Assembly: GCA_947626145.1 (NCBI GenBank)
Contig: CANQRB010000001.1
Location: forward strand, 372,001 to 436,000
From: an uncultured Clostridia bacterium
Lineage (GTDB): Bacteria > Bacillota > Clostridia > UMGS1883
DNA length: 64,000 nucleotides
Direction: 5' to 3'
This document shows, piece after piece, positions 1-64,000 of this stretch. The notes beneath the pieces were generated by a model, which searched no databases, was not told the DNA's origin, and was given only the letters and a program-made list of their open reading frames with translations. A program made the position numbers and the translations under genes. Position 1 is the stretch's first letter, and every line of letters starts with the position of its first letter.

Positions 1-132
1 CCCACGGGCAATTTTGCCGACTTTTCGGTGCTGTCGAAGCTGGTGTTTATATTTGATATGCTGGCCGGACGGCTCGAAATCTTCCCGATGCTGCTGCTGT
101 TGGCGCCCAACACATGGAAAAAGCACGGATAA
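1..132 (+). CDS. TrkH-family potassium uptake protein, C-terminal fragment
   Basis: The reading frame is open from base 1 and ends at TAA 130-132, giving 43 residues. They contain the phrases NFADFSVLSKLV and DMLAGRLEIFPML, followed by a short Lys-rich end. This resembles the last transmembrane helix and C-terminus of TrkH/KtrB-type subunits, where a glycine-bearing PTGN segment precedes the final helix and a GRLE motif. TrkH is the membrane pore subunit of a K+ uptake system that works with a cytosolic TrkA gating ring. The rest of the gene lies left of the window, so length and start cannot be judged. Identification rests on this short conserved tail only. Confidence 0.75.
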   Translation, partial: PTGNFADFSVLSKLVFIFDMLAGRLEIFPMLLLLAPNTWKKHG

Positions 133-139
133 AAAACAA

Positions 140-275
140 AAAAAATGGCGCAGACCGTTCAAGGGCTGAAAAGTTTAATTTAAGCCAAGTTTGTGTCCTG
201 ATAACCCCAGCAATAAAATCAAACTCATGAATTGATGTGGAAAAACCGCCGTTTTTTGAAACGACGGTTTTTCTT
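140..275 (+). repeat. Dispersed intergenic element, copy A (candidate 3' UTR or small RNA)
   Basis: This stretch directly follows the trkH stop. It begins with the box at 145-163 (ATGGCGCAGACCGTTCAAG), continues through an AT-rich middle and ends in the hairpin at 241-273. The same series occurs on the minus strand at 19549 to 19245, just after the DacF-like gene, with clear similarity through the middle. Copy B is interrupted by a MITE. Both copies sit immediately 3' of a gene in the same sense. It may be a small RNA, a conserved 3' UTR or a non-autonomous repeat; nothing here decides between these. Confidence 0.6.
241..273. terminator. Terminator-like hairpin between trkH and accA
   Basis: The arms AAAAACCGCCGTTT and AAACGACGGTTTTT flank a short loop. 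The one mismatched position is a G:U wobble when read on the minus strand, and both ends are T-rich. It lies between convergent trkH and accA, so it may terminate transcription from both sides. A near-identical hairpin is at 19250-19281. Confidence 0.65.
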
Positions 276-290
276 TTTATCTTATGCCCT

Positions 291-400
291 TGAACTACGA
301 ACGAAAATCACCCTTGACGTACCTTTGTACGTCGGCGGGAGGGCCTGCTCGGCGGCAGGGGCCGCCTGCGCGGGCTGATTTTCGTCCGTTCTGCACGATT
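291..400. repeat. REP-like palindromic element downstream of accA
   Basis: The outer arms ACGAAAATCA (301-310) and TGATTTTCGT (375-384) enclose a GACGTAC/GTACGTC hairpin (315-332) and a very GC-rich set of GGCGGC/GCCGCC arms. The stretch is much more GC-rich than its surroundings, and I find no convincing gene in it. This architecture is typical of REP/BIME-type intergenic repeats. No second copy was noticed in the window. Confidence 0.45.
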
Positions 401-464
401 TTTTTTGACAGCCCACGTGCCTCCGGACTACATAGTGAGTTCTTTTACAGTCCTGTTTTTATAA

Positions 465-1244
465 TTATTCATTACTTCCGAATTTACGAAAACGCCTATA
501 TCTTTTTTCCAGCAGTTCATCAACAGGGACGTCCTTACGGTCATCAATGGCTTTTTTGAGCCATGTCTGGAGCAGCATATACGCCGTACCGAAATCCTTG
601 TCGCTTTCGGGAATTATCCGCTCGATAACGCCCATCTCAAGGAGATCCTCAGCGGTAAGCCGAAGGCACTGACTGGCCTCCCTGACCTTTTTTGCGTCGC
701 GCCACAAAATAGAGGCGCAGCCCTCGGGAGAAATGACGCTGTAAATGGAATTTTCCATCATCCAGACCTCGTCGCTGACGGCAAGGGCCAAAGCTCCGCC
801 GCTGCCGCCCTCGCCGATGAGGACGGAAATCACCGAGGTACGGAGGGTCATCATTTCCATGAGGTTTTCGGCAATAGCCAGTCCCTGTCCCCGCTCTTCG
901 GCACCCATGCCGGGATAAGCTCCGGAGGTATCCACAAGGCATATCACAGGGCGGTGAAATTTTTCCGCCTGTTTCATAAGGCGCAGAGCCTTACGGTAGC
1001 CCTCGGGGTTGGGAGAGCCGAAATTCCGGGCGATTTTGTCCTTGGTGGAGCTTCCTTTTTCCTGTGCGATAACCGTCACCGGAATCCCGCACAGACGGCC
1101 GATGCCGCCCACAATCGCCCCATCGTCGCCGTAGCGCCGGTCGCCGTGCAGCTCCTGAAAATCAGTGAAAATCCCATTAATATATTCCATGGCCGTGGGC
1201 CGACCCTTGGCGCGGGCCGCCAAAACCTTTTCATAAGCGTCCAT
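465..1244 (-). CDS. accA: Acetyl-CoA carboxylase carboxyltransferase, alpha subunit
   Basis: With AccD this subunit transfers CO2 from carboxybiotin on AccB to acetyl-CoA, making malonyl-CoA for fatty acid synthesis. The 259 residues show the crotonase-like carboxyltransferase core: DTSGAYPGMGAEERGQ at 105-120, a Gly-rich oxyanion segment (GEGGSGGALA, 144-153) and ISPEGCASILW at 171-181. It lacks the longer N-terminal helix of proteobacterial AccA, as is usual in Firmicutes. The ATG follows a GAGGAGG ribosome site and lies two bases after the accD stop, so the two are translationally coupled. It is the last gene of the fab/acc operon. Confidence 0.97.
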   Translation of the reverse strand: MDAYEKVLAARAKGRPTAMEYINGIFTDFQELHGDRRYGDDGAIVGGIGRLCGIPVTVIAQEKGSSTKDKIARNFGSPNPEGYRKALRLMKQAEKFHRPVICLVDTSGAYPGMGAEERGQGLAIAENLMEMMTLRTSVISVLIGEGGSGGALALAVSDEVWMMENSIYSVISPEGCASILWRDAKKVREASQCLRLTAEDLLEMGVIERIIPESDKDFGTAYMLLQTWLKKAIDDRKDVPVDELLEKRYRRFRKFGSNE

Positions 1245-1246
1245 TG

Positions 1247-2113
1247 TCAGACCTCCTCATTTTTCGGAGCCTGCGCCCCGCTGTGCAGAGCCAGCAGATT
1301 TATGAGCATATCCCGCTGTCCGCTTCGGGGCGAGATCGCATCCACAAAACCGTGATCCAGCAAAAATTCCGCCGTTTGGAAGCCCTTTGGCAGCTTTTTG
1401 CGGATAGTCTGCTCAATGACTCTCGGCCCGGCGAAGCCCACAAGGGCCCCAGGCTCAGCAAGGATTATGTCTCCCTCCATGGCGAAGGAGGCGGTGACGC
1501 CGCCGGTGGTGGGGTCGGTGAGCACAACAATGTAAAGGAGTCCGGCGTCACTGTGACGCTTTACCGCTCCGCTGGTTTTGGCCATCTGCATGAGGCTGAG
1601 TATGCCCTCCTGCATTCTCGCTCCGCCCGAAACGGTGAAGCCGACCACCGGCAGCCCCTTTTCCAACGCAAGCTCAAAGCCACGGGTAATTTTTTCGCCC
1701 ACCACGGTACCCATGGAACCGATCATAAATTCGGGCTCCATGACAAACATGACGCAGGCATGGCCGCCGATGGCCGCCTCGCCCACAATAACGCCCTCGC
1801 TCTCGCCGCTCTTTGCCTTGCTGGAGCGGAGCTTTTCGTCATAGTCGGGGAAATCCAGAAGGTTGACGCTCTCCATTCCGGGACAAATCTCGACAAAGCT
1901 GTCCTTGTCGGCTATGAGCTCAACACGCTGGCGGGAATTCATGCGGAAGTGGTGCCCGCACTTCGGACAGACTTCAAGGTTATCCTTGAGCTCGGTGACC
2001 GCCGTCTCAACGCCGCAGTCCGGACAGGTCTGGGTGGGTTCGACAAACTCCTCCGCCACCTGACGGCCCTCCAGCTCGTTATTTGCCCTTTTAAATAAAT
2101 TCCTTGGGATCAT
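1247..2113 (-). CDS. accD: Acetyl-CoA carboxylase carboxyltransferase, beta subunit
   Basis: This is the zinc-bearing partner of AccA in the malonyl-CoA-forming carboxyltransferase. The 288 residues open with a four-cysteine zinc ribbon (Cys30, 33, 49, 52; CPDCG and CPKCG). The carboxyltransferase core follows, with SGGARMQEG at 162-170, TTGGVTASFA at 202-211 and GFAGPRVIEQT at 226-236. AAGGTGA precedes the ATG at a good distance. Length and domain order are normal for the family. It sits between accC and accA in the operon. Confidence 0.97.
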   Translation of the reverse strand: MIPRNLFKRANNELEGRQVAEEFVEPTQTCPDCGVETAVTELKDNLEVCPKCGHHFRMNSRQRVELIADKDSFVEICPGMESVNLLDFPDYDEKLRSSKAKSGESEGVIVGEAAIGGHACVMFVMEPEFMIGSMGTVVGEKITRGFELALEKGLPVVGFTVSGGARMQEGILSLMQMAKTSGAVKRHSDAGLLYIVVLTDPTTGGVTASFAMEGDIILAEPGALVGFAGPRVIEQTIRKKLPKGFQTAEFLLDHGFVDAISPRSGQRDMLINLLALHSGAQAPKNEEV

Positions 2114-2124
2114 TTATATCACCT

Positions 2125-3444
2125 TCAGCCCTGAAAATGGGTTTTCATAAAATCAGTGTAATAGTTGCCGCTCTTAAAGTCTTTATCGCCTATTATCGCC
2201 AGCTCCGTTTCAACGTTGTTGTTCACGCCCACCATTATCAGCTCGCCGAGAGCCGACTGCATACGGCGGATGGCCTCGTCACGGGTCTTGGCCTGAACAA
2301 TGAGCTTGCCGATCATCGAATCATAATAGGGCGGTATCGTGCAGCCACGGTAAAGGGCGGTGTCAAAGCGGACGCGAAAACCTCCGGGAATGTGGAGCAG
2401 GTTAAGCTCGTTGGTGCCGCTTACGGCATTTATACGGCATTCAATGCTGTGGCCGTGAATAAACACGTTTTTTTGCTCAAAATTAAGAGGAACTCCGGCG
2501 GCGATCCTTATCTGCCACTTAACCAAATCTATATTGGTGACCATTTCCGTAACCGGATGCTCCACCTGTAACCGGGTATTCATCTCCATGAAATAAAAGT
2601 TGTTATCCTTATCCAATAGGAACTCCACGGTACCGGCGTTTGTATAATCGGCGGCACGGGCGGCCTTGACGGCGGCTGCGTAGAGCTTCTCCCTCAGCTC
2701 GGGAGTCACGGCGCTGGAGGGCGATTCCTCCAGAAGCTTTTGGTTATTGCGCTGAACGGAGCACTCCCGCTCACCCAGACAAACGATATTTCCCTTACTG
2801 TCGCAGAGCAGCTGAACCTCGATGTGCTTAACGGGGGAAAGGAACTTTTCAAGGTAGCAGGCCCCATTGCCAAAGGCGTTTTCGGCCTCGGCCGAGGCGG
2901 TCAGAAAGGCCTTTTCCAACTCTTCGGGAGTGTTCACTATGCGGATGCCCTTGCCTCCCCCGCCGGCGGTGGCCTTTATCATCAAAGGATAGCCGATTTT
3001 TTCGGCTTCCTTTTTTGCCGTTTCAACGTCGGGGACAATTCCACAGCCGGGAGTCGTGGGTACGCCGGCGGCCTTCATGGTGGCCTTGGCGGTCTCCTTG
3101 TCCCCCATGCGGCGGATAACGTCGCCACTCGGGCCGATAAAGGTTATGCCGTTTTGGGCGCATAGGTCAGCAAAGTCGGCGTTCTCGGACAAAAAGCCGT
3201 AGCCCGGATGTATGGCCTGAGCTCCCTTGGCCTTGGCGACGGTGATTATTGCCTGCATATTCAGATAACTGTCCCTTGGCTGCGGCGGACCGATACAGAC
3301 GGCGTCGTCGGCCAGAGAAACGTGGAGAGCGTCAGCGTCGGCGGTGGAATATACCGCCAGACTCTCGATCCCCATCTCGCGGCAGGCACGTATTATACGA
3401 ACCGCTATCTCGCCCCGGTTGGCAATTAAAATTTTAGAAAACAT
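2125..3444 (-). CDS. accC: Acetyl-CoA carboxylase, biotin carboxylase subunit
   Basis: This subunit carboxylates the biotin on AccB using ATP and bicarbonate. The N-terminal domain begins FSKILIANRGEIAVRI. The ATP-grasp domain carries the glycine loop GGGGKG at about residue 161 and the EMNTRLQVEHPVTE signature, followed by a normal C-terminal domain (439 residues). I place the start at the ATG at 3444, which has GGGAG 8 bases upstream. A GTG three codons earlier would leave almost no spacing. The gene lies between fabZ and accD. Confidence 0.97.
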   Translation of the reverse strand: MFSKILIANRGEIAVRIIRACREMGIESLAVYSTADADALHVSLADDAVCIGPPQPRDSYLNMQAIITVAKAKGAQAIHPGYGFLSENADFADLCAQNGITFIGPSGDVIRRMGDKETAKATMKAAGVPTTPGCGIVPDVETAKKEAEKIGYPLMIKATAGGGGKGIRIVNTPEELEKAFLTASAEAENAFGNGACYLEKFLSPVKHIEVQLLCDSKGNIVCLGERECSVQRNNQKLLEESPSSAVTPELREKLYAAAVKAARAADYTNAGTVEFLLDKDNNFYFMEMNTRLQVEHPVTEMVTNIDLVKWQIRIAAGVPLNFEQKNVFIHGHSIECRINAVSGTNELNLLHIPGGFRVRFDTALYRGCTIPPYYDSMIGKLIVQAKTRDEAIRRMQSALGELIMVGVNNNVETELAIIGDKDFKSGNYYTDFMKTHFQG

Positions 3445-3460
3445 CTGTTTCACTCCCGGT

Positions 3461-3868
3461 TCACATTACGGCAAAGCTGAACTCGCCGCTGGTGCAGAGC
3501 TTGCCGTTGACATAGCCCTTGCCTTCGGCAAAATAGAAGGGGGCCTTCACCTTGGTTATGCGGCACTCAGTCTCAAAGGTGTCGCCGGGAAGTACGGTCT
3601 TGCGGAACTTGACATTGTTAAGACCCGTGAAGTACGGCGTCTTGCCGGAAGTTTCCCCCGCTAGCAGCACACAGCTGGCCTGAGCCATCATCTCGCACAG
3701 AATGACGCCGGGCACAACGGGATTGCCGGGGAAATGTCCCTTGAGGAAAAACTCCTCGCCGGTGATATGATACTTTCCGTAGGCCACGCCGTCACGAACC
3801 TCGGCCTCGTCCACCAAAAGCATATTGTCCCGGTGGGGAATTATATTTTTGATTTCTTCTTTATTCAT
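3461..3868 (-). CDS. fabZ: 3-hydroxyacyl-ACP dehydratase FabZ
   Basis: FabZ removes water from beta-hydroxyacyl-ACP to give trans-2-enoyl-ACP in each elongation round. The 135-residue protein is a single hot-dog domain. The catalytic histidine (His45, in GHFPGNPVVPG) and glutamate (Glu59, in ILCEMMAQ) are both present. Length is typical. It sits between accB and accC, a common Clostridia arrangement. No FabA or FabN homologue is in the operon, so how unsaturated acids are made is not visible here. Confidence 0.96.
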   Translation of the reverse strand: MNKEEIKNIIPHRDNMLLVDEAEVRDGVAYGKYHITGEEFFLKGHFPGNPVVPGVILCEMMAQASCVLLAGETSGKTPYFTGLNNVKFRKTVLPGDTFETECRITKVKAPFYFAEGKGYVNGKLCTSGEFSFAVM

Positions 3869-3877
3869 AATTTCACC

Positions 3878-4360
3878 TTATTTCAGCATGAATAACGTCT
3901 GGCCATATTCAACCAGTTCTCCGTCCTCAACACAGATCTGAGCGATCTCCCCATCCTGATCGGCGGAAATTTCGTTCATAAGCTTCATGGCCTCGATTAT
4001 GCAGAGGGTATCGCCCTTTTTCACTTTGTCGCCGACCTGAACATAGGGCTTCTCCTCGGGAGCGGGAGCGGCATAGAACACGCCAACCATGGGGGCCTTG
4101 ACGGGAGTTCCGTCAACCTTTTCAGCAGCGGCCGCCGGCGCGGCGGTCGGGGCAGCGGGCTGAGCGGCAGGTTCGGCGGCCGGAGAGCTGTTATTTATGT
4201 TATTGTTTATCATAGGCGCGCAACCGCGTTCCAGCTCAATCACGCTATCCTCGTCGTCATTTTTGAATTTTATCCTCGTAAGGCCGGTCTCATCCATCAT
4301 TTGAGCGATGGCCTTAAGCTTTTCACGGCTGTCAAACAATGCGTCTATCGCGTATGCCAT
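3878..4360 (-). CDS. accB: Biotin carboxyl carrier protein of acetyl-CoA carboxylase
   Basis: AccB carries CO2 on biotin from AccC to AccA/AccD. The 160 residues comprise an N-terminal region, a flexible Ala/Pro-rich linker (about 59-80) and a C-terminal biotinyl domain with the EAMKLMNEI motif, in which Lys126 is the predicted biotinylated residue. The start has GAGGATAAAT just before the ATG. It lies between fabF and fabZ in the operon. Confidence 0.96.
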   Translation of the reverse strand: MAYAIDALFDSREKLKAIAQMMDETGLTRIKFKNDDEDSVIELERGCAPMINNNINNSSPAAEPAAQPAAPTAAPAAAAEKVDGTPVKAPMVGVFYAAPAPEEKPYVQVGDKVKKGDTLCIIEAMKLMNEISADQDGEIAQICVEDGELVEYGQTLFMLK

Positions 4361-4372
4361 ATTTATCCTCCT

Positions 4373-5605
4373 CTATTCGGCCCTTTTTATGGCCACACAG
4401 GCGTTATGTCCCCCGAAGCCCAGAGAAGTGGACAGACAGAGGTCAAGCTTCCGTTCCACGGCAACGTTGGGCGTGCAGTTCAGGTCACAGGCGGGATCCT
4501 GCTCGTCAAGATTTATGGTCGGCGGGACTATGCCGTCCCGAAGGGCAAGGGTAGATATAACCGCCTCCACAGCTCCCGCCGCGCCAAGCATATGGCCGGT
4601 CATGGACTTGGTAGAGGAAACACTGACCTTGTAGGCCCGCTCCGTGCCGAGAGCCTTTTTGATGGCCACCGTCTCACTGGCATCGTTAAGGCTTGTGCCT
4701 GTGCCGTGGGCGTTGATATAGATGTCGTCGCTGTCCACACCGGACTCGTCCAGAGCCATTTTTATGGCGGCGCTGCCGCCCTCGGCCTCCGGGTCGGGCG
4801 CGGTTATGTGGTGGGCGTCACAGGTGGAGCCATAGCCGCAGAGCTCGCCGTAAATATGGGCCCCTCTGGCCTTGGCGTGCTCCATTTCCTCAAGTATCAT
4901 AACGGCGGCTCCCTCGCCCATTACAAAGCCCGCCCGTTTGGCGTTAAAGGGCAGCGAGGCCCGCATGGGGTCGTCGCTTTCGGACAGAGCCTTCATATTT
5001 GCAAATCCGGCCACGCTCACGGGCAGTATGCCCGCCTCGCTTCCACCGGCGATAATGGCGTCGGCATAGCCGTGCTTTATCGCCCGATAAGCCTCGCCTA
5101 TAGCGTTGGTGCTGGTGGCGCAGGCGGTCACAACGGGGATTGCGGGGCCTTTACACTTATACTTAATAGCTATGGTTCCGGCGGCCATATTGATTATCAT
5201 GGCGGGCACCATAAAGGGAGAAACCCTGCGGGGGCCGCCCTCGTGACACTTGATAACGTCATTGATAAAGGTCTCCATGCCGCCTATCCCGCTGCCGAAA
5301 TATACGCCGAAGCGTCCGGCTTCAATGTTTTCGCCGCTGACAAGGCCGCAGTCGTTCATGGCCTCGGCGGCGGCCACCATGGCGTACTGGGTAAAGCGGT
5401 CGCTTTTGCGTATTTCGCTCTTATCCATAACAGCGCCGGGGTCAAAATCCTTGAGCTCGGCGGCCACCTTGACCTTGTACTCGGCGGTGTCGAACTTGGT
5501 TATATAGCCGATGCCGCACTTGCCGGCCTTAATATTTTCCCACATTTCCGGAACGCTGTTCCCCACCGGGGTAACCGCGCCCAAGCCTGTGATTGCAACA
5601 CGCAT
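4373..5605 (-). CDS. fabF: Beta-ketoacyl-ACP synthase II
   Basis: FabF condenses malonyl-ACP with acyl-ACP during chain elongation. The thiolase-fold triad is complete: cysteine in TACATSTN (residue ~162), histidine in NAHGTGTSLND (~300) and histidine in SMTGHMLGAAG (~338). At about 410 residues it has the usual length. Two in-frame ATGs lie 9 bases apart. I prefer the inner one (5605), because the AAAAGGA ribosome site is then 8 bases away, whereas the outer ATG (5614) overlaps that site. Confidence 0.96.
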   Translation of the reverse strand: MRVAITGLGAVTPVGNSVPEMWENIKAGKCGIGYITKFDTAEYKVKVAAELKDFDPGAVMDKSEIRKSDRFTQYAMVAAAEAMNDCGLVSGENIEAGRFGVYFGSGIGGMETFINDVIKCHEGGPRRVSPFMVPAMIINMAAGTIAIKYKCKGPAIPVVTACATSTNAIGEAYRAIKHGYADAIIAGGSEAGILPVSVAGFANMKALSESDDPMRASLPFNAKRAGFVMGEGAAVMILEEMEHAKARGAHIYGELCGYGSTCDAHHITAPDPEAEGGSAAIKMALDESGVDSDDIYINAHGTGTSLNDASETVAIKKALGTERAYKVSVSSTKSMTGHMLGAAGAVEAVISTLALRDGIVPPTINLDEQDPACDLNCTPNVAVERKLDLCLSTSLGFGGHNACVAIKRAE

Positions 5606-5640
5606 ACTGTTCATCCTTTTCTGAGTTTTTGCTTATTAAC

Positions 5641-6384
5641 CTACATCTGCATACCGCCGTCGCAGCGCACTACCTCGCCGGTCACATAAGACGCCATATC
5701 GCTGACAAGGAACAGCGCCACATTGGCCACGTCGTCGGGCTTGCCCGTGCGCTTCATGGGTATCTGATCGCACATGGCCTTTTTTGCCTCGTCCGGAAGA
5801 ACCGCCGTCATATCGGTCTCGATAAAACCGGGGGCTATGGCGTTATATGTTACGCCGCGGGAGGCAAGCTCCTTTGCGGCGGACTTGGTAAGGCCTATTA
5901 TGCCGGCCTTGCTGGCGCTGTAATTGGCCTGTCCCTTGTTGCCGGCAAGGCCGACAACGCTGCTGATGGAAACTACCCGTCCGTATTTCTGGCGCATAAA
6001 TATGGGGTATGTGTGTTTGATCATGTTGAAAGCGCCCTTCAGATTGACGCTGATAACGGAATCGAACTCCGCCTCGCTCATCTTGAGTATCAGATTATCC
6101 CGGGTAATACCGGCGTTGTTGACAAGAATATCTATCCGCCCGAACTCGGCTTTTACAGCCTCCACGGCGGCGGCGGACTCCTCAAAATCCGCCACGTTGC
6201 AGTAGACCTCCATGGCCTTTACGCCCAGCGCCTGAATATCCTTAACCGTCTGAGCGCCCCGCTCACGGTCGCCCACATAGAGTATGGCCACGTTTGCACC
6301 GTTTTCGGCCAGCTTAAGAGCGATGGCCCGGCCTATTCCCTGAGAGCCGCCGGTGACGATGGCGTTTTTACCTTCCAAAAGCAT
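5641..6384 (-). CDS. fabG: 3-oxoacyl-ACP reductase FabG
   Basis: This NADPH-dependent enzyme reduces beta-ketoacyl-ACP. It is a short-chain dehydrogenase with the cofactor loop TGGSQGIG near the N-terminus, the NNAG motif, the catalytic serine in ISSVVG, and YSASKAG carrying Tyr and Lys. The C-terminus ends in DGGMQM. Two ATGs lie 6 bases apart. The inner one (6384) has AGGAG at 7 bases and follows the fabD stop directly, so it is preferred over 6390, which overlaps fabD. Confidence 0.96.
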   Translation of the reverse strand: MLLEGKNAIVTGGSQGIGRAIALKLAENGANVAILYVGDRERGAQTVKDIQALGVKAMEVYCNVADFEESAAAVEAVKAEFGRIDILVNNAGITRDNLILKMSEAEFDSVISVNLKGAFNMIKHTYPIFMRQKYGRVVSISSVVGLAGNKGQANYSASKAGIIGLTKSAAKELASRGVTYNAIAPGFIETDMTAVLPDEAKKAMCDQIPMKRTGKPDDVANVALFLVSDMASYVTGEVVRCDGGMQM

Positions 6385-6386
6385 AT

Positions 6387-7304
6387 TCATTCTCCTTTTA
6401 CAGAGGCGATGGCCGCCTCGAGAGTATCCTTATTTTCCACGTTCAGTACCCTGACGGAGGGATTGATTTTGGCAATAAGCCCGGAAAGGGTCTTGCCGGG
6501 GCCCACCTCGATAAAGGTGTCCACTCCGTCGGCGATCATGTTTTCAACGATGGACTGCCAGCGGACGGGGTTCTGTATCTGCTCCCTCAGCAGCTCCGCC
6601 GGAGGGGCGTCATAGGGCCTGGCGGTGTAATTTGAGTACACCGGCACCACAGGATCGCCAAACATGAACTGTCCCATGTCGGAATACAGCCTTTCGGCGG
6701 CTCCGGCCATAAACGGCGAATGAAAGGCGCCGCTCACCGCAAGAGGTATGGCTCTGCCGCCCTCCGCCTTTATATCGGCGGAAAATGCCGCAAGCTCCTC
6801 TTTGTCGCCGGCCACCACAAGCTGACCGGGGCAATTATAATTGACGGGGTAAATTTCATTATACTTTGCCGCCAATGCCTCAACGGTTTCGTTGGGGAGC
6901 TTGACGCAGGCGGCCATTCCGCCGCCCTTTTCCCCGGCGGCGTCGTTCATGTACCGTCCCCTGAGACAAACCAGACGGAAGCCCTCGCCGGGAGAAAGCA
7001 TACCGGCAAAGGCTATGGCCGGAATTTCGCCCAGAGAAAAGCCCGCCACACAGTCGGGGACTATATTCGCTTCGCGAAGAGCCTCGGCGGCGGCCAAATC
7101 AACACAGTACATACAGGGTTGAGTGTTCACCGTCAGGGAGAGCTCCTCCTTTGTGCCGGTGAAGCACATGGCCGAAGTGCCGGGCCGCAGGGTATCAGCC
7201 TCGGCAAAAACCGCCTTGGCGGCCGGGCTTATCTCCGTCAGCTCCCTACCCATGCCGGTATACTGGGAGCCCTGGCCGGAGAACACAAAGGCTATTTTAC
7301 CCAT
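6387..7304 (-). CDS. fabD: Malonyl-CoA:ACP transacylase
   Basis: FabD moves malonyl from CoA to ACP to supply the elongation cycle. The 305 residues begin with the FSGQGSQ motif. The nucleophile is Ser90 in GFSLGE, the form often seen in Firmicutes in place of GHSLGE. The catalytic histidine is His195 in SGAFHSPFM. The gene overlaps the end of fabK by 13 bases, so the two are translationally coupled. Confidence 0.96.
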   Translation of the reverse strand: MGKIAFVFSGQGSQYTGMGRELTEISPAAKAVFAEADTLRPGTSAMCFTGTKEELSLTVNTQPCMYCVDLAAAEALREANIVPDCVAGFSLGEIPAIAFAGMLSPGEGFRLVCLRGRYMNDAAGEKGGGMAACVKLPNETVEALAAKYNEIYPVNYNCPGQLVVAGDKEELAAFSADIKAEGGRAIPLAVSGAFHSPFMAGAAERLYSDMGQFMFGDPVVPVYSNYTARPYDAPPAELLREQIQNPVRWQSIVENMIADGVDTFIEVGPGKTLSGLIAKINPSVRVLNVENKDTLEAAIASVKGE

Positions 7305-8236
7305 TTTCCGGCCCCCTTGAGAACTTCCTCCGCTTCCGCAAAGATCTCGGTTATGATTTCGGCGGCGGGCTGTTCCTTATTTACGATGGCGCTTATCTGG
7401 CCCGCAAGGAAGCTGCCCTCTTTTTCGTTGCCCTCTATCGCGGCCTTATACAGAGAGCCCACGCCCATCTTTTCCAGCTCCTCGTCGCTGATGGAGCTGT
7501 ATTCGGCCTTGAAATAATTCCGTGAGAACTGGTTTTTGATCTGACGGACAGGATGTCCCAGCCGCTTTCCGGTCATGATAGTGTCCACGTCGCCGGCCTT
7601 GAGCACCTTTTTCTTATAATTTTCATGTACATTACACTCGTTGGCCACAAGGAAGCGCGTGCCAAGCTGCACGCCTACCGCGCCCAGCATAAAGGCCGCC
7701 GCCACTCCCCTGCCGTCGCCGATACCGCCGGCGGCCAGCACGGGCAGATCCACGGCGTCAACTATCTGAGGCACCAGCACCATGGTCGTCAGATCGCCCA
7801 CATGACCGCCGCTCTCACCGCCCTCGGCAATTACGGCCGACGCTCCGGCCCGCTGAGCCATTTTGGCAAGAGCCACGGAGGCCACCACGGGAATGACCTT
7901 GATTCCGGCCTCAATCCACTTTTCCATAAAGCGGGTCGGATTTCCGGCGCCGGTGGTCACAACGGCCACCTTTTCCTCCGCCACAACTTGGGCCACCTCG
8001 TCCACATGGGGACTCATAAGCATTATATTCACACCGAAAGGCTTATCCGTCATGGATTTGGCCTTTCTTATCTGATCTCTGAGCCAGTCACCCCCGGCAT
8101 TCATGGCGGAAATTATACCCAGGCCGCCTCCGTTGGACACGGCCGCGGCCAGATCGGCGTCGGCGATCCACGCCATGCCGCCCTGAAATATGGGGTATTC
8201 TATTCCCAATAGCTCACAGAGTGGTGTCTTTATCAT
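7292..8236 (-). CDS. fabK: Enoyl-ACP reductase II (FMN-dependent)
   Basis: FabK is a flavoenzyme that reduces trans-2-enoyl-ACP, the last step of each elongation round. The 314 residues form an FMN-binding TIM barrel of the 2-nitropropane dioxygenase superfamily: an early PIFQGGMAW segment, AEGGESGGHVG around 138-147 (the histidine near 145 is the usual catalytic one) and ALAAGGIGDG-like phosphate-binding loops. The frame extends upstream to 8275, but the ATG at 8236 has AAAGGAG 8 bases upstream and matches the family N-terminus. No FabI or FabL gene is in this operon, so FabK is the obvious reductase. FabK is intrinsically insensitive to triclosan, which follows from the family and was not tested here. 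Confidence 0.96.
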   Translation of the reverse strand: MIKTPLCELLGIEYPIFQGGMAWIADADLAAAVSNGGGLGIISAMNAGGDWLRDQIRKAKSMTDKPFGVNIMLMSPHVDEVAQVVAEEKVAVVTTGAGNPTRFMEKWIEAGIKVIPVVASVALAKMAQRAGASAVIAEGGESGGHVGDLTTMVLVPQIVDAVDLPVLAAGGIGDGRGVAAAFMLGAVGVQLGTRFLVANECNVHENYKKKVLKAGDVDTIMTGKRLGHPVRQIKNQFSRNYFKAEYSSISDEELEKMGVGSLYKAAIEGNEKEGSFLAGQISAIVNKEQPAAEIITEIFAEAEEVLKGAGKWVK

Positions 8237-8270
8237 ATTTATTTCTCCTTTACCTTGTCCTTTTCGCAAA

Positions 8271-8352
8271 ACCATGAGCCCGTAAGACCGCGGTTTTACG
8301 CGCGCATGGTTCCCGCGGCAGGGCCGGACGGAGCTCCCGCCCGGCTGCCGCG
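8271..8352. repeat. Double hairpin between acpP and fabK
   Basis: Two GC-rich hairpins fill the 134-bp gap. The first has ACCATG/CATGGT outer arms (8271-8276, 8305-8310) enclosing CGTAA/TTACG arms around CCGCGG. The second pairs CGCGGCAG with CTGCCGCG (8314-8352). Neither is followed by a T-run on the minus strand, so it is not a plain terminator. It may adjust the acpP to downstream transcript ratio by processing or partial termination, or be a REP-type insert. Confidence 0.5.
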
Positions 8353-8370
8353 AAAAACAAAAGTATTGTC

Positions 8371-8577
8371 TTATTTGCTCTCGATAAGCTCAACAAGAGC
8401 GCCGACGGTATTAATGGAGGGATTAAGCTCGATCTCGACGCCAAGCTCCTCCTCAACCTTCATTACCATATCCAGCATATCGAGAGAATCGATACCCAGA
8501 TCGTCAAAGGCGGTATCCATGGTTATCTCGCTGTCCACATATTCACCGAGAATTTCCTTTACCTTATCAAATACCAT
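8371..8577 (-). CDS. acpP: Acyl carrier protein
   Basis: This is the 68-residue acidic helical carrier of growing acyl chains. Ser31 in GIDSLDML is the attachment site for 4'-phosphopantetheine. AGGAGGAAGCAAAA precedes the ATG, a strong ribosome site that fits the high demand for ACP. It is the second gene of the operon, after fabH, and is followed by a hairpin-rich gap before fabK. Confidence 0.95.
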   Translation of the reverse strand: MVFDKVKEILGEYVDSEITMDTAFDDLGIDSLDMLDMVMKVEEELGVEIELNPSINTVGALVELIESK

Positions 8578-8624
8578 TTTTGCTTCCTCCTAAAAAATAT
8601 ATTATAATATGGGAATTACCCTTA

Positions 8625-9581
8625 TTACCATCTGTAAATCGCTCCGCCGTCCGTAAGGCCGGCGCCGAATGCGGCAAAGGCCACAATATCCCCTTCCTTG
8701 AACCGTCCCTTGCGGTTCTCGACGTCGAGGACTATGGGCTCGCTGGCGCTGCTGGTATTGCCCAGGTACTCAATGCCGGTGCAGAACCTCTCCATCGGGA
8801 TGCCCAGCTTGGACTGGGTTGCCATTATGATGCGGAGATTGGCCTGATGAGGCACGATATGGTCGATGTCGCCCGGCTCAATTCCGGCCAGGGCCGCCGC
8901 CTCCTCAATGTCGTTGCTCATTGCGCCGACGGCGTACTTATATGTTTCCTGACCGTTCATAAAGGTGCAGGAATTGCGCTCGGGCCGTTCAACCGTCTCA
9001 AACGGGCTGTTGCCCTTGGGGCCCTCTATCCCCACCGTTCCGTGGGTGCCGTGAGTGTGCATTTTTATGGAAAGGAGATTGTCCCCCTCGCTCAGCACAA
9101 CCGCTCCGGCTCCGTCGCCGAAGAGCACACAGGTGCTGCGGTCGGTCCAGTCCACAAAGCGGGTCATATTTTCGGCGCTTACCACCAGCATCTTCTTTAC
9201 ACGGCCACTTTTGAAATAGGCCGTGGCTGCGTCAAGGGCCATCATGAAGCCGGAGCAGGCGCTGGAAATATCAAAGGCCGGGCATGAGGCTCCTATGAGT
9301 TCCTGAACCATGCAGCCAATGCCGGGAACTACCTTTTCCGGCGTACAGGACGTAGCTATGATGAGGTCAAGTTCATCGGCCTTTACCCCGGCCATTTCAA
9401 GGGCGTTAATAGAGGCCCTCGCCGCCAGCTGGGAGAGGCTTTCGTCGGTAATTACATGGCGGCTCTTTATGCCGGTGCGTTTGCTTATCCACTCGTCGCT
9501 GGTGTCCAAAAAGGTGGACAGCTCGTCGTTGGTCACAACTCTTTCGGGCAGGGCGTGCCCGGTGCCTGATATTTTAAACAT
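8625..9581 (-). CDS. fabH: Beta-ketoacyl-ACP synthase III
   Basis: FabH starts fatty acid synthesis by condensing an acyl-CoA primer with malonyl-ACP. In the 318-residue protein, Cys109 (SSACSGF), His245 (VPHQANLRI) and Asn275 (LGNTSSAS) make up the triad. The frame reaches 9605, but the ATG at 9581 has GAAGGAGAAATTACT directly upstream and gives the normal MFKISGTG-like start. It is the first gene of the operon. I saw no fapR or fabT regulator gene and no recognisable binding palindrome next to it. Confidence 0.96.
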   Translation of the reverse strand: MFKISGTGHALPERVVTNDELSTFLDTSDEWISKRTGIKSRHVITDESLSQLAARASINALEMAGVKADELDLIIATSCTPEKVVPGIGCMVQELIGASCPAFDISSACSGFMMALDAATAYFKSGRVKKMLVVSAENMTRFVDWTDRSTCVLFGDGAGAVVLSEGDNLLSIKMHTHGTHGTVGIEGPKGNSPFETVERPERNSCTFMNGQETYKYAVGAMSNDIEEAAALAGIEPGDIDHIVPHQANLRIIMATQSKLGIPMERFCTGIEYLGNTSSASEPIVLDVENRKGRFKEGDIVAFAAFGAGLTDGGAIYRW

Positions 9582-9619
9582 AGTAATTTCTCCTTCGGTA
9601 CTCATACATATACATAATA

Positions 9620-9648
9620 ATTATAATTCAATTTTCTATGTTTGTCAA
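9620..9648 (-). promoter_or_regulatory. Sigma-A promoter of the fab/acc operon
   Basis: On the minus strand, a perfect -35 box TTGACA (9648-9643) and a perfect -10 box TATAAT (9625-9620) are separated by exactly 17 bases. The boxes lie about 40 bases upstream of the fabH start codon. No competing promoter was seen within the operon. Confidence 0.9.
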
Positions 9649-9658
9649 GGCTTTAATG

Positions 9659-9690
9659 GAAAAATACGGCGCCCTTGCGCCGTATTTTTT
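9659..9690. terminator. Terminator after the M16 peptidase genes
   Basis: A 12-bp perfect stem (AAAATACGGCGC / GCGCCGTATTTT) has a 4-base loop and T-runs on both sides. It separates the peptidase operon from the fabH promoter and likely works on minus-strand transcripts. Confidence 0.85.
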
Positions 9691-9700
9691 AACACAATAT

Positions 9701-10975
9701 TTAATTTTTCGGATAAACAATGCTGAGGCTTGACCGTTCGGGCACGAACAGAGAGTTAAGGCGCTCCATTCCGTCCTCGATGGTGACGGTTTTCCAAACG
9801 TCGGGATATGTGCTGAGATCAACGCCGCGGTGGAAAGAGAACATATACTCGTTGCCGATGTCCTCCACATCGCCGCCCATGAGCCTGATATAACGGCCGT
9901 AAAGGACGTTCATGGCCTGACTCCAGGCTTCGGGGTCGATGCCCTCCCGCTTTACGCGGGCTATCTCATCGTGGACAGCCTGAGCCACGGCCTTGGGATC
10001 CTTGCTTTCGCCGCCTATCTCCGCAAAAGCAAAGCTCTTTTCGTACTCATAATAGCCGCCGAAGCTTCCGTTAATGAGGCCCTCGTCATACAGACGCTCA
10101 AAAAGGGGCGAGCTTCCGCCCACCAGCACCTTCAGCAGGGCGGAGGTTACTATATCACGCCGGAGCATATCTCCGCCGGTTTCGATATCCTTGAAGCCAA
10201 GAGAAAATCTCGGCATTGATATCTCAAACCGCGCCTCGGTCTCGGGAGACACGATTTCGTCCGGCTCGGAGGGGAACACCTGGCGTATCTCTCCCGCGGG
10301 CTTGTCTTTGGTTATCAGCTCGTCCACGGCGTCGCCTATCTTTTGCGGGTCGATGTCGCCCACGCATATAACCGCCATGTTGGAGGGGTGATAGAAGGTG
10401 TTGTAGCACTTGTACAGCAGCTCGGGAGTGGTCTTCATAACCTCCTCGACGCTGCCGGCTATCTCGGTGCGGACAGGATGATTTTTGTAAAGTCCTCTCA
10501 GGCAGTTATAGAAGCACACCTGCCCCGGGTCGTCGTCGTACATCCTGACCTCCTGAGCGATGATGCCCTTCTCCTTCTCCACGTTTTCCTCCGTAAAGTA
10601 CGGGGTTTGGACATAGCTCAGAAGCTGGCGGAAGTTTTCATAGAAATAATCGGTACAGCTGAACAGATAATTCGTCACGCCAAAGCTGGTAAAAGCGTTG
10701 ACGTCGGCTCCCTTGAACAGGGAAAAGGCGTTTGTGCCGTCGGGCTGCTCAAAGACCTTGTGTTCAAGGAAGTGAGCCACGCCGTCAATAACCTTGGTGA
10801 CCTCGCTCTCGCCGGGCACCACGAACTCGGTGTTTATTGAACCGTAGCAGGTGCTGAAGGTGGCGTATTTCTTGGCGGTATTTTTCTGAAGGACAATGAC
10901 CTTCAGGCCGCTTTTATGTTCGCCCTCATAAATACAGTCCTTAAGAAGGCTGTCATATTTTTTTGTAAATTTCAT
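9701..10975 (-). CDS. ymfH: M16 family zinc peptidase (YmfH-like)
   Basis: The protein is 424 residues. The inverted zinc motif HFLEH is at 68-72, and a downstream glutamate in IIAQEVRMYDDDP supplies the third metal ligand, so the catalytic site of an M16B peptidase is intact. The N-terminal half resembles the active subunit of two-component M16 peptidases. It directly follows a second M16 gene without the zinc motif, matching the Bacillus ymfF/ymfH pair. The Bacillus genes have been linked by neighbourhood to EF-P modification, but the substrate is not established. AGGAGGAAGCGTAA precedes the ATG. Confidence 0.85.
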   Translation of the reverse strand: MKFTKKYDSLLKDCIYEGEHKSGLKVIVLQKNTAKKYATFSTCYGSINTEFVVPGESEVTKVIDGVAHFLEHKVFEQPDGTNAFSLFKGADVNAFTSFGVTNYLFSCTDYFYENFRQLLSYVQTPYFTEENVEKEKGIIAQEVRMYDDDPGQVCFYNCLRGLYKNHPVRTEIAGSVEEVMKTTPELLYKCYNTFYHPSNMAVICVGDIDPQKIGDAVDELITKDKPAGEIRQVFPSEPDEIVSPETEARFEISMPRFSLGFKDIETGGDMLRRDIVTSALLKVLVGGSSPLFERLYDEGLINGSFGGYYEYEKSFAFAEIGGESKDPKAVAQAVHDEIARVKREGIDPEAWSQAMNVLYGRYIRLMGGDVEDIGNEYMFSFHRGVDLSTYPDVWKTVTIEDGMERLNSLFVPERSSLSIVYPKN

Positions 10976-12235
10976 TTACGCTTCCTCCTTTCCTGCAAGG
11001 AAGTAAACCGTGTCAAGCTTGACCCGCCCTGCCACGTCGATTATCTCATCTCTTGTAACGCTTTCGATTTTTTCGATGGCCTGCTGAACGGTCATGTCAC
11101 GCCCCAGCAGTATCTGTCCGGTGTGGAAGCCCTCCGTGGCCTCCAGACTGTCCAGTCTCGAGCGGTAACCGTTGCATATCTCCTTTTTGGCGATGTCCAC
11201 GTCCTCATCGGTAAAATCGCCGTCACGCATGGCTTGGAGCTGGGCCATTATCTCGTTGTACGCGGCGTCAAAGTTTTGGAACTCTATGCCGCTGGATATG
11301 TTAAGCACACCCAGCAGGTCGTTTGGCCATGACGAGGCGTAATAGCAAAGGCTGAGGCGTTCGCGGACATTGTTGAACAGCTTGCTGCTTGGGCCGCCGC
11401 CGTAAATAACGCTGAACACCCGCTGAGCCCAGGCCATCTCGTCGGTGGGGGCTATGCCGGTGCGCATACCTATGGCCAGCTTGCCCTGAGTCACGTCCAG
11501 ATGGTCGGTGACCCGCTTCACCTCGCCCACATCTGTCTTAATTTTCGCCAGAGTATGAGCGGCCTCACGCTCGGGCAGAGACTCCACGGCCTGACGGGCG
11601 GCCTTTTCTGCGGCGGCTTCGTCAAAGTTGCCGGTGAAAATAATGCTTATGCCCGACGTGTTTATGACGTCGCGGTAATAGTCGTAAAGGCTCTCGGGGG
11701 TTATTTTTTCCACATCCTCCTCATAGCCGATACTGTTGACTCCGCAGCCCTCGCCTTGGAACATTATCTCCTCCAGCCGCATGGACGCATAATAGCGTTT
11801 ATCGTTTATCTGGCTGCGGATGCGGTCGATGAGATTGATCTTCTGCTGCTTCATCTTGTCGGGGTCAAACTTTCCGTCCACGCCGCCCTCAAAGGCCGTG
11901 GTGAACAAAAGCTCCAGCGTTCTGTCAAAAACCGGAGTTGGCAGGAACTCGTCGCAGACCGCCTCGGCGGCGACGCGTATGTTCTGCTCCTCTCCCCTCT
12001 TGCCCGACGAGCAGCCTATCCACGCACCGTAGAGTTTGTCCAACTCGATATTGAACTCCCGATTGGTGCGGCAAAGCCGGTTTCCCATTTTCAGCATACC
12101 TGTCAGGAGAGAGCCGTAGGAGGCCCCCTCCCTGGTCAGCGGCCGGTAAAATATCACGCTGGCCATATAGGTCTTAAACTTTCCGTCTCTGTTGAGATAA
12201 AGGTCGATGCCCTTTTTCAACTGAATTTTTTTCAT
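10976..12235 (-). CDS. ymfF: M16 family peptidase-like partner without zinc site (YmfF-like)
   Basis: The 419-residue protein has the overall M16 fold. The position of the HxxEH motif reads GSLLTGMLKMG, so there is no metal site. Such inactive subunits pair with an active one to form the closed clam-shell chamber. The gene lies one base upstream of the active YmfH-like gene and surely forms a unit with it. GGGAGGTACATCA precedes the ATG. The product is probably cytoplasmic, since no signal peptide is seen. Confidence 0.82.
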   Translation of the reverse strand: MKKIQLKKGIDLYLNRDGKFKTYMASVIFYRPLTREGASYGSLLTGMLKMGNRLCRTNREFNIELDKLYGAWIGCSSGKRGEEQNIRVAAEAVCDEFLPTPVFDRTLELLFTTAFEGGVDGKFDPDKMKQQKINLIDRIRSQINDKRYYASMRLEEIMFQGEGCGVNSIGYEEDVEKITPESLYDYYRDVINTSGISIIFTGNFDEAAAEKAARQAVESLPEREAAHTLAKIKTDVGEVKRVTDHLDVTQGKLAIGMRTGIAPTDEMAWAQRVFSVIYGGGPSSKLFNNVRERLSLCYYASSWPNDLLGVLNISSGIEFQNFDAAYNEIMAQLQAMRDGDFTDEDVDIAKKEICNGYRSRLDSLEATEGFHTGQILLGRDMTVQQAIEKIESVTRDEIIDVAGRVKLDTVYFLAGKEEA

Positions 12236-12268
12236 TGATGTACCTCCCGTACTGAAAAAATTATGTAG

Positions 12269-12285
12269 GTGGGGCCCCGCCCCAC
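12269..12285 (-). terminator. Short GC hairpin after the lipoprotein gene
   Basis: GTGGGGC and GCCCCAC form a tight hairpin with a 3-base loop. On the minus strand a short T-run (TTTTTTC) follows after about 10 bases. It lies between the lipoprotein stop and the ymfF-like start and may only weaken read-through. Confidence 0.45.
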
Positions 12286-12290
12286 GGTAT

Positions 12291-12680
12291 TTATCTGTTA
12301 TTGTTGGCGTTGTTGCCGCCGGTCACATCGTCCACGGCATTTTCAGCTCCGTCGATAATATCCTTGGCTCCGTCGCCCACACCCCTGACCGCGTCGTCCA
12401 CGGCGTTTTCGGCGTCGTTTATCACACCGTCGCCGTCAATGCTGCCGTTGGGGCCGATCCGTCCGTCAGTATCGTCCCTGCGGTCGCTGTCAGCGGCAGA
12501 GCCTGTTCCGTTTGAGCCGCTTCCGTAAGTGCCGCCGCTGGTCACATCTCCGCCGGGGTTAGTTGTACCGCCGACAGCCGACTGGTTGGTGTCCACACGG
12601 CCGCTTTTGCTGTCAGAATTTTCACCGCAGGCGGAAAGGGCTATCACCATTGCCGCAAGGATAAATAAAAATCGCTTCAA
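12291..12680 (-). CDS. Small secreted lipoprotein, function unknown
   Basis: The 129-residue product begins with a lipoprotein signal: two basic residues, a hydrophobic stretch and the lipobox LSAC with Cys18 as the predicted lipidated residue. The mature part is low-complexity, first Gly/Ser/Thr/Asn-rich and then two related blocks around INDAENAVDDAV and IDGAENAVDDVT. No enzyme motif is visible. The likely start is a TTG with AAGGA about 10 bases upstream. It is probably tethered to the outer membrane face and exposed in the wall. I do not recognise a named family. Confidence 0.7.
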   Translation of the reverse strand: MKRFLFILAAMVIALSACGENSDSKSGRVDTNQSAVGGTTNPGGDVTSGGTYGSGSNGTGSAADSDRRDDTDGRIGPNGSIDGDGVINDAENAVDDAVRGVGDGAKDIIDGAENAVDDVTGGNNANNNR

Positions 12681-12713
12681 AATCTTCAGATCCTTTCATA
12701 AAAAATTCAATCT

Positions 12714-12889
12714 TAAGGCAATACCGCACAAAGACCGCTTTGGAGCTTTGTACCCATCTTGCTTGCATCTTTTCCGACGTTTCTTACGAAAACTCCTTGA
12801 AATACGACAGTATTCCGGCGTCGTTTTCGTAATTCCGTCAAAAAATCTGCGGCGCAATATGGGCACAATCTCTGTGCGGTATTGCCTAA
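12714..12889. mobile_element. MITE-like element, 170 bp, with TAA flanks
   Basis: The inverted termini GGCAATACCGCACA (from 12717) and TGTGCGGTATTGCC (to 12886) bound a 170-bp stretch. It is flanked on both sides by TAA, consistent with a 3-bp target duplication. The interior has further palindromes (GAAATAC/GTATTCC; CTTACGAAAAC/GTTTTCGTAA) and no coding capacity for a transposase. It sits between the divergent lipoprotein and Cys-rich genes. It has the same length and general plan as the element at 19358-19527, though the termini differ. Confidence 0.75.
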
Positions 12890-13032
12890 CGATCTTCAAG
12901 CTTATTATTTCCCGGCAATGGAGATTTAAACTCAAACAATGGAACACTTTTCGACAAAATTCATAATATATACTGTGAACGGCAAAAGCCGTCAACACAA
13001 AACAAAATCAATCAAAAAGGAGCAAAATTCTT
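12890..13032. other. Upstream region of the Cys-rich small gene
   Basis: This stretch is AT-rich and holds no gene. The only signal seen is CATAATATA at 12962-12970, which matches the -10 form CATANNNTA of mother-cell sporulation promoters. An AC-containing block lies about 15 bases upstream. No good sigma-A promoter was found. This is suggestive only. Confidence 0.3.
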
Positions 13033-13185
13033 ATGTTCGGATGCAACAACAACGGCTGCCAGTGGATCTGGGTAATCATCATTATAATCCTGCTCGGCGG
13101 CTGCGGCAACATCGGCTGCGGATGCGGCAACAACTGTGGCTGCAATAACAACTGCGGCAACGACTGCGGCTGTGGCTGCAACTAA
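13033..13185 (+). CDS. Cys/Gly/Asn-rich small protein (chorion-class high-cysteine type)
   Basis: This 50-residue ORF has AAAGGAG 9 bases before its ATG. It contains 11 cysteines, a hydrophobic stretch (WIWVIIIIILL, 11-21) near the N-terminus, and a tail of CG, CN and NNC units. Short proteins of this composition are annotated in Clostridia as chorion-class high-cysteine HCB proteins; their role is unknown. The hydrophobic stretch suggests membrane association, and the Cys-rich tail could bind metal or form disulphides. A clear terminator follows at 13200. It is divergent from the lipoprotein gene. Confidence 0.75.
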   Translation: MFGCNNNGCQWIWVIIIIILLGGCGNIGCGCGNNCGCNNNCGNDCGCGCN

Positions 13186-13199
13186 CCTTCCTGTTTCCC

Positions 13200-13224
13200 G
13201 GGCGGCTGCGGCCGCCCTTTTTTA
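13200..13224 (+). terminator. Terminator of the Cys-rich small gene
   Basis: GGGCGG and CCGCCC pair around a short loop and are followed by TTTTTTA on the plus strand. It overlaps the end of convergent rdgB. Confidence 0.85.
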
Positions 13225-13815
13225 TTTGTCATACTCCGTTTTCAGCTTCTCGCTCAGCGAACGCAAAGCTCTTCCCCGATGGCTGACGGCGTTTTTCTCG
13301 TCGGCGCCCGCCTGAGCGAAGGTCTTGCCCAGCTCGGGAGAGTAAAATATGGGGTCATAGCCAAATCCGTTGTCCCCCCGGACGTCACGGGTAATAAAGC
13401 CCTCCACGGCCCCTTCGGCGGTTACTTCGGCTCCGTCGGCGGACACAAAGGTAATGGCGCACACAAACCGGCCCGTCCGATTTTCGTCGGGCACGCTCTC
13501 CATTTTCTTTAGCACAAGAGCTACTCTGTCCTCGTTTTTCTCAAGGCCGCCGTAGCGCGCGCTGTACACTCCCGGCTCGCCGTTCAGGGCGTCGATCACA
13601 AGGCCGCTGTCGTCGGCTATCGCCGCCTTATGACAGGCGGCGTAAACCGCTCTGGCCTTGATCAGAGAATTTTCTCCAAAGGTGGCGCCCGTTTCCTCAG
13701 GCTCGTCAAAGCAGCCCGCTTCCTCGGCGCTGAGAACACTGTAGCCCAGCGGCTCCAAAATCTCACGGAACTCCCGAACTTTGTTTTTGTTGTGGGTCGC
13801 CGCGATAACCTCCAT
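13222..13815 (-). CDS. rdgB: XTP/dITP diphosphatase (RdgB/HAM1 family)
   Basis: This enzyme hydrolyses non-canonical purine triphosphates (ITP, XTP, dITP) to the monophosphate, keeping them out of nucleic acids. The 197 residues start EVIAATHNKNKVREF, the typical HAM1 substrate-binding opening. They continue with the TGATFGENSLIKA motif, DDSGLVIDAL (catalytic Asp), GFGYDPIF and SHRGRAL. The ATG at 13815 has AAAGGGGG about 8 bases upstream; the frame reaches 13833 but with a worse site. It is cytoplasmic. Confidence 0.94.
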   Translation of the reverse strand: MEVIAATHNKNKVREFREILEPLGYSVLSAEEAGCFDEPEETGATFGENSLIKARAVYAACHKAAIADDSGLVIDALNGEPGVYSARYGGLEKNEDRVALVLKKMESVPDENRTGRFVCAITFVSADGAEVTAEGAVEGFITRDVRGDNGFGYDPIFYSPELGKTFAQAGADEKNAVSHRGRALRSLSEKLKTEYDK

Positions 13816-13897
13816 TTTGAGGCCCCCTTTCATCTTAATAAGTATACACTAATCCACAATTTTTTTCAATACCCAAATATGAAATTTTTGGAAATTA

Positions 13898-14767
13898 TCA
13901 AAACGGCTTAAATCCCTCGCCCATTACGCGGGACGCGTCCGACACCACCATAAAGGCGGCCGCATCCTCCTCGGACACAATGTCCCTGAGCTTTCTGTAC
14001 TCACGGGGCTGTATAACACACATAAGAACTCTCGTGTCCTCGCCGGAGAAGGCGCCCTCGCCCTTAAGGAATGTGGCGCTCCTGTCCATTTCCTCAATAA
14101 CACGGCGGGCTATCAGATCGCTTTTTGAGGAGATCACCAGAACCGTATGCCCCTTGTCGGCGCCGTAAACTATGCTGTCCACCAGCTTTGTCTGGCAAAA
14201 AAGCGCGACCGCGCCGAAGAGCACTGATTCCACATCGCCGAACACCGGCGCGGAGGACGCCAGCACCGCTCCGTCTATGAGCAAAAGGGCCGTTCCGATA
14301 CGGATATTTGGGGATTTTCTCTCAATGAGAAACGATATTATATCCGTTCCGGCGGTGGTGGATCCGGCAAAAAATATCACCCCAAGGCCCGCGCCCATGA
14401 AAACTCCCGCAAAAATTGCCCCCAGCATCCGGTCGCCGGTATACTGCGGAAAGAACGGGGTCACCAGCAGGTCAAGGATCACGGTGTTGAACGCCAGCGT
14501 TCTCAGTGTGCGGACGGCAAAGCGCCATCCCATGAAGCCGAAGGCCAGCAAAATCAAAGGGATGTTTATTATCATTGTCATCAGTCCAACCGGCAGCCCA
14601 AAAAGGTATTTAAGCATAATAGCCACGCCGCTGACCCCGCCGGGGGCTATATTCACCTGCTCCGAAAAGCAGAATATCCCCACCGCCAGCAGCAGCGAAC
14701 CAACAATGTCCGCCCCGATGTCGAGCGCGGCCTTTTTTAAACCCGGGAATTTTTTTGTTTTGGCCAT
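13898..14767 (-). CDS. YitT family membrane protein
   Basis: The 289 residues have about five hydrophobic segments in the first two thirds (for example VGSLLLAVGIFCF, LFGLPVGLMTMIINIPLILLAF and AIFAGVFMGAGLGVIFFAG). A soluble C-terminal domain of about 80 residues follows, of the DUF2179 type (VLVISSKSDLIARRVIEE). This is the standard YitT architecture. The physiological role of the family is not established. AGGAGGAACATT precedes the ATG. It is a single gene between typA and rdgB. Confidence 0.88.
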   Translation of the reverse strand: MAKTKKFPGLKKAALDIGADIVGSLLLAVGIFCFSEQVNIAPGGVSGVAIMLKYLFGLPVGLMTMIINIPLILLAFGFMGWRFAVRTLRTLAFNTVILDLLVTPFFPQYTGDRMLGAIFAGVFMGAGLGVIFFAGSTTAGTDIISFLIERKSPNIRIGTALLLIDGAVLASSAPVFGDVESVLFGAVALFCQTKLVDSIVYGADKGHTVLVISSKSDLIARRVIEEMDRSATFLKGEGAFSGEDTRVLMCVIQPREYRKLRDIVSEEDAAAFMVVSDASRVMGEGFKPF

Positions 14768-14820
14768 AATGTTCCTCCTTTTATACTACTTATTATAGCA
14801 TTAATGTCAGCAAGTATGCT

Positions 14821-14845
14821 AAAGGGCGCCGTATTGGCGCCCTTT
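14821..14845. terminator. Terminator after typA
   Basis: A 10-bp perfect stem AAAGGGCGCC/GGCGCCCTTT has a 5-base loop. It lies 8 bases past the typA stop on the minus strand. The T-run is short. Confidence 0.75.
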
Positions 14846-14852
14846 ATGACAA

Positions 14853-16679
14853 TTATTGCTTTCTCCTGTGGGCGTCCTTGGCCCGCAGATCGGTGTTGAG
14901 TATCTTCTTACGCAGACGCAGATAGTGCGGCGTTACCTCCAGAAGCTCGTCGTCGCCGATAAACTCAAGACATTCCTCAAGGCTCATATTTCGGGGCGGA
15001 GTCAGGCGGATATTGTCGTCGCTGCCTGCGGCCCGCATATTGGTGGCCTGTTTGCGCTTGCAGACGTTGACCACAATGTCCTCGAGGCGGCTGCACTCGC
15101 CTACCACCATGCCCTCGTAAACCTTTTCGCCGGGGCCGATAAAGAGGGTGCCCCGCTCCTGAGAGTTGTTCAGACCGTAGGCCACGCTTTCGCCGTCCTC
15201 ATGGGCGATAAGGCTGCCGCGGCTGCGGAGGTTGAAGTCCCCCTCGATAAAGGGCTCGTAGCTGTCGAACACGTGATTTATGACGCCGGTACCCTTTGTG
15301 GCGGTCAGCAGTTCGCCACGATAACCGATGAGTCCACGGGCGGGAATGCGGAACTCAAGCTTTGTATAGCCCACCGCTCCGGGGGCCATGTTAACAAGAG
15401 TACCTTTGCGGCTGCCTATGCCCTCCATTACAACGCCGGTAAATTCGTCGGGCACGTCCACGGTCAAAAGCTCCATGGGCTCACAGAGCACGCCGTCTAT
15501 TTCCTTATTTATGGTGCGGGGCTTGCTGACGGAAAACTCATAGCCCTGACGGCGCATATTTTCGATAAGCACGCTGAGATGCAGCTCGCCACGGCCCGAG
15601 ACAATGAAGCTATCGGGGCTGTCAGTTTCCTCTACCCGCAGGGCGATGTTGCTCTCCAGCTCACGCATGAGCCGGTCACGGAGGTGGCGGCTGGTGACGT
15701 AATTGCCGTCCCGACCGGCGAAGGGGCTGTCATTGACGCTGAAGGTCATGGACAGCACAGGCTCGTCCACGGGAGTAAAGGGCAGGGGCTCCACCTGAGC
15801 GGGGGAACATATGGTGTCGCCGATATTTATCTTTTCCACGCCACTGATGGCCACTATCTCGCCGGCCTGAGCCTCGTCAATGGCCTCCCGGTTAAGGTTT
15901 GTAAAGCAGTAAAGCTTGCTGACACGGGCGTTATAGGGGGTCATGTTGTCCCGACATACAGTGATGGGCATATTGTTCTTCACCGCGCCCCGGTCGATGC
16001 GGCCCACGGCGATGCGGCCCGTAAAGCTGTCGTAGTCGATGTTGGACACCAGCATCCGGAACTCGCCGTCACGGGTGTCGGCAGGGGCGGGAATATTTTC
16101 CACTATAAGGTAAAAGAGTATCTTTAAATCGTTCGGGTGCTTGTCCGGCGAAAGACTGGCCCAGCCGTCGCGGCCGCTGACGTAGACAATGGGGGCGTCC
16201 AGCTGCTCGTCCGTGGCCCCAAGGTCGATGAAGAGCTCCAGAAGCTCATCGGTAACCTCGTAGGGGCGGGCGTTGGGGCGGTCAACCTTATTTATGACCA
16301 TTATGGGCTTGAGGTTAAGGGCCAGGGCCTTTTTCAGTACAAAGCGGGTCTGGGGCATACAGCCCTCGAAGGCGTCCACCAAAAGCAGCACTCCGTCGGC
16401 CATTTTCAGTCCCCGCTCCACCTCGCCGCCGAAGTCGGCGTGGCCAGGGGTGTCAATGATATTGATCTTGACCCCGTTGTATACAAGGCTGGTATTTTTG
16501 GCGAGTATGGTAATACCTCTTTCACGCTCAAGGTCGTTGGAGTCCATGACTCTCTCCTCAACCTGCTCGTTGTCGCGGAAAACGCCGCTCTGCTTGAGCA
16601 TGGCGTCCACAAGGGTGGTCTTGCCGTGGTCAACATGGGCGATTATGGCTATATTTCTGATATTTTTGGGTTCAAACAT
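14853..16679 (-). CDS. typA: Ribosome-associated GTPase TypA/BipA
   Basis: TypA is a translational GTPase related to EF-G that assists large-subunit assembly, especially under stress or cold. The 608 residues show the G1 loop [12 protein letters not shown] near residue 15, the switch segment RERGITI, G3 [12 protein letters not shown]4 NKVDRP and the C-terminal BipA domain ending in a basic tail. Length is typical. GGAGCTAAAGACATA precedes the ATG. It follows metY in the same direction and ends at a terminator. Confidence 0.95.
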
Positions 16680-16697
16680 TATGTCTTTAGCTCCTGT

Positions 16698-17969
16698 TTA
16701 TTTAATTTTCTGAAAGGCCTGTTCCAAATCGGCGATTATATCCTCCACGTCCTCGATACCAACGCTCATGCGTATCTGACCGGGATGCACGCCGCACTCC
16801 GCAAGCTGCTCCTCGCTGAGCTGGCGGTGAGTGGACGAGGCCGGATGCAGCACGCTGGTGCGCAGGTCGGCCACATGGACCACGATGGCCGCCAGCTTAA
16901 GGCTGTCCATGAACTTCACGGCCTTATCCCTGCCGCCCTTTACGGCGAAGGAAATCACGCCGCAGCTGCCCTTAGGCATATATTTCTTTGCCAGCTCGTG
17001 GTATTTGCTGCTTTCGAGGCCGGGGAACTCCACCCACTCCACGTTTTCGTTGGCCTCCAGATATTTGGCCACGGCAAGGGCGTTGGCGCAGTGGCGCTCC
17101 ATCCGCAGGTGCAGGGTCTCCATACCCATGTTCAGCAAAAAGCCGTTCATGGGGGCGGGGGCCGGGCCCAGATCACGCATCATCTGAACTCTGGCCTTGG
17201 CGATGAAGGCCGCCGGGCCGAAGTGCTCGGTGTAAACTATGCCGTGATAGCTTTCGTCGGGGGTGGTGAACTCAGGGAACTTTCCGCTGGCGGCCCAGTC
17301 AAATTTGCCGCTGTCCACAATGGCTCCGCCCAGGGCCACGGCGTGGCCGTCAAGGTACTTGCTGGTGGAGTGGACGACGATGTCCGCCCCCCATTCAATG
17401 GGACGGCAGTTTATGGGCGTGGGGAAAGTGTTGTCCACGATGAGGGGAATCCCGTTTTCGTGGGCCAGCGCCGCAAACTTCTCAATGTCCAGCACCACAA
17501 GAGCGGGATTGGCCACGCTTTCGCCGAACACGGCCTTGGTGTTGGGGCGAATCTCTTTGCGTAACTCCTCGATGGGGGCGTTGGGGTCAACAAAGGTAAA
17601 GTCTATGCCAACCTTCCGGAGGGTGACGTTGAAAAGATTAAACGTTCCGCCGTAAACCGTGGCGGCACAGAGAATGTGGTCGCCGGCGCCTGCGATGTTG
17701 AGTATTGCGATGAGAGAGGCGCTCTGGCCCGAGGCCGTCATCATGCAGCCCACGCCGCCCTCCAGGGCAGCCAGCTTCTTTTCCGGAGCCTCGCAGGTGG
17801 GATTGGCCAGTCGGGTGTAGAAAAATCCGTCGCTCTTAAGGTCGAAGAGGTCGCCAACTTCCTGAGTGGAGGCATATTTGTAGGTTGTGCTCTGATAAAT
17901 GGGCAGGACCCGGGCCTCGCCGTTTTTGGGTTCAAAACCGGTCTGCACGCAAATGGTGTCAGTTTTCAT
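16698..17969 (-). CDS. metY: O-acetylhomoserine sulfhydrylase (MetY-type)
   Basis: This PLP enzyme of the Cys/Met metabolism family makes homocysteine (and sometimes cysteine) from O-acetyl-homoserine and sulfide. The 423 residues include the YTRLANPTCEAPEKKLAALEGG opening of the cofactor domain (in two parts), GTFNLF and the PLP lysine Lys204 in HSTSKYLDGH. The length and the central insertion separate MetY from the shorter MetB/MetC. The ATG at 17969 is preferred; the ATG 9 bases upstream overlaps the AGGAAAGG ribosome site. It lies between a GNAT gene and typA. Confidence 0.9.
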   Translation of the reverse strand: MKTDTICVQTGFEPKNGEARVLPIYQSTTYKYASTQEVGDLFDLKSDGFFYTRLANPTCEAPEKKLAALEGGVGCMMTASGQSASLIAILNIAGAGDHILCAATVYGGTFNLFNVTLRKVGIDFTFVDPNAPIEELRKEIRPNTKAVFGESVANPALVVLDIEKFAALAHENGIPLIVDNTFPTPINCRPIEWGADIVVHSTSKYLDGHAVALGGAIVDSGKFDWAASGKFPEFTTPDESYHGIVYTEHFGPAAFIAKARVQMMRDLGPAPAPMNGFLLNMGMETLHLRMERHCANALAVAKYLEANENVEWVEFPGLESSKYHELAKKYMPKGSCGVISFAVKGGRDKAVKFMDSLKLAAIVVHVADLRTSVLHPASSTHRQLSEEQLAECGVHPGQIRMSVGIEDVEDIIADLEQAFQKIK

Positions 17970-18462
17970 TTTTATCATCCTTTCCTAATATATAATAATG
18001 GGGTATAATATCCTCATAAGTTCCGTCCTTCAGCATGAAGCCGCCGGGTATAGTCCCAAGCCGCACAAAGCCAAGCCGCTCGTACAAAGCCAGCGCCCTA
18101 ACGTTGGAGGCCACGACGGCGTTGAACTGCATTATTTTGAAGCCCAGCTCCGCCGCTTTCTCAAGACAGTGGCGCACCAGCTTTTCGCCGATGCCGCCGC
18201 CCCGCCTGTCCCTGCGGACGGCATAGCTGGCGTTACAGATGTGGCCGCAGCGGCCCACGTTGTTGGGGTGGAGTATGTAAAGGCCGACTATTTCCCCGTC
18301 CTCCTCGGCAATGCCGGTGAAGGACTGACTGCCAAAGAACTCCGCCCCGCTGTTTGTATCCAGCATTTCCAGCTGGGGGAAGGCCACGCCCTCCTCCACC
18401 ACCTGATTCCAGATCTCAACGGCGGCGGCAAGATCGGCGGGCCGCAATTCTCGTATTATCAT
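17959..18462 (-). CDS. GNAT family N-acetyltransferase
   Basis: The 167 residues have the GNAT fold signature: a beta strand ending GEIVGLYIL, then RRDRRGGGIGEKLVRHCLE (the acetyl-CoA pyrophosphate loop, R/QxxGxG/A type), then VVASNVRALALYERLGFVRLG. The ATG at 18462 has AGAGGAAATAACC upstream; the frame runs on to 18531 but overlaps the HD gene further. It overlaps metY by 11 bases. The substrate cannot be deduced; the C-terminus resembles phosphinothricin-type acetyltransferases. Confidence 0.85.
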   Translation of the reverse strand: MIIRELRPADLAAAVEIWNQVVEEGVAFPQLEMLDTNSGAEFFGSQSFTGIAEEDGEIVGLYILHPNNVGRCGHICNASYAVRRDRRGGGIGEKLVRHCLEKAAELGFKIMQFNAVVASNVRALALYERLGFVRLGTIPGGFMLKDGTYEDIIPHYYILGKDDKNEN

Positions 18463-18464
18463 GG

Positions 18465-19037
18465 TTATTTCCTCTCCGTGACAAAGCAGCTCCAGCTGTC
18501 GGCGTACTGCAAAAGGAACAGAAGGGGACACTCCTTAGTGGCCACGGAGCGGTTGTCGTCCACATACTGGCCGTCGTGATAGACTATGGCCTGAGCCTCC
18601 TCCTCGGTGAGGGGGAATCGGGATGCGATGAGATAAAGGCTGCGCACCGGAACGCTGAGATAGGTCAGCTTGTCCGTGGTGTGATAAGGCACGGTCGGGC
18701 CGTAGCCATACTGCTTCTGTTTTGCGGTGGGCTGGTTGGGTACATACATAGGCCGTCCGGGCATACCGGCCTTGCCAAGGTCGTGGAGCAGGGCGGTTAT
18801 AACGCAGCTCTCCTCACTTATTTCGGGAGCCAGAGCGGCCCTGAGCCGGAGCATATTTTCGCAGACGTTGACGCTGTGCTCCAAAAGTCCGCCCTCCCTG
18901 CTCAGATGAAAGCGGGTGCTGGCGGGGGCTGTGAGGTATGCGGTCTCGTTCTCGACAAAGCTCATAAGCTCGGCAAACTCCGCCTTTCTTTCCGTAACAA
19001 GGCCCTTCAGTTCCTCATATCTTTCCATCACGGTCAT
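18465..19037 (-). CDS. HD-domain phosphohydrolase
   Basis: The 190-residue protein carries the HD metal motifs: histidine in LLEHSVNV and the HD pair in ITALLHDLGKAG, plus a later AIVYHDGQY and a closing Asp in LLQYADSW. HD proteins of this size hydrolyse nucleotides or related phosphates. The substrate is not evident; a ribonuclease-like or (p)ppGpp role cannot be claimed. The start at 19037 has GGAGGGAAAATT before the ATG. It is the first gene of the HD-GNAT-metY-typA unit, behind a sigma-A promoter. Confidence 0.8.
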   Translation of the reverse strand: MTVMERYEELKGLVTERKAEFAELMSFVENETAYLTAPASTRFHLSREGGLLEHSVNVCENMLRLRAALAPEISEESCVITALLHDLGKAGMPGRPMYVPNQPTAKQKQYGYGPTVPYHTTDKLTYLSVPVRSLYLIASRFPLTEEEAQAIVYHDGQYVDDNRSVATKECPLLFLLQYADSWSCFVTERK

Positions 19038-19068
19038 AATTTTCCCTCCGTTCACATTAACGATAACT

Positions 19069-19097
19069 ATTATAACGCAAATAAAAGATTTTTTCAA
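19069..19097 (-). promoter_or_regulatory. Sigma-A promoter of the HD-GNAT-metY-typA unit
   Basis: On the minus strand TTGAAA (19097-19092) and a perfect TATAAT (19074-19069) are separated by 17 bases. They lie about 30 bases upstream of the HD gene start. Confidence 0.85.
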
Positions 19098-19249
19098 GCC
19101 CTATCCTCTAATTTTAAGGCAAAAAAATAAAATCCGCCGTGGTCTTGCGGCACTGCTATTTATTATAACATATCCTGCCGCCTCATGCAAGAACATATTT
19201 TCGTAATTATACGATATTAAATACGGCATGACATAAAAACACGCATAAG

Positions 19250-19281
19250 AAAAACCGTCGTTTTCAAAAACGGCGGTTTTT
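19250..19281. terminator. Terminator hairpin of the cell-wall operon region
   Basis: AAAAACCGTCGTTTT and AAAAACGGCGGTTTTT form a long stem ending in T-rich sequence on both strands. It is the near-identical partner of the hairpin at 241-273. It lies between the HD operon and the DacF-like gene. Confidence 0.7.
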
Positions 19282-19357
19282 CCACATTATTCACAGTTTT
19301 TATTGTTGGATTTATCAATACATAAATTTACCTTAAATAAAGACTTCCTGCCCTAGA

Positions 19358-19527
19358 GTAAACGCTGATTAAATAACGCCTGCGGCTCAGCACGACGCTT
19401 GACGGCCAAATTTCCCCGATACTGCGTCAAAAATGCTCGAAATACATCAAGTATTTCTGCGCTTTTTTCCTTGTCTCGAGAAAATTATGTCTCGTCAATC
19501 GCCGCACTGTATTTAATCAGTGTTTAC
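19358..19527. mobile_element. MITE-like element, 170 bp, inserted in copy B
   Basis: The inverted termini GTAAACGCTGATTAAATA and TATTTAATCAGTGTTTAC enclose 170 bp with internal palindromes (GAAATAC/GTATTTC; TTGACG/CGTCAA) and no transposase. The flanks TAGA (19354-19357) and TTGA (19528-19531) fit a 4-bp target duplication with one change. The uninterrupted copy at 155-165 reads TCAAGGG (the same site on the other strand), which supports the inferred ends. Confidence 0.8.
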
Positions 19528-19567
19528 TTGAACGGTCTGCGCCATTTTTTACGGCCCCAAGACTATA

Positions 19568-20923
19568 TTACTCGTCCAGCTTCTCACGCATACGGGCTTC
19601 CGCCTCGCGGCGGCGTCTGGCCCGCATCCGGCGTTGGCGCTCCCTCTTGCGCTTCGCCCGCTGGTACCATATATACACGATCAGGATTATAAGAGCGATA
19701 ACCGCCAAAATGAAAAACGGAGAAGACACAACGGCCTTAAAGCCGTTGCCCACAAAGGCTATGGCGTCAAACTTATAATCCTTATCCGCCACGAGATTTA
19801 TCACCCCGGCGGAAACACCGCCGTAGAAATACTCGCACTCTCCCACTACCTGTCCCTTTTCCAGCGGGGCTTTAAGAAATTCATCTGTCCTGATCTCATA
19901 GGTGAGCTCCGATGGCTCCTCATCACGGGGGTGAAGGTAGTAAAGGTTTTTTTCCGCCTCGAGGAGAACCTGTCCGGCACGTTTTGCGTTTTTAACGGGA
20001 ACCTGTCCCACAAGGGTGCCGCCCGAAACAACCACCTCGGACTTATAATTCTCAAAGGTTTCGGTAAAAAAATTCAGACAGTCGCTGTATCCCTGCGCCC
20101 GGCCGTCAACCGTGTCCGAGCCGAAGGTCAGGGCCAGGAGTTCCGTGCTGCCGTCCTTGGCCACCTCAACGAGGCAGCTTTTGGCCTCCACAGTATAACC
20201 GGCCTTGATGCCGATGGCCTTACCGTAATAGTAGTCGGTGCGCTGAGCACGGCTGACCATGTAATTGGTGTTGATGAGGTTGCGAACCTCCTTATATTTT
20301 TCCGTAGGCTGGATGGTGTATTGCTCGGTTTTGATTATTTCACGGAAATCCTGATTGTTCATGGCATAGCGGGCAAGAGCGGCCATGTCCCTCACTGTGG
20401 TGTAGGTGCGGTCGTCGTGCTCGCCGTGGGTATTGGAGAAGTTGGTGCTCTCCATACCGAGCTCCTTCGCCTTATCGTTCATCAGGCCAACAAACTCGCC
20501 TATGCTGCCGCTGACCGCCTCGGCCAGCACGTTGGTCGCATCCGCCGCCGAGGCCAGCATCGCCCCGTAAAGCAGCTGGCGGACAGTGAGCTCCTCACCG
20601 GGCATTATGTCCATTACCGTAACTCCGTCGGGCACCGCATCCAGGGCCGTTTGGGAGGCGGCGCACTTTTCCTCGAGATCGCAATTCTCAAGGGCCAGAA
20701 TGGCGGTCATGATCTTGACGGTACTGGCGGGGTACACCTTTTCATCGGCGTTTTTTTCATACATGAACCTGCCGGTATTCATGTCCATGAATATCACATA
20801 CGGAGACTCGGCGGAAAAGCCCCCGCCCTCCTCCGCGCCGTCCCCGGGGGCGGCGCAGACTGAGGTCGAGAGCACAATCATACTTATAAGCAGAAAGATA
20901 AAACCTCTTATCCGACTTCTCAT
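19568..20923 (-). CDS. D-alanyl-D-alanine carboxypeptidase family protein (DacF-like) with altered motifs
   Basis: The 451-residue protein has a signal peptide (hydrophobic 8-24, ending VCAA). It continues with an S11-type serine peptidase domain, a DacA-like C-terminal beta domain, a transmembrane helix near 400-420 and a very basic Arg/Glu-rich cytoplasmic tail. The nucleophile motif is intact: Ser67-Thr-Val-Lys70. The second motif reads Ser125-Ala-Ala127 instead of Ser-x-Asn, and the third reads Lys240-Ala-Gly instead of Lys-Thr-Gly. The C-terminal anchor is a true transmembrane helix, not the usual amphipathic helix. It is the last gene of the ftsEX operon. The product acts on peptidoglycan stem peptides or may bind them with reduced activity. 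Confidence 0.85.
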   Translation of the reverse strand: MRSRIRGFIFLLISMIVLSTSVCAAPGDGAEEGGGFSAESPYVIFMDMNTGRFMYEKNADEKVYPASTVKIMTAILALENCDLEEKCAASQTALDAVPDGVTVMDIMPGEELTVRQLLYGAMLASAADATNVLAEAVSGSIGEFVGLMNDKAKELGMESTNFSNTHGEHDDRTYTTVRDMAALARYAMNNQDFREIIKTEQYTIQPTEKYKEVRNLINTNYMVSRAQRTDYYYGKAIGIKAGYTVEAKSCLVEVAKDGSTELLALTFGSDTVDGRAQGYSDCLNFFTETFENYKSEVVVSGGTLVGQVPVKNAKRAGQVLLEAEKNLYYLHPRDEEPSELTYEIRTDEFLKAPLEKGQVVGECEYFYGGVSAGVINLVADKDYKFDAIAFVGNGFKAVVSSPFFILAVIALIILIVYIWYQRAKRKRERQRRMRARRRREAEARMREKLDE

Positions 20924-20939
20924 CCGAAATATCCTCTCA

Positions 20940-22121
20940 TCACTTATTGCTCTTTAGTGCCTCTATGGCCTTGGCAAGGGGAACATCCTCGCCCTCGTCA
21001 AAGACTATATTGCCGTATTCGTCCAAAGCCGGTACGCTGGCCGCCTCGATATCGGGGGTCACTCCCTCGTTGAGCCATACGCCGTCCGGACGGAAATTTT
21101 TATAGCTGGTGAACTTCAAAATGCCGTCGCTTTTGTCGGGGCTGAGTGCACAGACGATCTGACTGACACCCTTGCCGTAGGTCTTTTCGCCCACTATAAT
21201 GCCCCTGTCCCGGGCCTGCATACAACCGGCCACAATTTCGCTGGCTGAAGCGGTGCCTCCGTCCACAAGGACGGCCAAAGGCAAGTCGCAGGAGCCCTCG
21301 GTGGCGTATTCCTCGTCGCGGTTCCCCTCTTTGTCCTCGGTGTACATGATCAGCCCGTCGTCAAGGAACAAATCGCAGAGCTCCACCGCCGCGTCAAGAT
21401 CCCCGCCCGGATTTTCCCTCAGGTCGAGGACTATGCCGGTGACGCTCTCGTCCAGTCCCTCTATAATCTCGCTGAACTTATCGGCGGATTCGGCCGAAAA
21501 ACCGGTATAGCGCAAATACAACAGGCCGCCGTCAAGCCGGCGCTGCTCAATGCTGTAAAGGTCGATTTCCTCACGCTTCATTTTCAAATCAAAGGTTTGG
21601 CCGTCCCTCATCACGGTTATGACCATTTCCTTTTCATCATCGTCTCCGCCGGTGCCTCTCATATAGGCCACGGCAGCGTCCATTGTGGACGCGTTATACT
21701 CCGTTCCGTCAATAGCGGTCAGGACATCGCCGCTTTTCATTCCGGCCCTCTGAGCCGGGCCGCCGTTATACGCCGTAATGACGATGATCTCACCGGTTTC
21801 GGCGGCGCCTACCTCGATGCCGACGCCCTTGTAGCTGCCGTTTATGGTGGTTTCTATGGATTGGGTGCTTTCCTCGTCGTAGAACTGTGAGTACGGATCG
21901 TCAATGGTGGAGAGCATGGCGTCTATTGCCGCATCCTCCGCCTTTTTTACGTCAAAATCACCTATATATCTGCTCTCGAGCATTCTTCCGACAGCCTCAA
22001 GCCGTCTGAAGCGGCCGCCCCAGACACTGATACCCATACTGCTGAAAATAAGGACAAACAGTATGCAGGTAAAACTGAAGGTGAGAAGCACCGCAAGAAA
22101 CACTTTGGATTTGCCGCTCAA
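20940..22121 (-). CDS. S41 family C-terminal processing peptidase
   Basis: This membrane-anchored serine peptidase has an N-terminal transmembrane helix (about 8-30) and a PDZ domain (around VGIEVGAAETGEIIV to GDVLTAIDG). The S41 core carries the nucleophilic serine in GGTASASEIVAG (about 292) and the lysine in EKTYGKGVSQ (about 317). It has the CtpA/CtpB layout. The start appears to be TTG at 22121, with GGAGG 9 bases upstream; a TTG at 22127 is also possible but too close to that site. In this operon it may process or regulate the M23 hydrolase or other wall proteins; that is inference. Confidence 0.9.
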   Translation of the reverse strand: MSGKSKVFLAVLLTFSFTCILFVLIFSSMGISVWGGRFRRLEAVGRMLESRYIGDFDVKKAEDAAIDAMLSTIDDPYSQFYDEESTQSIETTINGSYKGVGIEVGAAETGEIIVITAYNGGPAQRAGMKSGDVLTAIDGTEYNASTMDAAVAYMRGTGGDDDEKEMVITVMRDGQTFDLKMKREEIDLYSIEQRRLDGGLLYLRYTGFSAESADKFSEIIEGLDESVTGIVLDLRENPGGDLDAAVELCDLFLDDGLIMYTEDKEGNRDEEYATEGSCDLPLAVLVDGGTASASEIVAGCMQARDRGIIVGEKTYGKGVSQIVCALSPDKSDGILKFTSYKNFRPDGVWLNEGVTPDIEAASVPALDEYGNIVFDEGEDVPLAKAIEALKSNK

Positions 22122-22143
22122 AAACAAGCACCTCCGCTGGGAT

Positions 22144-23343
22144 TTAGTTCAAATAATTAAGTGGGTTTTGCAAATTTCCGTTATAGCTGACCTCAAAATG
22201 ACAGTGGGGTCCGGTGGAATTGCCGGTGGAGCCGGCCTTGGCTATTACCTGACCGCGCTTTACTGTCTGGCCCGGGGACACCAAAAGCTGGCTGTTATGG
22301 GCGTAGAGCGTGGTGTAGCCGTTGCCGTGGTTGATGGAGATATACCTTCCGTAGCTGCTGTTGTACTGGGCGATTATAACCACACCGTCCTCAGTCGCGA
22401 GGATATTTGTGCCGTAGGCGGTGGAAATATCAATGCCCCTGTGCAGGCTGTAGGTATGGCTTATGGGGTGGTAGCGGTACCCGAAAGGACTGGTTATCCT
22501 TACGCCGCTGGGGGCCGGCCAGCAGAACTTGCCGCCGGTATAATTGGAGGCAAGAGCCGACTTCTGGCTCTCAAGCTGCTTTCTGCGAATCTCCTCCTGA
22601 GCCTTGCGTTCTTCCTCCTCATATTTCTTTTCGGCGGCGGCATAGGCCTTGGCGGCCAGATCCTCATCATCCGAAAGCTCGTCGATGAGAACCTGCTGTT
22701 TTTCAAGAGTTATCTCCAGCTGTTCCTGCTTAAGCTCAAGGCTCCGCTGCTGGCTGTTCTGACGCTCGAGCAGCTGTTCCTGCTCCTCCTTGGCGTTTTT
22801 GATTATTTTCTGGCTCTCAACATATTTGTCCAGAACTTCTCTGTCATAGTCAAGAATACTGCCGACTACCTCCATGCGTTCCAACAGATCGCTGAAGCTT
22901 TCGGCGCCAAAAAGCACCTCAAGATATGAAGTGCTGCCGTTTTCGTACATGATACGCGCACGGGTCTTGAACTCCTCCTCGTAGGCCGCAGTATTTGCTT
23001 CGGCCTCCTCAAGCTCAATAGCCTTGCGCTCGATTTCTTCCTTTGTGTTTTTAATATCGGCGGTGATGGCGGCAACCTCGTCCTCCACGGCGGTGAGCTG
23101 ACTATCGAAGTCCGCATAGGCCTTGACAAGATTTGTCTTTTTGTTCTTTATATCGTCAAGCTCCTGCTTGGCCTTGTCACGGGCGGCCTTGGCGTCGTCC
23201 ACAGCCGAGGCCCGGCTTATGACCGGATACAGGCACGAGAACAGGAATACCACAGCCACCGCGATGGCGCAGATGCCCGCCACAATGCGCTTTTTCTCAT
23301 ATTTCTTCTTAGGCCTGCCGCCGGCCTTTTTTTCCTTACTCAT
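22144..23343 (-). CDS. Coiled-coil M23 peptidoglycan endopeptidase (EnvC/PcsB-like partner of FtsEX)
   Basis: The 399 residues have a basic N-terminus, one transmembrane or signal segment (about 20-48) and two long coiled-coil stretches rich in Glu, Lys and Gln (about 50-255). A C-terminal LytM/M23 domain shows the zinc ligands in SLHRGIDIS and GPHCHFEVS. The architecture matches regulators or effectors that FtsEX opens at the division site. The gene is directly downstream of ftsX, which strongly supports that pairing. Because the HxxxD and HxH ligands are present, the peptidase is probably active, unlike EnvC itself. Confidence 0.9.
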   Translation of the reverse strand: MSKEKKAGGRPKKKYEKKRIVAGICAIAVAVVFLFSCLYPVISRASAVDDAKAARDKAKQELDDIKNKKTNLVKAYADFDSQLTAVEDEVAAITADIKNTKEEIERKAIELEEAEANTAAYEEEFKTRARIMYENGSTSYLEVLFGAESFSDLLERMEVVGSILDYDREVLDKYVESQKIIKNAKEEQEQLLERQNSQQRSLELKQEQLEITLEKQQVLIDELSDDEDLAAKAYAAAEKKYEEEERKAQEEIRRKQLESQKSALASNYTGGKFCWPAPSGVRITSPFGYRYHPISHTYSLHRGIDISTAYGTNILATEDGVVIIAQYNSSYGRYISINHGNGYTTLYAHNSQLLVSPGQTVKRGQVIAKAGSTGNSTGPHCHFEVSYNGNLQNPLNYLN

Positions 23344-23380
23344 AGCAAATCATCCTTTCGGTAAAGACCTCAAAAGGCTT

Positions 23381-24253
23381 TCAGACCTTGAGGTGGCGGC
23401 GTATGGCGGTTCTGCTGCCTACGTTGCCCATAATTATACCAAAGAGCAGAAGTCCCCCGCACACCGGAATGGCAAGCTGGCTGAAGCTGTACAACTCAAA
23501 AAGGTCCAGAAACTCAGCGGCCTGACCCACGGCGGCATTATAGCCGAAGGCGATAACGATTATCGCCGCCATGGCACCGATTATACCTACTATAACGCCC
23601 TCAAGCACAAAGGGGCGGCGGATAAAGCCGTCGGTCGCGCCCACGAACTTCATTATGTGTATTTCGTCCTCCCGGGCGTGAACGCTGAGCTTTATTGTGT
23701 TTTGGATAATGAACACAGCGGTGATGAGAAGGATAAGCATGGCTATCAGGCTGCCGATCTTAATAACGTCGGTGACGGATACCACCCGACGGATTATGTC
23801 CTCACGGTTCACGACCCTTGCCACGCCGCGAACCTTTGCGGCGGCCTCCTCAAGCTCGCCGGTACGGGTCAGATCCTCCGGCGTTATTTTCACGCTGGAG
23901 CGAAGTATATCCGAGCCGTCAAGGCTGCTGAAGTTTTCACTGTATTCGCTGCCAAGCTCCTTTTTGTAATTTTCAAAGGCCTGTTCCTTACTCTCAAACT
24001 CGGCATATTTTACGTTCGGCAGGGCCGATATTTCCTTGAGTATCCGTTCCTCTCCGCCGGAGCTGACGGTGTCCTCGATAAAGGCCTGTATCTCACACTG
24101 GCTCGATATCTGTTCGCCGATATAATTTATATTAAAAGCAAAGAGCAAAAATACGCCGAACAAAAATAAACAGCAGGCTATGGTAACAACGGAGGCGGCC
24201 GTCATGACCGCGTTCCGCCCCAGTGAACTCATTGCGGTTTTAAACGAGTACAT
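23381..24253 (-). CDS. ftsX: Cell division ABC transporter permease FtsX
   Basis: The 290-residue protein has an N-terminal transmembrane helix near 15-42, an extracellular domain of about 130 residues, then three helices (around 170-195, 215-245 and 260-285). This is the typical four-helix FtsX layout. FtsX relays ATP hydrolysis by FtsE to peptidoglycan hydrolases outside the membrane. The ATG at 24253 lies inside the end of ftsE and has GGAGG about 11 bases upstream; the frame extends to 24292, but that would overlap ftsE by more than 50 bases. Confidence 0.93.
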   Translation of the reverse strand: MYSFKTAMSSLGRNAVMTAASVVTIACCLFLFGVFLLFAFNINYIGEQISSQCEIQAFIEDTVSSGGEERILKEISALPNVKYAEFESKEQAFENYKKELGSEYSENFSSLDGSDILRSSVKITPEDLTRTGELEEAAAKVRGVARVVNREDIIRRVVSVTDVIKIGSLIAMLILLITAVFIIQNTIKLSVHAREDEIHIMKFVGATDGFIRRPFVLEGVIVGIIGAMAAIIVIAFGYNAAVGQAAEFLDLFELYSFSQLAIPVCGGLLLFGIIMGNVGSRTAIRRHLKV

Positions 24254-24932
24254 CCGAGTTATAGCCTCCTTCCTTTTCGTCACGCACAACAACGCCGCTC
24301 TCCAGCTGGATTACCCGTCGGTGAGCGTCGTCAACTATTTTGGTGGAATGGGTGACCATTACAATGGTCGTCCCCATGCGGTTGATTTCCATAAGGAGCC
24401 TCATTATTTCCTCGGCAGTCTCCATATCAAGGTTGCCGGTGGGCTCGTCGGCCACAACTATGGCGGGACTGTTGACCAAAGCCCGGGCTATGCAGACGCG
24501 CTGCTGCTCGCCGCCGGAAAGCTCGTTGGGATAGTTTTTAGCCCTGTCGGAAAGGCCGACAAGGCTCAGTATCATGGGTACCTTACGTCTGATCTCCCGC
24601 TTTTTTGCCCGAACGACCTCCATGGCGAAGGCCACGTTTTCATACACGGTCTTGTTTGGCAAAAGGCGGAAATCCTGAAATACCACGCCAACGCTGCGGC
24701 GGAGATAGGGCAGCTTTCTTTTCTTCAGGGTATTGACCGTAACCCCGTTGACTATAACATCGCCGGTATAGGGCTTGATCTCGCCGGTAATCAGCTTGAC
24801 CGCGCTGCTTTTACCGGCGCCGGTCTTGCCTACAAGGAACACAAAATCCCCGTCATTTATTTTGAAGCTGACGTTCTCAAGTCCTATAATGTCGTTGTCA
24901 TATATAACAGTAACGTCTCTGAATTCAATCAA
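24240..24932 (-). CDS. ftsE: Cell division ATP-binding protein FtsE
   Basis: The 230-residue ABC ATPase has a Walker A loop (GKTGAGKSS, about 35-43), the signature LSGGEQQR and Walker B with [11 protein letters not shown], followed by a H-loop in MVTHSTKI. The specific FtsE phrases ([24 protein letters not shown]) separate it from other small ABC ATPases. It is coupled to ftsX by an overlap. The pair controls wall hydrolysis at the septum or, in some Firmicutes, during elongation. Confidence 0.95.
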
Positions 24933-24953
24933 ATCAAAGCCTCCCGATCATTT

Positions 24954-26042
24954 TTACATTTTTGATGGGTTGGACATAAGATACTTCTTTACCATCATGG
25001 CCACCTTGAAAACTATGGCGTGATCGAAGATGCGCAGATCGAGGCCGGTTATCTTCTGTACCTTGTCGAGGCGATACACAAGCGTATTGCGGTGAACATA
25101 GAGCTGACGGGAGGTCTCCGACACGTTCAGATTGTTGTCAAAAAACTTCTGAATGGTGAAAAGCGTCTCCTGATCAAGGGAATCAATGGAATCCTTCTTG
25201 AACACCTCGGAAAGGAACAGCTCGCACAGGGTGGTGGGCAGCTGATAGATTAAACGGCCGATGCCGAGGTTCTCGTAGTTCACGATGCGCTTGTCGTTGT
25301 CGAAAACTCTGCCGACCTCAATGGCGATATTGGCCTCCTTGAAGCTGCGCGCAATATCACGGATGTTGGACGCAACGGTGCCTATGCCCACAATAACATT
25401 GACCATGGCTTCGCTCTGAAGAGTGTCAACTATGCTGCGGGCCATCTTTTCAACATCCTTGAAAACCATGCCGTCCCGCATTTCCTTAACCAGCACAATG
25501 GTGCTGCCGTCCAGATCTATAACAAAGTCCCGATTGTTTTCAGGGAAAATACCTGAAATAACATCGAAAACATCCAGATCCTTCTTATCGAACTTGCGCA
25601 CCACAAGCACAACTCTCGAAGCCTCGTAGGCCAGATGGAGCTCCTTGCTCTTGACAAACACGTCGCCCGGCAGAATATTGTCCATGATTATGTTCTTGAC
25701 AAAATTCGTCTTGTCGAACTTGTCGTCATAGAACTGGCGCATATTGTCGATGGAAATGGTCAGTATTTCGGCAAACTTCGCCGCGGACGCGTCCTCGCCC
25801 TCCACAAAGCTCACAAACTCCAGCTTGCCCCTGGTTTCCACAGGCAAAAAGCTATAGCCCAGGTAATGAACCACATTCCCGTCGGCGGCCTCGCATTTTG
25901 AAAGTATCACGCTGACGTTGGCGTCGATCTCGGCGGGATTGCCGGGTGACGTTATGTACCCTGTGTAATCGATCATACCTATCTTTCTTCCGAAAGCTTC
26001 CTTAAGCTGGTAGAGCATCGTGTTCAGATACTTGCTTGCCAT
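24954..26042 (-). CDS. PucR/CdaR-type helix-turn-helix regulator
   Basis: The 362-residue protein ends with a PucR-type HTH: NVSETSRQLYVHRNTLVYRL followed by DKVQKITGLDLR. A GGDEF-like/CdaR central domain lies before it (around VGIGTVASNIRDIARSFKEANIAIEVG). The N-terminal third matches no sensor I can name. The true ATG is at 26042 with AAAGGA 9 bases upstream. It is the first gene of the ftsE-ftsX-M23-S41-DacF operon, so it may regulate wall remodelling in cis. The ligand is unknown. Confidence 0.85.
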   Translation of the reverse strand: MASKYLNTMLYQLKEAFGRKIGMIDYTGYITSPGNPAEIDANVSVILSKCEAADGNVVHYLGYSFLPVETRGKLEFVSFVEGEDASAAKFAEILTISIDNMRQFYDDKFDKTNFVKNIIMDNILPGDVFVKSKELHLAYEASRVVLVVRKFDKKDLDVFDVISGIFPENNRDFVIDLDGSTIVLVKEMRDGMVFKDVEKMARSIVDTLQSEAMVNVIVGIGTVASNIRDIARSFKEANIAIEVGRVFDNDKRIVNYENLGIGRLIYQLPTTLCELFLSEVFKKDSIDSLDQETLFTIQKFFDNNLNVSETSRQLYVHRNTLVYRLDKVQKITGLDLRIFDHAIVFKVAMMVKKYLMSNPSKM

Positions 26043-26123
26043 TGATCCCAATCCTTTCGCTGTTTATTTTGTAAGCCGCGATGATTGCCGAACCCGGTTC
26101 AAACGTCCGAACCCAATGAGGAC

Positions 26124-26152
26124 ATTATACTACATCCTCCGAAGTAATTCAA
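26124..26152 (-). promoter_or_regulatory. Sigma-A promoter of the regulator-ftsEX operon
   Basis: On the minus strand TTGAAT (26152-26147) and a perfect TATAAT (26129-26124) are separated by 17 bases. They lie about 80 bases upstream of the regulator start codon. Confidence 0.85.
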
Positions 26153-26160
26153 CAGGAATT

Positions 26161-26200
26161 TTGTAACATTTTTGAAAACTTTGTAACACTTTTGAAAAGT
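26161..26200. repeat. Two tandem 20-bp repeats upstream of the promoter
   Basis: TTGTAACATTTTTGAAAACT (26161-26180) is followed at once by a second copy with two changes (26181-26200). They end about 9 bases upstream of the -35 box of the operon promoter, a usual place for activator sites or UP-type elements. Confidence 0.6.
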
Positions 26201-26368
26201 TCGGCATATCGTGACTAAAACTCTATAATATTGTATCACCTTTAAGTAAAAATGTCAAGCCGTTAATCCTTATTTTGTGGACAAAAAATTACATATGTAC
26301 AGAAAAACAGGGCCGTTGTACCAATGCACATTTAAGAAAGATGAGGATTTTTTATAGGCAATTCATGC
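26201..26368. other. Gene-free AT-rich stretch
   Basis: No convincing gene was found. The stretch holds a 10-bp palindrome TACATATGTA (26290-26299) and one 20-codon ORF without a good ribosome site. Nothing further is supportable. Confidence 0.4.
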
Positions 26369-26414
26369 AACAAAGAAGGAAATCCGTTTTAATGAGCGGA
26401 TTTCCTTCTTTGTT
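26369..26414. terminator. Strong hairpin after gerW
   Basis: An 18-bp perfect stem (AACAAAGAAGGAAATCCG and its complement) encloses a 10-base loop. It is about 60 bases past the gerW stop on the minus strand. T-runs are short on both strands, so efficiency is uncertain. Confidence 0.7.
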
Positions 26415-26472
26415 ATTCTTATAATAAAATGTCAAAGATTCCAAAATAGTTATATACGCAGCTTCGCCCGGT

Positions 26473-26853
26473 TTATTCCGTGCCTTTCCGCTTATTCATA
26501 AAACCGCTGACCTTGTCAAACATTTCGGGCACGCTGTCGATGAGCTTGTCAACGGTGGTGTTGGCGGAATTAACCGGCAGGAGCTTGACGGTATCGCCGT
26601 TCACCACGAGAAAGCCGATGGGTGAAATCGAAATTCCGGCGCCGCTGCCGCCGCCGAAGTTTTTGGCCGCAGGCTCTCTTGACGGAATGTCGCTGCCGCC
26701 TGCGGCAAAGCCAAAGCCCACTCTGGACACCGGTATGATAACCGCTCCGTTTGCAGTCTCCACGGGGTTGCCGATGATGGTATTCACGTCCACCATGGAC
26801 TTGATGTTTGTCAGGGCCGTTCCTATAAGGTCATTCAACGGATGTTCACTCAT
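26473..26853 (-). CDS. gerW: GerW/YtfJ family sporulation protein
   Basis: The 126-residue protein matches the YtfJ family: HPLNDLIGTALTNIKSMVD, then GNPVETANGAVIIPVSRVGFGFAAGG, a Gly-rich GGGSGAG block and ISPIGFLVV. In Bacillus, GerW is made in the forespore and needed for normal germination. It is the clearest sporulation marker in the window. It lies 3 bases after a DUF2953 gene, a neighbour pair often seen in spore formers. Confidence 0.92.
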   Translation of the reverse strand: MSEHPLNDLIGTALTNIKSMVDVNTIIGNPVETANGAVIIPVSRVGFGFAAGGSDIPSREPAAKNFGGGSGAGISISPIGFLVVNGDTVKLLPVNSANTTVDKLIDSVPEMFDKVSGFMNKRKGTE

Positions 26854-26856
26854 TAT

Positions 26857-27600
26857 TTATTCCTCCTGTTTTTTTGATTTCCTCTTGTATCTCAGCCAGC
26901 CAAGGGCCGCGATGACAACCGCTCCTATTATGTTTGCCGGATTTGTGCGGATTATGCACTCGCCTCCAGCCTCCAGCACAGTTTCGTTATATGCGGGCGC
27001 TATACTTATCTCGGGCCTTTCCACCGTGACGAACTGTGTCAGCAGACCCAGCAGATTGCCCGCCACCGCCCAGAGCATACCGGTGTAAACGGCCGTGTCG
27101 GCGGCGTCCTGTACGCCCACTCTGATGTCCGCCTTGAGCAGGTTCAGCTTTAAAAGCCGCCGCAGAGCCTTCTTGAATGGGCCTATGAGCTCGCACGCCA
27201 TGTCGTAGTAATGAAGGAATTTATCCACAAATCCGGCGGTCTCACCGGCTTCCTCCACGGGAGCGGGTTCTTCGGGCTTTTTTTGTTTTGGCGGCTTTTC
27301 CCGTTTTTTCTCTGTCTGTTTTTTATCGGGTTTCTCCTTCTCCGGCTTCGGAGGTTTGGCGGGTTCCTTTTTCGGCGGTTCCGGAGGAGCTGGCGGTCTT
27401 TCCGGCGGCTCTTCTGTCTTTACAGGCTTTTCCTTTTTTACGGGTCTTTCCTTTGGCTTCTCCTTTTTCGGAATAATGTCAAAGCGCAGGAAAAGCACCT
27501 TTACCCAGACTCTCAGGCTGCCGCGGTAAACCGCGAATATTTTTACGGGCATAAGCAATATCGCTGCCAGCAGGGCGGCGACCACGGCAAGAACTATCAA
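26857..27600 (-). CDS. DUF2953 domain protein with Pro/Lys/Glu-rich linker
   Basis: The 247 residues start with a transmembrane segment (about 2-20). A long low-complexity linker of Lys, Pro and Glu follows (about 45-115), then a soluble domain and a second hydrophobic stretch near 222-238. The order and the partner gerW match the DUF2953 family found next to ytfJ in spore formers. The function is unknown; a role at the forespore membrane is inferred from context only. Confidence 0.75.
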   Translation of the reverse strand: MIVLAVVAALLAAILLMPVKIFAVYRGSLRVWVKVLFLRFDIIPKKEKPKERPVKKEKPVKTEEPPERPPAPPEPPKKEPAKPPKPEKEKPDKKQTEKKREKPPKQKKPEEPAPVEEAGETAGFVDKFLHYYDMACELIGPFKKALRRLLKLNLLKADIRVGVQDAADTAVYTGMLWAVAGNLLGLLTQFVTVERPEISIAPAYNETVLEAGGECIIRTNPANIIGAVVIAALGWLRYKRKSKKQEE

Positions 27601-28209
27601 CTAACTCATCTCCGTTTCCTCCGCGGCGGCGTCAGCAATTATGTCGGGCACCGCGGGCGGCCCGGCCTCGGGCGGCTTTTGCTTTTCGGGCAGGGGCGGC
27701 AGCTGATCCAGGTTTTTCAAACCGAAGCACCGCAGAAATTCCTCTGTCGTGCCGTAAAGTATGGGGCGTCCGGGGGCCTCGGCCCGGCCAACCTCGTCAA
27801 TAAAGCCGCGCTCCATCAGTCTTGACACGCTGTGGGAGCAGTCAACGCCCCGTATAAACTCTATTTTTCCCTTTGTGACAGGCTGATTATACGCGATTAT
27901 AGAAAGAGTTTCCAGCGCGGCGGCGCTCAGGCCCGCCTGTTTGCGGAGCTGTACCGCCTTCTGAATATATTCAAAATATTCCGGTGCGGAACAGAGCTGA
28001 AGGCTCTCCCCTATTTCCATGAGCCTTACGCCCCGGGTCTCAAGGCTTTTCTTCAGGTTTTCAACGGCACCGGTCAGGGTTTCGGCGTCAATGTCAAGGG
28101 CATACCGGAGCTTTTCCAGCTCCACCGCGTCGCCCACGGAGAACAAAATGGCCTCCACCGCCGCCTCAATATTCCTCTCCAAGGTCAATCTCACCCTCCC
28201 TGTTTCCAC
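27601..28209 (-). CDS. scpB: Segregation and condensation protein B
   Basis: ScpB bridges SMC heads with ScpA in the condensin complex. The 202 residues contain the paired winged helices, with phrases NIEAAVEAILFSVGD, AALETLSIIAYNQPVTKGKIEFIRGVD (in two parts) and GRPILYGTTEEFL. The C-terminal tail is Pro/Glu-rich and variable. The listed ATG overlaps scpA by 44 bases. A TTG at about 28188, with GGGAGG 6 bases upstream, is a good alternative start that shortens the overlap. Confidence 0.92.
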   Translation of the reverse strand: METGRVRLTLERNIEAAVEAILFSVGDAVELEKLRYALDIDAETLTGAVENLKKSLETRGVRLMEIGESLQLCSAPEYFEYIQKAVQLRKQAGLSAAALETLSIIAYNQPVTKGKIEFIRGVDCSHSVSRLMERGFIDEVGRAEAPGRPILYGTTEEFLRCFGLKNLDQLPPLPEKQKPPEAGPPAVPDIIADAAAEETEMS

Positions 28210-28912
28210 GCATACAGTACAGTCTGCCGCCGGACTCCTCCACCGTCAGATAATTTTCCTTGATCAGCTCCAGCACAGCCAAAAACGCGGCCACAAGCTG
28301 CCCCCGCGCGTACATTCCTTCGAACAGATCGTCGAACTCAACGGTCTCGCCCTCCGAAATGAGGGCGATAATTTTTACCGAGGCCTCACGAACGCTGTAA
28401 TTAGTCCGGCCGATGACCCCACGGAAGCTTTTCGGCGCCAGCTCCGCCTTTTCCCGATTGCGCTCAAGCACCGTCATAAATGCGGAATAGAGCCTGTCCA
28501 CGTCAACGGACTTATTTTCCACCTTGATTTTCGGAAAATCCAGACGCTCCGGCTCCTTAAACACAAGGCGATCCGCCCAATGGGAAAGGCGCTCCATCTC
28601 GCCCGATATTTCCTTGTAACGGCGATATTCCTCGAGGCGGTCGGCCAGCTCGAGCCGCGGGTCCTCGGCGTCCTCGTCCTCAACCGGCAGCAGCATACGG
28701 GACTTTATCAGCATCAGCTGAGAGGCCATGACGAGGAACTCTCCCCCAACCTCCATGTCAAGCTCCCGCATGGCGTCGATGTATTCCAGATACTGGTCGG
28801 TGATCTCGGCTATCGGTATGTCGTAGATATTAACTTTGTTTTTTGAGATAAGGTGGAGAAGCAGGTCAAGAGGTCCCTCAAAGGCAGCCACCTTAAATGA
28901 CAGTTCCTCCAT
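28166..28912 (-). CDS. scpA: Segregation and condensation protein A
   Basis: ScpA is the kleisin that links the two SMC heads. The 248 residues begin with the typical SFKVAAFEGPLDLLLHLISK. They contain VMASQLMLIKSRMLLP and end in a winged helix region with FLAVLELIKE. The ATG at 28912 overlaps the stop of the site-2 protease gene (TGATG), so the genes are translationally coupled. Confidence 0.94.
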   Translation of the reverse strand: MEELSFKVAAFEGPLDLLLHLISKNKVNIYDIPIAEITDQYLEYIDAMRELDMEVGGEFLVMASQLMLIKSRMLLPVEDEDAEDPRLELADRLEEYRRYKEISGEMERLSHWADRLVFKEPERLDFPKIKVENKSVDVDRLYSAFMTVLERNREKAELAPKSFRGVIGRTNYSVREASVKIIALISEGETVEFDDLFEGMYARGQLVAAFLAVLELIKENYLTVEESGGRLYCMRGNREGEIDLGEEY

Positions 28913-29604
28913 CAAATACCCCCTATAAGGGCCAATATTCCATTGAGAAGCAGATTTGCGAACTTATACCACAGCTCGTAAGCGGGCATGATGAGCAAAT
29001 TCAAAAGCCGGCTCAATATTCCGGTCAAAGACAGGATAATTAATATCGGAAAGCCGAAACGCTCATACCGCAGCAGCTGCATATAGGTGTCTCCGGGCAG
29101 GATTATGCCAAGTATTTTGCTGCCGTCCAGCGGCGGGAACGGGATAAGATTGAACACCGCAAAGCCGATGTTCAGCGAAACAAGGCTCTGAAGGGTGCCT
29201 ACCAAAAACCTCAGCAGTCCGTTGTAGCCCGTTTTAAAGTACAGCACGGTCAACGGCACATAAATTATCGTCGACAGGAACGCCAGCGCCACATTCGCCG
29301 CGGGGCCCGCCAAAGACACAAGGGCGGTATCCCGTTTACGGTTGCGGAAATACATGGGGTTAATGGGTACGGGCTTGGCCCAGCCGAAACCCACCAGCAC
29401 CATACACAGAGCGCCCAGGAGATCCAGATGAGACAGAGGATTAAGAGTCAGGCGTCCGGCCCTTTTAGCCGTTGGGTCACCCAGCTTATATGCCACAAAG
29501 CCGTGGGCAAACTCATGGACGGTTATGGCGGTAAACATGACGATAAAACGCTGGAGCCACATTACGAGCGTTCCTATGCCAAAGTTAAGAAATCCCATAC
29601 TCAT
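28912..29604 (-). CDS. Site-2 protease family membrane metalloprotease
   Basis: The 230 residues have five or six hydrophobic helices. They show the zinc motif HEFAH in ITVHEFAHGFVAYKLG and the third ligand in NLIPFPPLDGSKIL. This is the compact group without a PDZ domain, common in Firmicutes next to scpA/scpB. It cleaves substrates within the membrane; the substrate is not known. It is co-oriented with lysA upstream. Confidence 0.9.
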   Translation of the reverse strand: MSMGFLNFGIGTLVMWLQRFIVMFTAITVHEFAHGFVAYKLGDPTAKRAGRLTLNPLSHLDLLGALCMVLVGFGWAKPVPINPMYFRNRKRDTALVSLAGPAANVALAFLSTIIYVPLTVLYFKTGYNGLLRFLVGTLQSLVSLNIGFAVFNLIPFPPLDGSKILGIILPGDTYMQLLRYERFGFPILIILSLTGILSRLLNLLIMPAYELWYKFANLLLNGILALIGGI

Positions 29605-29624
29605 ACCTCCAAAAATAATATGAT

Positions 29625-30923
29625 TTATATATCGTTCCTCACCAAGTCCTCGTAAGATTCGCGCCTTACTATAACGCGGCTCGTACCGTCCTTGGTCATC
29701 ACCATGGCAGGTCTGGGAATACGGTTGTAGTTTGAAGCCATGGAATAGTTGTATGCTCCGGTGGTCAGGACGGCAAGAGTGTCACCAAGCTCCACGGGAG
29801 GCAGCGGCATTCCCTCGCCGATCAGGTCGCCGCTCTCGCAGCATTTACCGGCCACGGTCACAGGCTCCGTAGCTATGTCGCCGGACTTGTTCGCCAAAAG
29901 AGCCTTATACTTGGACTGATACAGAATATAACGGGGATTGTCACACATTCCGCCGTCAACGCTCACGTACCGGCGGATATTGGGAATGTCCTTTATCCCG
30001 CCCACGGTGTAAAGGGTAACGCCGGCGGTGCCGACTATGCTGCGGCCGGGCTCCATCATCACGAAGGGCAGGGAAATTCCCCTTTCCTCACAGGCGGAGC
30101 GAAGCACAAGGCTGACGGCCTCGATGTATTTGTCAAACTCGATGGGATCGTCCTCCTCGGTATACATCACGCCGTAGCCGCCGCCCAAATTCATTTCGGC
30201 CATTTCATAGCCTGTCTCATTTTTTATATCGGCAATAAGGCCGGCCAGAACCTCGGCGGCCTTTTTAAAGGGCTCAAGCTCATGTATCTGGGAGCCGATA
30301 TGACAGTGAACCCCGCCTACAATGATATTATCAAGCGTCAGGGCGTGACGTATTATGTCGTGGGCCTCTCCCGTTTCAAGAGCAAAACCAAACTTGGAAT
30401 CTATCTGTCCGGTCATTATGAAGCTGTGGGTGTGGGCGTCGATGCCCGGCTTTACGCGGAACAGCACCTTCTGCTTCTTCCCCTTTTCACGGCATATGGC
30501 GTCGATAGTATCCAGCTCCGTCTTATTATCCACCACAATGCGCCCCACTCCGCTCCCGACGGCATAGACCAGCTCGTCATAGGTCTTGTTGTTGCCGTGC
30601 ATACAGAGCTTTTCCGCCGGCATACCAGCCTTAAGAGCGGTATAAAGCTCACCGTCGCTGACCACGTCGGCCCCAAGGCCCTCGCTGTTCACTATGCGGA
30701 TAACCTCAAGGTTACACAGGGCTTTTGAGGCATAAAACACCAGTCCCCTGCCGCCGTAAAACTTGTCTATCGACTCCTTATATGTCCGGCAATGACGGCG
30801 GACGGCGGTTTCGTCCAGCACGTACAGAGGCGTGCCGTATTCCTTCGCCAGCTCCACGGCGTCACAGCCGCCTATTGTCAGGTGATTTTTTTCGTTGATA
30901 TTCAGTGCTTCGGACACAAACAT
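29625..30923 (-). CDS. lysA: Diaminopimelate decarboxylase
   Basis: LysA makes lysine from meso-diaminopimelate. The 432-residue protein is a PLP fold III decarboxylase: the PLP lysine is in VFYASKALCN (about 53), the glycine phosphate loop in LNLGGGYGV and the active-site cysteine in GKCCESGDLI. The ATG at 30923 has GGAGGAAAACA directly upstream; a start 7 codons earlier lacks that spacing. Two near-palindromic repeats lie just upstream. Confidence 0.95.
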   Translation of the reverse strand: MFVSEALNINEKNHLTIGGCDAVELAKEYGTPLYVLDETAVRRHCRTYKESIDKFYGGRGLVFYASKALCNLEVIRIVNSEGLGADVVSDGELYTALKAGMPAEKLCMHGNNKTYDELVYAVGSGVGRIVVDNKTELDTIDAICREKGKKQKVLFRVKPGIDAHTHSFIMTGQIDSKFGFALETGEAHDIIRHALTLDNIIVGGVHCHIGSQIHELEPFKKAAEVLAGLIADIKNETGYEMAEMNLGGGYGVMYTEEDDPIEFDKYIEAVSLVLRSACEERGISLPFVMMEPGRSIVGTAGVTLYTVGGIKDIPNIRRYVSVDGGMCDNPRYILYQSKYKALLANKSGDIATEPVTVAGKCCESGDLIGEGMPLPPVELGDTLAVLTTGAYNYSMASNYNRIPRPAMVMTKDGTSRVIVRRESYEDLVRNDI

Positions 30924-30941
30924 TGTTTTCCTCCATTCCAT

Positions 30942-31003
30942 CATAAGTAATATTATACTTATTTTGCGCGTTATTTCCTCATAAGTTATATTACACTTAT
31001 TTT
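30942..31003 (-). promoter_or_regulatory. Twin near-palindromic sites upstream of lysA
   Basis: Two 24-bp copies starting CATAAGT (30942-30965 and 30980-31003) are spaced 38 bases apart. Each has the inverted arms ATAAGT and ACTTAT separated by 8 bases, and -10-like cores (TATAAT or TGTAAT) fall inside them. This looks like a paired operator or a duplicated promoter for lysA. No riboswitch fold was seen. Confidence 0.55.
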
Positions 31004-31084
31004 ATATTGTAGCACACTCACAACAAAAAATCAAGTATAATTTTGATTTTCGGGCACAAACTATCCCGGAAAGGGTGATTTTTT

Positions 31085-31528
31085 ATGGTTGAAACAATAC
31101 ACAGCGACACAATAGACCTGCTGCGGGAATGCAACGCCGGAGTAAAAATGGGCGTGGACTCCATTGAGGACGTGATAGACAAGGTGGAGAGCCGGCGGCT
31201 GCTAGACAGACTGAACCGGGCGAAGGACGAGCACCAGCAGCTCGGCAGCGAGATACACGCTCTGCTGAACGAATACCACGACGAGGGAAAGGAGCCCAAT
31301 CCCATGGCCAAGGGTATGTCATGGGTCAAGACCAACGTCATGCTCTCGGTCAAGGAGAGCGACTCCACCATCGCCGACCTGATGACGGACGGCTGCAACA
31401 TGGGCGTCAAGTCCCTGTACCGCTATCTCAACAAGTACGGCGCCGCCGACGAACAGACCAAGGATTTCGCAAAGCGACTGATAAAAATAGAAGAGGATAT
31501 GGTCACGGACATGAGAGAATATCTTTAA
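31085..31528 (+). CDS. Predicted four-helix-bundle protein, function unknown
   Basis: The 147 residues are almost all helical by composition: charged amphipathic segments around 5-35, 38-70 (KVESRRLLDRLNRAKDEHQQ), 85-105 and 110-145. Glu and His occur in ferritin-like spacing (for example DEHQQLGSEIHALLNEYH). It recalls the DUF2383/ferritin-like group common in Clostridia, but I cannot name it firmly. AAAGGGTG lies about 10 bases before the ATG. It is divergent from lysA and ends in a very strong terminator. Confidence 0.6.
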   Translation: MVETIHSDTIDLLRECNAGVKMGVDSIEDVIDKVESRRLLDRLNRAKDEHQQLGSEIHALLNEYHDEGKEPNPMAKGMSWVKTNVMLSVKESDSTIADLMTDGCNMGVKSLYRYLNKYGAADEQTKDFAKRLIKIEEDMVTDMREYL

Positions 31529-31571
31529 AACACACCCCGAAGAGCGGCTGCTCTTCGGGGTGTGTTTTAAA
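31524..31571. terminator. 22-bp perfect bidirectional terminator
   Basis: A perfect 22-bp stem with the 4-base loop GGCT starts with TTTAAAACACACC. It includes the stop codon of the plus-strand gene. T-runs end both arms, so it can stop both this gene and convergent yfcE. Confidence 0.9.
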
Positions 31572-31596
31572 GGCTGCATAACCAGCGATATTTCAG

Positions 31597-32151
31597 CTAC
31601 TTTTCGGACTTATACTCACAGGTCCGCACGGCATTCCCTTCCATATCCTTCCATGTGAAGGTCCTGTCACAAAGCGTCATATAGCCGTTGCGGCTGCCGT
31701 CCTTCGGAATAGAAACCGAGCCGGGATTAAGGTAAAGCACGCCGCCCGCTTTTTCCATCGCCGGAACATGGGTGTGGCCGTGGAGTAGAATGTCGCCGCG
31801 GCACAACGGCGGCATATTTTCCGTATTATAAATATGGCCGTGGGTGGCAAAAACCGTCATGCCGCCGTCAAAAAGGAGGCAGCAGTCCGCCATAATGGGA
31901 AATTTCAGCACCATCTGATCCACCTCCGTGTCGCAGTTGCCCCGCACACAGAGTATTTTCTCCCTTATCCCATTCAGCATTTCGGCCACTTCCTTGGGCG
32001 CATATCCCTCCGGCAGGTCGTTGCGCGGCCCGTGATACAGTATGTCGCCCAAAAGCAGCAGCCGCTCCGCTCCCTCGCGCTCAAAGGCCCGAAGCATTTT
32101 TTCGCACCAATACGCCGAACCGTGAATGTCGGACGCAACGAATATATTCAC
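31597..32151 (-). CDS. YfcE/MJ0936 family metallophosphoesterase
   Basis: The 184 residues carry the calcineurin-like metal motifs: ASDIHGS, LLLGDILYHG, VRGNCD (GNxD type), ATHGH and GHTHVP. The family contains phosphodiesterases with broad in vitro activity on small substrates. The preferred start is GTG at 32151, with AGGTG 6 bases upstream; GTG at 32160 is less well spaced. It overlaps the preceding hypothetical gene in the same direction. Confidence 0.87.
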   Translation of the reverse strand: MNIFVASDIHGSAYWCEKMLRAFEREGAERLLLLGDILYHGPRNDLPEGYAPKEVAEMLNGIREKILCVRGNCDTEVDQMVLKFPIMADCCLLFDGGMTVFATHGHIYNTENMPPLCRGDILLHGHTHVPAMEKAGGVLYLNPGSVSIPKDGSRNGYMTLCDRTFTWKDMEGNAVRTCEYKSEK

Positions 32152-32156
32152 TCTTT

Positions 32157-32684
32157 TCACCTGCCCCCGTATATTTTCTCAAGGTTGTCTATCAAAAACC
32201 TCTGAGCTGTCGGCCCGTAGCGCAGCTGACGGTAAGGCCGGCCGTCATATTCGCCGTCCACCTCAATTATATCCAGTTCAAAGGAGCGGTCGTTCAGTTT
32301 TTTCCTTGTGTGACCCTCGCTGTCCTTTACGGACGACAGGTAACCTTCACTGACCAGCCAGGAGGCCAGCGCCACGCCGGATATGCCTTTTACGCCGTCT
32401 CCGGTCACGGCGTTTATCCTTTTGGCAACTTCGTTTATGCCTATGGGCTCTTCCGACACCTGCACCGCCGCCTTCTGCTCGGGAGTTATGCTGAATGGAC
32501 GGGCCCGTCCGGCGCTCCGGGGCCTTTCCATATATTCCAGCACATATTCCATGCACCGCTGGATCCTCTGATCCGCAAGGCTGTCACACTCAGACACATA
32601 TTCTCCCGTTGTGGGATTGATGCCCTTTGCCATGGCGCTCACATAAAGCTTCGCCCGCACAAACAGTTTTTCGTCATCCATCAT
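32157..32684 (-). CDS. Conserved-type hypothetical protein, possible winged helix
   Basis: The 175 residues are not recognised. The N-terminal part (KLFVRAKLYVSAMAKGINPTTGEYV) suggests a helical cap. The middle (INEVAKRINAVTGDGVKGISGVALASWLVSEGYL) has the look of a winged helix with a following beta hairpin. The C-terminus ends RFLIDNLEKIYGGR. It overlaps the start of the metallophosphoesterase gene and is probably co-transcribed with it. No catalytic motif is visible. Confidence 0.6.
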   Translation of the reverse strand: MMDDEKLFVRAKLYVSAMAKGINPTTGEYVSECDSLADQRIQRCMEYVLEYMERPRSAGRARPFSITPEQKAAVQVSEEPIGINEVAKRINAVTGDGVKGISGVALASWLVSEGYLSSVKDSEGHTRKKLNDRSFELDIIEVDGEYDGRPYRQLRYGPTAQRFLIDNLEKIYGGR

Positions 32685-32793
32685 TTTCTCTCCTCTGTTT
32701 ACAAGTTTACAAGCTGATTATAACACTTAAAACGTCAAAAATCAACGCTTTATTGAGATAAATGGGATATTTTTTATTATGGCAATTTTGAAG

Positions 32794-32822
32794 TTGACTT
32801 TTATCTTCCTTTGCTGTATAAT
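32794..32822 (+). promoter_or_regulatory. Sigma-A promoter of ddl-murF
   Basis: TTGACT (32794-32799) and a perfect TATAAT (32817-32822) are separated by 17 bases. They lie about 37 bases upstream of the ddl start. Confidence 0.88.
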
Positions 32823-32858
32823 GTAACATAGTGTTGATACAATTCGGAGGTGCTGAAA

Positions 32859-33905
32859 TTGAATATAGTTGTACTTTGCGGAGGTCTGAGCCCCGAGCGT
32901 AACGTTTCCCTCACCACGGGAGCAAAGGTTCAGAACGCCCTCGTAGAACGCGGCCACCACGCCATAATGGCCGACCTTTTCATGGGTATGGAGCTGGATC
33001 GCACACCGGAGGAGGCCTTCGCCATGGCCACCGAGCCGGCCGAAGTGGCGGCCATAGCCGAGGCCGTTCCCGACCTTGAGGCAGTAAAACAGAGCCGCAA
33101 GGGGGGAACCGGCCTTTTCGGTGAAAATATAATAAAGCTCTGCCGCTATGCGGATGTGGTGTTTATGGCCCTTCACGGCGGCGACGGCGAAAACGGCCGT
33201 ATACAGGCTGCCTTTGACATCATGGGCATACGCTACACCGGCAGCGGTTACCTTGGCAGCGCGGTGGCGATGAACAAAAGCATGACCAAGCAGGCCTTCC
33301 TAAGCGACGGAATTCTTACGCCGAAGGGACTGCGGCTGAAAAAGGGCTGCGACGCCGCCGGAATTTGCGACGCCGAGGGCCTGAGCCTGCCAATGGTTGT
33401 CAAGCCGTGCAGCGGCGGTTCCTCCATCGGCGTGTTCATAGTCAATACGGCGGATGAGTTCAGGAACGCCGTGGATGAGGCTTTCAAATACGAGGAGGAA
33501 ATCCTCGTTGAGGAGTACATAAAAGGCCGTGAGCTGACCTGCGGCATTCTGGGCGGCAGACCCCTGCCCCCCGTGGAGATCATACCCAAGGAGGGCTGGT
33601 ATGACTACAAAAACAAGTACCAGCCGGGCATGACCGTCGAATTGTGTCCCGCCCCCATAACTCCCGACGAGGAGGCCGCCATAAGGGATGCCACCCTCGC
33701 CGCTTTTAAGAGTTTGAGGTTGGAGGGCTATGCCCGCATGGACTTCATTCTCACCGAGGACGGACGGCCCTACTGTCTGGAGGCCAATACCCTGCCCGGA
33801 ATGACGCCTGTAAGCCTCATACCTCAGGAGGCGGCCGCCGTGGGAATGAGCTACGGCGAGCTGTGCGAGGAGATAATTTCGTTAGCTTTTAATAAGGGTG
33901 AATGA
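32859..33905 (+). CDS. ddl: D-alanine--D-alanine ligase
   Basis: Ddl makes the D-Ala-D-Ala dipeptide for peptidoglycan. The 348 residues show an N-terminal domain starting NIVVLCGGLSPER, then an ATP-grasp domain with VVKPCSGGSSIGV, EEYIKGRELTCG and the metal and catalytic segment MDFILTEDGRPYCLEANTLPGMTPVSL. The start is a TTG at 32859 with CGGAGG 8 bases upstream; the GTG at 32850 overlaps that site. It is followed by murF, which uses its product. Confidence 0.93.
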   Translation: MNIVVLCGGLSPERNVSLTTGAKVQNALVERGHHAIMADLFMGMELDRTPEEAFAMATEPAEVAAIAEAVPDLEAVKQSRKGGTGLFGENIIKLCRYADVVFMALHGGDGENGRIQAAFDIMGIRYTGSGYLGSAVAMNKSMTKQAFLSDGILTPKGLRLKKGCDAAGICDAEGLSLPMVVKPCSGGSSIGVFIVNTADEFRNAVDEAFKYEEEILVEEYIKGRELTCGILGGRPLPPVEIIPKEGWYDYKNKYQPGMTVELCPAPITPDEEAAIRDATLAAFKSLRLEGYARMDFILTEDGRPYCLEANTLPGMTPVSLIPQEAAAVGMSYGELCEEIISLAFNKGE

Positions 33906-33906
33906 T

Positions 33907-35259
33907 ATGGCAACAAAATTTACTGTACGACAGGCCCTTGAGGCCGTGAACGGAAAATACTGTGGGCCGGAGGAGGCCCTCGACAAAAATGTTATTTCGG
34001 TGACGACCGACAGCCGCCAGGCCGGTGAGGGCTGTCTTTTTGCCGCCATAAAGGGCGAACGCACCGACGGCCACAAATATATGGCCGCCGCCGCCGAAAA
34101 GGGCGCCGTCTGCTGCATATGCGAGGAAAAATCAGAAACGGACTGTCCGCAGATAATAGTGGAAAGCACCGTCCGGGCCCTTCAGCTGCTGGCGGCATGG
34201 TACCGCAAGAGCCTTAATGTCAAGGTCATTGGCATAACCGGCAGCGTGGGAAAGACCACCTGCAAAGAGGTTGTGGCTTCGGTGCTCGGTGTAAAGTACA
34301 AGGTTCACAAGACCAAGGGCAATTTCAACAACGAGCTTGGGCTGCCGCTGACGCTTTTGTCCATGGAGCCGGACACCGAGGCTGCGGTGATAGAAATGGG
34401 CATGAGCGCCTTCGGCGAAATGGAGCTGCTCAGCTCGATAGCGCGGCCCGATATGTGCGTCATAACCAACATAGGCTATTCGCATATGGAAATACTCGGC
34501 TCACAGGAGGGCATTTTCAAGGCGAAATGCGAGATATTCAAGTATATGGAGCCCGACGCGCCGGCCTTTCTAAACGGCGACGACCCCTTCCTGCAGCGAG
34601 TTGACAGGAAAAATCTGAAGTTTTTCGGCTTCAGTGACGGTAACGACCCCCATGTAAAAAAATTCACTGACAAAGGCTTTGAGGGGACGGAGGGCGTTAT
34701 CGAGGCCAACGGCGAGGAGCTTAAATTCAAGGTAACCATCCCCGGCCGCCATGTTCTCTATGCCGTCCTTGCCGCCGTGGGCGTCGGCTTGGAGCTGGGC
34801 CTCACCCGTGACGAGATACTCCGCGGCGTGGCCGCCGCCGGTACCATCAGCGGACGTGTAAACCTCATAAAAAAAGGCGGCCTGACCGTGATAGACGACT
34901 GCTATAACGCCGCTCCGGCAAGCATGATGGCGGGTTTGGAGCTGCTCAGCCGGGCAGAGGGCGATACAGTGGCGATCCTGGGCGACATGGGCGAGCTTGG
35001 GCCGGAGGCGCCTGAGCTACACGCGAGGGTCGGCGTCTGCGCAGCGGAGAAAAAAATCGGTTTACTGGTCGCCGTTGGTGAACTGTCAGAGCATATGTAC
35101 AACGCCTGCGTGAAGGCCGGGGGACGCGCGCTCTACTTCCGTACCAAGGAGGAATTATTGGATAAATTAACGAAATTACTGCCGAAAAACGGCGCCGTGT
35201 TGGTAAAAGCGTCCCATTTTATGGAATTTAATTTAATTGTCGAAAAATGCATAGAATAG
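33907..35259 (+). CDS. murF: UDP-MurNAc-tripeptide--D-Ala-D-Ala ligase
   Basis: MurF adds D-Ala-D-Ala to the UDP-MurNAc tripeptide, the last cytoplasmic step of precursor synthesis. The 450 residues show the MurF N-terminal domain (SVTTDSRQAGEGCLFAAIKG), the ATP loop GITGSVGKTTCKE, the NNELGLP segment, and the C-terminal phrases VIDDCYNAAPASM and LGDMGELG. The ATG lies 1 base after the ddl stop with TAAGGG upstream. Together ddl and murF form a small precursor operon. Confidence 0.95.
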   Translation: MATKFTVRQALEAVNGKYCGPEEALDKNVISVTTDSRQAGEGCLFAAIKGERTDGHKYMAAAAEKGAVCCICEEKSETDCPQIIVESTVRALQLLAAWYRKSLNVKVIGITGSVGKTTCKEVVASVLGVKYKVHKTKGNFNNELGLPLTLLSMEPDTEAAVIEMGMSAFGEMELLSSIARPDMCVITNIGYSHMEILGSQEGIFKAKCEIFKYMEPDAPAFLNGDDPFLQRVDRKNLKFFGFSDGNDPHVKKFTDKGFEGTEGVIEANGEELKFKVTIPGRHVLYAVLAAVGVGLELGLTRDEILRGVAAAGTISGRVNLIKKGGLTVIDDCYNAAPASMMAGLELLSRAEGDTVAILGDMGELGPEAPELHARVGVCAAEKKIGLLVAVGELSEHMYNACVKAGGRALYFRTKEELLDKLTKLLPKNGAVLVKASHFMEFNLIVEKCIE

Positions 35260-35285
35260 TCATAAACTATTCATACAATATTTAC

Positions 35286-35330
35286 AAGTCAAAGGATTTT
35301 TTTTACGAAAATCCCTTGACTTTTTTTTTT
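35286..35330 (+). terminator. murF terminator
   Basis: AAGTCAAAGGATTTT and AAAATCCCTTGACTT form a stem with one mismatch, followed by ten T residues. The end of the right arm also serves as the -35 box of the next promoter. Confidence 0.9.
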
Positions 35331-35344
35331 CATTATAATATAAT
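35316..35344 (+). promoter_or_regulatory. Promoter of the HTH gene, overlapping the murF terminator
   Basis: TTGACT (35316-35321) and TATAAT (35339-35344) are separated by 17 bases. The -35 box is part of the 3' arm of the murF terminator, and the T-run forms the spacer. Confidence 0.8.
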
Positions 35345-35390
35345 TTGAGTGAAGGTTAAATAGTATACTTAATAAAGAGAGGTGCGAAAA

Positions 35391-35768
35391 ATGAACGCGG
35401 AGTATTTAACCAGCCTGATCGTGGACGAAGTGAGAAAGCAGTACCGCAGCGTAAGAAGATTTGCTATCCATCTCGGAATACCTCAGACCACCGTTGCCAG
35501 CGCCCTTAAAAACGGAGTTGGCGGGACGGCCTACACCACGGTTGTGCAAATGTGCAAGGAGCTGAACATCAAGCTCGTGAATTACGACACGCCTCTGCCC
35601 ATGGACGAAAAGGTAGTTTCTATGGTTGAGAATTACCACTCCCTGGACGAGAAGGGCCAGCACTGCATCGACACCGTGCTTAAGATGGAGTATGAACGCT
35701 GCAAGGCGGAAGGCACCATTCAGAGTATTTGTGACAAGAGGGCGGAGTTCGAAGGAGACCCCGCATGA
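35391..35768 (+). CDS. Small helix-turn-helix regulator
   Basis: The 125 residues begin with an HTH of the lambda-repressor-like type (VRRFAIHLGIPQTTVASALKNG and a following TVVQMCKELNIKLV). A helical C-terminal region follows (LDEKGQHCIDTVLKMEYERC), likely for dimerisation. The ATG at 35391 has GAGAGGTG 7 bases upstream. It is a single gene with its own promoter and terminator. The target is unknown; self-control is possible given the A/T-rich promoter. Confidence 0.75.
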   Translation: MNAEYLTSLIVDEVRKQYRSVRRFAIHLGIPQTTVASALKNGVGGTAYTTVVQMCKELNIKLVNYDTPLPMDEKVVSMVENYHSLDEKGQHCIDTVLKMEYERCKAEGTIQSICDKRAEFEGDPA

Positions 35769-36067
35769 CGGAAGTCCTTTGAGGAGAGGGCTTTCCGTCA
35801 GACATACGCATAGTCTACAGAGGGGGCGGTCATTGTGGCCGTCCCTTTCGTATTGACACAAATAAAAATCAAAGGGCCAAAATCAAGTCGAGAAGCCCAA
35901 TAAACACCGGTCGGGATTTCGACCGGAAAATAAATTGCACATTTTTATTTACAATTCATTAATAAAATTTGTTAGAATTTTTAATAGAAAAAATCCGCGC
36001 TATTTGTTATAATAATTGAGAACATAATTATACGGTTTGTTGAATTTGCGTGTGAGGTGCTATTGTA
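35769..36067 (+). other. Intergenic region with three hairpins
   Basis: No gene was found. A hairpin TGACGGAA/TTTCCGTCA (35765-35799) overlaps the end of the HTH gene. A likely terminator GGGGCGGTC/GGCCGTCCC-TTT is at 35823-35848. A small hairpin CCGGTCG/CGACCGG is at 35907-35926. A -10-like TTATAAT near 36007-36013 may start the NUDIX gene, but its -35 box is weak. Confidence 0.5.
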
Positions 36068-36616
36068 GTGGATTTTTCCGAAAAGACTATAAATACGGAC
36101 TATAAGTTTATCGGTGAAATTATAAAACTAAGAGTTGACACCGTGGAAACTCCCGGCGGCAACACCGTCACAAGGGAGCTTGTGGAGCATCCCGGCGGAG
36201 TGGCCGTCGTGGCGCTGACAGAAGATCATAAAATCATAATGGAGTGGCAGTACCGCCGCCCATTTGACAGAAACGTATACGAAATTCCCGCCGGCAAGCG
36301 GGACATCGGCGAGGATCCCCTTCACTGCGGCAAGCGTGAGCTGGAGGAAGAAACCGGTTATAAGGCCAAAAGCTTTACTTACCTTGGCAGCATGCTGCCC
36401 ACGCCCGGCTTTTGCAGCGAGGTGCTGCATATGTATGTGGCCACCGGCCTATACAAGGGTAAGGTAAAGCGTGATCAGGACGAGTATCTGGAGCTGGAGC
36501 AGGTTCCGCTGGAGTCCGTGGTTGAAAAAATTCTGAACGGGGACATCGTAGACGCAAAAACCTGCGTGGCGGTGCTCAAGGTCAACGAGCTGATACGCAG
36601 GGGCGTAATAAAATAA
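36068..36616 (+). CDS. NUDIX hydrolase (ADP-ribose pyrophosphatase type)
   Basis: The 182-residue protein has the NUDIX box from about residue 77: GKRDIGEDPLHCGKRELEEETG, with the metal-binding REL-EE core complete. The upstream beta-rich region with VEHPGGVAVVAL matches ADP-ribose pyrophosphatases, which hydrolyse ADP-ribose to AMP and ribose phosphate. The start is a GTG with GAGGTG 8 bases upstream. A hairpin follows at 36622-36650. Confidence 0.88.
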   Translation: MDFSEKTINTDYKFIGEIIKLRVDTVETPGGNTVTRELVEHPGGVAVVALTEDHKIIMEWQYRRPFDRNVYEIPAGKRDIGEDPLHCGKRELEEETGYKAKSFTYLGSMLPTPGFCSEVLHMYVATGLYKGKVKRDQDEYLELEQVPLESVVEKILNGDIVDAKTCVAVLKVNELIRRGVIK

Positions 36617-36621
36617 ACACT

Positions 36622-36653
36622 AACGCCGAAGGCCGCTATCCTTCGGCGTTTAG
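36622..36653 (+). terminator. Hairpin after the NUDIX gene
   Basis: AACGCCGAAGG and CCTTCGGCGTT form an 11-bp perfect stem, followed by a short TTTAG. It lies just before mtaB, so some read-through into mtaB is likely. Confidence 0.65.
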
Positions 36654-36670
36654 CATAACGGGGTGTAATT

Positions 36671-37963
36671 ATGAAGGCTGCGTTCGCGGCCCTTGGCTGC
36701 AAGGTAAATCAATATGAGGCCGACGCCTATTCCGCCATTTTCAGAGAGAAGGGCGCGGAAATAGGCAGCTTTGACGAGCCCTGCGACGTATATGTGGTCA
36801 ACACCTGCTCCGTCACAAATCTGGGCGACCGCAAGAGCCGCCAAATGCTCCGCCGGGCCAAACGGCTCAACCCGTCGGCTCTGGTAATCGCCACCGGCTG
36901 CTACGCACAGACCGCCCGCGCTGAGGTGGAGGCCATGGACGAGGTGGACCTTGTCATCGGCACTGCCCTCCGCCACAGGCTCTACGAGCTGACTGAGGCG
37001 GCCCTTCGGGGCGAAAAGCCGGACACCGAGGTTGACATAATGAAGGAGCGGGAGTTTGAGGAGCTGGAAACCCAGGGCAGCAGTGAGCGGAGCCGAGCCT
37101 ATATCAAGGTGCAGGACGGCTGTGACAACTTTTGCTCCTACTGCATAATCCCCTATGCCAGAGGGCCTGTCCGCTCCCGCAAAATGAAAAACATACTCGC
37201 CGAGGCGGAGCGTCTGGCGGGATTGGGCTATCGGGAGGTCGTGCTGACCGGCATACATGTGGCCTCCTACGGAAAGGAACTCAGGGACGGAATGGGTCTT
37301 ATCGACGTTATCGAGGGCGTGGCCGGTGTGGGCGGCATCGAGCGCATCCGCATAAGCAGCATTGACCCACGTGCCTTTACCGACGACTTCATCCGGCGGG
37401 CCGCCGCCTGCCCCAAGCTCTGCCGGCACTTCCACATTTCACTCCAGAGCGGCAGCGCCACGGTACTGAAGCGCATGAACCGCAAATATACTCCGGAGCA
37501 ATACCTTGAAACTCTTGGGCGCATACGCCGGGCCATGCCCGACTGTTCGGTCACAACGGACATGATATGCGGCTTTCCGGAAGAAACAGAGGAGGAATTT
37601 GCCCGGTCCATGAATTTTGCCCGAGAGGCGGCCTTTGCCCGCATCCATGTGTTTCCCTATTCCGAGCGGCGCGGCACCGTGGCATCGGGTATGCCGCAGG
37701 TTCCCCATCAAGTCAGGGAGGCCAGAGCCGCGCAGCTCGGCCGTGTGGGCGAGGAACTGCGGGAAAAGTTCGAGCGGAGCTGTATCGGAAAAACCGTAAC
37801 CGTACTGTTTGAACAGACCAGAAACGGAATGGCCGAGGGCTTCAGCAAGAACTACATTCGGGTGTACGTTCCCTCGGATATTGACCTCACCGACAGGATA
37901 CTGCCGGTAAAAATAACCGACTTTCGCGACGGAAAGTCAATCGGAGAAATAATTGAAAAATAA
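36671..37963 (+). CDS. mtaB: tRNA t6A37 methylthiotransferase MtaB
   Basis: MtaB adds a methylthio group to t6A37 of tRNAs, giving ms2t6A. The 430 residues have three domains. The N-terminal UPF0004 domain carries Cys10, Cys46 and Cys77 for one iron-sulfur cluster. The radical SAM domain carries Cys151, Cys155 and Cys158 (CDNFCSYC) for the second cluster. A C-terminal TRAM region follows. The phrase LGCKVNQYE is the MtaB form of the motif (MiaB has a longer N-terminus). A GTG-free ATG start with GGGGTGTAATT is used. Confidence 0.93.
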   Translation: MKAAFAALGCKVNQYEADAYSAIFREKGAEIGSFDEPCDVYVVNTCSVTNLGDRKSRQMLRRAKRLNPSALVIATGCYAQTARAEVEAMDEVDLVIGTALRHRLYELTEAALRGEKPDTEVDIMKEREFEELETQGSSERSRAYIKVQDGCDNFCSYCIIPYARGPVRSRKMKNILAEAERLAGLGYREVVLTGIHVASYGKELRDGMGLIDVIEGVAGVGGIERIRISSIDPRAFTDDFIRRAAACPKLCRHFHISLQSGSATVLKRMNRKYTPEQYLETLGRIRRAMPDCSVTTDMICGFPEETEEEFARSMNFAREAAFARIHVFPYSERRGTVASGMPQVPHQVREARAAQLGRVGEELREKFERSCIGKTVTVLFEQTRNGMAEGFSKNYIRVYVPSDIDLTDRILPVKITDFRDGKSIGEIIEK

Positions 37964-38015
37964 CAAAGGCCCCTCGGCGCGCCGAAACAATCCGGCACGC
38001 TTCAAGGGGCCTTTG
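37964..38015. terminator. Bidirectional terminator between mtaB and the VOC gene
   Basis: CAAAGGCCCCT (37964-37974) and AGGGGCCTTTG (38005-38015) pair around a second small GC hairpin. It lies between convergent genes. Confidence 0.75.
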
Positions 38016-38028
38016 GGATTTCGCTATA

Positions 38029-38415
38029 CTATACCAACGGCACCGGCCTGTCGATGAGGTGCATTACGTTTCCGTCAATGTCACGGAAGAAAAAGGTTGA
38101 AATTCCCTTGTCGCTGGTGGCGGCATCGTGAATTACCTCCACTCCCTCGCTCTTGAGCTGCTCGACGGTGGCGGCAAAATCCGTAGTGGCAAAGGCCACG
38201 TGGCGCACGCCGGCCAGCTTTTCCTCGGGCTTGCCCTGAGACGGGTGGGTCGCCGGAATAAACTCGATCATGCTCTTGTCGGGGAAGGCCAGAAAATAGG
38301 TGCCCTTTCCGTTGTCGTAAACGCACTCCAGCTCAAAGACCCGCTTGTACCAGTCGGAAAGCCGTTTTGTGTCCTCGCTGATTATCGCGAGATGTTCAAT
38401 GCCCTTCAGTTTCAT
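38029..38415 (-). CDS. VOC family (glyoxalase/bleomycin-resistance fold) protein
   Basis: The 128 residues are two beta-alpha-beta-beta-beta modules. His8 in GIEHLAI and the Glu in MIEFIP fit metal ligands, and RHVAFAT and GNVMHLID mark the second module. The substrate is unknown. Short VOC proteins include glyoxalase I-like and methylmalonyl-CoA epimerase-like enzymes, and no feature here decides. AGGAGAGAGAAAA precedes the ATG. It follows the ROK gene in the same direction. Confidence 0.8.
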   Translation of the reverse strand: MKLKGIEHLAIISEDTKRLSDWYKRVFELECVYDNGKGTYFLAFPDKSMIEFIPATHPSQGKPEEKLAGVRHVAFATTDFAATVEQLKSEGVEVIHDAATSDKGISTFFFRDIDGNVMHLIDRPVPLV

Positions 38416-38431
38416 TTTTCTCTCTCCTTTT

Positions 38432-39352
38432 TTAATTTATTTTGTGCAAAAACGCCGCGCCCACAATTCCGGCGTCGTTACCCAGCCGGGCGGCGGAGAT
38501 CTCCGTCTGCCGCACGCCGGGGACGCCGCTTGTATAGGCGTTTTCGCTGACAAACCTGCGTATGGGAGCGACGAGGGTCTCCCCTTCCCTGCTGATCGCC
38601 CCGCCGATGACCAGCCTGTCCGGCTGGAATATATTCACAAGGTTATTCACCCCAAGGGCCACGTTTCTTATCCAGTTGTCCCTGACCTCCACGGCCTCGG
38701 GGATTCCAGCGGCCGCCCCCTCAAAGGGCGTCCGTCCGTCTATTTTCTCTTGAGAGGCGAACCACCCGCCGCGCTCCTCCGCGTCCCTTATCAGCCCCGT
38801 CACGCTGGCGTAGGCCTCCCAGCAGCCCTCACGTCCGCAGCCGCAGCGCCGTCCGCCGGGAAAAAGCGTGGTATGTCCGAGCTCGCCCGCTCCGCCGTTG
38901 ACGCCACGAAGCAGCCTGTTGTCAATAATTATCCCTCCGCCGACGCCGGTACCCAAGGTCACGAAAACGAAGCCGCCGCAGCTGTCGCCGGAGGCGAAGT
39001 ACTCCCCCACGGCAGCACAGTTGGCGTCATTGTCAACGTCTATGCGAGCGTCGATACGTTCCATAAAATATTCCCGTACCGCGGTATTGTCATACGCAAT
39101 ATTTGGGCTGTAAATTACCGTGCCCCGTTTGTTGTCACAAAGTCCGCTGCTGCCTATGCCCACGGCGGATATATCATCACGGGAAATCATGCCCCTGTCC
39201 AACGCGTGGGTCATGGCCACGTACATCAGTCTGACCATTTCCGTTCCGCTCCCGGGGCGGCTGTCCACGCTGCCGCGGGAAATTATATTTCCCTTTTCAT
39301 CGACGACACCGGCTTTTATCGCCGTGCCTCCGACGTCTATACCCACATACAT
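38432..39352 (-). CDS. ROK family sugar kinase (glucokinase-like)
   Basis: The 306-residue protein begins with the phosphate loop GIDVGGTAIKAGVV. It contains the DNDANCAAVGE segment, the VTLGTGVGGGIIID adenosine-binding loop and the ROK zinc motif CGCGREGCWE. No DNA-binding domain is fused to it, so it is a kinase, most likely for glucose or another hexose. The ATG at 39352 has GAGGTG 6 bases upstream, while the GTG at 39361 overlaps that site. Confidence 0.88.
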   Translation of the reverse strand: MYVGIDVGGTAIKAGVVDEKGNIISRGSVDSRPGSGTEMVRLMYVAMTHALDRGMISRDDISAVGIGSSGLCDNKRGTVIYSPNIAYDNTAVREYFMERIDARIDVDNDANCAAVGEYFASGDSCGGFVFVTLGTGVGGGIIIDNRLLRGVNGGAGELGHTTLFPGGRRCGCGREGCWEAYASVTGLIRDAEERGGWFASQEKIDGRTPFEGAAAGIPEAVEVRDNWIRNVALGVNNLVNIFQPDRLVIGGAISREGETLVAPIRRFVSENAYTSGVPGVRQTEISAARLGNDAGIVGAAFLHKIN

Positions 39353-39454
39353 CCGCCTCACCTCTTTTTTATATTATACACCGTTTTCCCGCCGCTGTCA
39401 ATTCCTTCCTCACCGTTGGCCGGAAAAAATTTTTATAAAATTTGAAAAAAACTC

Positions 39455-39483
39455 TTGCATTTATTCACAAAATGTGGTAAGAT
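39455..39483 (+). promoter_or_regulatory. Promoter of secG-rnr-smpB
   Basis: TTGCAT (39455-39460) and TAAGAT (39478-39483) are separated by 17 bases. They lie about 43 bases before the secG start. Confidence 0.7.
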
Positions 39484-39525
39484 AACAAAGTATGATATAC
39501 GATACTGATACGGAGGTGCGATAAA

Positions 39526-39762
39526 ATGACTCTGGCCGCCACACTTGTTTACCTTGTGATCGCGTTGGTGCTCACGGTCGTTGTTTTGCTTCAGGAGGGC
39601 AAGGATCCCAGAGATTCCGCTATCATGGGCGGCAGCTCGGATACCTTCTTCGGCAAGAACAAGGCCCACACAATGGAAGGCTTCATGGAAAAGCTCACAA
39701 GCATATTTGCTGTTCTGTTTTTCGTTCTTTCCATTGTCCTTTCCCTTAACATTTTTAAGTAA
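39526..39762 (+). CDS. secG: Preprotein translocase subunit SecG
   Basis: SecG is the small auxiliary subunit of the SecYEG channel. The 78 residues have two hydrophobic helices (about 4-24 and 57-76) joined by a loop with VVLLQEGKDPRDSAIMGGSSDTFFG (in parts), the typical SecG loop. GGAGGTGCGATAAA precedes the ATG. The secG-rnr-smpB-ssrA order is common in Firmicutes. Confidence 0.93.
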   Translation: MTLAATLVYLVIALVLTVVVLLQEGKDPRDSAIMGGSSDTFFGKNKAHTMEGFMEKLTSIFAVLFFVLSIVLSLNIFK

Positions 39763-39772
39763 GAAAGGTATT

Positions 39773-39799
39773 CAGGCACCTGAAGGGGTGCCTGTTTTT
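39773..39799 (+). terminator. Hairpin with T-run between secG and rnr
   Basis: CAGGCACC and GGTGCCTG form a hairpin followed by five T residues. It starts 10 bases after the secG stop and ends about 30 bases before rnr, so it probably acts as a partial attenuator within the operon. Confidence 0.7.
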
Positions 39800-39828
39800 A
39801 TGTTTAATTTGACGAAAAGGATGACAAT

Positions 39829-42024
39829 ATGACAAAAAAAGAAAAAATATATAAGTTCGTGTCCGCCCCGGATTACAAGCCCGTGGATCGGGAGGGTCTG
39901 GCTGCCGCCATGGCCATGCCCGAAAAAAGCCTGCCTCACTTCCATAAGGAGCTGACGGCCCTTCTGGATGAGGGTGAGCTTGTGGAGAGCCGCAAAACCG
40001 GCCGCATCCTCACAAGAGAAGCCGCCGGGCTTGAAGTCGGTGTGCTGCGGGTCAATCCCAAGGGCTTCGGCTTTGTTGCACGGGACGGCGGCGAGGATCT
40101 GTACGTCCGGGGAGAGGAATTTCACTCGGCGATGAACGGCGACCTCGTTCTCATCCGCCCGCTCAAAGCGGAAAAGGACGGGCGCTCCCGTTGGGCCGTG
40201 TACAAGGTCCTCCGCAGAGGAACCCATCGGGTGGTGGGCAGGCTCCGACTATACTCCGGACTGGGAATAGTGACTCCGGACAATGAACGGCTGCCGAAGG
40301 AAATTTTCGTCACCGACAACGGCAAGGCTCTTGACGGGCAGAAGGTGATCGTCAAAATCACTGACTATCCCGCAGACGGCGGACTTCACGGCGAAATAGA
40401 GGAGGTGCTCGGCTTCCCGGAGGACTTCGGCGTGGACGTGCTTTCCATAATCAGGGACTATGATTTTGAGGTGGAATTCCCAAAAAAAGCGCTTTCTCAG
40501 GCCGAGGCTATCCCCACGGAGCTTTCTCCCGAGGAGCTCACCGGACGGCTTGACCTGCGGGACAAGCCGATAATCACCATCGACGGCGACGATTCCAAGG
40601 ATCTTGACGACGCCGTATCGCTGGAGAAAACAGCAAACGGCTGGCGCCTTGGGGTTCACATCGCCGACGTCAGCGCGTATGTCCGTCCCGGCTCGCCTTT
40701 AGACAAGGAGGCACTCAAGCGCGGTACCAGTGTTTATATGGTGGATCGGGTCGTACCCATGCTGCCGCCCCGGCTCAGCAACGGTATCTGCTCCCTGAAC
40801 GAGGGCGAGGACAGGCTGACCCTTTCGGTGCTGATGGATATGGACGAAAACGGTGTTGTCAAAAGGAGCGAATTTCACAAGTCCGTCATTCGCTCCTCTC
40901 ACCGCATGACATATAACAACGTGGAAAAAATCTTCGAGGGCGAGTCAGAGCTGGAGGAGCGATACAGCGACATCGTCCCAATGCTGCGGGATATGCGTTC
41001 CCTGAGCCTGAAGCTGAAAAAGCGGGCCGCCGAGCGGGGCTATATCGAGCTGGCCATCCCCGAAGCCAAGGCAATTCTGGACGACGAGGGCCGGGCCGTG
41101 GGCATCGAGCTCCGCCGCTCAAACGAAGCCACCGAGCTGATCGAGCAATTTATGGTGGCGGCGAATATGGCCGTGGCAAAGTTCCTCTGCGAGAAAAATA
41201 TCCCCGCCGTTTTCCGTGTTCACGGTCTGCCAGACGAAAACAAGCTCCGCACCGTGCGCCAGCTGGTGAGCGGAATGGGCATAAATCCCAATCTCCCAAC
41301 GGCGGAAATTCTCAAAACCGCCGAGGGCTCCGAAGGCGAGGCCATTGTTTCTGCCCTGATTTTGCGGAGCATGGCAAAGGCGGTCTACTCCACCGAAAAT
41401 CTCGGACACTACGGCTTGGGGGCCGACTATTACTGTCACTTCACCTCCCCCATTCGCCGCTATCCGGACCTTGTGTGTCACCGGGCCCTCAAAGCTGCCA
41501 TCGAGGACGACGAGGCTGCGCTCCGCCTCCTGCGGCGTACCAATGCCGAGGCCGCCAAGCAGAGCAGCGACCGTGAAGCTGCCGCCGAGCACTGCGAGCG
41601 GGACGTACTGGACATGAAAAAGGCCGAATATATGGAGCAATTCGTGGGTCAGGACTTCCACGGAGTTATATCTTCGGTCACGAGCTTCGGCTTTTTTGTG
41701 GCCCTGCCTGACACGGTGGAGGGGCTGGTGAGCGTTACCTCTCTGGCCGACGACTACTATGTATACGACGAAAAGGCCCTCTGTCTGCGGGGCGAGCGCA
41801 CCCATCGGGAGTTCCGTCTGGGCGCGGCGGTGGACGTGACGCTGGTGGCCGCAAACCGGGAAAACCGAAAAATCGAATTTATCGTTAAGGGCCAGAAGGC
41901 CCGCAAGCCTGAAATAAAGGAGGCGACGCCCAATGGCGGAAAGCAAAAACGTAAAAATTCTGGCGCAAAACAAAAGCGCGTATCACGAGTTCTTCATCGA
42001 AGAAAAAATCGAGGCCGGCATTGA
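39829..42024 (+). CDS. rnr: Ribonuclease R
   Basis: RNase R is a processive 3'-to-5' exoribonuclease that degrades structured RNA and the non-stop mRNAs freed by trans-translation. The 731 residues comprise N-terminal cold-shock domains, the RNB catalytic domain with [16 protein letters not shown] (metal-binding aspartates) and the RYPDLVCHR segment, an S1 domain near 640-710 and a very basic C-terminal tail. The last 92 bases overlap smpB in another frame, so about 30 residues of the Lys/Arg-rich tail are dual-coded. AAGGATGACAAT precedes the ATG. Confidence 0.94.
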
Positions 42025-42403
42025 GCTCTTCGGCACCGAGGTGAAGTCCATCCGTCAGGGAAAGGTAAATCTCAAGGAGAGCTACTGCGAGATAGACGGC
42101 GGCCAGATGTTCATCCACGGAATGCACGTCTCCCCCTACGAACAGGGCAATATCTTCAACAAGGATCCCCTGCGCACCCGGCGGCTGCTGCTGCACAAGG
42201 GCGAGATAATGCGGCTTTTCGGCAAGGTAAAGCAAAAGGGCCTGACCCTTGTGCCGCTGGACGTGTACCTCAAGGGCTCGCTGGTTAAAATGACCGTGGC
42301 TCTCGCCCGGGGCAAAAAGCTATACGACAAGCGGGAGGACGCCGCCAAGCGTGACGCCAGGCGGGAGATGGATCGGGCCCTTCGGGAACGTCAGAAGCTG
42401 TAA
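41933..42403 (+). CDS. smpB: SsrA-binding protein SmpB
   Basis: SmpB binds tmRNA and brings it to stalled ribosomes. The 156 residues show the OB-fold landmarks [20 protein letters not shown] (split here), [21 protein letters not shown] and the basic C-terminal tail with [20 protein letters not shown] lies 9 bases before the ATG. The first 30 codons lie inside the end of rnr in a different frame. The partner RNA gene ssrA is 1.5 kb downstream. Confidence 0.95.
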
Positions 42404-42497
42404 CTTAACATAAGTGTCAAGTCTTTTCTCGTTTTGCGTGCTGTTTTTATGAAGCAGGCTTTGCTATAATATCATCATAAAGCTCAGGAGGTTGCCT

Positions 42498-42899
42498 ATG
42501 AATATCGGAAAGACTATAAGAGAGTTGAGGCAGAACAGAGGTATTACGCAGGAGGACTTCTCGGAAGCGCTGCGAGTGTCCGTCCAAACGGTTTCCCGCT
42601 GGGAAAACGGCGTCAATGCTCCGGATCTGTCAATGCTCCCTCAGCTTGCTGTATATTTTGGAGTGACCACAGACTATTTGCTGGGCTTGGAAAGGAATAA
42701 TACTATGGCAAAGCTTATCAAAACCACGGAAACCTTTGAACTCGCCTCTAAACAGGAGGCCGAAGAGATGGTGCTGAAATTCAAGGGCGAGAAATTTCCC
42801 CTCTTGAAGGATTACAAGATCAGTGCCGACGGCAACAGAGTAATACTCGAAGTCACAAAGGAATTTAACAGCGAGTTGGACAGCATGAGGTTTGACTGA
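42498..42899 (+). CDS. XRE family regulator with C-terminal extension
   Basis: The 133-residue protein has an N-terminal XRE HTH (IRELRQNRGITQEDFSEALRV, then SVQTVSRWENG). A short beta-rich C-terminal domain of about 60 residues follows, which I do not recognise. CAGGAGG lies 6-7 bases before the ATG at 42498. A TATAAT at 42465-42470 lies upstream, but its -35 box is poor. It is followed by a second XRE gene in the same direction. Confidence 0.8.
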   Translation: MNIGKTIRELRQNRGITQEDFSEALRVSVQTVSRWENGVNAPDLSMLPQLAVYFGVTTDYLLGLERNNTMAKLIKTTETFELASKQEAEEMVLKFKGEKFPLLKDYKISADGNRVILEVTKEFNSELDSMRFD

Positions 42900-42961
42900 T
42901 TTGCGGCGGCTCTTCGGTTGAAATCCTATCCGGATAGGCGTCCGTCTATCCGGATTTTCTA

Positions 42962-42989
42962 TTGATTTCTCCGAAATTTGTGGTACAAT
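42962..42989 (+). promoter_or_regulatory. Promoter of the second XRE gene
   Basis: TTGATT (42962-42967) and TACAAT (42984-42989) are separated by 16 bases. They lie about 22 bases before the ATG. Confidence 0.6.
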
Positions 42990-43011
42990 GTAAGTAAAAG
43001 GAGGAATCAAA

Positions 43012-43782
43012 ATGCAAACTGTCGGTGAAAAAATCGCCTCCCTGCGTAAGGGAAAATCCATGACTCAGGAGGAGCTGGCCGCCAACCTTGGCGTGTCGGC
43101 TCAGTCGGTCTCAAAATGGGAGAACGGCGTTACCATGCCGGACATTCTGCTGCTGCCGGTGATCGCCGGGATTTTTGACGTGACCGTGGACGAGCTGTTT
43201 TCAATAGAAAGGCCGGAAAGAATAAGCTCTTTCCCCGTGAATGAAACTCCCTCCGCCGTTCACAGGGCGGTCATAGATACCATGTGGGCATGGTGTCAGG
43301 ATAACGACCCGGATATGACGCTGAAAAGTCTCCGATCAACCCCTCAGCGGAACACAGGCTTTTTGTCGAGACAGGCCGGCGCCGTATATGCCAATAAGGA
43401 CATAGCTTTAGTCTGGCTTCCGGGTGAGAAGGAATCCCTGCCTATGCTGGAGGATGAGAGCATATCGGAGCTGCTGACCGTGCTTGCGGATCCCTATGTC
43501 CGCAGGATTATGAAGCATTTGATTGAAAATCCCGTTGCCTATACGGTTTCATCCATTGCCGTTCGCTGCGGCATGGATGAGGAAAATGCCCGTAATGTCC
43601 TTGAAAAGCTGGAAAGCCTCAGCTTTGTTTTAAAGCAGACTGTGGACATAGGCACGGGAGAATGTCTTGACGTTTACAATTTCAGCGGCGGGCACAAGGT
43701 AAAGCTTCTGGTGTATCCGATTTTATCTCTCGCGGGGCGGCTGGCGGACTTCCATGAAGACTGGAGCGGGTTCCGGAATTAG
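43012..43782 (+). CDS. XRE family regulator with C-terminal winged-helix-like domain
   Basis: The 256 residues start with an XRE HTH (IASLRKGKSMTQEELAANLGVSAQ in parts, then SVSKWENG). The rest has a linker and a region around 150-215 (ELLTVLADPYVRRIMKHLIENP, then AVRCGMDEENARNVLEKLESL) that looks like an ArsR-type winged helix. The combination suggests a two-domain DNA-binding regulator. AAAGGAGGAATCAAA precedes the ATG. The target is unknown. Confidence 0.75.
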   Translation: MQTVGEKIASLRKGKSMTQEELAANLGVSAQSVSKWENGVTMPDILLLPVIAGIFDVTVDELFSIERPERISSFPVNETPSAVHRAVIDTMWAWCQDNDPDMTLKSLRSTPQRNTGFLSRQAGAVYANKDIALVWLPGEKESLPMLEDESISELLTVLADPYVRRIMKHLIENPVAYTVSSIAVRCGMDEENARNVLEKLESLSFVLKQTVDIGTGECLDVYNFSGGHKVKLLVYPILSLAGRLADFHEDWSGFRN

Positions 43783-43867
43783 ACAGAAAAAACAAATCAA
43801 GGACAAAAAAATCTCTCCTTTTGTCCTTGATTTGTAATAATAAATGTGATATAATAACATTGTATAT

Positions 43868-44215
43868 GGGGCCGTAACGGCTTCGACGGGGATGTTGAAG
43901 CTTGGGAAGCGAGCCGCGGCGGGAACCGCGATAAAATCCCAACCTAAAATTAAACGCTAACAATAATAGTTTAGCTTACGCGGCCTAAACTGGCCCGTCG
44001 TCCTTACCCGGAGTACCGCGGCCGGGATAAGGGCGTCACTCAGCGGTGAACGTGATACGGTTAAGCTTTGCGCCGTACATGACAAATGAAGCTACTGAAA
44101 CCGGAAGGCCGTCAACAGCCGTCCGGCGGAGGGAACGTTAAACTGTTGACTGCGCTCGGAGACGCCCGGGTGGAGATGTTTTCGGACAGGGGTTCAACTC
44201 CCCTCGGCTCCACCA
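43868..44215 (+). ncRNA. ssrA: Transfer-messenger RNA (tmRNA)
   Basis: The 5' end GGGGCCGTAACGGCTTCGAC pairs with the 3' end CGGCTCC before the encoded ACCA tail, forming the tRNA-like acceptor stem. The T-arm (GGGGTTCAACTCCCC-type) is present. The tag frame starts at GCT 43956 and ends at TAA 43986-43988; it encodes ANNNSLAYAA, preceded by the alanine from the charged tmRNA. The last three residues are YAA rather than the more common LAA. tmRNA and SmpB rescue stalled ribosomes and tag the nascent chain for proteolysis. Confidence 0.97.
44192..44215 (+). other. Candidate prophage attachment site in the 3' end of ssrA
   Basis: The T-arm and acceptor 3' end of tmRNA genes are a frequent integration target. 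Phage genes begin within 350 bases. Because the acceptor end is intact here, the phage would have brought a replacement copy or integrated without harming the gene. The matching right-end copy would be outside the window. Confidence 0.5.
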
Positions 44216-44217
44216 AA

Positions 44218-44276
44218 AATAAAATCCCGTGGTTATGGAAAACTTCAAGTTTTCCGCATAATCACGGGATTTTATT
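44218..44276 (+). terminator. tmRNA terminator
   Basis: A long stem (AATAAAATCCCGTG with its complement, then an inner AAAACTT/AAGTTTT arm) begins 2 bases after the ACCA end of ssrA and ends in a T-rich arm. Confidence 0.85.
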
Positions 44277-44319
44277 CGATTACTGATTTTATATTTTTAA
44301 AGTGAATTTTATGTTTTGA

Positions 44320-44361
44320 TGCAACATTTTAACCGCCATGCAACACGAAATGCAACACGAA
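44320..44361. repeat. Direct repeats of TGCAACA near the prophage end
   Basis: TGCAACA occurs at 44320 and as TGCAACACGAA at 44339 and 44351; the last two are a 12-base tandem. Short direct repeats close to an attachment site are typical arm-type binding sites of tyrosine integrases. The integrase gene itself is not in the window. Confidence 0.5.
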
Positions 44362-44422
44362 TCTATTTAATTAAAACAAACGCTATCATAAGGCAGTCAT
44401 TGGCTACCGTGTTTTTCATGTG

Positions 44423-44440
44423 AATTTTCACGTGAAAATT
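44423..44440. promoter_or_regulatory. 18-bp perfect palindrome, possible operator
   Basis: AATTTTCACGTGAAAATT is perfectly self-complementary and lies about 35 bases upstream of the -35 box of the plus-strand phage promoter. Its placement suits a repressor or activator site. Confidence 0.55.
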
Positions 44441-44475
44441 TTTCAAAAATTTTTAAAAAAATTTCAAAAAAGGTA

Positions 44476-44504
44476 TTGACAAGTACGCAAATAGGTGATA
44501 TAAT
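44476..44504 (+). promoter_or_regulatory. Consensus promoter of the small phage genes
   Basis: Perfect TTGACA (44476-44481) and perfect TATAAT (44499-44504) are separated by 17 bases. They lie 57 bases upstream of the first small gene. This is among the best sigma-A promoters in the window. Confidence 0.92.
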
Positions 44505-44560
44505 AACAACATAATCACCGAACAGGGGATAAACAAAAACCAAAAAACGGAGGAATTAAC

Positions 44561-44782
44561 ATGAAAATTAAAAAATTGTACAATCCCGTTTCCATGCCGG
44601 ATAGCATGGTACTGGAAGACTTGAACGGGAATTATTTCCGGTTCTATGTGAACATGGGTACACAGTACCCCATCACGGAAGATGCTCTCAGGCCTGTGCC
44701 GGGCTTCGCCCCGGTGGGGTTGAACGGCACCGAAGCTGCCCCATATATGTATAAAATAATGGGGCTGGAAAAGGAGGAATAG
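44561..44782 (+). CDS. Small phage protein, function unknown
   Basis: The 73 residues (KIKKLYNPVSMPDSMVLEDL and on) have no recognised domain. The acidic C-terminus ends GLEKEE. GGAGGAATTAAC precedes the ATG. It is the first of three genes behind a consensus promoter, which suggests expression in the lysogen, where most other phage genes would be silent. Confidence 0.6.
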   Translation: MKIKKLYNPVSMPDSMVLEDLNGNYFRFYVNMGTQYPITEDALRPVPGFAPVGLNGTEAAPYMYKIMGLEKEE

Positions 44783-44785
44783 AAA

Positions 44786-45247
44786 ATGATGCAGTTTAAC
44801 AATTTTAATGAAATGATCCGGTGGATCACCGCCAAGGAACGGGAACACACGGCAATAATCGGTACCAGCCTGGAATACGGCCAGGGAATGTCCCACGAAG
44901 ACGCGCTGCGCATCGCCGCGGGTGAAGATCATACGGAATATGTATTGCAGCGCCTGCGGGACGAGGGGTATAACCCGGACGACCTGACCGCCAACGGTGA
45001 TTTATATGAATACGGCGGTCACACCAACGAAAACATTTATGGCCGGGACGACCGTAACGCAAACATTACCATTCAAACCCTGCGCCAACAATACGGCCTG
45101 ACCCAACAGGCGCTGGCGGATGCGACCGGCATCCCCAAGCGAACCCTGGAAAACTGGGAACAGGGCCGGGCCTGCCCAAAGGATTACATCGTGAACATGA
45201 TAGCCAAATTCCTTGAAAATCTGGCCGAAACAGGAAAATTAAATTAA
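44786..45247 (+). CDS. Phage protein with C-terminal helix-turn-helix
   Basis: The 153 residues have an unrecognised N-terminal half (about 1-90). An XRE-type HTH follows at the C-terminus (IQTLRQQYGLTQQALADATG, then IPKRTLENWEQGRACP). Such proteins are common in gut Firmicutes phages and may regulate lysogeny, though a classical repressor has its HTH at the N-terminus. GGAGGAATAGAAA precedes the ATG, 3 bases after the previous stop. Confidence 0.7.
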   Translation: MMQFNNFNEMIRWITAKEREHTAIIGTSLEYGQGMSHEDALRIAAGEDHTEYVLQRLRDEGYNPDDLTANGDLYEYGGHTNENIYGRDDRNANITIQTLRQQYGLTQQALADATGIPKRTLENWEQGRACPKDYIVNMIAKFLENLAETGKLN

Positions 45248-45263
45248 AAAAGGAGTGTCGAAT

Positions 45264-45473
45264 ATGCCGAAAGAAAAGGAATACCGCGTCCACGTCTGGG
45301 GCGACGTGGTGACGGTGGAAAAGGTGTTCACCAGCAACAGCCGGGATTGCAAACAACACATGATCAATCACGGCGCCGATCATTGCGTAATCACTGACAT
45401 GAACGGCCGGAAGCTGGTACGGGCGGAACGCGGTTACGATGGCACAATACATTATGTTTCCGATTATGATTGA
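45264..45473 (+). CDS. Small phage protein, function unknown
   Basis: The 69-residue protein (EKEYRVHVWGDVVTVEKVFT and on) appears to be a small alpha/beta fold and has two Cys-free basic patches. AAAGGAG lies 8 bases before the ATG at 45264. It ends the three-gene unit and is followed by a terminator. No family is recognised. Confidence 0.55.
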   Translation: MPKEKEYRVHVWGDVVTVEKVFTSNSRDCKQHMINHGADHCVITDMNGRKLVRAERGYDGTIHYVSDYD

Positions 45474-45492
45474 TGGACAGACAGACCGCCAC

Positions 45493-45529
45493 AAAAAATA
45501 CAGGCGCCGCGGGGCGTCTGTATTTTCTT
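45493..45529. terminator. Bidirectional terminator between early and late phage genes
   Basis: AAAATACAGGCGCC and GGCGTCTGTATTTT form a 14-bp stem with one G:U pair and a 4-base loop, with T-runs on both strands. It separates the convergent plus-strand unit and the minus-strand late region. Confidence 0.85.
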
Positions 45530-45540
45530 ATGCGGGAAAA

Positions 45541-46110
45541 TCAGTCTTTGACGATAGCGCGGTAATACGCCTTGAGCTTTTCCTCCGCCTCGCCGCCGTC
45601 GGCGTCCGTCAAAAAGTCGTGGGCAAGATCGGCGTAAAAGTTGGGATTATTTACGTTATGCTTTTTGGCCGTGTTGTAATAATCGCTGTACATCATGTTC
45701 ATGGTCAAATTCCACATTTCGGGTTTGACGGTTATTTCGCGAGTCTCAGCGAACGGCGCCGTTTGCGCAACCGTCCAGTGAGGGCCGGTGGTGCCGTCGG
45801 CGTTTTTCATATGGGCGGCCCAGCTTTTTGCCATGTCGGCATCATCTGTCTCATAGCTTTTCTCCCATTCACGGCGGGGTTCCGCATGATGATATTCACT
45901 CTTGTAGTGGGCGCCGTGGCGGGCCTCGTTGTAATCGTTGGAATGGCTTTCGTCCAGACCGTCAACCATGCGCAGGATTTCCATGTTTGACATAATGTCA
46001 AGCAGGCAGTGAATATCTTTCGTGGCCTGTCTCGTCAATTCGGGGTTGCGTTTCTCAGCTTCGACCAATCTTTCAAACTCATCTCGAACTTTGGCGTAAT
46101 ATTTGTTCAT
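45541..46110 (-). CDS. Uncharacterised phage protein, helical
   Basis: The 189-residue protein has an N-terminal helical part (KYYAKVRDEFERLVEAEKRN) and a conserved-looking segment with KDIHCLLDIMSNMEIL. A His/Tyr/Glu-rich middle (HYKSEYHHAEPRREWE) and a helical C-terminus follow. I do not recognise a named domain. It is the last gene of the late minus-strand region, after a BclA-like gene. AGGGGGCGTAATT precedes the ATG. Confidence 0.6.
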   Translation of the reverse strand: MNKYYAKVRDEFERLVEAEKRNPELTRQATKDIHCLLDIMSNMEILRMVDGLDESHSNDYNEARHGAHYKSEYHHAEPRREWEKSYETDDADMAKSWAAHMKNADGTTGPHWTVAQTAPFAETREITVKPEMWNLTMNMMYSDYYNTAKKHNVNNPNFYADLAHDFLTDADGGEAEEKLKAYYRAIVKD

Positions 46111-46122
46111 AATTACGCCCCC

Positions 46123-46533
46123 TTAGCACAATTTTGTTACCGTGATATCCGCGTTGGCGACCGTGAGGGCTACTGTGGAACCGTTGGAAATAGATACACT
46201 GACAGTTTCATTACAGCAAACCTGAATTAACGTAGTCAAACTTACAGAATAAATGTTATCAACCGCGGTTGTAACAGTGGCCTGAGCGCCGGGGATATTT
46301 ACACCGTTGGTCTGTATGTTGACAACAGCGGTCCCGGCGGCGGCGGTGGCTACATTTCCATTAAATGTGACCTCATAAATGCCGGGCTTGCGCAGATTTA
46401 CAACGCCGGTGCCGGGCTGGTGGGTGGCAGCGGCACAGCAGGCGCGGCCGCCGGTCTGAATTCGGGTAGACGCGTACAGTACGGGCGCGTTTACATTGAC
46501 GGTCTGAGCCGCCACATTTACAGCATTAACCAT
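46123..46533 (-). CDS. Uncharacterised phage-associated protein, beta-sandwich type
   Basis: The 136 residues are rich in Val, Thr, Ala and Asn and low in charge. Regular beta-strand phrases (VVNLRKPGIYEVTFNGNVAT, then VVNIQTNGVNIPGAQAT) resemble the C1q/TNF-like or BclA C-terminal jelly roll. Two CC pairs (GRACCAA and QVCCNE) stand out. It could be a trimeric surface or virion protein. GAGG precedes the ATG. Function is not known. Confidence 0.6.
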   Translation of the reverse strand: MVNAVNVAAQTVNVNAPVLYASTRIQTGGRACCAAATHQPGTGVVNLRKPGIYEVTFNGNVATAAAGTAVVNIQTNGVNIPGAQATVTTAVDNIYSVSLTTLIQVCCNETVSVSISNGSTVALTVANADITVTKLC

Positions 46534-46648
46534 AATAAAAACCTCCTGAAAAATTGTGGGGAGCGTTTCCGCCCCCCATTGTGTTATAAATACATCAATA
46601 GTCCCCGATGGGGCAAGCGTACAGCAGGAAATTTATGTATTTTTGAAT

Positions 46649-47314
46649 TTAGGCAACAATACCGCTGTTGCCGCAGCCACAGCCGCAGGAACCAAAGCCC
46701 CAGCCGTTCAAGGACTGATACGGGCTAACAGTGGGATATGCGGGTACAGGCGTGGGCCTGAGCGCGTTTATAATGTTTGTTGTCTGCGTTGCCTGACTGA
46801 GCTGCATCTGGTAAGCGTTTACCTGAGCCTGAAGGTCGTCGATCTTGTTCTGGCACAGGAAGTCAAGTATCTTTTGAGTGTTGGCCGTTCCGGCGCTGAT
46901 TATGTCGCAAGTGTTCTTTGCGTTTTCATACCGTACCGAATCAATGTTCCTGTTGGTCTCACAGCAACACTGCTGATTTTGCGCCCCAACGTTGTAGATA
47001 GCCTGCTGTGTGCCGTTGAAACCGTTAAGCATTGTGGTGTTCATGGCATAGAAGCCGTCGCAAAGACCGCTCTGGATGCCCCTGACAGCGCTTTCCAGGT
47101 TGTTGAAATTCATGTCCTGGCAAAGGTCGCCGCGGGTAAGAGCGCCCTGAAGGGAGCCGTTATTGCCCCAGCCGTTGTTGCCCCAACCCATAAGGGCGAA
47201 GATCAGGAAGATGATAACCCAGATGTAGTTTCCGCCGAAACAGTCATCTCCGTAGTTGCCGCGCTGGTTCTGGCCCATAAGATAGCCGTCCAGCACACCG
47301 TTTGTTTCTGTCAT
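46649..47314 (-). CDS. Uncharacterised phage-associated membrane protein with CCC motif
   Basis: The 221-residue protein has a single hydrophobic helix near 30-44 (IWVIIFLIFALMGW), a Gly/Asn/Trp-rich linker, a helical middle with QQCCCETN, and QKILDFLCQNKIDDLQAQVNAY. The C-terminus is Pro-rich and ends in CGCGCGN. The family is common beside phage lysis genes in Clostridia, as far as I recall, but has no assigned role. The ATG at 47314 has AGGAG 8 bases upstream. Confidence 0.6.
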   Translation of the reverse strand: MTETNGVLDGYLMGQNQRGNYGDDCFGGNYIWVIIFLIFALMGWGNNGWGNNGSLQGALTRGDLCQDMNFNNLESAVRGIQSGLCDGFYAMNTTMLNGFNGTQQAIYNVGAQNQQCCCETNRNIDSVRYENAKNTCDIISAGTANTQKILDFLCQNKIDDLQAQVNAYQMQLSQATQTTNIINALRPTPVPAYPTVSPYQSLNGWGFGSCGCGCGNSGIVA

Positions 47315-47372
47315 TTCTGACACTCCTTTATAAAATATTTTTAAAGCGTTGCCGCTTTAAATCAAAAGAAAA

Positions 47373-47402
47373 GAGCCGTACACGTTTCCACGCATACGGC
47401 TC
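47373..47402 (-). terminator. Late-operon terminator, GAGCCGTA type, copy 1
   Basis: On the minus strand GAGCCGTATGCG pairs with CGTGTACGGCTC and is followed by TTTTCTTTT. Two inner pairs are G:U on the minus-strand RNA and would be A:C mismatches on the other strand, so the minus-strand transcript is the functional one. Related copies are at 56023 and 60807. Confidence 0.75.
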
Positions 47403-47412
47403 AAGGCTCTGC

Positions 47413-47649
47413 TTATCCCGGGAGATTTACCCCGTTTTGGCGTGCAAATTGCACAGGGTCAACGCCCCGTGTTTTGCACAGATTTTCATATACCTGTTTA
47501 AGGTCTGTTTCACTTTTCAAGCCGCCGTTCTGGTTTTGCACCAGCGGCATAACGTTTTTCAAATTGGGATTTTGCGAAACCATGTTCATAAGCATTTGCA
47601 TGGGGTTCCCGCCCCGCATCAGCTGTATAAACTGCATGGGGTTCATCAT
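47413..47649 (-). CDS. Small Met/Asn/Gln-rich phage protein
   Basis: The 78 residues begin NPMQFIQLMRGGNPMQMLMN and end in DPVQFARQNGVNLPG. The composition, with many Met and Asn residues and a short helical core, is that of a family often seen beside the genes on either side; no function is known. It overlaps the upstream gene by 4 bases (ATGA). A terminator follows at once. Confidence 0.6.
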   Translation of the reverse strand: MMNPMQFIQLMRGGNPMQMLMNMVSQNPNLKNVMPLVQNQNGGLKSETDLKQVYENLCKTRGVDPVQFARQNGVNLPG

Positions 47650-48116
47650 TTGCCCGAGCCTCCTTTTTTGCTTTCGGCGGGCTTATTGAATAATTCCTCT
47701 ACCCGCTGTTTAAGCTCGTCGAACTCTCCCCGGGGCACAAACTCAACCGGGGCGGGCTGCGGCGTTTCCGCCGGAGCGGGAGCTTCCACCAGCCGGAAAA
47801 CATGAAGGTTTGCCGTGCCGTTGTTGTTGTCAAACTGTTTAATGTATATTTGTTTATGCCCCAAGTCAGTGAAAATGTTCATTGAACCGTCAAGCGGTAT
47901 CTGCGCCGCGTTGGCTTCCTCGTAGCCTGTCACAGCCCGGGCGTTTATCACCGGCCCGCCCTGGGGCGGCATAGGCTGAGCCGGAGGCGTCATTTGCTGC
48001 TGCAAATTGGCGATACGTTCCTGCGCCGACATGGCGGGGTTATACGGCATGGGCGTATAATACGGCTGCGCCTGAGGGCCGTAGGCGGCCCCGTAAGGGT
48101 TATAATAGTTCGGCAT
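47646..48116 (-). CDS. Pro/Tyr/Gln-rich phage protein with coiled-coil end
   Basis: The 156 residues open with a low-complexity NYYNPYGAAYGPQ-type stretch. A possible beta domain with GSMNIFTDLGHKQIYIKQF follows, then a Pro/Ala linker and a C-terminal coiled coil (FDELKQRVEELFNK). Proteins of this kind are found in gut phage late regions. A structural or host-surface role is possible. It follows the endolysin gene after 8 bases. Confidence 0.58.
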   Translation of the reverse strand: MPNYYNPYGAAYGPQAQPYYTPMPYNPAMSAQERIANLQQQMTPPAQPMPPQGGPVINARAVTGYEEANAAQIPLDGSMNIFTDLGHKQIYIKQFDNNNGTANLHVFRLVEAPAPAETPQPAPVEFVPRGEFDELKQRVEELFNKPAESKKGGSGK

Positions 48117-48124
48117 ATAAGAGA

Positions 48125-49042
48125 TTACACCCCTTTTATGTATTTGACGGCGTTTAAGACCATCTCAGCGACCTCCGCGCGGCTTGCGGGCCTGTCCGGC
48201 GCAAACTTGCCGCTGCCGTCGCCGTGGACTATCTCCAAAGCGGCAAGCTCATGTATTTGCTTTTCCGCCCAGTGGTTGGAAACGTCCGTAAATCTTATGC
48301 CCTTTGTCAGCCCGGCCAAGTTAAGATAATACCTGATACCGCTCTGCACTATGCGGGCCCAGCCGTTCTCGGTCTTTTCCACGTCTATTTGCGTACCCGC
48401 CAAACTTACGCCGTACAACTCATACTCCGTCCCCGCGCCGTAACGCACATTGAGAAAGCTGTCGGGGTCGGTAACGGTGTAAGCCTCGGTTTTGCCTGCC
48501 TTTAAGTTTGTCGGCTTATGTACTATGAAATAATATTTGACCTCATTTTTGAAGAAATTCCAGTCGGCGTCCAGTCTTGCCGCCGCGTTGGAAGCCGGGT
48601 CATTGATCAGCACGTTATTTCCCCGTATTCCGTACCACAATACGAAATGGCCTGAGCTTGTCCAGCGTCCCTTACCCATACAGGCGATAACGTAATCTCC
48701 CCGTTTGACAGCGTTGTAAGCGGCCAAATGCTCCGCCGCGCCGGGCTTATGGTACAGGCTTGCGCCGTTAAGCTGTTCGCATTTTAATCCGAATTTTTTG
48801 AAATACGGGGTAAAAAATGCGTAATAAGTGCCCTGATTGGCGGCCTTGTACCCGTTGGCCAAACTCCACTTGGCGGCCTCGAGGGGCGTTTCCGCAGGGT
48901 CGGCCCATTCGGCCGCAGCCATCGCCGCCGCCGTGGGGCCGCACCCTGACTTGCCGAGGTTTGTATTTTCCCCGCTGGTGCTGTATTCGTAATTCTTCCA
49001 GCGGCTGTCCGTCTGCATATATGAAACCGGTTTAAAACTCAT
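48125..49042 (-). CDS. Phage endolysin: C39-like peptidase, SH3 and SLH domains
   Basis: The 305 residues show an N-terminal papain-like C39 peptidase with Cys34 in GKSGCGPTAAAMA, His132 in SSGHFVLWYG and Asp148 in INDPA. A bacterial SH3 domain (about 186-243, TDPDSFLNVRYGAGTEYE) and a single S-layer homology module (about 249-303, FTDVSNHWAEKQIHELAALEIVHG) follow. The peptidase would cut peptide cross-links in the wall, and the other two domains would hold it there. No signal peptide is present, so release depends on the holin. Its start overlaps the holin stop. Confidence 0.88.
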   Translation of the reverse strand: MSFKPVSYMQTDSRWKNYEYSTSGENTNLGKSGCGPTAAAMAAAEWADPAETPLEAAKWSLANGYKAANQGTYYAFFTPYFKKFGLKCEQLNGASLYHKPGAAEHLAAYNAVKRGDYVIACMGKGRWTSSGHFVLWYGIRGNNVLINDPASNAAARLDADWNFFKNEVKYYFIVHKPTNLKAGKTEAYTVTDPDSFLNVRYGAGTEYELYGVSLAGTQIDVEKTENGWARIVQSGIRYYLNLAGLTKGIRFTDVSNHWAEKQIHELAALEIVHGDGSGKFAPDRPASRAEVAEMVLNAVKYIKGV

Positions 49043-49494
49043 TTTTCGCCCTCCTTCATTTCATTGTCAAGCGCATGGGAGGCCACCTCAAGCCCTCTTG
49101 TCAGCCATTCTGGCACGTTGACGCCGATAAGGACAAGGTTTTCCAACACGCTGCGGATTTCGTTGATTATGAACGTGGCCAAGGTGAACCATCCGAATAA
49201 TGCCGTCCAGCTCAAATCTATGCCAACCTGAGCGCCCATATCGGCGAAGGTGGAGGCCACGAAAAAGGCTATGCCGATAACTACCCAGTATCCCACCTTT
49301 TTCATGATACCTTTCGCGCCCTTGTTGGAATTTTCGGTGCTTGTTTCTTTGGCTTTCCAAATTCCCGTTATGTAATCCACCACTTCCAGCACCAGAAACG
49401 CGGCGAACAGATACCAGTATTTTCCCAGCGCCGCCGACAGCAGTGTTATTGCCGCCGCGCCTATGGTGTTGATTTTGTTTATAATAGTATTCAT
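49039..49494 (-). CDS. Phage holin family protein
   Basis: The 151-residue protein has three or four hydrophobic helices (about 10-40, 66-86, 90-120) and a short charged C-terminus. The layout matches the toxin-secretion/phage-lysis holin family (LVLEVVDYITGIWKAK is typical). It opens the membrane so that the endolysin can reach the wall. The stop overlaps the endolysin start by 4 bases. GGGAGGCGTAAAAC precedes the ATG. Confidence 0.88.
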   Translation of the reverse strand: MNTIINKINTIGAAAITLLSAALGKYWYLFAAFLVLEVVDYITGIWKAKETSTENSNKGAKGIMKKVGYWVVIGIAFFVASTFADMGAQVGIDLSWTALFGWFTLATFIINEIRSVLENLVLIGVNVPEWLTRGLEVASHALDNEMKEGEK

Positions 49495-49507
49495 GTTTTA
49501 CGCCTCC

Positions 49508-50848
49508 CTAATTGTCAGTAAATGCGATAGTTGCCTCGGCCACATTTTTATTGCCTAATTTCCGTTCCATGGATGTGATTATTCCGGTGCCGGTGCCGCC
49601 GTATTCCAGCGGGAAGGTCACACGGTCGCCGACGTTGAAGCCGGTAGAAACAAATTTCATGTTACATTTTTTTCTGGGATTTTCCACAAAATAATCATAT
49701 AATAAATTCAATATAGTTTCACTATATTCCGGATTAATGCTTCCTCCGCCGGTTACATTTAATACATTTTTGGGGTCTGTAACGCTGGGGAGTGTTTTTG
49801 TTATTGTCTGGTTATTGTGGTAATATTTAAATCCGTATACATTGACGTGCATTGCGTAATCGCTGCGCATCTCGACTTCGTTTGTCGATTTGCGGGTTAC
49901 GGCAGTGGTTTTATTGGCCCCAACCTTTGTTTCACCGCCGTCGGAATTTGCGACATATATATCATAACTGCCGAAATTAGCAAATGTTAACTCTCGTACA
50001 TACATATCGTCCAATTTAACTTTTGCGTTTTTTACATTGTCTTTTGTATTCAACAAAACAATGTGATCTACCAAACAAGGGCCGTATGGATCAAATCCAG
50101 CTATTTCGCCTCTACTATTATAATATGGCTGTAGTTTTGTTGAAGTATCAACGCCATAATTATCAATATTGATTGTAATGGCGTCATAGTTTTCCGGATC
50201 TTCTATGGACGTTCCCTGAAAAATATTTGTTGACGTTATCGACTTTGGCGTTTGCGTATTAATGGCGGTTATGGGCGTCACAATATAGTCCATCGCCGTG
50301 CCGGTGCTATTTACAGTTTCAATAAGCGCGGCGTTTGCAAAAAACAACAACGTTTGAAGCGCGTCCCGTCTTGTTGTATCTACATTGATATACATGGAAA
50401 TTTCTTTTGCCGAAAGATCTTCATCCGTGATTTTAAATTTTCCGTCAGTTCCTATAATTTGTCCATTATTAGTAATATCCATTAATATATCTTGCACGGT
50501 TTTTTGTTCATAATAATCACCGACAATTTTCTCCGTCATATTACTTAAATATCCGCTGCCTGTCACAGTATAAATATTTTGACTGATGCGTTCGACAGAA
50601 GTGACATAACGGATCAACCTCAATTTCAGATTAGTTCCAGAAGATGATGCATTATATATGTATATTTTCGCCCCATAACCGACGGTGTTTGCCGAAAGGT
50701 CAACCTCAGCTGTGAATGTCAAAGATGCGTCGGGCAGTGCCAATCCGGTTAAACATATTTCCTGATAATCGGAATAAGATTTTAATTGATTTTCGTTTAT
50801 AACAATATCCTGACTAAGGGCAGTATCGCGTATTTTTATAATTGTCAT
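49508..50848 (-). CDS. Phage tail tip or baseplate protein
   Basis: The 446-residue protein is beta-rich. The C-terminal phrases NMKFVSTGFNVGDRVTFPLEYGGTGTGIITSMERKL (in parts) resemble phage tail-associated proteins of the Gp37-like group. Its gene lies between the distal tail gene and the holin, where siphoviruses encode the tail tip and receptor-facing proteins. The ATG at 50848 overlaps the preceding stop (CCATGA). Codon use looks more A/T-rich than the flanking genes, perhaps because of recent exchange of the tail tip. Confidence 0.65.
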   Translation of the reverse strand: MTIIKIRDTALSQDIVINENQLKSYSDYQEICLTGLALPDASLTFTAEVDLSANTVGYGAKIYIYNASSSGTNLKLRLIRYVTSVERISQNIYTVTGSGYLSNMTEKIVGDYYEQKTVQDILMDITNNGQIIGTDGKFKITDEDLSAKEISMYINVDTTRRDALQTLLFFANAALIETVNSTGTAMDYIVTPITAINTQTPKSITSTNIFQGTSIEDPENYDAITINIDNYGVDTSTKLQPYYNSRGEIAGFDPYGPCLVDHIVLLNTKDNVKNAKVKLDDMYVRELTFANFGSYDIYVANSDGGETKVGANKTTAVTRKSTNEVEMRSDYAMHVNVYGFKYYHNNQTITKTLPSVTDPKNVLNVTGGGSINPEYSETILNLLYDYFVENPRKKCNMKFVSTGFNVGDRVTFPLEYGGTGTGIITSMERKLGNKNVAEATIAFTDN

Positions 50849-51234
50849 GGTTTTAAATACGCCTCCATCGGGACAAATTCCACTTCCAACTCGCCCCACA
50901 AAACTTTGCTGCCCTCCACGCGTTCAACTTTGCGGACGCCGGTGGAAACATAGGCGTTATATTTTATTGTGGTTTGATTATGAACTATTTCTACGGAATG
51001 TGATTCCTGCGGCCGCATCAATTTAGCAAACAAATTGTCGTAAGTTACAAGATTGCTCCCCCGGCGGCGGAAGGTCACCTTGTGCCCCACAAAAGTGCCT
51101 ATGATTTCCCGTATCATACGGCCACCGGCCGCTATGCTCCGGCCGCTGTTTTCACTGTCCAACACATTAAAGGTTTCCTCAATGCTTAAAACACAGACAT
51201 TATAAACATTGCCGTCGATTTTCACCAAGTCCAT
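50845..51234 (-). CDS. Phage distal tail-like protein
   Basis: The 129 residues (DLVKIDGNVYNVCVLSIEET and on) are beta-rich, as expected for the small Dit-like or tail-adaptor protein that follows the tape measure gene. The ATG at 51234 overlaps the tape measure stop (TGATG). GGGAGGTG lies about 7 bases upstream. Assignment rests mainly on size and gene order. Confidence 0.6.
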   Translation of the reverse strand: MDLVKIDGNVYNVCVLSIEETFNVLDSENSGRSIAAGGRMIREIIGTFVGHKVTFRRRGSNLVTYDNLFAKLMRPQESHSVEIVHNQTTIKYNAYVSTGVRKVERVEGSKVLWGELEVEFVPMEAYLKP

Positions 51235-54200
51235 CAATAAACACCTCCCGCCGCGAAGCTGCTGCCAATACGCTTGTTTTCCCGAGAAATGACGGGCTGA
51301 AGCACACGCCCCAATCCGGCCAAGTCGCCTGTGAACATCACATTGACGGCGCTGTTATTTTGGTCGCCCTGAGCCTGTCGGAAGGCCTCGACAATGGTTT
51401 CCAGCGGCGCTTCAATGTTGGTGCCCCGCTTTTGGTCGCCCAACAGGGCGAGAAATTCCGCGTTCGGCGGAATTACCGCGCCGCGAGCAAGGGCGGGAAT
51501 TTCCATTGTTCCACCGTTCATGGCGGCGTTTATCGGGGCCGATGCCGGGGCCGCAGATGATACACTGTTTGACGCGCCTGTAAAAGCGTCTGTTATTTTA
51601 GAAAATTCAATCTGTGCAAACCCTTTGACAAGGGCAGAAACTATTTCGTAAAATGATTTAATTGTATTAATAAATGATTCGATTGTTTCAACTACTGAAC
51701 CTATTGCATCACCGATGCCGGAAAACGCTTTTCCCCAGGCCTCCACGCTATCTACGGCAATGTTCAACAGTTGCGCCAAAGATTCAATTTCTCCGGCAAA
51801 GCCATCTACCATATTGCCTATAACGCCAAGAATTTTATTTGCAATTTTCCCTACGGATTCCGCCACAGTAGCAAGCGCATCCGCCACACTGCCCATAAAT
51901 GTCTCAAACAGGGGCGAAAGGTCTTCAACTATTCGGCCAAAAACGTCAAATAAATCGCCAAACGCGCTTCCAAGATGCTGGATAGCCGGGTTAATCTTTT
52001 CTGACGATGTTTCATCAAACTTCTGGGCCATCTCGTCTAAAACCGGTTGCCCTTTGGCATTCCACTCCTCCGCAAACGCGCCTATTCCTGCGCTTGCAAC
52101 CTCGGTAACTTTGGCAAAAAATGGGGAAACGTGCTCATCGTAAAGGGTTTGTACACTGTTCCATGCGGTTTTGCTGGTTTCGGCGATAGTACCGGAAACC
52201 TGAGAAAGAGTGCCTATTATGCCGCTAAAAGCGGTTTTTAAAGAGTCCTGGTTTTCAATAATAGGTTCGGTCAGCATCGTAATGAAGTCCCGGCCTATTT
52301 TGGCCCCCAGTTCAGCAACGCCAAGAGCTGCATCCGAAAATATACTGAGAATATTAGCGGTAAGCTGCTGGCCGTTTTCGCTGCCAATCTCACTGAATAT
52401 ATTGGCCAAGGCCATTGAGAATTGACCCAGTTGGCTTGCGGTATCGGCAACGGCATTGTTAATTGCCGTAAAAGATGATACAATTTCAGATTTCCGCTGA
52501 TTTAAAAACTGATCCATACCGCCGATAAGATTTTGTGCAACTGACAAGCCTATAACGGCGGCAGAGCCGGTTATTTGTCCCAAAGCGGTAATGACGCTTT
52601 CGGCAAAATGTTCGGCTGATTCAACTAACGTGGGGTCAGTAAATATTTCACGAATTGACTGCCCCGCGCTGATGGCGTGCTGTGCAATTTCTGTTAATAC
52701 GTTTCGTATACCTTCCAGACCGGTTGAACCGCTGCCAAAATCAACATTTTCAAAGGCGTCAAAAAATCCCTCTACGAAAAGGTTTTTGACCTTCTGAAAC
52801 GCTTTTTCGATTTCGGCTAATTTTTCTTTTAGCCCGTCAAATAGGGTAAAATCCAAAGCGCCGGCGGACAATGCGTCTGAAGCGTTTAACTGAGCGTTTT
52901 TTAAGGCGTCGAGATAATTGTCAAGCACATCATCTTGCGCGTCCGCCTGCTCTTGAAGATCATCTATGTAATCATCAATATATTTGTCGTAATCGTCAAA
53001 GTCGTCTTTTATGTCCGGATTACTTGAGGTGGTCTGATTGTTGAGAATGTTTAACGTGTCAAATCCGGCGAGGCCTTTTTCGACTTTTTCAACGGTTTTT
53101 TCAGTATTTTCAAGTTCCTTTTGGGCGTCTTTCAGGCTGTCGGCCTGATCTTTTACCGCATTGTTGTTTTTGTTTTGCGCGGCGGTATTTTTGTTTGTTG
53201 CGTTACTGCCGCTGTTAGTTTTTTTGTTTAACTCTTCGAGGGCATCGGCATATTTAAATAACGAATTGGCGGCTTGAAGCGACTTTTGCGGCGTTGTGCC
53301 GAAAAGAGTGTTAATAAAAGACGCAATAAAGCCCGTGACTTTGACTATGCCCGCCATGAGGGCATTTAATGCGGGAAGAACAGCGGTATAAATCGGATAA
53401 AACGCCGCTTTAAGGTTGTTTTTTATTTCCTGTAAACTGTAAACAAAATATTCGTTTGTTTGCAATAATCGCCCCATTTCGTCCCGCATTTTCCCCAATC
53501 CGGAAGTTATGGCGCTGAAAAGCAAAACATTTTTAACGGTATTTACTATTCGCTTTCCCAGCTGCTGAAAATGGGAGCCCAGGGAATTGACGAACGACCC
53601 TGATTTTTTTAATTCGCTGTTAAATTCCTTGACCGTGGCGGGGTTCATGGCGTTTTTTATGCTCCGCCCCGCTCGGTCGGCGCTTGCGCTTATTTTTGTG
53701 CCGGTGAACGCAGCCTTATTATTCAGCCCTTCAAGCTTTGTGGTAGCCTCGTCAAGACGTAACGCCAGTTTTTTTGCCTCGTCTGTAGCCTGTGGGTTTG
53801 CTCTCAGATTTTGCAAATTGCCCCGCAGATATGATATTTTTTCGTTAAGCTTGTCTACGGTATATCCGTTTTCGATTATAAGATTATCGATCTCTTTAAA
53901 CCGCGCTTCTTCATCACCTGTTAAACCGCCATAATCTACGCGTTTATTTGCAAGTTTGGTTTGCTCTGCGGCAAGTTCCTCAAAGGCGGCGTCGGCTTTC
54001 CTGATTTGCGATTCAAGCTTTGTCAGCTCATCTTCCATGCGCATGACGCTTTTGGGCGGCTGGTCGGAAAACAAAAGATCGTTGTAATCATTTGCCAACG
54101 ACTGTACTTTTTGACGGGTATTCTCGAGGGCGACAGCGGTATTATTGACCAGTTTACCGTCAAAGGTTTGAGAAAGAGTTTTTTCGGCACGTTGAAGAGC

Positions 54201-54308
54201 GCCTTTAACTCCCTCAAGACGCTGCTCGATTTCCTTGGTGGATTTTGTCATATTGCTGAAATCCACGTCAACGCCTATTCTTATACTGCCGTCATACTCC
54301 TGAGCCAT
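51234..54308 (-). CDS. Phage tape measure protein
   Basis: The 1024 residues make this the largest gene in the window. The N-terminal 220 residues are coiled-coil (STKEIEQRLEGVKGALQRAEK and on). A hydrophobic region around 300-340 follows, then a second coiled coil with Asp/Gln-rich stretches. A long repeat-like helical stretch (about 560-900) leads into a C-terminal domain near 950-1010. Tape measure proteins set tail length and help eject DNA through the cell envelope. The gene follows the two tail chaperone genes, the standard order. Confidence 0.92.
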   Translation of the reverse strand: MAQEYDGSIRIGVDVDFSNMTKSTKEIEQRLEGVKGALQRAEKTLSQTFDGKLVNNTAVALENTRQKVQSLANDYNDLLFSDQPPKSVMRMEDELTKLESQIRKADAAFEELAAEQTKLANKRVDYGGLTGDEEARFKEIDNLIIENGYTVDKLNEKISYLRGNLQNLRANPQATDEAKKLALRLDEATTKLEGLNNKAAFTGTKISASADRAGRSIKNAMNPATVKEFNSELKKSGSFVNSLGSHFQQLGKRIVNTVKNVLLFSAITSGLGKMRDEMGRLLQTNEYFVYSLQEIKNNLKAAFYPIYTAVLPALNALMAGIVKVTGFIASFINTLFGTTPQKSLQAANSLFKYADALEELNKKTNSGSNATNKNTAAQNKNNNAVKDQADSLKDAQKELENTEKTVEKVEKGLAGFDTLNILNNQTTSSNPDIKDDFDDYDKYIDDYIDDLQEQADAQDDVLDNYLDALKNAQLNASDALSAGALDFTLFDGLKEKLAEIEKAFQKVKNLFVEGFFDAFENVDFGSGSTGLEGIRNVLTEIAQHAISAGQSIREIFTDPTLVESAEHFAESVITALGQITGSAAVIGLSVAQNLIGGMDQFLNQRKSEIVSSFTAINNAVADTASQLGQFSMALANIFSEIGSENGQQLTANILSIFSDAALGVAELGAKIGRDFITMLTEPIIENQDSLKTAFSGIIGTLSQVSGTIAETSKTAWNSVQTLYDEHVSPFFAKVTEVASAGIGAFAEEWNAKGQPVLDEMAQKFDETSSEKINPAIQHLGSAFGDLFDVFGRIVEDLSPLFETFMGSVADALATVAESVGKIANKILGVIGNMVDGFAGEIESLAQLLNIAVDSVEAWGKAFSGIGDAIGSVVETIESFINTIKSFYEIVSALVKGFAQIEFSKITDAFTGASNSVSSAAPASAPINAAMNGGTMEIPALARGAVIPPNAEFLALLGDQKRGTNIEAPLETIVEAFRQAQGDQNNSAVNVMFTGDLAGLGRVLQPVISRENKRIGSSFAAGGVY

Positions 54309-54322
54309 GATCTCACCGCCTT

Positions 54323-54877
54323 TTAATCCTCGTCAATGCCGAGAAGCTCCCGCTCCTCGGGACTGTAATATACTTTTTGTCTTAATTTCACTAAGCCGGG
54401 GTTGCTTTTCATGAACTCCTGCTCATATTTTTCAAGTTTTTTGCCTTTTTGCTTTTTTCGGCGAATGGAGAGCACTGTTGAAAAAGTGCTTTCGCCTATT
54501 TCCATAAAAGCGGTGGTAAAGCTCCACCAATGGAAATAATCCTTTGCCCGAACGTCGCCGTGAACAATGGGATAAAGGGCCGCGACAATAAGCTCCCAAT
54601 CCTGCTCCCAGTCGAATATTTTCGGTTTTGCCCCTTCGGCTGGGGTGTCGGTCTTGCCTCCGGCAATAAACCACATGGCCTTTTTGAACGCCTCGCCGAC
54701 GTCGGTTATCTCGCCGGGGTCGACATAGATATTGTGTAAGGTCACCATGACCTTTTCCCATTCGTTTAATTCCGGGGCATCAAGGGCAATTACTGTGTCC
54801 AGAACCGGGCGGAAGTCGCTGCGGATAGCTAACTCACGCCCGGCTACTTCCAGACTTGTCGGAAGGTGGTAATTCAT
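54323..54877 (-). CDS. Bacteriophage Gp15-type tail protein
   Basis: The 184-residue protein matches the Gp15 group: YHLPTSLEVAGRELAIRSDFRPVLD near the start and FDWEQDWELIVAALYPIVHGDVRAKDYFHWWSF (in parts) in the middle. The C-terminus is basic and ends KVYYSPEERELLGIDED. It lies between the small chaperone gene and the tape measure gene, so it probably works as the second tail assembly chaperone. The start is flush with the upstream stop (TAAATG). Confidence 0.75.
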   Translation of the reverse strand: MNYHLPTSLEVAGRELAIRSDFRPVLDTVIALDAPELNEWEKVMVTLHNIYVDPGEITDVGEAFKKAMWFIAGGKTDTPAEGAKPKIFDWEQDWELIVAALYPIVHGDVRAKDYFHWWSFTTAFMEIGESTFSTVLSIRRKKQKGKKLEKYEQEFMKSNPGLVKLRQKVYYSPEERELLGIDED

Positions 54878-55288
54878 TTACTTTGCGTTCTGGGTATACT
54901 TGGCCATGCGGGCCTTGGACGCCTCCATATTGGCGGTCACTCTCTCCTGTACAATGGGGATTACGGCGTCAAAAAACCGCTCAAACAGCGTCACGCCGTC
55001 CTTATCCGCCGCGATGGGCGAAACGCCGCCAAAAGCGGCCTTGCCCGCGCCCTCGCCGAAGATGTAATCCACCTGACCGCATATCTTGTCATTTATGTCC
55101 TTTATCGCCGCGGAAAAGCCGTCCGCGTCGGTATCGGAAAAATCTTTCATGAATTCCGAAACGTTCTTTATAGCCTCGTCGCACCGCGCAACGATGTTGA
55201 AATCCGAGGGGTCAAAGCTGATAACGCGGCTTTCGTCGCCGTCGATTGTGAAACTTTCGCGGCCGGAGCCGATGTTCAGATTACGCAT
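54878..55288 (-). CDS. Phage tail assembly chaperone-like protein
   Basis: The 136-residue protein is mostly helical and acidic in its N-terminal half (GRESFTIDGDESRVISFDPSD). Position between the tail-tube gene and the Gp15 gene is that of the first tail chaperone. TACGGAGGTAGTAATTTT precedes the ATG. I looked for a programmed frameshift site at the end of the gene and saw no convincing slippery heptamer. Confidence 0.65.
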   Translation of the reverse strand: MRNLNIGSGRESFTIDGDESRVISFDPSDFNIVARCDEAIKNVSEFMKDFSDTDADGFSAAIKDINDKICGQVDYIFGEGAGKAAFGGVSPIAADKDGVTLFERFFDAVIPIVQERVTANMEASKARMAKYTQNAK

Positions 55289-55316
55289 AAAATTACTACC
55301 TCCGTATTTTAAAATT

Positions 55317-55988
55317 TTAGATTATACCCATGTCGCTGCCGTCCGTATCGGGTTCGGTCTCAGGCTCGGGCAGAGGCTTTGACGGGCTTACGGTGTTCAT
55401 ATCGTCGCCGTCGTCCCCGTCATTTATAGAAGGGCCCATATCGTTTAAGGCAACAGCGTCCGCCTGGGGGCCGATAGACGCGCTGGCGGTGAATTTAATG
55501 GACGTTGTGAGGGAATTCACGGTGCCCCAGGTGCTCTTTTTGCTAAAGCCTATCTGAATAGGCATATCCACATGGGCGTCTCCGCCAAGGGACTGAGGCG
55601 TTATGGTGCAGTCGGTCTGCAATTCCGCCTCATAGCTTCCGGCGTTGCCAACATAGCCATGAATGATAAGCACCTCGAACAAGGCGAACTCGCTGTAGGC
55701 CTTGCGTTTGTAAATGTCGTACAGCTTCTCGGCCAGTTTGGAGCCGCCGCGAATGGTGTAAGGCTCGAAATCCTGTGTCATTTCAAGGTCGTTAACGTCG
55801 GTCTCCGTAATGCCAAGGATGTCGTTAACGGTTTCGATGTCGGGGTTGAACTCGATGCTGCTTTCCTCAATGCCGTGTCCGACACGTTCCCAGCTGGGGG
55901 CGCTGTGGGAGCCGACATTCACGCAAGTGACAAGCAGTTTGCGTTCGGCCTTCTGGTTGTCTTTAAGGTTAAAAGTCGATGCGGCCAT
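55317..55988 (-). CDS. Major tail (tube) protein
   Basis: The 223 residues carry a tail-tube domain from 1 to about 165: NQKAERKLLVTCVNVG, ESSIEFNPDIETVNDILG, RGGSKLAEKLYDI, then GGDAHVDMPIQIGF. A Pro/Asp/Glu-rich tail of about 40 residues follows. It is the close paralogue of the N-terminal half of the gene at 59307-60776, with roughly 70% identity by eye over the first 107 residues. A terminator (56023-56053) separates it from the upstream gene. GAAAGGAAGTATTTTAT precedes the ATG. Confidence 0.85.
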   Translation of the reverse strand: MAASTFNLKDNQKAERKLLVTCVNVGSHSAPSWERVGHGIEESSIEFNPDIETVNDILGITETDVNDLEMTQDFEPYTIRGGSKLAEKLYDIYKRKAYSEFALFEVLIIHGYVGNAGSYEAELQTDCTITPQSLGGDAHVDMPIQIGFSKKSTWGTVNSLTTSIKFTASASIGPQADAVALNDMGPSINDGDDGDDMNTVSPSKPLPEPETEPDTDGSDMGII

Positions 55989-56022
55989 ATAAAATACTTC
56001 CTTTCGTTTGAAAATTAAAAAT

Positions 56023-56053
56023 GAGCCGTGTGCGCGTTGTACGCATACGGCTC
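56023..56053 (-). terminator. Late-operon terminator, GAGCCGTA type, copy 2
   Basis: On the minus strand GAGCCGTATGCG pairs with CGCACACGGCTC, and TTTTTAATTTTC follows. It lies directly after the tail-terminator-like gene and before the tail-tube gene. Confidence 0.75.
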
Positions 56054-56075
56054 AAGGCTCTTGGTCTTATTCGGT

Positions 56076-56513
56076 TTATTCCGGGAGCGTTTCGTAAGTG
56101 ATCTTTACGCCGAACATATATTTTGCCAGTCGGGAGTTGGGGTCATAGCCCGACACGTCCGGCATATTCATGGCGTTTTCGATACTCAGCACGGTAACGC
56201 CCTCAAGGTCGGGGAGATTGCCGACGCGGTTCTGTTCGTCAACCCAGTTCATGAATTCCTGCACTTTGGCAATGTTTTCGATGTTCTGTTTGCTGAAGGG
56301 AACCACACTGTAAGGGAAATAACAGATCATCATGAATGAATATTCAACGGTCTCGCCGCCGCAGATGTCACGGGCGACAACTCTGTCCCCGTCCACGGTC
56401 TCTAATTGGACGCTGCCGGGGGCGGCTTTGCCGCCGTTGAATGTCACCAAATCCCCGATTTTGGGGTATGTCTGTATGTATTCAAAAACTTTGTCGTGGT
56501 ATGTACTGTTCAT
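56076..56513 (-). CDS. Phage tail terminator or minor capsid protein
   Basis: The 145-residue protein (STYHDKVFEYIQTYPKIGDL and on) lies directly before the tail-tube gene. That is the place of the tail terminator in siphoviruses. Similar proteins are also annotated as minor capsid proteins. The middle has the phrase SVVPFSKQNIENIAKVQEFMNW. No catalytic motif is seen. The call is by position. Confidence 0.6.
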   Translation of the reverse strand: MNSTYHDKVFEYIQTYPKIGDLVTFNGGKAAPGSVQLETVDGDRVVARDICGGETVEYSFMMICYFPYSVVPFSKQNIENIAKVQEFMNWVDEQNRVGNLPDLEGVTVLSIENAMNMPDVSGYDPNSRLAKYMFGVKITYETLPE

Positions 56514-56514
56514 G

Positions 56515-56889
56515 TCAACCGCCTTTCAGCCGCTTTTTGGCCTCATCGCGAACATATTTTATAAACTTGTCGCCTTCCATGTCCATGAAAACTTTGTCCC
56601 AGTGGCTTGTGGCTTTGGCGTGTTTTTCCTTGTTGTAATTCAGCTCGCCGCCGCTCCGGAGGTTTTTGCCTTCCCACTGATAGTGGGCGTATGGGACGGA
56701 ATATTCCACAAATTCGGGCGTTATGTTTGTTGTAGTGGCCAAATCGCCGGTGTCCATGGGAACATAAGGGTCAGCAAGAGTGTAAAATTCGTTGACTATC
56801 TGAGTTTTAAAGCTGTCGTCCATCACGGCCTTAAATACTCTGTCAAGGTTTACCGTCACTTTGGAGGTTATTTCGACCCTGTTAGGCAT
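56515..56889 (-). CDS. HK97 gp10-like / minor capsid protein
   Basis: The 124 residues contain the phrase DPYVPMDTGDLATTT and VEYSVPYAHYQWEGK, a signature of the minor-capsid or gp10-like group that joins head and tail. A basic C-terminus follows (RDEAKKRLKGG). It lies between two connector genes. GGGGTGAGACT precedes the ATG. Confidence 0.75.
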   Translation of the reverse strand: MPNRVEITSKVTVNLDRVFKAVMDDSFKTQIVNEFYTLADPYVPMDTGDLATTTNITPEFVEYSVPYAHYQWEGKNLRSGGELNYNKEKHAKATSHWDKVFMDMEGDKFIKYVRDEAKKRLKGG

Positions 56890-56893
56890 AGTC

Positions 56894-57325
56894 TCACCCC
56901 ATTGCCCTGTAATGCTCCAGCACTCCGGCGGCGTTGGTGTTTATTTTCACCGACTTCACGTAGAACGCTTCGGGCTTGCACTGATTAAAATAGTCGTTTG
57001 CCCGTTGTCCGTCCGTGTTTTCGTCGATTTCAAAATCCACATTTCCCTTGAAAATCAGGTCATCCGGCTGCAAGGTGAAGCCCTCGCCGGGCGTCCATTC
57101 AAGCGGCGGGTGATAGTCCGCGCTTTTGGGTATGCGCACATTGAACACGTCGGCAAAGGTCATGCTCGCGCCTTCCTGCGTCCGTGAGCTTTCGCGGCTG
57201 AACCAGCAGTTGTCAAGCACCGTCCGTTGCCATGACGCAGCGTGGGTTTCGGGGTCATAATAGTGGTTGTACAGGGTCACAGTGTTGGCAAAGGTGGGCG
57301 GATAGTCTATTCTTTTCCGTCGCAT
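56894..57325 (-). CDS. Phage head closure or minor capsid protein
   Basis: The 143-residue protein (RRKRIDYPPTFANTVTLYNHYY and on) is beta-rich and has the phrase PEAFYVKSVKINTNAAGVLEHYR at its end. In gene order it lies where head-closure proteins are found. It overlaps the upstream connector gene by 19 bases. I do not recognise a specific family. Confidence 0.6.
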   Translation of the reverse strand: MRRKRIDYPPTFANTVTLYNHYYDPETHAASWQRTVLDNCWFSRESSRTQEGASMTFADVFNVRIPKSADYHPPLEWTPGEGFTLQPDDLIFKGNVDFEIDENTDGQRANDYFNQCKPEAFYVKSVKINTNAAGVLEHYRAMG

Positions 57326-57687
57326 TCGCCCGCCTCCTTTGGCTCCACGCCCCTATAAAACAGGTGGCGGGGAAGGTATTCCCGTATCAGCTGGCGTTTG
57401 TTCCCCGCGTCGTCGCTGAAGCTCAAGGCGCGGTCGTCAAAGGTGACGCTCACGCCGTCGTTGCTCCATGACGCGGCCTCCGCTCCCGTGTAGGTCTCCT
57501 TGTCGGCGTTAATCAGCTCGCACATTAGCAACTTCAAATCCTCGCCGTAGTCCGCCGGGTCAGTTATGCGGTTAAAGGTGTAATAGTCCACCATCTTCCG
57601 CGCTCGGGCCTCCGCAAGGGCAAAGACGCCCGGAGTCATTGTCTCGCCGGTGTAACTCATGTATTCTTCAGCGGTGATATATGCCAT
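57307..57687 (-). CDS. Phage head-tail connector protein
   Basis: The 126 residues begin with a helical bundle of the gp6-like connector type (ITAEEYMSYTG, then ALAEARARKMVDYYTFNRI). It directly follows the capsid gene. AGGAGACGCCCGAG precedes the ATG. Such proteins form the ring that joins the portal to the tail. Confidence 0.7.
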   Translation of the reverse strand: MAYITAEEYMSYTGETMTPGVFALAEARARKMVDYYTFNRITDPADYGEDLKLLMCELINADKETYTGAEAASWSNDGVSVTFDDRALSFSDDAGNKRQLIREYLPRHLFYRGVEPKEAGECDGKE

Positions 57688-57713
57688 CTCGGGCGTCTCC
57701 TTTCGTTTTGTTA

Positions 57714-58604
57714 TCAGGCACCGTGCTTGGTGATGTTGAAGGCCAGGGCGTCGACCCTCTGTTCGAGGATGAATACGCCGTCATAGCTTTCCTCGTAGTA
57801 GATGTACTTGCCCTCACTGCCGGCGCTGGGCTCGTCCAGGCGGGAGAAGATGTACTTTTCGGGGGTGATTACCGCGCTCGGGTGTACGAGGAACATGTTT
57901 ATCTGGTCGGCCTCGGCGTCCGCCTCCCAGCCGGTGGTGAAGGTGTATTTTGTCTTCATCAGGGTGGAGGGCACGACAACGATCTGAACCGTGTCAAGAG
58001 TGCCGATAATGCGCTCGATGTTGCTGTCCTTATTGTTGATGTGGCGGGTAACGGCGGATTTGAGCAGGGTGTTAACCGCAGGTGTCACGTAAAGGATACG
58101 GCCCTGAGCGGGAACACGGCCCTCGTCCATGGCCTCCATCATTTTATCAAAGGTGGACAGGATGTTTGCGTTGGACAAAGCAGTCTCGTCGGCCTCTTTG
58201 GATTTCTTTGTCCACAAATCGTACAGTGTGGAGATAAGATAGGCGTCCATTTCGGGGAATTTGTTTTCCTCGTTAAAGGTCTGAGTGATGTTGGTTATCG
58301 TGGTGACCATGTTAGTCTCGTCGATGTCCATGGGGTGAACAAGGGTGCTCCACTTGCGGTGATGGGAAAGGGTCTTGGTTTCCCATTTGTTACTGTAATT
58401 GCGGGTGAAGGTGCCGATGGTGTCCCGGTCGGCGTCTACCCGTCCGGTGGTGGAGATAACGGGGATTTCAATGGTCTTTGCGTTTACCCAGTGATAGCGG
58501 GTATCGTTTTCGGTGTTATACAGCGCGCCGAAGTTCAGGACATAGGGGTACGCCTGCGCCAGCGCCCGGCTATATTCGTGTGCGTAGTTCATGGCCTCTG
58601 CCAT
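57714..58604 (-). CDS. Major capsid protein
   Basis: The 296 residues (EAMNYAHEYSRALAQAYPYV and on) have an alternating alpha/beta layout with a long helix region (EENKFPEMDAYLISTLYDLW) and the phrase RHINNKDSNIERIIGTLDTVQIVVVPS (in parts). This fits the HK97 fold of capsid proteins used with GP20 scaffolds in Firmicutes phages. It follows the scaffold gene by 20 bases. AAAGGAATGATTATTT precedes the ATG. Confidence 0.82.
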   Translation of the reverse strand: MAEAMNYAHEYSRALAQAYPYVLNFGALYNTENDTRYHWVNAKTIEIPVISTTGRVDADRDTIGTFTRNYSNKWETKTLSHHRKWSTLVHPMDIDETNMVTTITNITQTFNEENKFPEMDAYLISTLYDLWTKKSKEADETALSNANILSTFDKMMEAMDEGRVPAQGRILYVTPAVNTLLKSAVTRHINNKDSNIERIIGTLDTVQIVVVPSTLMKTKYTFTTGWEADAEADQINMFLVHPSAVITPEKYIFSRLDEPSAGSEGKYIYYEESYDGVFILEQRVDALAFNITKHGA

Positions 58605-58624
58605 AAATAATCATTCCTTTCGTA

Positions 58625-59212
58625 TTATTCTTTGGGCTTTGCCCGGATGCCGGTAAAGGTGAAGTGGAAAGGCTCCGTCTTTGCCGCGTCCGCCCCGCCG
58701 CCCATGCCGGGGATGTTGATGTTTTGCGGGCTTTCGAACAACCCGTCACGGTTTTCCGTCAGCCCCTTGAAGATGTCCGCGTCGGCCTTTCCGGCATTTG
58801 CCTTGTCTGCCATAGCGGTGCGGAATTCGTTGAATATCCCTTTTTTGGTGAAATCGTTGATGAATTTTTTCTCGCCGGCGGCGGCGTTGAACCGCTCAAG
58901 GTCGGCGGCCTCCTGCGTTGCGGCCTCGTCGGCGGCCTTACGGTCATCGATTATCTTTTGCAGCTCCGCCACCTTGGCGTTCAGCGCGTCGGCGTTGGCT
59001 CCGGCGGCCTTTAGCTGTTCAAGCTGCCCCTCGAGAGCTTTGACCGTCTCATTGGCGGCACTGAGCTTGTCGACCTGGGCGTCAAACTTGCCTTTGGCCA
59101 CGTAATCGCCGCCGCTAAGGTCGGCCAGTTTGATTTTGCCCGCCGCGCAGGCGTTCACAAATTCGTCGAATGTAAGGGATTTGTCCGCAAAAATTGGTTT
59201 TAAAAATTCCAT
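58625..59212 (-). CDS. Phage scaffold protein (GP20 type)
   Basis: The 195-residue protein has a central coiled coil (about 50-110, QVDKLSAANETVKALEGQLEQLK and on) and a C-terminal Gly-rich end. It matches the minor structural GP20 or scaffold group that guides capsid assembly and is often absent from the mature particle. The preferred start is the ATG at 59212, with GGAAAGG about 8 bases upstream. The frame extends to 59260 without a better site. Confidence 0.8.
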   Translation of the reverse strand: MEFLKPIFADKSLTFDEFVNACAAGKIKLADLSGGDYVAKGKFDAQVDKLSAANETVKALEGQLEQLKAAGANADALNAKVAELQKIIDDRKAADEAATQEAADLERFNAAAGEKKFINDFTKKGIFNEFRTAMADKANAGKADADIFKGLTENRDGLFESPQNINIPGMGGGADAAKTEPFHFTFTGIRAKPKE

Positions 59213-59306
59213 ATATATTTTCCTTTCCGGCATAGATTTTATTTGTATATGCGCTGCCACTCAGCGCCGCGCCGATGCCGCGTTAAACCTCCGCGGCGAG
59301 GGAGGG
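59213..59306 (-). repeat. Hairpins directly after the variable lectin gene
   Basis: Within 94 bases of the stop are two inverted repeats on the minus strand: CCTCC/GGAGG (about 59288-59305) and GCGCTG/CAGCGC with a 5-base loop (59251-59267). Hairpins just downstream of the variable repeat help retrohoming in known DGRs, so these are candidates for such a site. They could equally be ordinary transcript structures. Confidence 0.45.
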
Positions 59307-60776
59307 TCAGGCGTCGTAATATGCGAGGCGGAAGCCGCGGCCGACGTTGACGTACGAGCGCGGGTTGCTGAGGATCAGGGCGAAAACGCCGGCGTCCGCA
59401 CCATACGTCCAGTGGCCCCCGCGATACGGGAGGCGCTCACTATACTTTGTTTGCGCCCAGAAGTGGTCGCCCTTATAATCTGCCGCTGTCCCGTCCGGCC
59501 CGAGGCCCCAAAGCTGAAGCGTTTTCTTGGCGTTCGCGCCTATGCCTGTAGCGTATGCCACGCTGCCGAAAGCCGTGCTTTCCCAGTTGCTGGTTGGCGT
59601 TGATATGCCGGTGCCCCAAGTGTAAACGCCGCCTACGCGGTCAAGCTTGACGGTGCTGCCGCTGGCCTTGACCGCCGTGTCGGTGGTCTTGCACTCCGGC
59701 GTAACAAATTTGCCTGTGGCGGCGTCGAGGGCCTTCCAGTCGTCGCCCGGGTTCGGTTTAAACTGTGCTTCGCCCCATACCAGGCGGAGGCCGTCGACCC
59801 ATTCCCAAACATTTCCGTTTAAGTCATAAATGCCGTTTTCGGTGCCGTCGTGGCTCCATGTCACCGGCCCGGTGCCGGTCTTGACCAAATTAATTCTGTC
59901 GTCATCGCCGTAAGTAGCGGGTTCGGCCACATATTCCGTTTCGGTGTGGTCTTTGCCGTAGTCGTTGTTGCCCTTGGGCTGAGTGCCGTTTTTCTTGCAC
60001 CACAGGGCGATTGCCGCCCACTCCGCGTTGGTCATCAGGTGCCAGCCTTTGCCCTTTGCCGCGCATTTTGAAGCGGCGTCATCAAAATTTATATCTGTCC
60101 ACGGCGTCTGGCCGTATTTGCTCTGCGGAACGCCCTTGCCGTCGTCGCTGGCCTGATATTTGCCTATCCATATGCCGGCAAGGGGCTTGCCGTTGACGAT
60201 AAACGCCGGGTGCAGCTCGTTGTCGCCGTCCTCAAGCACGTCGCAGTTCCTGAACGCGGGTATCCACACCATTTCTTCTTTGCGGAAGGTCATGCCGTTG
60301 GTCAGCTTGTCCACGAGGCCAAGCTCTTTGTCCCCGGAAAAGGTGATCGTTATCGGCATGTCAACATGTGCGTCGCCGCCCTCGGACTGTGGCGTAACGG
60401 TGCAGTTTATATGCTTTTCGGCGGTGAACCCGTCGGAGGGCGTAGACACATAGCCGAAAATAAGCAGCACCTCAAACTGCGCGAATTCCGTATACGCGCG
60501 GCGCTTGTTGATGTCGTATATCTTCAGCGCCAGCTTGGAGCCGCCCCGCACCGTCATCGGCTCAAGGTCTTGGGACATCTCGAAGCTCTTGACGTCCGTT
60601 TCGGTATTGCCGAGTATGTCGTTGACGGTCTCGATGTCCGGGTTGAACTCGATGCTGCTATCCTGCACGCCGCGTCCGACAACTTCCCATTCGGGCGCGT
60701 CGGGTGTTCCTGCGTTTACGGCGGTAACAAGCAGCTTGCGGGCCGCCTTTTGATTGTAATTCAGGTTAAAAGGCAT
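59307..60776 (-). CDS. Tail-tube paralogue fused to an FGE/C-type lectin domain; likely DGR target
   Basis: The 489 residues have two parts. Residues 1-165 match the phage's own tail-tube protein: NQKAARKLLVTAVNAG, SSIEFNPDIETVNDILG, GGDAHVDMPITITF. Residues 168-489 form a formylglycine-generating-enzyme-like C-type lectin fold, with MVWIPAF, NAEWAAIALW and GNVWEWVDG (321-329). The catalytic cysteines of true FGE are absent from the last 100 residues, so it is a binding domain. The last ~44 residues (446-489) have the pattern of DGR variable proteins: YRGGHW, GADAGVFAL, NPRS, GFRLAYYDA. The gene lies between a zinc-ribbon gene and the scaffold gene. GAGGTGATAAAAA precedes the ATG. Confidence 0.88.
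   Translation of the reverse strand: MPFNLNYNQKAARKLLVTAVNAGTPDAPEWEVVGRGVQDSSIEFNPDIETVNDILGNTETDVKSFEMSQDLEPMTVRGGSKLALKIYDINKRRAYTEFAQFEVLLIFGYVSTPSDGFTAEKHINCTVTPQSEGGDAHVDMPITITFSGDKELGLVDKLTNGMTFRKEEMVWIPAFRNCDVLEDGDNELHPAFIVNGKPLAGIWIGKYQASDDGKGVPQSKYGQTPWTDINFDDAASKCAAKGKGWHLMTNAEWAAIALWCKKNGTQPKGNNDYGKDHTETEYVAEPATYGDDDRINLVKTGTGPVTWSHDGTENGIYDLNGNVWEWVDGLRLVWGEAQFKPNPGDDWKALDAATGKFVTPECKTTDTAVKASGSTVKLDRVGGVYTWGTGISTPTSNWESTAFGSVAYATGIGANAKKTLQLWGLGPDGTAADYKGDHFWAQTKYSERLPYRGGHWTYGADAGVFALILSNPRSYVNVGRGFRLAYYDA
59310..59441 (-). repeat. Candidate DGR variable region (VR) at the 3' end of the lectin gene
   Basis: This stretch codes for the last ~44 residues. In related lectin folds this is where the DGR variable sites sit, and the conserved framework RGG-W, AGVFAL, RS and GFR is interrupted by changed positions (H, T, Y, D, I, S, Y, V). 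A DGR template repeat would match it except at adenines. No such repeat was found in the window. Confidence 0.65.
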
Positions 60777-60806
60777 TTTTTATCACCTCACAAAAATAAA
60801 CAAAAA

Positions 60807-60841
60807 GAGCCGCATACGTGAAATACTCACATATACGGCTC
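60807..60841 (-). terminator. Late-operon terminator, GAGCCGTA type, copy 3
   Basis: On the minus strand GAGCCGTATATGTGAG pairs with CACGTATGCGGCTC, and TTTTTGTTTATTTTTG follows. It lies at the end of the zinc-ribbon gene and just before the lectin fusion gene, so that gene may be transcribed separately from the upstream genes. Confidence 0.75.
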
Positions 60842-61034
60842 AATGGCTCTGTTTTATATCGCTGTTTTGGCTCAAAGGCTCGGGAAAATACAAACGTCCG
60901 TTAATTATCGTCGGCGTCAAATGCTCGCCGCACCGCTTACACAATAGGTCGGGGTTTATCATGGTGGTGTTGCCGTAAACCGGGACGATTTTCTTCCCGC
61001 AGCCGCACCACAACCAACCGTCACGGATGCACAT
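60840..61034 (-). CDS. Small zinc-ribbon phage protein (Com/KTR-like)
   Basis: The 64 residues carry CGCG near residue 10 and CKRCG near 33, likely one zinc-ribbon site, and the phrase PTIINGRLYFPEP. Small Cys-rich proteins of this kind resemble the phage Mu Com regulator or the cysteine-rich KTR group. It lies between the minor capsid gene and the lectin gene. AGAGGAAAATAT precedes the ATG. A regulatory role is possible, not shown. Confidence 0.6.
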   Translation of the reverse strand: MCIRDGWLWCGCGKKIVPVYGNTTMINPDLLCKRCGEHLTPTIINGRLYFPEPLSQNSDIKQSH

Positions 61035-61122
61035 ATATTTTCCTCTCTTTCTACGTTAGCACAAATATCTTAAATTGTCAAGTGTTTTTTTATTTAAAGG
61101 GGGGGTCAAAGTGGGGTCAACT

Positions 61123-62286
61123 TTAATGATACCCTGAAACGGTCAGTTTTTTCGGCTTTACTGACAGCCCCGCGGCCTTGCTGAACTCCGTGTATTTGTC
61201 CTTCAAGGCGTTGATTTTCGCCCTTGTTTCCCGCCGTAGCTGCTCATCGCCGCTGCCCTTGGCGAGAATATACACGTCCTTTTGGCGGCGAATGTTGGTC
61301 TCCATGCGCCGTTGTATCTGCGTGGCCTGATACATGGTGTAGTGCTTACCCTCAAACTCGATGCCCCGCGCGTTTTCGTCGGCCATCGCCCTAAGCTCCT
61401 CTTCGGTGTACTTTGGCGGCGCGCCCATCTTGATTTGAAAGACGAAGTGGTAACAGTTTAACGTGCCTATACGGCGTTGTAGGCTGTTGTTCAACTGTTC
61501 AAACGCCTCGTGGGTGTACTGGCGGCCCTGTATGGGTTCATGGTCGGGAGCGCTGAACCTGTGGGCGGAAATCTCCACCCCGTCCGCTCCGAATTCCTCG
61601 CCGACCTGACGCTGTATCTCAATATTGGTCTGTTTTATGCCCTCAAGCAAATTCATTCTTACCGCGCTGTCCAGCCGCCGGTGGTAGCCCGTAGCGTAGT
61701 CCACGCGCTGTAAGCCCTCTTCGCCCAGCGCTTTAAGGCTTTTGCGCATGGAGCTGTAAAAATCCTCATACCCAAGCGTTGTCGTCTGTATGGCTTTGTC
61801 AAGTATGCCTGTGTACGTGTTTGTCAAATCGGTGGGCACCTTGCGCCCTCGGGCGTCGTAGGTCATGTACGCAGTGGTGTTGGACAGGCCGGCATATTCC
61901 CGGGCGGCAACCTCGGCCTGCGCCTTTACCCAGCGTTGCAAGGGCTTGTTTTCCTCGTACGGGATAAACGGCTTTTGCGCGTAATCGTAGAAAACCTTGC
62001 TGTATTCCACGCTTTCACGGGCGAGAAAGTCGTAAATGACGTATATCTCCGCCACGTTCAGCGCGGTCATACGTTCCAGCTCGCGGTTTATTTTGTCCAC
62101 GTCCGCCCCGTACCGCCGCATAAGGTTCAGGCGGTGGGTATCCGTCACCGACATGACGCCCAGCTCCTTAAGGCGGGCGGCTATCATCTGCAAATAGTAG
62201 GTGTTGAATTCGTCTATCCTCTCGCTCAGGCGGTCGCCTAGGGCGTTAATGGTGTCCTCGGTGAGAACCTTATTCCGTTCCGGCAT
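61123..62286 (-). CDS. Phage minor capsid protein (Phage_min_cap2 type)
   Basis: The 387-residue protein matches the minor capsid 2 family: a helical N-terminal half, GYEDFYSSMRKSLKALGEEGLQRVDYATGYHRRLDSAVRMNLLEG (in parts), GVEISAHRFSAPDHEPIQGRQY (in parts) and a C-terminal basic tail. It overlaps the portal gene by 17 bases. It is a minor head protein, possibly involved in DNA entry. Confidence 0.87.
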   Translation of the reverse strand: MPERNKVLTEDTINALGDRLSERIDEFNTYYLQMIAARLKELGVMSVTDTHRLNLMRRYGADVDKINRELERMTALNVAEIYVIYDFLARESVEYSKVFYDYAQKPFIPYEENKPLQRWVKAQAEVAAREYAGLSNTTAYMTYDARGRKVPTDLTNTYTGILDKAIQTTTLGYEDFYSSMRKSLKALGEEGLQRVDYATGYHRRLDSAVRMNLLEGIKQTNIEIQRQVGEEFGADGVEISAHRFSAPDHEPIQGRQYTHEAFEQLNNSLQRRIGTLNCYHFVFQIKMGAPPKYTEEELRAMADENARGIEFEGKHYTMYQATQIQRRMETNIRRQKDVYILAKGSGDEQLRRETRAKINALKDKYTEFSKAAGLSVKPKKLTVSGYH

Positions 62287-63631
62287 TGACTGGCTCTCCT
62301 ATGCCTGCGCCGCCCAAGAGCTGGCTGAGTGTGGGCTCCTGCGCGGTGATCTCGTCGATGGCGGCCTGTGCCTCGTCGAGGCTCTCGTCCTGGCGAAGGA
62401 ATTGCCGAAGCTCGGCCTTGCTGACAACGCCGGCGCTCTGAGCCTGAAGCAGCTGAGCCCAGGTCTCGCCGGAATTTTCGATAAGGCTGTAACCCCAGTC
62501 CCACTGAATTTCATAATCCGCCTGGGGCGTTCCGCCGGTCAGGTTGGCGAACACGTTTATGGCATAGGCCAGATCGTTAACGGCATCCTCCCACTTTTTG
62601 CGCATGGCCTCAACCAGCGCATAGGTGTCATAATTCGCCCGCTTTATCTCGGTGGCCGTGGCCTGACCAGTCACAGGGTCGGTCAACAGGCCCTTGCTGA
62701 CGCCGATGGATTTTTCAAACAAATCAAACAGCATGTTTAAACGGCTGAAATACGCGCTGTCCCTTATGGCGGGATCGAAAATCTCGAAGAAATTGCCGCT
62801 TTCCAGCTTTCCGCCCACCATAAGTTTTTTGTATATGGTGGCGCTGAGCTCGTCTTTGTCGTCCAGCATGGTCTCATCGACGAATATTTTAACCTGTTTG
62901 TTTTTGTATTCCGCCCGAATATCGTTCAGACACTGCTGAATGTCGGCCAGCAGCCTGTCATTGCCGTAGGTTATGGCCGCGCCGGTAATGCCGCCGTCGT
63001 CATGGTCCCGCCTGTTGTTGGGGCAGGGGAGGAAGCCCATCAGCATACGGTCAACGCCCACGATCTGGATGTCCTCGGTCATTCCCGCCCAATCTGCAAT
63101 AGTGGCGAGGGTGACCTCCTGCCCGTCACGCAGGGCACGGTTTTTTATGCGGTAAATGTTGCCGTCAAGTTCGTAATCCGTTATGCGGTAGTAGATGTTA
63201 TTGGCGGTCTGCCGCCGTTCGGCCAGCACCGACAGGCCAATAATACGGTCGCCGATGCGCCGTGTGGCGATACAGCGGTTTTGCGGTACAACGTCGATGT
63301 AAATGTCATTGCTGACAACATAGGGGATAATGAACACTCCGCCGTAACCGTAGGCCATGGCCGTGGCTCTGAGGGACTGTTTATTCCAGAACCGCTGTAT
63401 CAAGTCGTTTATCATCTCAGCCCGGGGCGGAGCGGTTTCGGCCGTGCCTACAACGTTGACTTTGCTCTCCGCTACCGTCAAATTGGCCAGCTTCTTTGCG
63501 GATATGGCCACAAAATTTACGTCGTGGGTGTCCTCGTACTTTCGCGCCGCCGCCTGATCTTCCTCCCGCGCGGCGGTACTTTCCACCGGCTGACGGTTAA
63601 ACAGTTTTTTAATTGCGTCTATCAGCCACAT
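62270..63631 (-). CDS. Phage portal protein
   Basis: The portal is the ring through which DNA enters the head. The 453 residues match the SPP1 Gp6-like group: KYEDTHDVNFVAISAKKLANLTV, AYGYGGVFIIPYV, DRMLMGFLPCPNNRRDHDDGGITGAAITY (in parts) and a helical C-terminal region ending in an acidic tail. The ATG at 63631 has GGAGG 8 bases upstream; the ATG 6 bases before it (63637) is too close. The terminase genes expected next lie beyond the window. Confidence 0.92.
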   Translation of the reverse strand: MWLIDAIKKLFNRQPVESTAAREEDQAAARKYEDTHDVNFVAISAKKLANLTVAESKVNVVGTAETAPPRAEMINDLIQRFWNKQSLRATAMAYGYGGVFIIPYVVSNDIYIDVVPQNRCIATRRIGDRIIGLSVLAERRQTANNIYYRITDYELDGNIYRIKNRALRDGQEVTLATIADWAGMTEDIQIVGVDRMLMGFLPCPNNRRDHDDGGITGAAITYGNDRLLADIQQCLNDIRAEYKNKQVKIFVDETMLDDKDELSATIYKKLMVGGKLESGNFFEIFDPAIRDSAYFSRLNMLFDLFEKSIGVSKGLLTDPVTGQATATEIKRANYDTYALVEAMRKKWEDAVNDLAYAINVFANLTGGTPQADYEIQWDWGYSLIENSGETWAQLLQAQSAGVVSKAELRQFLRQDESLDEAQAAIDEITAQEPTLSQLLGGAGIGEPVNAGTE

Positions 63632-63652
63632 GGCCATGACCTCCCCGGGTGA

Positions 63653-63997
63653 TTATTTTTTCTTTTTGCGTTTGTCGTCGTCATATTCGACTTTGTTGTT
63701 GCCGCCGAAGTCGTACAGGGTGCCGCTCAGATCGTTTTTGCCGGGCACATACTTGTTGGCGACGTTGTCATAATAGCCGTAATCTTTTGTCACATAGTGT
63801 TTTGAACCGGGTGCGCGTTCGACAATGCTGTAATACGTGCGCGATTTGCCGCCTTTTTCCCAGTTGCTTGTTTTTACCTCGTATGTGTAACGCCCGCCCG
63901 CGGAGGCTGCCGCGATGGCGTTTAACTTGCCCTCATAGGAATTTGTGGCGCTGCGGGCTCCGGAAGATGCGGCGGCTTTGGGAGCTGCCTCACTCAT
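63653..63997 (-). CDS. Small phage protein, possibly incomplete
   Basis: The frame is open from the stop at 63653 to an ATG at 63997, 3 bases from the window edge, giving 114 residues. The first 30 are low-complexity Ala/Ser, the middle has RYTYEVKTSNWEKGGKSRTY and the end is a lysine run (RKKKK). The ribosome site would be outside the window, so an earlier start is possible. No family is recognised. Confidence 0.5.
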   Translation of the reverse strand: MSEAAPKAAASSGARSATNSYEGKLNAIAAASAGGRYTYEVKTSNWEKGGKSRTYYSIVERAPGSKHYVTKDYGYYDNVANKYVPGKNDLSGTLYDFGGNNKVEYDDDKRKKKK

Positions 63998-64000
63998 CTT

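Follow-up and report, generated by a model that had tools for sequence, protein, structure and literature searches.

C-terminal extensions of tail-tube proteins project outward from the tail in SPP1, lambda, T5 and lactococcal phages, and the Ig domains of lambda V are a further case of adhesin domains carried on tube subunits. The tail of SPP1 is a mixture of gp17.1 and gp17.1* in a ratio of about 3:1, in which the extension is not essential (PMC6316719). The TpeX modules of lactococcal phages bind host cells and could reach about 180 copies per tail (PMC6669499). In this study, we focused on a gene in a 64,000-nt stretch of DNA, here called the window, from the draft genome assembly of a Clostridia-like bacterium (2.44 Mb, 23 contigs, 95% complete). 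The right part of the window is a siphophage prophage, and its late genes lie on the minus strand. In one of these genes a tail-tube domain continues into a lectin of a family that DGRs diversify.

Two domains of the tube-lectin fusion

The fusion gene, its two domains and the plain tube gene of the same prophage are as follows.

59307..60776, minus strand: tube-lectin fusion gene, 489 aa, a single open frame from ATG with no internal stop
60282..60776, minus strand: tail-tube domain, residues 1-165 (similarity to the phage's own tube, phrog_3099, tube fold)
59310..60272, minus strand: C-type (FGE-subtype) lectin, residues 169-489 (phrog_2889; TaqVP by sequence and fold)
55317..55988, minus strand: plain tail-tube gene, 223 aa (phrog_3099, tail-tube fold), between the tail-terminator and chaperone genes

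A Shine-Dalgarno-like GAGGTGAT upstream of the fusion gene is an apparent ribosome-binding site. Over 164 aligned residues, the tube domain (residues 1-165) shares 64% identity with the plain tube, the DNA of the two genes matches at 71% over 300 nt, and both copies match phrog_3099 (E 7.6e-21 and 7.5e-23). The original prediction had estimated about 70% identity over 107 residues, and counting from the invariant alignment columns gave 76/107, or 71%, for the first 107. In the other half, residues 169-488 match phrog_2889 (E 2.2e-102), residues 215-328 match Pfam FGE-sulfatase (E 1.2e-9), and the best solved relative by sequence is TaqVP (5vf4, E 1.2e-41). The C-terminal 42 residues (448-489) contain no cysteine; the catalytic cysteine pair is therefore absent, and a reading of the domain as a formylglycine-generating enzyme (FGE) was rejected. 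The sequence thus confirmed what had been proposed, a one-frame protein of 489 aa in which a tube paralogue is followed by an FGE/C-type lectin without the catalytic cysteines.

A search of PDB sequences with the tube profile returned chance matches only, and a search by fold was therefore needed. AlphaFold models of the fusion and of the plain tube were compared with solved structures. The tube fold, a beta-sandwich with one helix, was predicted for both proteins, and both matched solved tail tubes; the tube domain of the fusion matched the 80alpha baseplate entry 6v8i (Z 11.0) and SPP1 6yeg (Z 9.4). Neck and baseplate entries were also among the fold matches of the tube copies. The predicted lectin matched TaqVP 5vf4 with Z 26.4 over 277 residues at 37% identity, and it also matched TvpA 2y3c (Z 8.2) and Mtd 1yu3 (Z 7.6). 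Model confidence was low (pLDDT <50) at residues 169-222, in the linker and at the start of the lectin (its first 50 residues), partly because the combined alignment put lectin N-termini into tube columns. Structure prediction of the product had been proposed as a check. Residues 1-165 matched tail-tube folds and the lectin half matched TaqVP; the models thus bore out both folds of the suggested pair, in which one tube subunit is plain and the other carries a lectin from a DGR-target family.

Duplicated tube gene in the prophage

The late genes of the prophage follow the usual order (terminase (TIGR01547), portal, minor head, scaffold, capsid, connectors, tube, chaperones, tape measure, distal tail and Tal-like), which is the same in about 30 relatives, and no sheath gene was seen among the assembled late genes. 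The fusion gene is separated by 3.3 kb from the plain tube gene and sits between the minor head and scaffold genes, that is, among head genes and away from the tail module. Its neighbours and the leader hairpins of the prophage are listed here.

61123..62286, minus strand: minor head protein gene (Phage_min_cap2, Pfam match), upstream of the fusion gene in the operon
60840..61034, minus strand: small cysteine-rich ORF, a possible zinc-ribbon by sequence, between the minor head and fusion genes; no family match in Pfam or phrog searches
60807..60843, minus strand: leader hairpin of the fusion gene, with a T run (97-nt leader, MFE z -5.8)
59216..59308, minus strand: GP20-a RNA motif of the scaffold gene (Rfam RF02991, 56.3 bits against a threshold of 47.2)
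58625..59260, minus strand: scaffolding protein gene (phrog_194), next gene downstream of the fusion
56023..56055, minus strand: leader hairpin of the plain tube gene, the same element as upstream of the fusion gene
47373-47404, minus strand: third leader hairpin, preceding ORF 46649-47323

The hairpins share the pattern TTGAGCCGTATGCG...ACGGCTC followed by a T run, of which the third copy is a variant. The element is present three times in the genome, always in the prophage, and the exact pattern is confined to the prophage. A role as a conserved regulator of tube genes was rejected, as the hairpin is absent upstream of the tube in relatives.

The fusion and the plain tube were sisters (support 98/94) on a tree of 36 tubes, namely these two and 34 others, which places the duplication inside this phage lineage. 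The nearest phage tubes (L169-L171) are 52-60% identical, and the two copies are closer to each other. The branch of the fusion is twice as long as that of the plain tube (0.51 vs 0.26). Between the copies, dN was 0.30 and dS 1.50 (NG86), and the resulting dN/dS of about 0.2, which is only rough because dS is near saturation, indicates that the tube half has been kept functional under purifying selection. Of the 46 tube columns conserved in the family, 31 are kept in the fusion and 36 in the plain tube. To judge from these sequences, the event looks like a functional duplication of the tube gene within this phage lineage. The plain tube ends in a 53-aa acidic low-complexity tail (55317-55480, minus strand) that is absent from all of about 45 relatives.

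These tube relatives (IMG/VR and GTDB species genomes) all end within a few residues of the tube domain, and the five on long sequences (27-71 kb) have one tube each and no lectin. No match spanning both halves was found in more than 800 genomes searched up to phylum level or in the INPHARED phages, by scans for short peptide patterns in sampled genomes. These scans show the rarity of the tube-lectin fusion, which is unique within the searched collections; we do not claim its absence elsewhere. We found no literature on tube-lectin fusions or on paralogous lectin-bearing tube subunits, and an unreported case is possible in the global DGR survey, which reports varied N-terminal folds (PMC8144416). 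A search for the same two-part architecture had been suggested at the outset, and with no further example in the collections or the literature found, we regard the architecture as confirmed and, as far as searched, new.

The joined architecture has been observed once, in a draft assembly of 23 contigs, and a chimeric join of tube and lectin genes by the assembler has to be considered. It is scarcely credible. The tube half is 71% identical in DNA to the plain tube and is therefore not a misplaced copy of it, the reading frame continues across the junction, the genes on either side are the neighbours expected from the gene order of the family, and the lectin's own leader and DGR flank are cleanly missing.

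The contig ends 6.9 kb past the window edge with the prophage still running, and the early region of the prophage is unassembled; the remaining part was not found among the contigs of the assembly. Three contigs were considered and rejected: C17 shares the sequence behind the tmRNA but is chromosomal, C8 has an integrase at its start yet is a different element, and C2 starts with an integrase end that is followed by host genes. Contig C2 also carries a group II intron with a 606-aa maturase (L004 1495-5226), which apparently interrupts the portal gene of another prophage.

Ancestry of the lectin and search for a DGR

The lectin was compared with about 100 homologues drawn from IMG/VR, genomes and phages. 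Their lectin domain is preceded by a short leader (0-90 aa), typically MANFDLTxLAxK...DDxGxPSVMV, which is in no case tube-like, and a tube domain is absent from all of them. In one locus (L194 997-2412) a stretch resembling nucleoside deoxyribosyltransferase precedes a family lectin, either in the same frame or immediately in front of it. This lectin with its longer upstream part carries an internal MSNEL start of the usual kind, and its sequence possibly represents two genes, with the lectin having its own start. The family is a true DGR-target family: in the 48 relatives that have a template repeat, template adenines account for 590 of the 608 mismatches to it. The closest lectin (58-59% identity) belongs to a prophage from the same bacterial genus; that prophage has a contractile tail and is equipped with a template repeat and a reverse transcriptase of its own. 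We infer that the lectin was likely transferred between prophages of one host group.

A probable trace of this ancestry is retained in the fusion.

59319..59435, minus strand: residues 448-486, which correspond to the variable repeat in DGR-target relatives (alignment to 47 template repeats of relatives)

Ten codons of the fusion lie at sites that are AAY in the templates of most relatives, and nine of them end in C or T (p about 0.04, scored against the 47 template repeats of relatives and not against a template of its own). Pyrimidine third bases are as expected if the stretch was once written from an AAY template.

The lectin had originally been described as diversified and variable, and this part was not supported. 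No template repeat was found in the assembled 2.44 Mb, where copies of the variable repeat were short chance matches only, and no DGR reverse transcriptase was found in the assembled genome, whose sole reverse transcriptase is of the group II intron type. A DGR acting in trans from elsewhere in the assembled genome was rejected for the same two reasons. The recognition site is also absent. In BPP-1, a target is recognised only if its variable repeat is followed by a GC-rich hairpin whose loop is of the GRNA type (PMC3240598). A perfect hairpin of at least 7 pairs was present in 30 of 41 template-linked relatives of the lectin but in only 12 of 1540 shuffled flanks; every one of the 41 also has 3-5 CTG triplets before it. 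Behind the fusion gene, neither a perfect stem of at least 7 pairs with a 4-nt loop nor the CTG tract was found within 90 nt; the stop codon abuts the GP20-a RNA, where relatives have the DGR recognition hairpin.

The CTG tract itself is a regular feature of DGR lectin loci (L012, L013, L018, L042, L088, L095, L098 and others). It consists of about four triplets, mostly ATCTG or AACTG, spaced 7-8 nt apart in 106 of 119 spacings, and lies in the first 60 nt behind the variable repeat, followed by the hairpin, usually with a GATA loop. No mention of the tract was found in the literature, whereas the hairpin is known from the BPP-1 work.

It could still be argued that the unassembled early region contains a template repeat, Avd and a reverse transcriptase that act on the remote lectin, because the lectin belongs to a DGR-target family, its variable-repeat footprint is retained and the contig stops inside the prophage, 6.9 kb past the window. 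Remote second targets do exist: in the Faecalibacterium phage Lagaffe, a second lectin gene contains another variable repeat (L012 31026-31130), at a distance of about 10 kb from the template repeat (PMC11792537). However, an assembly that is 95% complete holds neither a template repeat nor a DGR reverse transcriptase in 2.44 Mb, and the hairpin required in BPP-1 (PMC3240598) and the CTG tract are both lacking within 90 nt of the gene, so that we consider an active DGR improbable. Since the cis site and the machinery of a DGR were not found, the lectin was most likely captured without its homing site, and its specificity is most likely fixed in this genome. On these sequences, the involvement of a DGR is reduced to ancestry.

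Proposed role in the tail and comparison with known systems

We propose, with moderate confidence, that the fusion is a minor tube subunit that copolymerises with the plain one and shows a now-fixed lectin along the tail shaft. The phage's tube gene was duplicated, and the C-terminus of one copy would have been joined to the lectin from the DGR-target gene of another phage. The tube half would co-assemble with plain subunits in the hexameric rings of a non-contractile tail, and the C-terminal lectin would project outward from the shaft, as the tube extensions of SPP1, lambda and lactococcal phages do. By analogy with the SPP1 and lactococcal tails, the fusion may be inserted now and then among plain subunits, and several lectin copies per virion could provide avidity for a host surface glycan or protein. 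What the sequences and models show is the two-domain protein, its two predicted folds, the duplication in the lineage, a tube half under purifying selection and a variable-repeat footprint. That the lectin is built into the tail shaft is plausible on the model of these tails. The minor-subunit reading is supported by the tube fold of both copies, their sister placement and their common leader hairpin, and also by the intact siphophage gene order without a sheath gene. The 35-kDa lectin may be too bulky for dense packing along the tube, in which case only sparse insertion is plausible. The location of the gene among head genes, its occurrence in a single genome with no second case in the collections searched, and the low model confidence at residues 169-222 are points against a subunit of the shaft.

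The same location allows a different placement, in which the fusion would be confined to a single defined ring, at the neck or beside the tail tip, and the lectin would be an adhesin of the collar or baseplate type. Proteins with the tube fold also build terminator and distal rings, and the fold search did return entries from necks and baseplates. The gene, placed between those for minor head and scaffold proteins, stands away from the tail module, and lactococcal neck passage proteins bear binding modules at the neck (PMC6669499). However, the tube half resembles terminator and distal-tail proteins far less than it resembles the tube protein, its origin is a recent duplication of the tube gene, and the sequence gives no sign of a special ring. 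A single ring is therefore unlikely. There is a slim chance that the fusion acts outside the virion, either as an evolutionary dead end or as a protein of the lysogen that, for example, interferes with the tails of related phages. Its single occurrence across the searched collections and its branch length, twice that of the plain tube (0.51 vs 0.26), would fit such a fate, but the open frame, the apparent ribosome-binding site and the purifying selection argue for a maintained protein, and the gene, flanked by structural genes of the late operon, has the same leader hairpin as the tube gene.

For the proposed minor subunit, the receptor-binding function is a further consideration. Holin and endolysin genes directly follow the Tal-like gene, and no tail-fibre or receptor-binding gene was found between Tal and holin (region 49039-50899, minus strand), whereas relatives such as L050 and L069 have a gene in the usual receptor-binding or fibre place. 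The receptor-binding role is thus otherwise poorly filled, and the shaft lectin could be a main receptor binder. Alternatively, Tal or a small BclA-like protein could be the real receptor binder. The latter (46123-46533, minus strand) matches the BclA C-terminal (TNF-like) domain just below the Pfam cut-off and is a possible further surface protein of the virion. The endolysin-like protein (48125-49042, minus strand) contains C39-type peptidase, SH3 and S-layer homology (SLH) domains, of which the SLH domain suggests anchoring to a host S-layer polymer.

If the proposed reading is correct, this would be the first case found in which a DGR-type receptor lectin has been relocated from the tail tip onto a tube subunit, as well as the first of a mixed plain and decorated tail made by gene duplication and not by frameshifting. 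The tail shaft itself may grip the host cell, and it becomes a testable question whether shaft adhesins carry host recognition when no tip fibre is visible. The locus also suggests a route by which DGR lectins are captured and then frozen after loss of the recognition hairpin. A fusion-bearing tail would offer a natural display scaffold with some hundred sites. Were a DGR in the early region to diversify the lectin in its many copies along the shaft, which we regard as very doubtful, the tail would be a randomised multivalent adhesive along its length.

Among DGR-linked proteins, the fusion resembles TaqVP, the DGR variable protein of a Thermus aquaticus prophage (5vf4), in its lectin fold and in a putative C-terminal variable region. 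However, TaqVP is a single-domain protein with an intact DGR (PMC6328139), whereas here the lectin is fused to a tube domain and no DGR was found in the assembled genome. The DGR targets of Lagaffe contain a homologous lectin (49.7% identity), but they belong to a contractile-tail phage, have an N-terminal leader of about 30 aa and are accompanied by an active-type DGR beside the gene. The Mtd of BPP-1, a receptor binder, shares the DGR-type C-lectin fold (1yu3, Z 7.6); unlike the fusion, it sits at the tail tip as a trimer, has beta domains of its own and lacks a tube domain.

Among tube proteins, a counterpart to the proposed mixed tail is SPP1 gp17.1*, where plain and extended subunits occur together, the extension is an exposed domain and a role in adhesion has been suggested (PMC6316719). 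The 87-aa FN3 extension of gp17.1* arises by a +1 frameshift, while the prophage has a duplicated gene and a 320-aa lectin. TpeX, the major tail protein extension of lactococcal 936 phages, also places a binding-type domain, in its case a carbohydrate-binding module, behind the tube domain of part of the subunits, and its host binding was measured with fusion proteins (PMC6669499). TpeX, however, is a frameshift product of the same gene with a BppA-type module, and the prophage uses a separate gene and a DGR-type lectin. An adhesin domain on part of the tube subunits is therefore a known principle, and what is new in this prophage is the type of lectin and the route by gene duplication.

Follow-up and report, generated by a model that had tools for sequence, protein, structure and literature searches.

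A DGR-type C-lectin joined to a paralogue of a putative tail-tube protein in a Clostridia prophage, probably an orphan of its retroelement

The siphophage tail-tube proteins lambda gpV and SPP1 gp17.1* carry C-terminal ornament domains that are Ig- or FN3-like and not DGR-type lectins. The gene described here resembles them in placing an additional C-terminal domain on what appears to be a tube subunit, although the fold of the ornament differs. For that domain the comparison is with the targets of DGRs. TaqVP, from a Thermus aquaticus prophage, is a DGR variable protein of solved structure (PDB 5VF4; excerpts of PMC6328139), and like our protein it is an FGE-type C-lectin, the two C-terminal variable regions (VRs) aligning residue by residue; TaqVP, however, is a single-domain protein with an adjacent cassette of Avd, template repeat (TR) and reverse transcriptase (RT), whereas our lectin sits on a tail-tube paralogue and no such cassette was found in the assembly. 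The targets of Faecalibacterium phage Lagaffe, Dulem virus 37, BalMu-1 and Vibrio phage VHML share the VR layout but, unlike our gene, come after baseplate or tail genes and are themselves followed by the RT. The nearest template belongs to a DGR in a genome of the same genus (G002), which differs in that its complete cassette follows tail genes and its target has the usual short N-terminus. Tentaclins and Hoc-like DGR targets, diversified virion or receptor-binding proteins according to the portions of PMC10743442 and PMC5883640 available, likewise use other carrier domains and have an RT present.

We analysed a 64,000-nt stretch (the window; C1:372001-436000) of a 2.44-Mb genome assembly comprising 23 contigs and estimated to be 95% complete. 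Within a prophage lies a gene for a 489-aa protein (Table 1) that matches phrog_3099 over residues 8-164 and phrog_2889 over residues 169-488 (E 2e-102), and in which Pfam calls FGE-sulfatase with partial domain coverage. The initial annotation had overlooked this fusion to a tail-tube paralogue. The gene is placed among the head genes, with a minor head protein on one side and the scaffolding protein on the other. Contig C1 stops at 442858, inside phage genes, and thus cuts the prophage, while the tail-end and lysis side is within assembled DNA. We also observed an unusual lysin-like protein with C39-peptidase, SH3 and S-layer-homology parts beside a holin-like gene (window 48125-49042, (-) strand) and, near the tail end, a small BclA C-terminal-like protein, just below the Pfam cut-off, that could be a fibre knob (46123-46533, (-) strand).

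Table 1. Coordinates, in window positions, of the fusion gene, its parts and its neighbours.
Feature	Position	Strand	Basis
Fusion gene, 489 aa: tail-tube-like N-domain and FGE-type C-lectin with C-terminal VR	59307..60776	(-)	ORF, PHROG, Pfam, own-family HMMs
N-domain (residues 1-167); its paralogue is the phage's stand-alone tail-tube-position protein	60276..60776	(-)	65% identity to 55317-55988; weak tail-tube fold matches
FGE/C-type-lectin domain, residues 168-489	59310..60275	(-)	57% identity to G002 DGR target; TaqVP 5VF4, E 1.2e-41
Variable region (VR), homologous to the G002 115-nt template repeat	59322..59436	(-)	Comparison with relatives' templates
14 nt matching the G002 VR/TR 3' end without mismatch	59323..59336	(-)	Position expected for IMH; putative role
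Terminator-like hairpin and T-run, immediately upstream of the fusion gene	60807..60841	(-)	16-pair stem
Head scaffolding protein, downstream neighbour of the fusion gene	58625..59260	(-)	phrog_194
Minor head protein, upstream neighbour of the fusion gene	61123..62286	(-)	phrog_581
Stand-alone tail-tube-position protein, relative of the N-domain	55317..55988	(-)	phrog_3099; siphophage position, 33/41 capsid-relative loci

By its last 320 residues the protein is a member of the FGE/C-type-lectin family of DGR variable proteins (family profile E 1e-80), and the TaqVP match (E 1.2e-41) runs through the VR. The closest relative with a full cassette is in G002, where a target 57% identical to ours is followed by Avd, template and RT, the bAvd and RVT_1 assignments being confirmed by Pfam. 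The lectin is 36-50% identical to the targets of Lagaffe, Dulem virus 37, BalMu-1 and VHML; in each case the annotation places the RT after the target, and it names an Avd in all but VHML. To calibrate the family we used the 11 relatives in which an HMM detected a template-like ORF, and dropped loci that were truncated or lacked a template; across the VR/template pairs of these 11, 135 of 273 template adenines were changed in the VR as against 3 of 995 other bases, which is the DGR signature. The proposal of the initial annotation that the C-terminus is a DGR-type variable region is thus borne out by its close homologues, which are targets of complete DGRs with adenine-specific differences between VR and template.

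The VR itself retains the framework of the family. The final 44 residues of the ORF, encoded by 59310-59441 on the (-) strand and ending in RLPYRGGHWTYGADAGVFALILSNPRSYVNVGRGFRLAYYDA and the stop, keep RGG-W, GA, AGVFAL, RS and GFR with variable sites between them, and at ten sites where the templates of most relatives encode Asn (AAY) the residues here are H, T, Y, D, I, S, N, Y, N and G. As had been noted from the layout, the gene ends right after this region: 15 nt, stop included, separate the VR from the gene end, compared with 11-24 nt in the 11 relatives, which places the VR at the extreme C-terminus. Because the window VR has no template of its own to be compared with, the test for adenine bias relies on relatives' templates. 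Against the nearest, that of G002, 10 of 21 adenine positions differ at codon positions 1 and 2 versus 5 of 47 others (Fisher p 0.0014), while the third codon positions, 14 of 34 of them changed, show the divergence expected between such genes. Against the consensus of the 11 templates, taking the columns that agree in 9 or more of them, the VR departs at 9 of 20 adenine columns and at 2 of the 31 remaining ones (p 0.0018). A similar test of the relatives' own VRs against other relatives' templates gave 6-16 adenine columns and 0-5 others, a range that includes the window VR. A pattern search of IMG/VR for sibling VRs returned two matches, both by chance.

The Pfam name FGE-sulfatase would suit an ordinary FGE/SUMF1-like domain that no DGR ever touched, its variable-looking positions being normal divergence. 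We regard this as very unlikely: the changes cluster at the adenine positions of relatives' templates (p about 0.001-0.002), 11 close homologues are targets accompanied by a template, and the TaqVP alignment continues through the VR. Since the adenine excess appears against relatives' templates, a DGR most likely produced the VR, whether or not one still acts on it. Three codon changes go beyond what adenine mutagenesis of a family-type template would yield (ACG at an Asn site, Val at a Thr site and Arg at a Val/Ile site). They are consistent with drift once the template was lost; they may instead reflect an own template of a different sequence.

We found no template repeat in the 64,000-nt window, as the initial annotation had stated, and the repeat is absent from the assembly too. 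DNA and protein searches of the assembly for a second copy of the VR returned only the gene itself, its N-domain paralogue and short chance matches; a template in the assembly would have shown up, as the same kind of protein search recovers the G002 template at E 1e-8. Nor did the PF00078 profile or the G002 RT as query reveal a DGR-type RT in the 2.44 Mb. The single RT gene detected by PF00078, which is also the sole match of the G002 query, encodes 606 aa on contig C2 and, judged from its sequence, looks like a group II intron RT. The segment around it (C2 395575-399009) holds a phage portal-like ORF (34-705) followed by this RT with an HNH-like tail (1237-3057), an arrangement that suggests a group II intron inside another prophage of this genome. 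Searches for Avd gave no match in the assembly, and none in the control genomes either. We also examined the starts of contigs C8 and C2, integrase-bearing contig ends, as the missing part of the prophage; the C8 start carries integrase, primase-like and recombination-like genes, read from their translations, and its content was taken to be an unrelated mobile element.

The near-repeat with an RT and Avd that the initial annotation had proposed seeking to the right of the window failed to appear, in that neither a template nor a DGR-type RT is present in the 95%-complete assembly, and the locus therefore cannot be called a complete DGR. Of the places proposed there for the retroelement core, right of position 64000, elsewhere in the genome or lost, the assembled part of the genome holds no DGR RT or template, and loss or a place in unassembled DNA stay as candidates. 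The assembly being 95% complete and the prophage cut by a contig end, an orphan state is only probable: granted a DGR origin, we think it likely that the VR is an orphan, and it is possible, if unlikely, that an Avd-TR-RT cassette lies in unassembled DNA.

In the latter case the DGR would be live and its target remote, with RT, Avd and template in an unassembled part of the prophage or genome still rewriting the VR. The truncation of C1 within the prophage and the assembly completeness of 95% leave room for such a cassette, and remote or second targets are known: Lagaffe_CP has two VRs, according to the excerpt of PMC11792537 available, and second FGE-type genes are present in Lagaffe and Dulem virus 37. 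On the other hand, all 11 relatives that have a template carry it and the RT directly after the target, the assembled tail-end and lysis side contains neither RT nor template, and the assembly-wide searches were negative. We consider a remote live DGR unlikely, if the least unlikely of the alternatives. A separation of target and RT is not unique to the window, as targets of the same lectin family without RT, Avd or template recur in six further loci (L031, L122-L125 and L128; at least 1.5 kb downstream examined); most of these sit on short contigs, so that their RT may be out of reach, and they are possible further orphan or remote VRs.

Alternatively, a DGR belonging to a different phage within the cell, either a G002-like prophage or a co-infecting phage, could diversify the VR in trans. 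The G002 DGR comes from the same host genus and has a 57% identical target, the same lectin frame and an identical 14-nt VR 3' end; against it as a donor of sequence, its template matches the window VR at only 81 of 117 positions, and the assembly of this strain holds no G002-like prophage. Service in trans seems to us improbable as an account of the locus, and only slightly less so once a DGR origin is granted.

We then considered the carrier. The N-domain is 65% identical to a protein of the same prophage whose gene is flanked by a tail-completion gene on one side and by Gp15 and putative tape-measure genes on the other. Relatives of this stand-alone protein occupy the same place, between tail-completion and tape-measure genes, in the siphophages Blautia phage Montmirail and Dulem virus 35, and it was found as a free-standing protein in 33 of the 41 IMG/VR loci that have a related capsid gene, several of the remaining 8 ending close to that gene. 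No sheath gene was recognised among the prophage proteins scanned, so the simplest reading of the stand-alone protein is a siphophage's major tail-tube protein. Searched by sequence against the PDB, the N-domain had no meaningful match. Its AlphaFold model (pLDDT 74) matches Hcp and phage tube proteins best, if weakly, with a best Foldseek E of 0.02 and VIA Z up to 6.2, where unrelated folds reach Z 5; together with the gene position of the paralogue, these weak matches hint at a tail-tube fold. In a full-length model the lectin half was of too low quality, and that model was left out.

The usual targets have about 31 residues before the lectin, and in our gene the tube-like domain takes their place. 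Among all loci scanned with both profiles, the two domains were joined only in this gene and its own copies (L003, L011 and L013). A fusion found only once might be an assembly chimera of two unrelated genes, but the open frame is continuous and the halves are alike in composition (GC 0.561/0.597; GC3 0.743/0.739); a repeat-driven misjoin is excluded because the N-half has diverged from its paralogue. We consider a chimera extremely improbable. The dN/dS was about 0.2 for the N-domain versus its paralogue and 0.3 for the C part versus G002, with pN of 0.26-0.28 versus pS of 0.59-0.65 across the two halves; by these sequence comparisons, both halves evolve under constraint.

The lectin was not found in 40 records of capsid or tube relatives (54 loci less short or duplicate records), in a search that gave no match at all and hence had no positive control. 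Six of the 40 carry an RT matching that of G002. In the two of these six that were inspected, both with a VR and a template, 18 of 18 (L113, VR/template 486-620/1173-1307) and 19 of 22 (L115, 260-399/959-1098) differences fall at template adenines, and the L113 target is a DUF6273 protein. The presence of DGRs with another type of target where the lectin was not found suggests that this phage group can host DGRs and that the lectin was imported.

Together, we think it reasonably probable that the gene encodes a phage virion protein in which a DGR-diversified FGE-type C-lectin, captured from a DGR phage, was joined to a duplicated tail-tube subunit, and that it is now an orphan. The lectin head would have been donated, without the Avd-TR-RT cassette, by a G002-like DGR phage of the same host genus, and the VR would have been shaped by a DGR before or after the transfer. 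The tube-like domain may let the fusion enter the tail tube or the tube end, where the lectin would project from the tail and could bind a cell-surface or mucus ligand. The VR is most likely frozen, and would then record what was selected in a past round of mutagenic retrohoming. More speculatively, and in our judgement improbably, the siphophage may display DGR-type hypervariable lectins on its tail tube, over its length or at its tip, by building in an additional tube subunit that bears the lectin, with the VR refreshed by retroelements of other phages of the same host genus, in which case the target gene would be living off the mutators of others.

The lectin family and its VR are known; the carrier and the context are new. 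Among the open-access papers searched, PMC8008677 included, we found none that describes a DGR lectin with a tail-tube protein as its fusion partner. In the sections available, PMC8144416 only suggests that DGR lectin tips recombine onto other carrier proteins, and our gene offers a concrete case of what it proposes; the same survey, by its own statement there, would miss targets remote from an RT. The fusion suggests that a tail-tube subunit can be such a carrier and that a VR can survive the loss of its retroelement or move away from it. This matters for the counting of DGR targets and for the question whether orphan VRs stay fixed or are rewritten in trans.

The fusion gene lies at a place that varies within this phage group. 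The distance from the minor head protein gene to the capsid gene is 747-1383 nt in 23 of the 29 loci (of 41) where both neighbours could be placed, larger in the other 6, and 2522 nt in the window. Extra genes, some appendage-like or lysis-like, were inserted in all five wide-spaced loci inspected, and the gap between minor head and scaffold genes appears to be a recurrent insertion site for accessory genes (L087, L090, L091, L092, L104 and L110; 6/29).

Among flanking signals, the GC hairpins that the initial annotation had placed within 94 bases of the stop show weakly: this stretch folds with a z of -1.4, as good a value being reached by 23 of 200 shuffles, and the 51-base stretch at the stop (z 0.2) is no better than shuffles, while one relative has a clear 7-bp hairpin after its stop (z -2.1). 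A sigma-70 scan found no promoter. Sites with a hairpin and T-run were as frequent in the region as in shuffles (6 found, 6.1 expected), the one immediately upstream of the fusion gene having the longest stem among those listed. Together with that terminator-like site, a small ORF for a 64-aa Cys-rich protein lies just upstream of the fusion gene (window 60840-61034, (-) strand); it has no Pfam match and is reminiscent of Mu Com.
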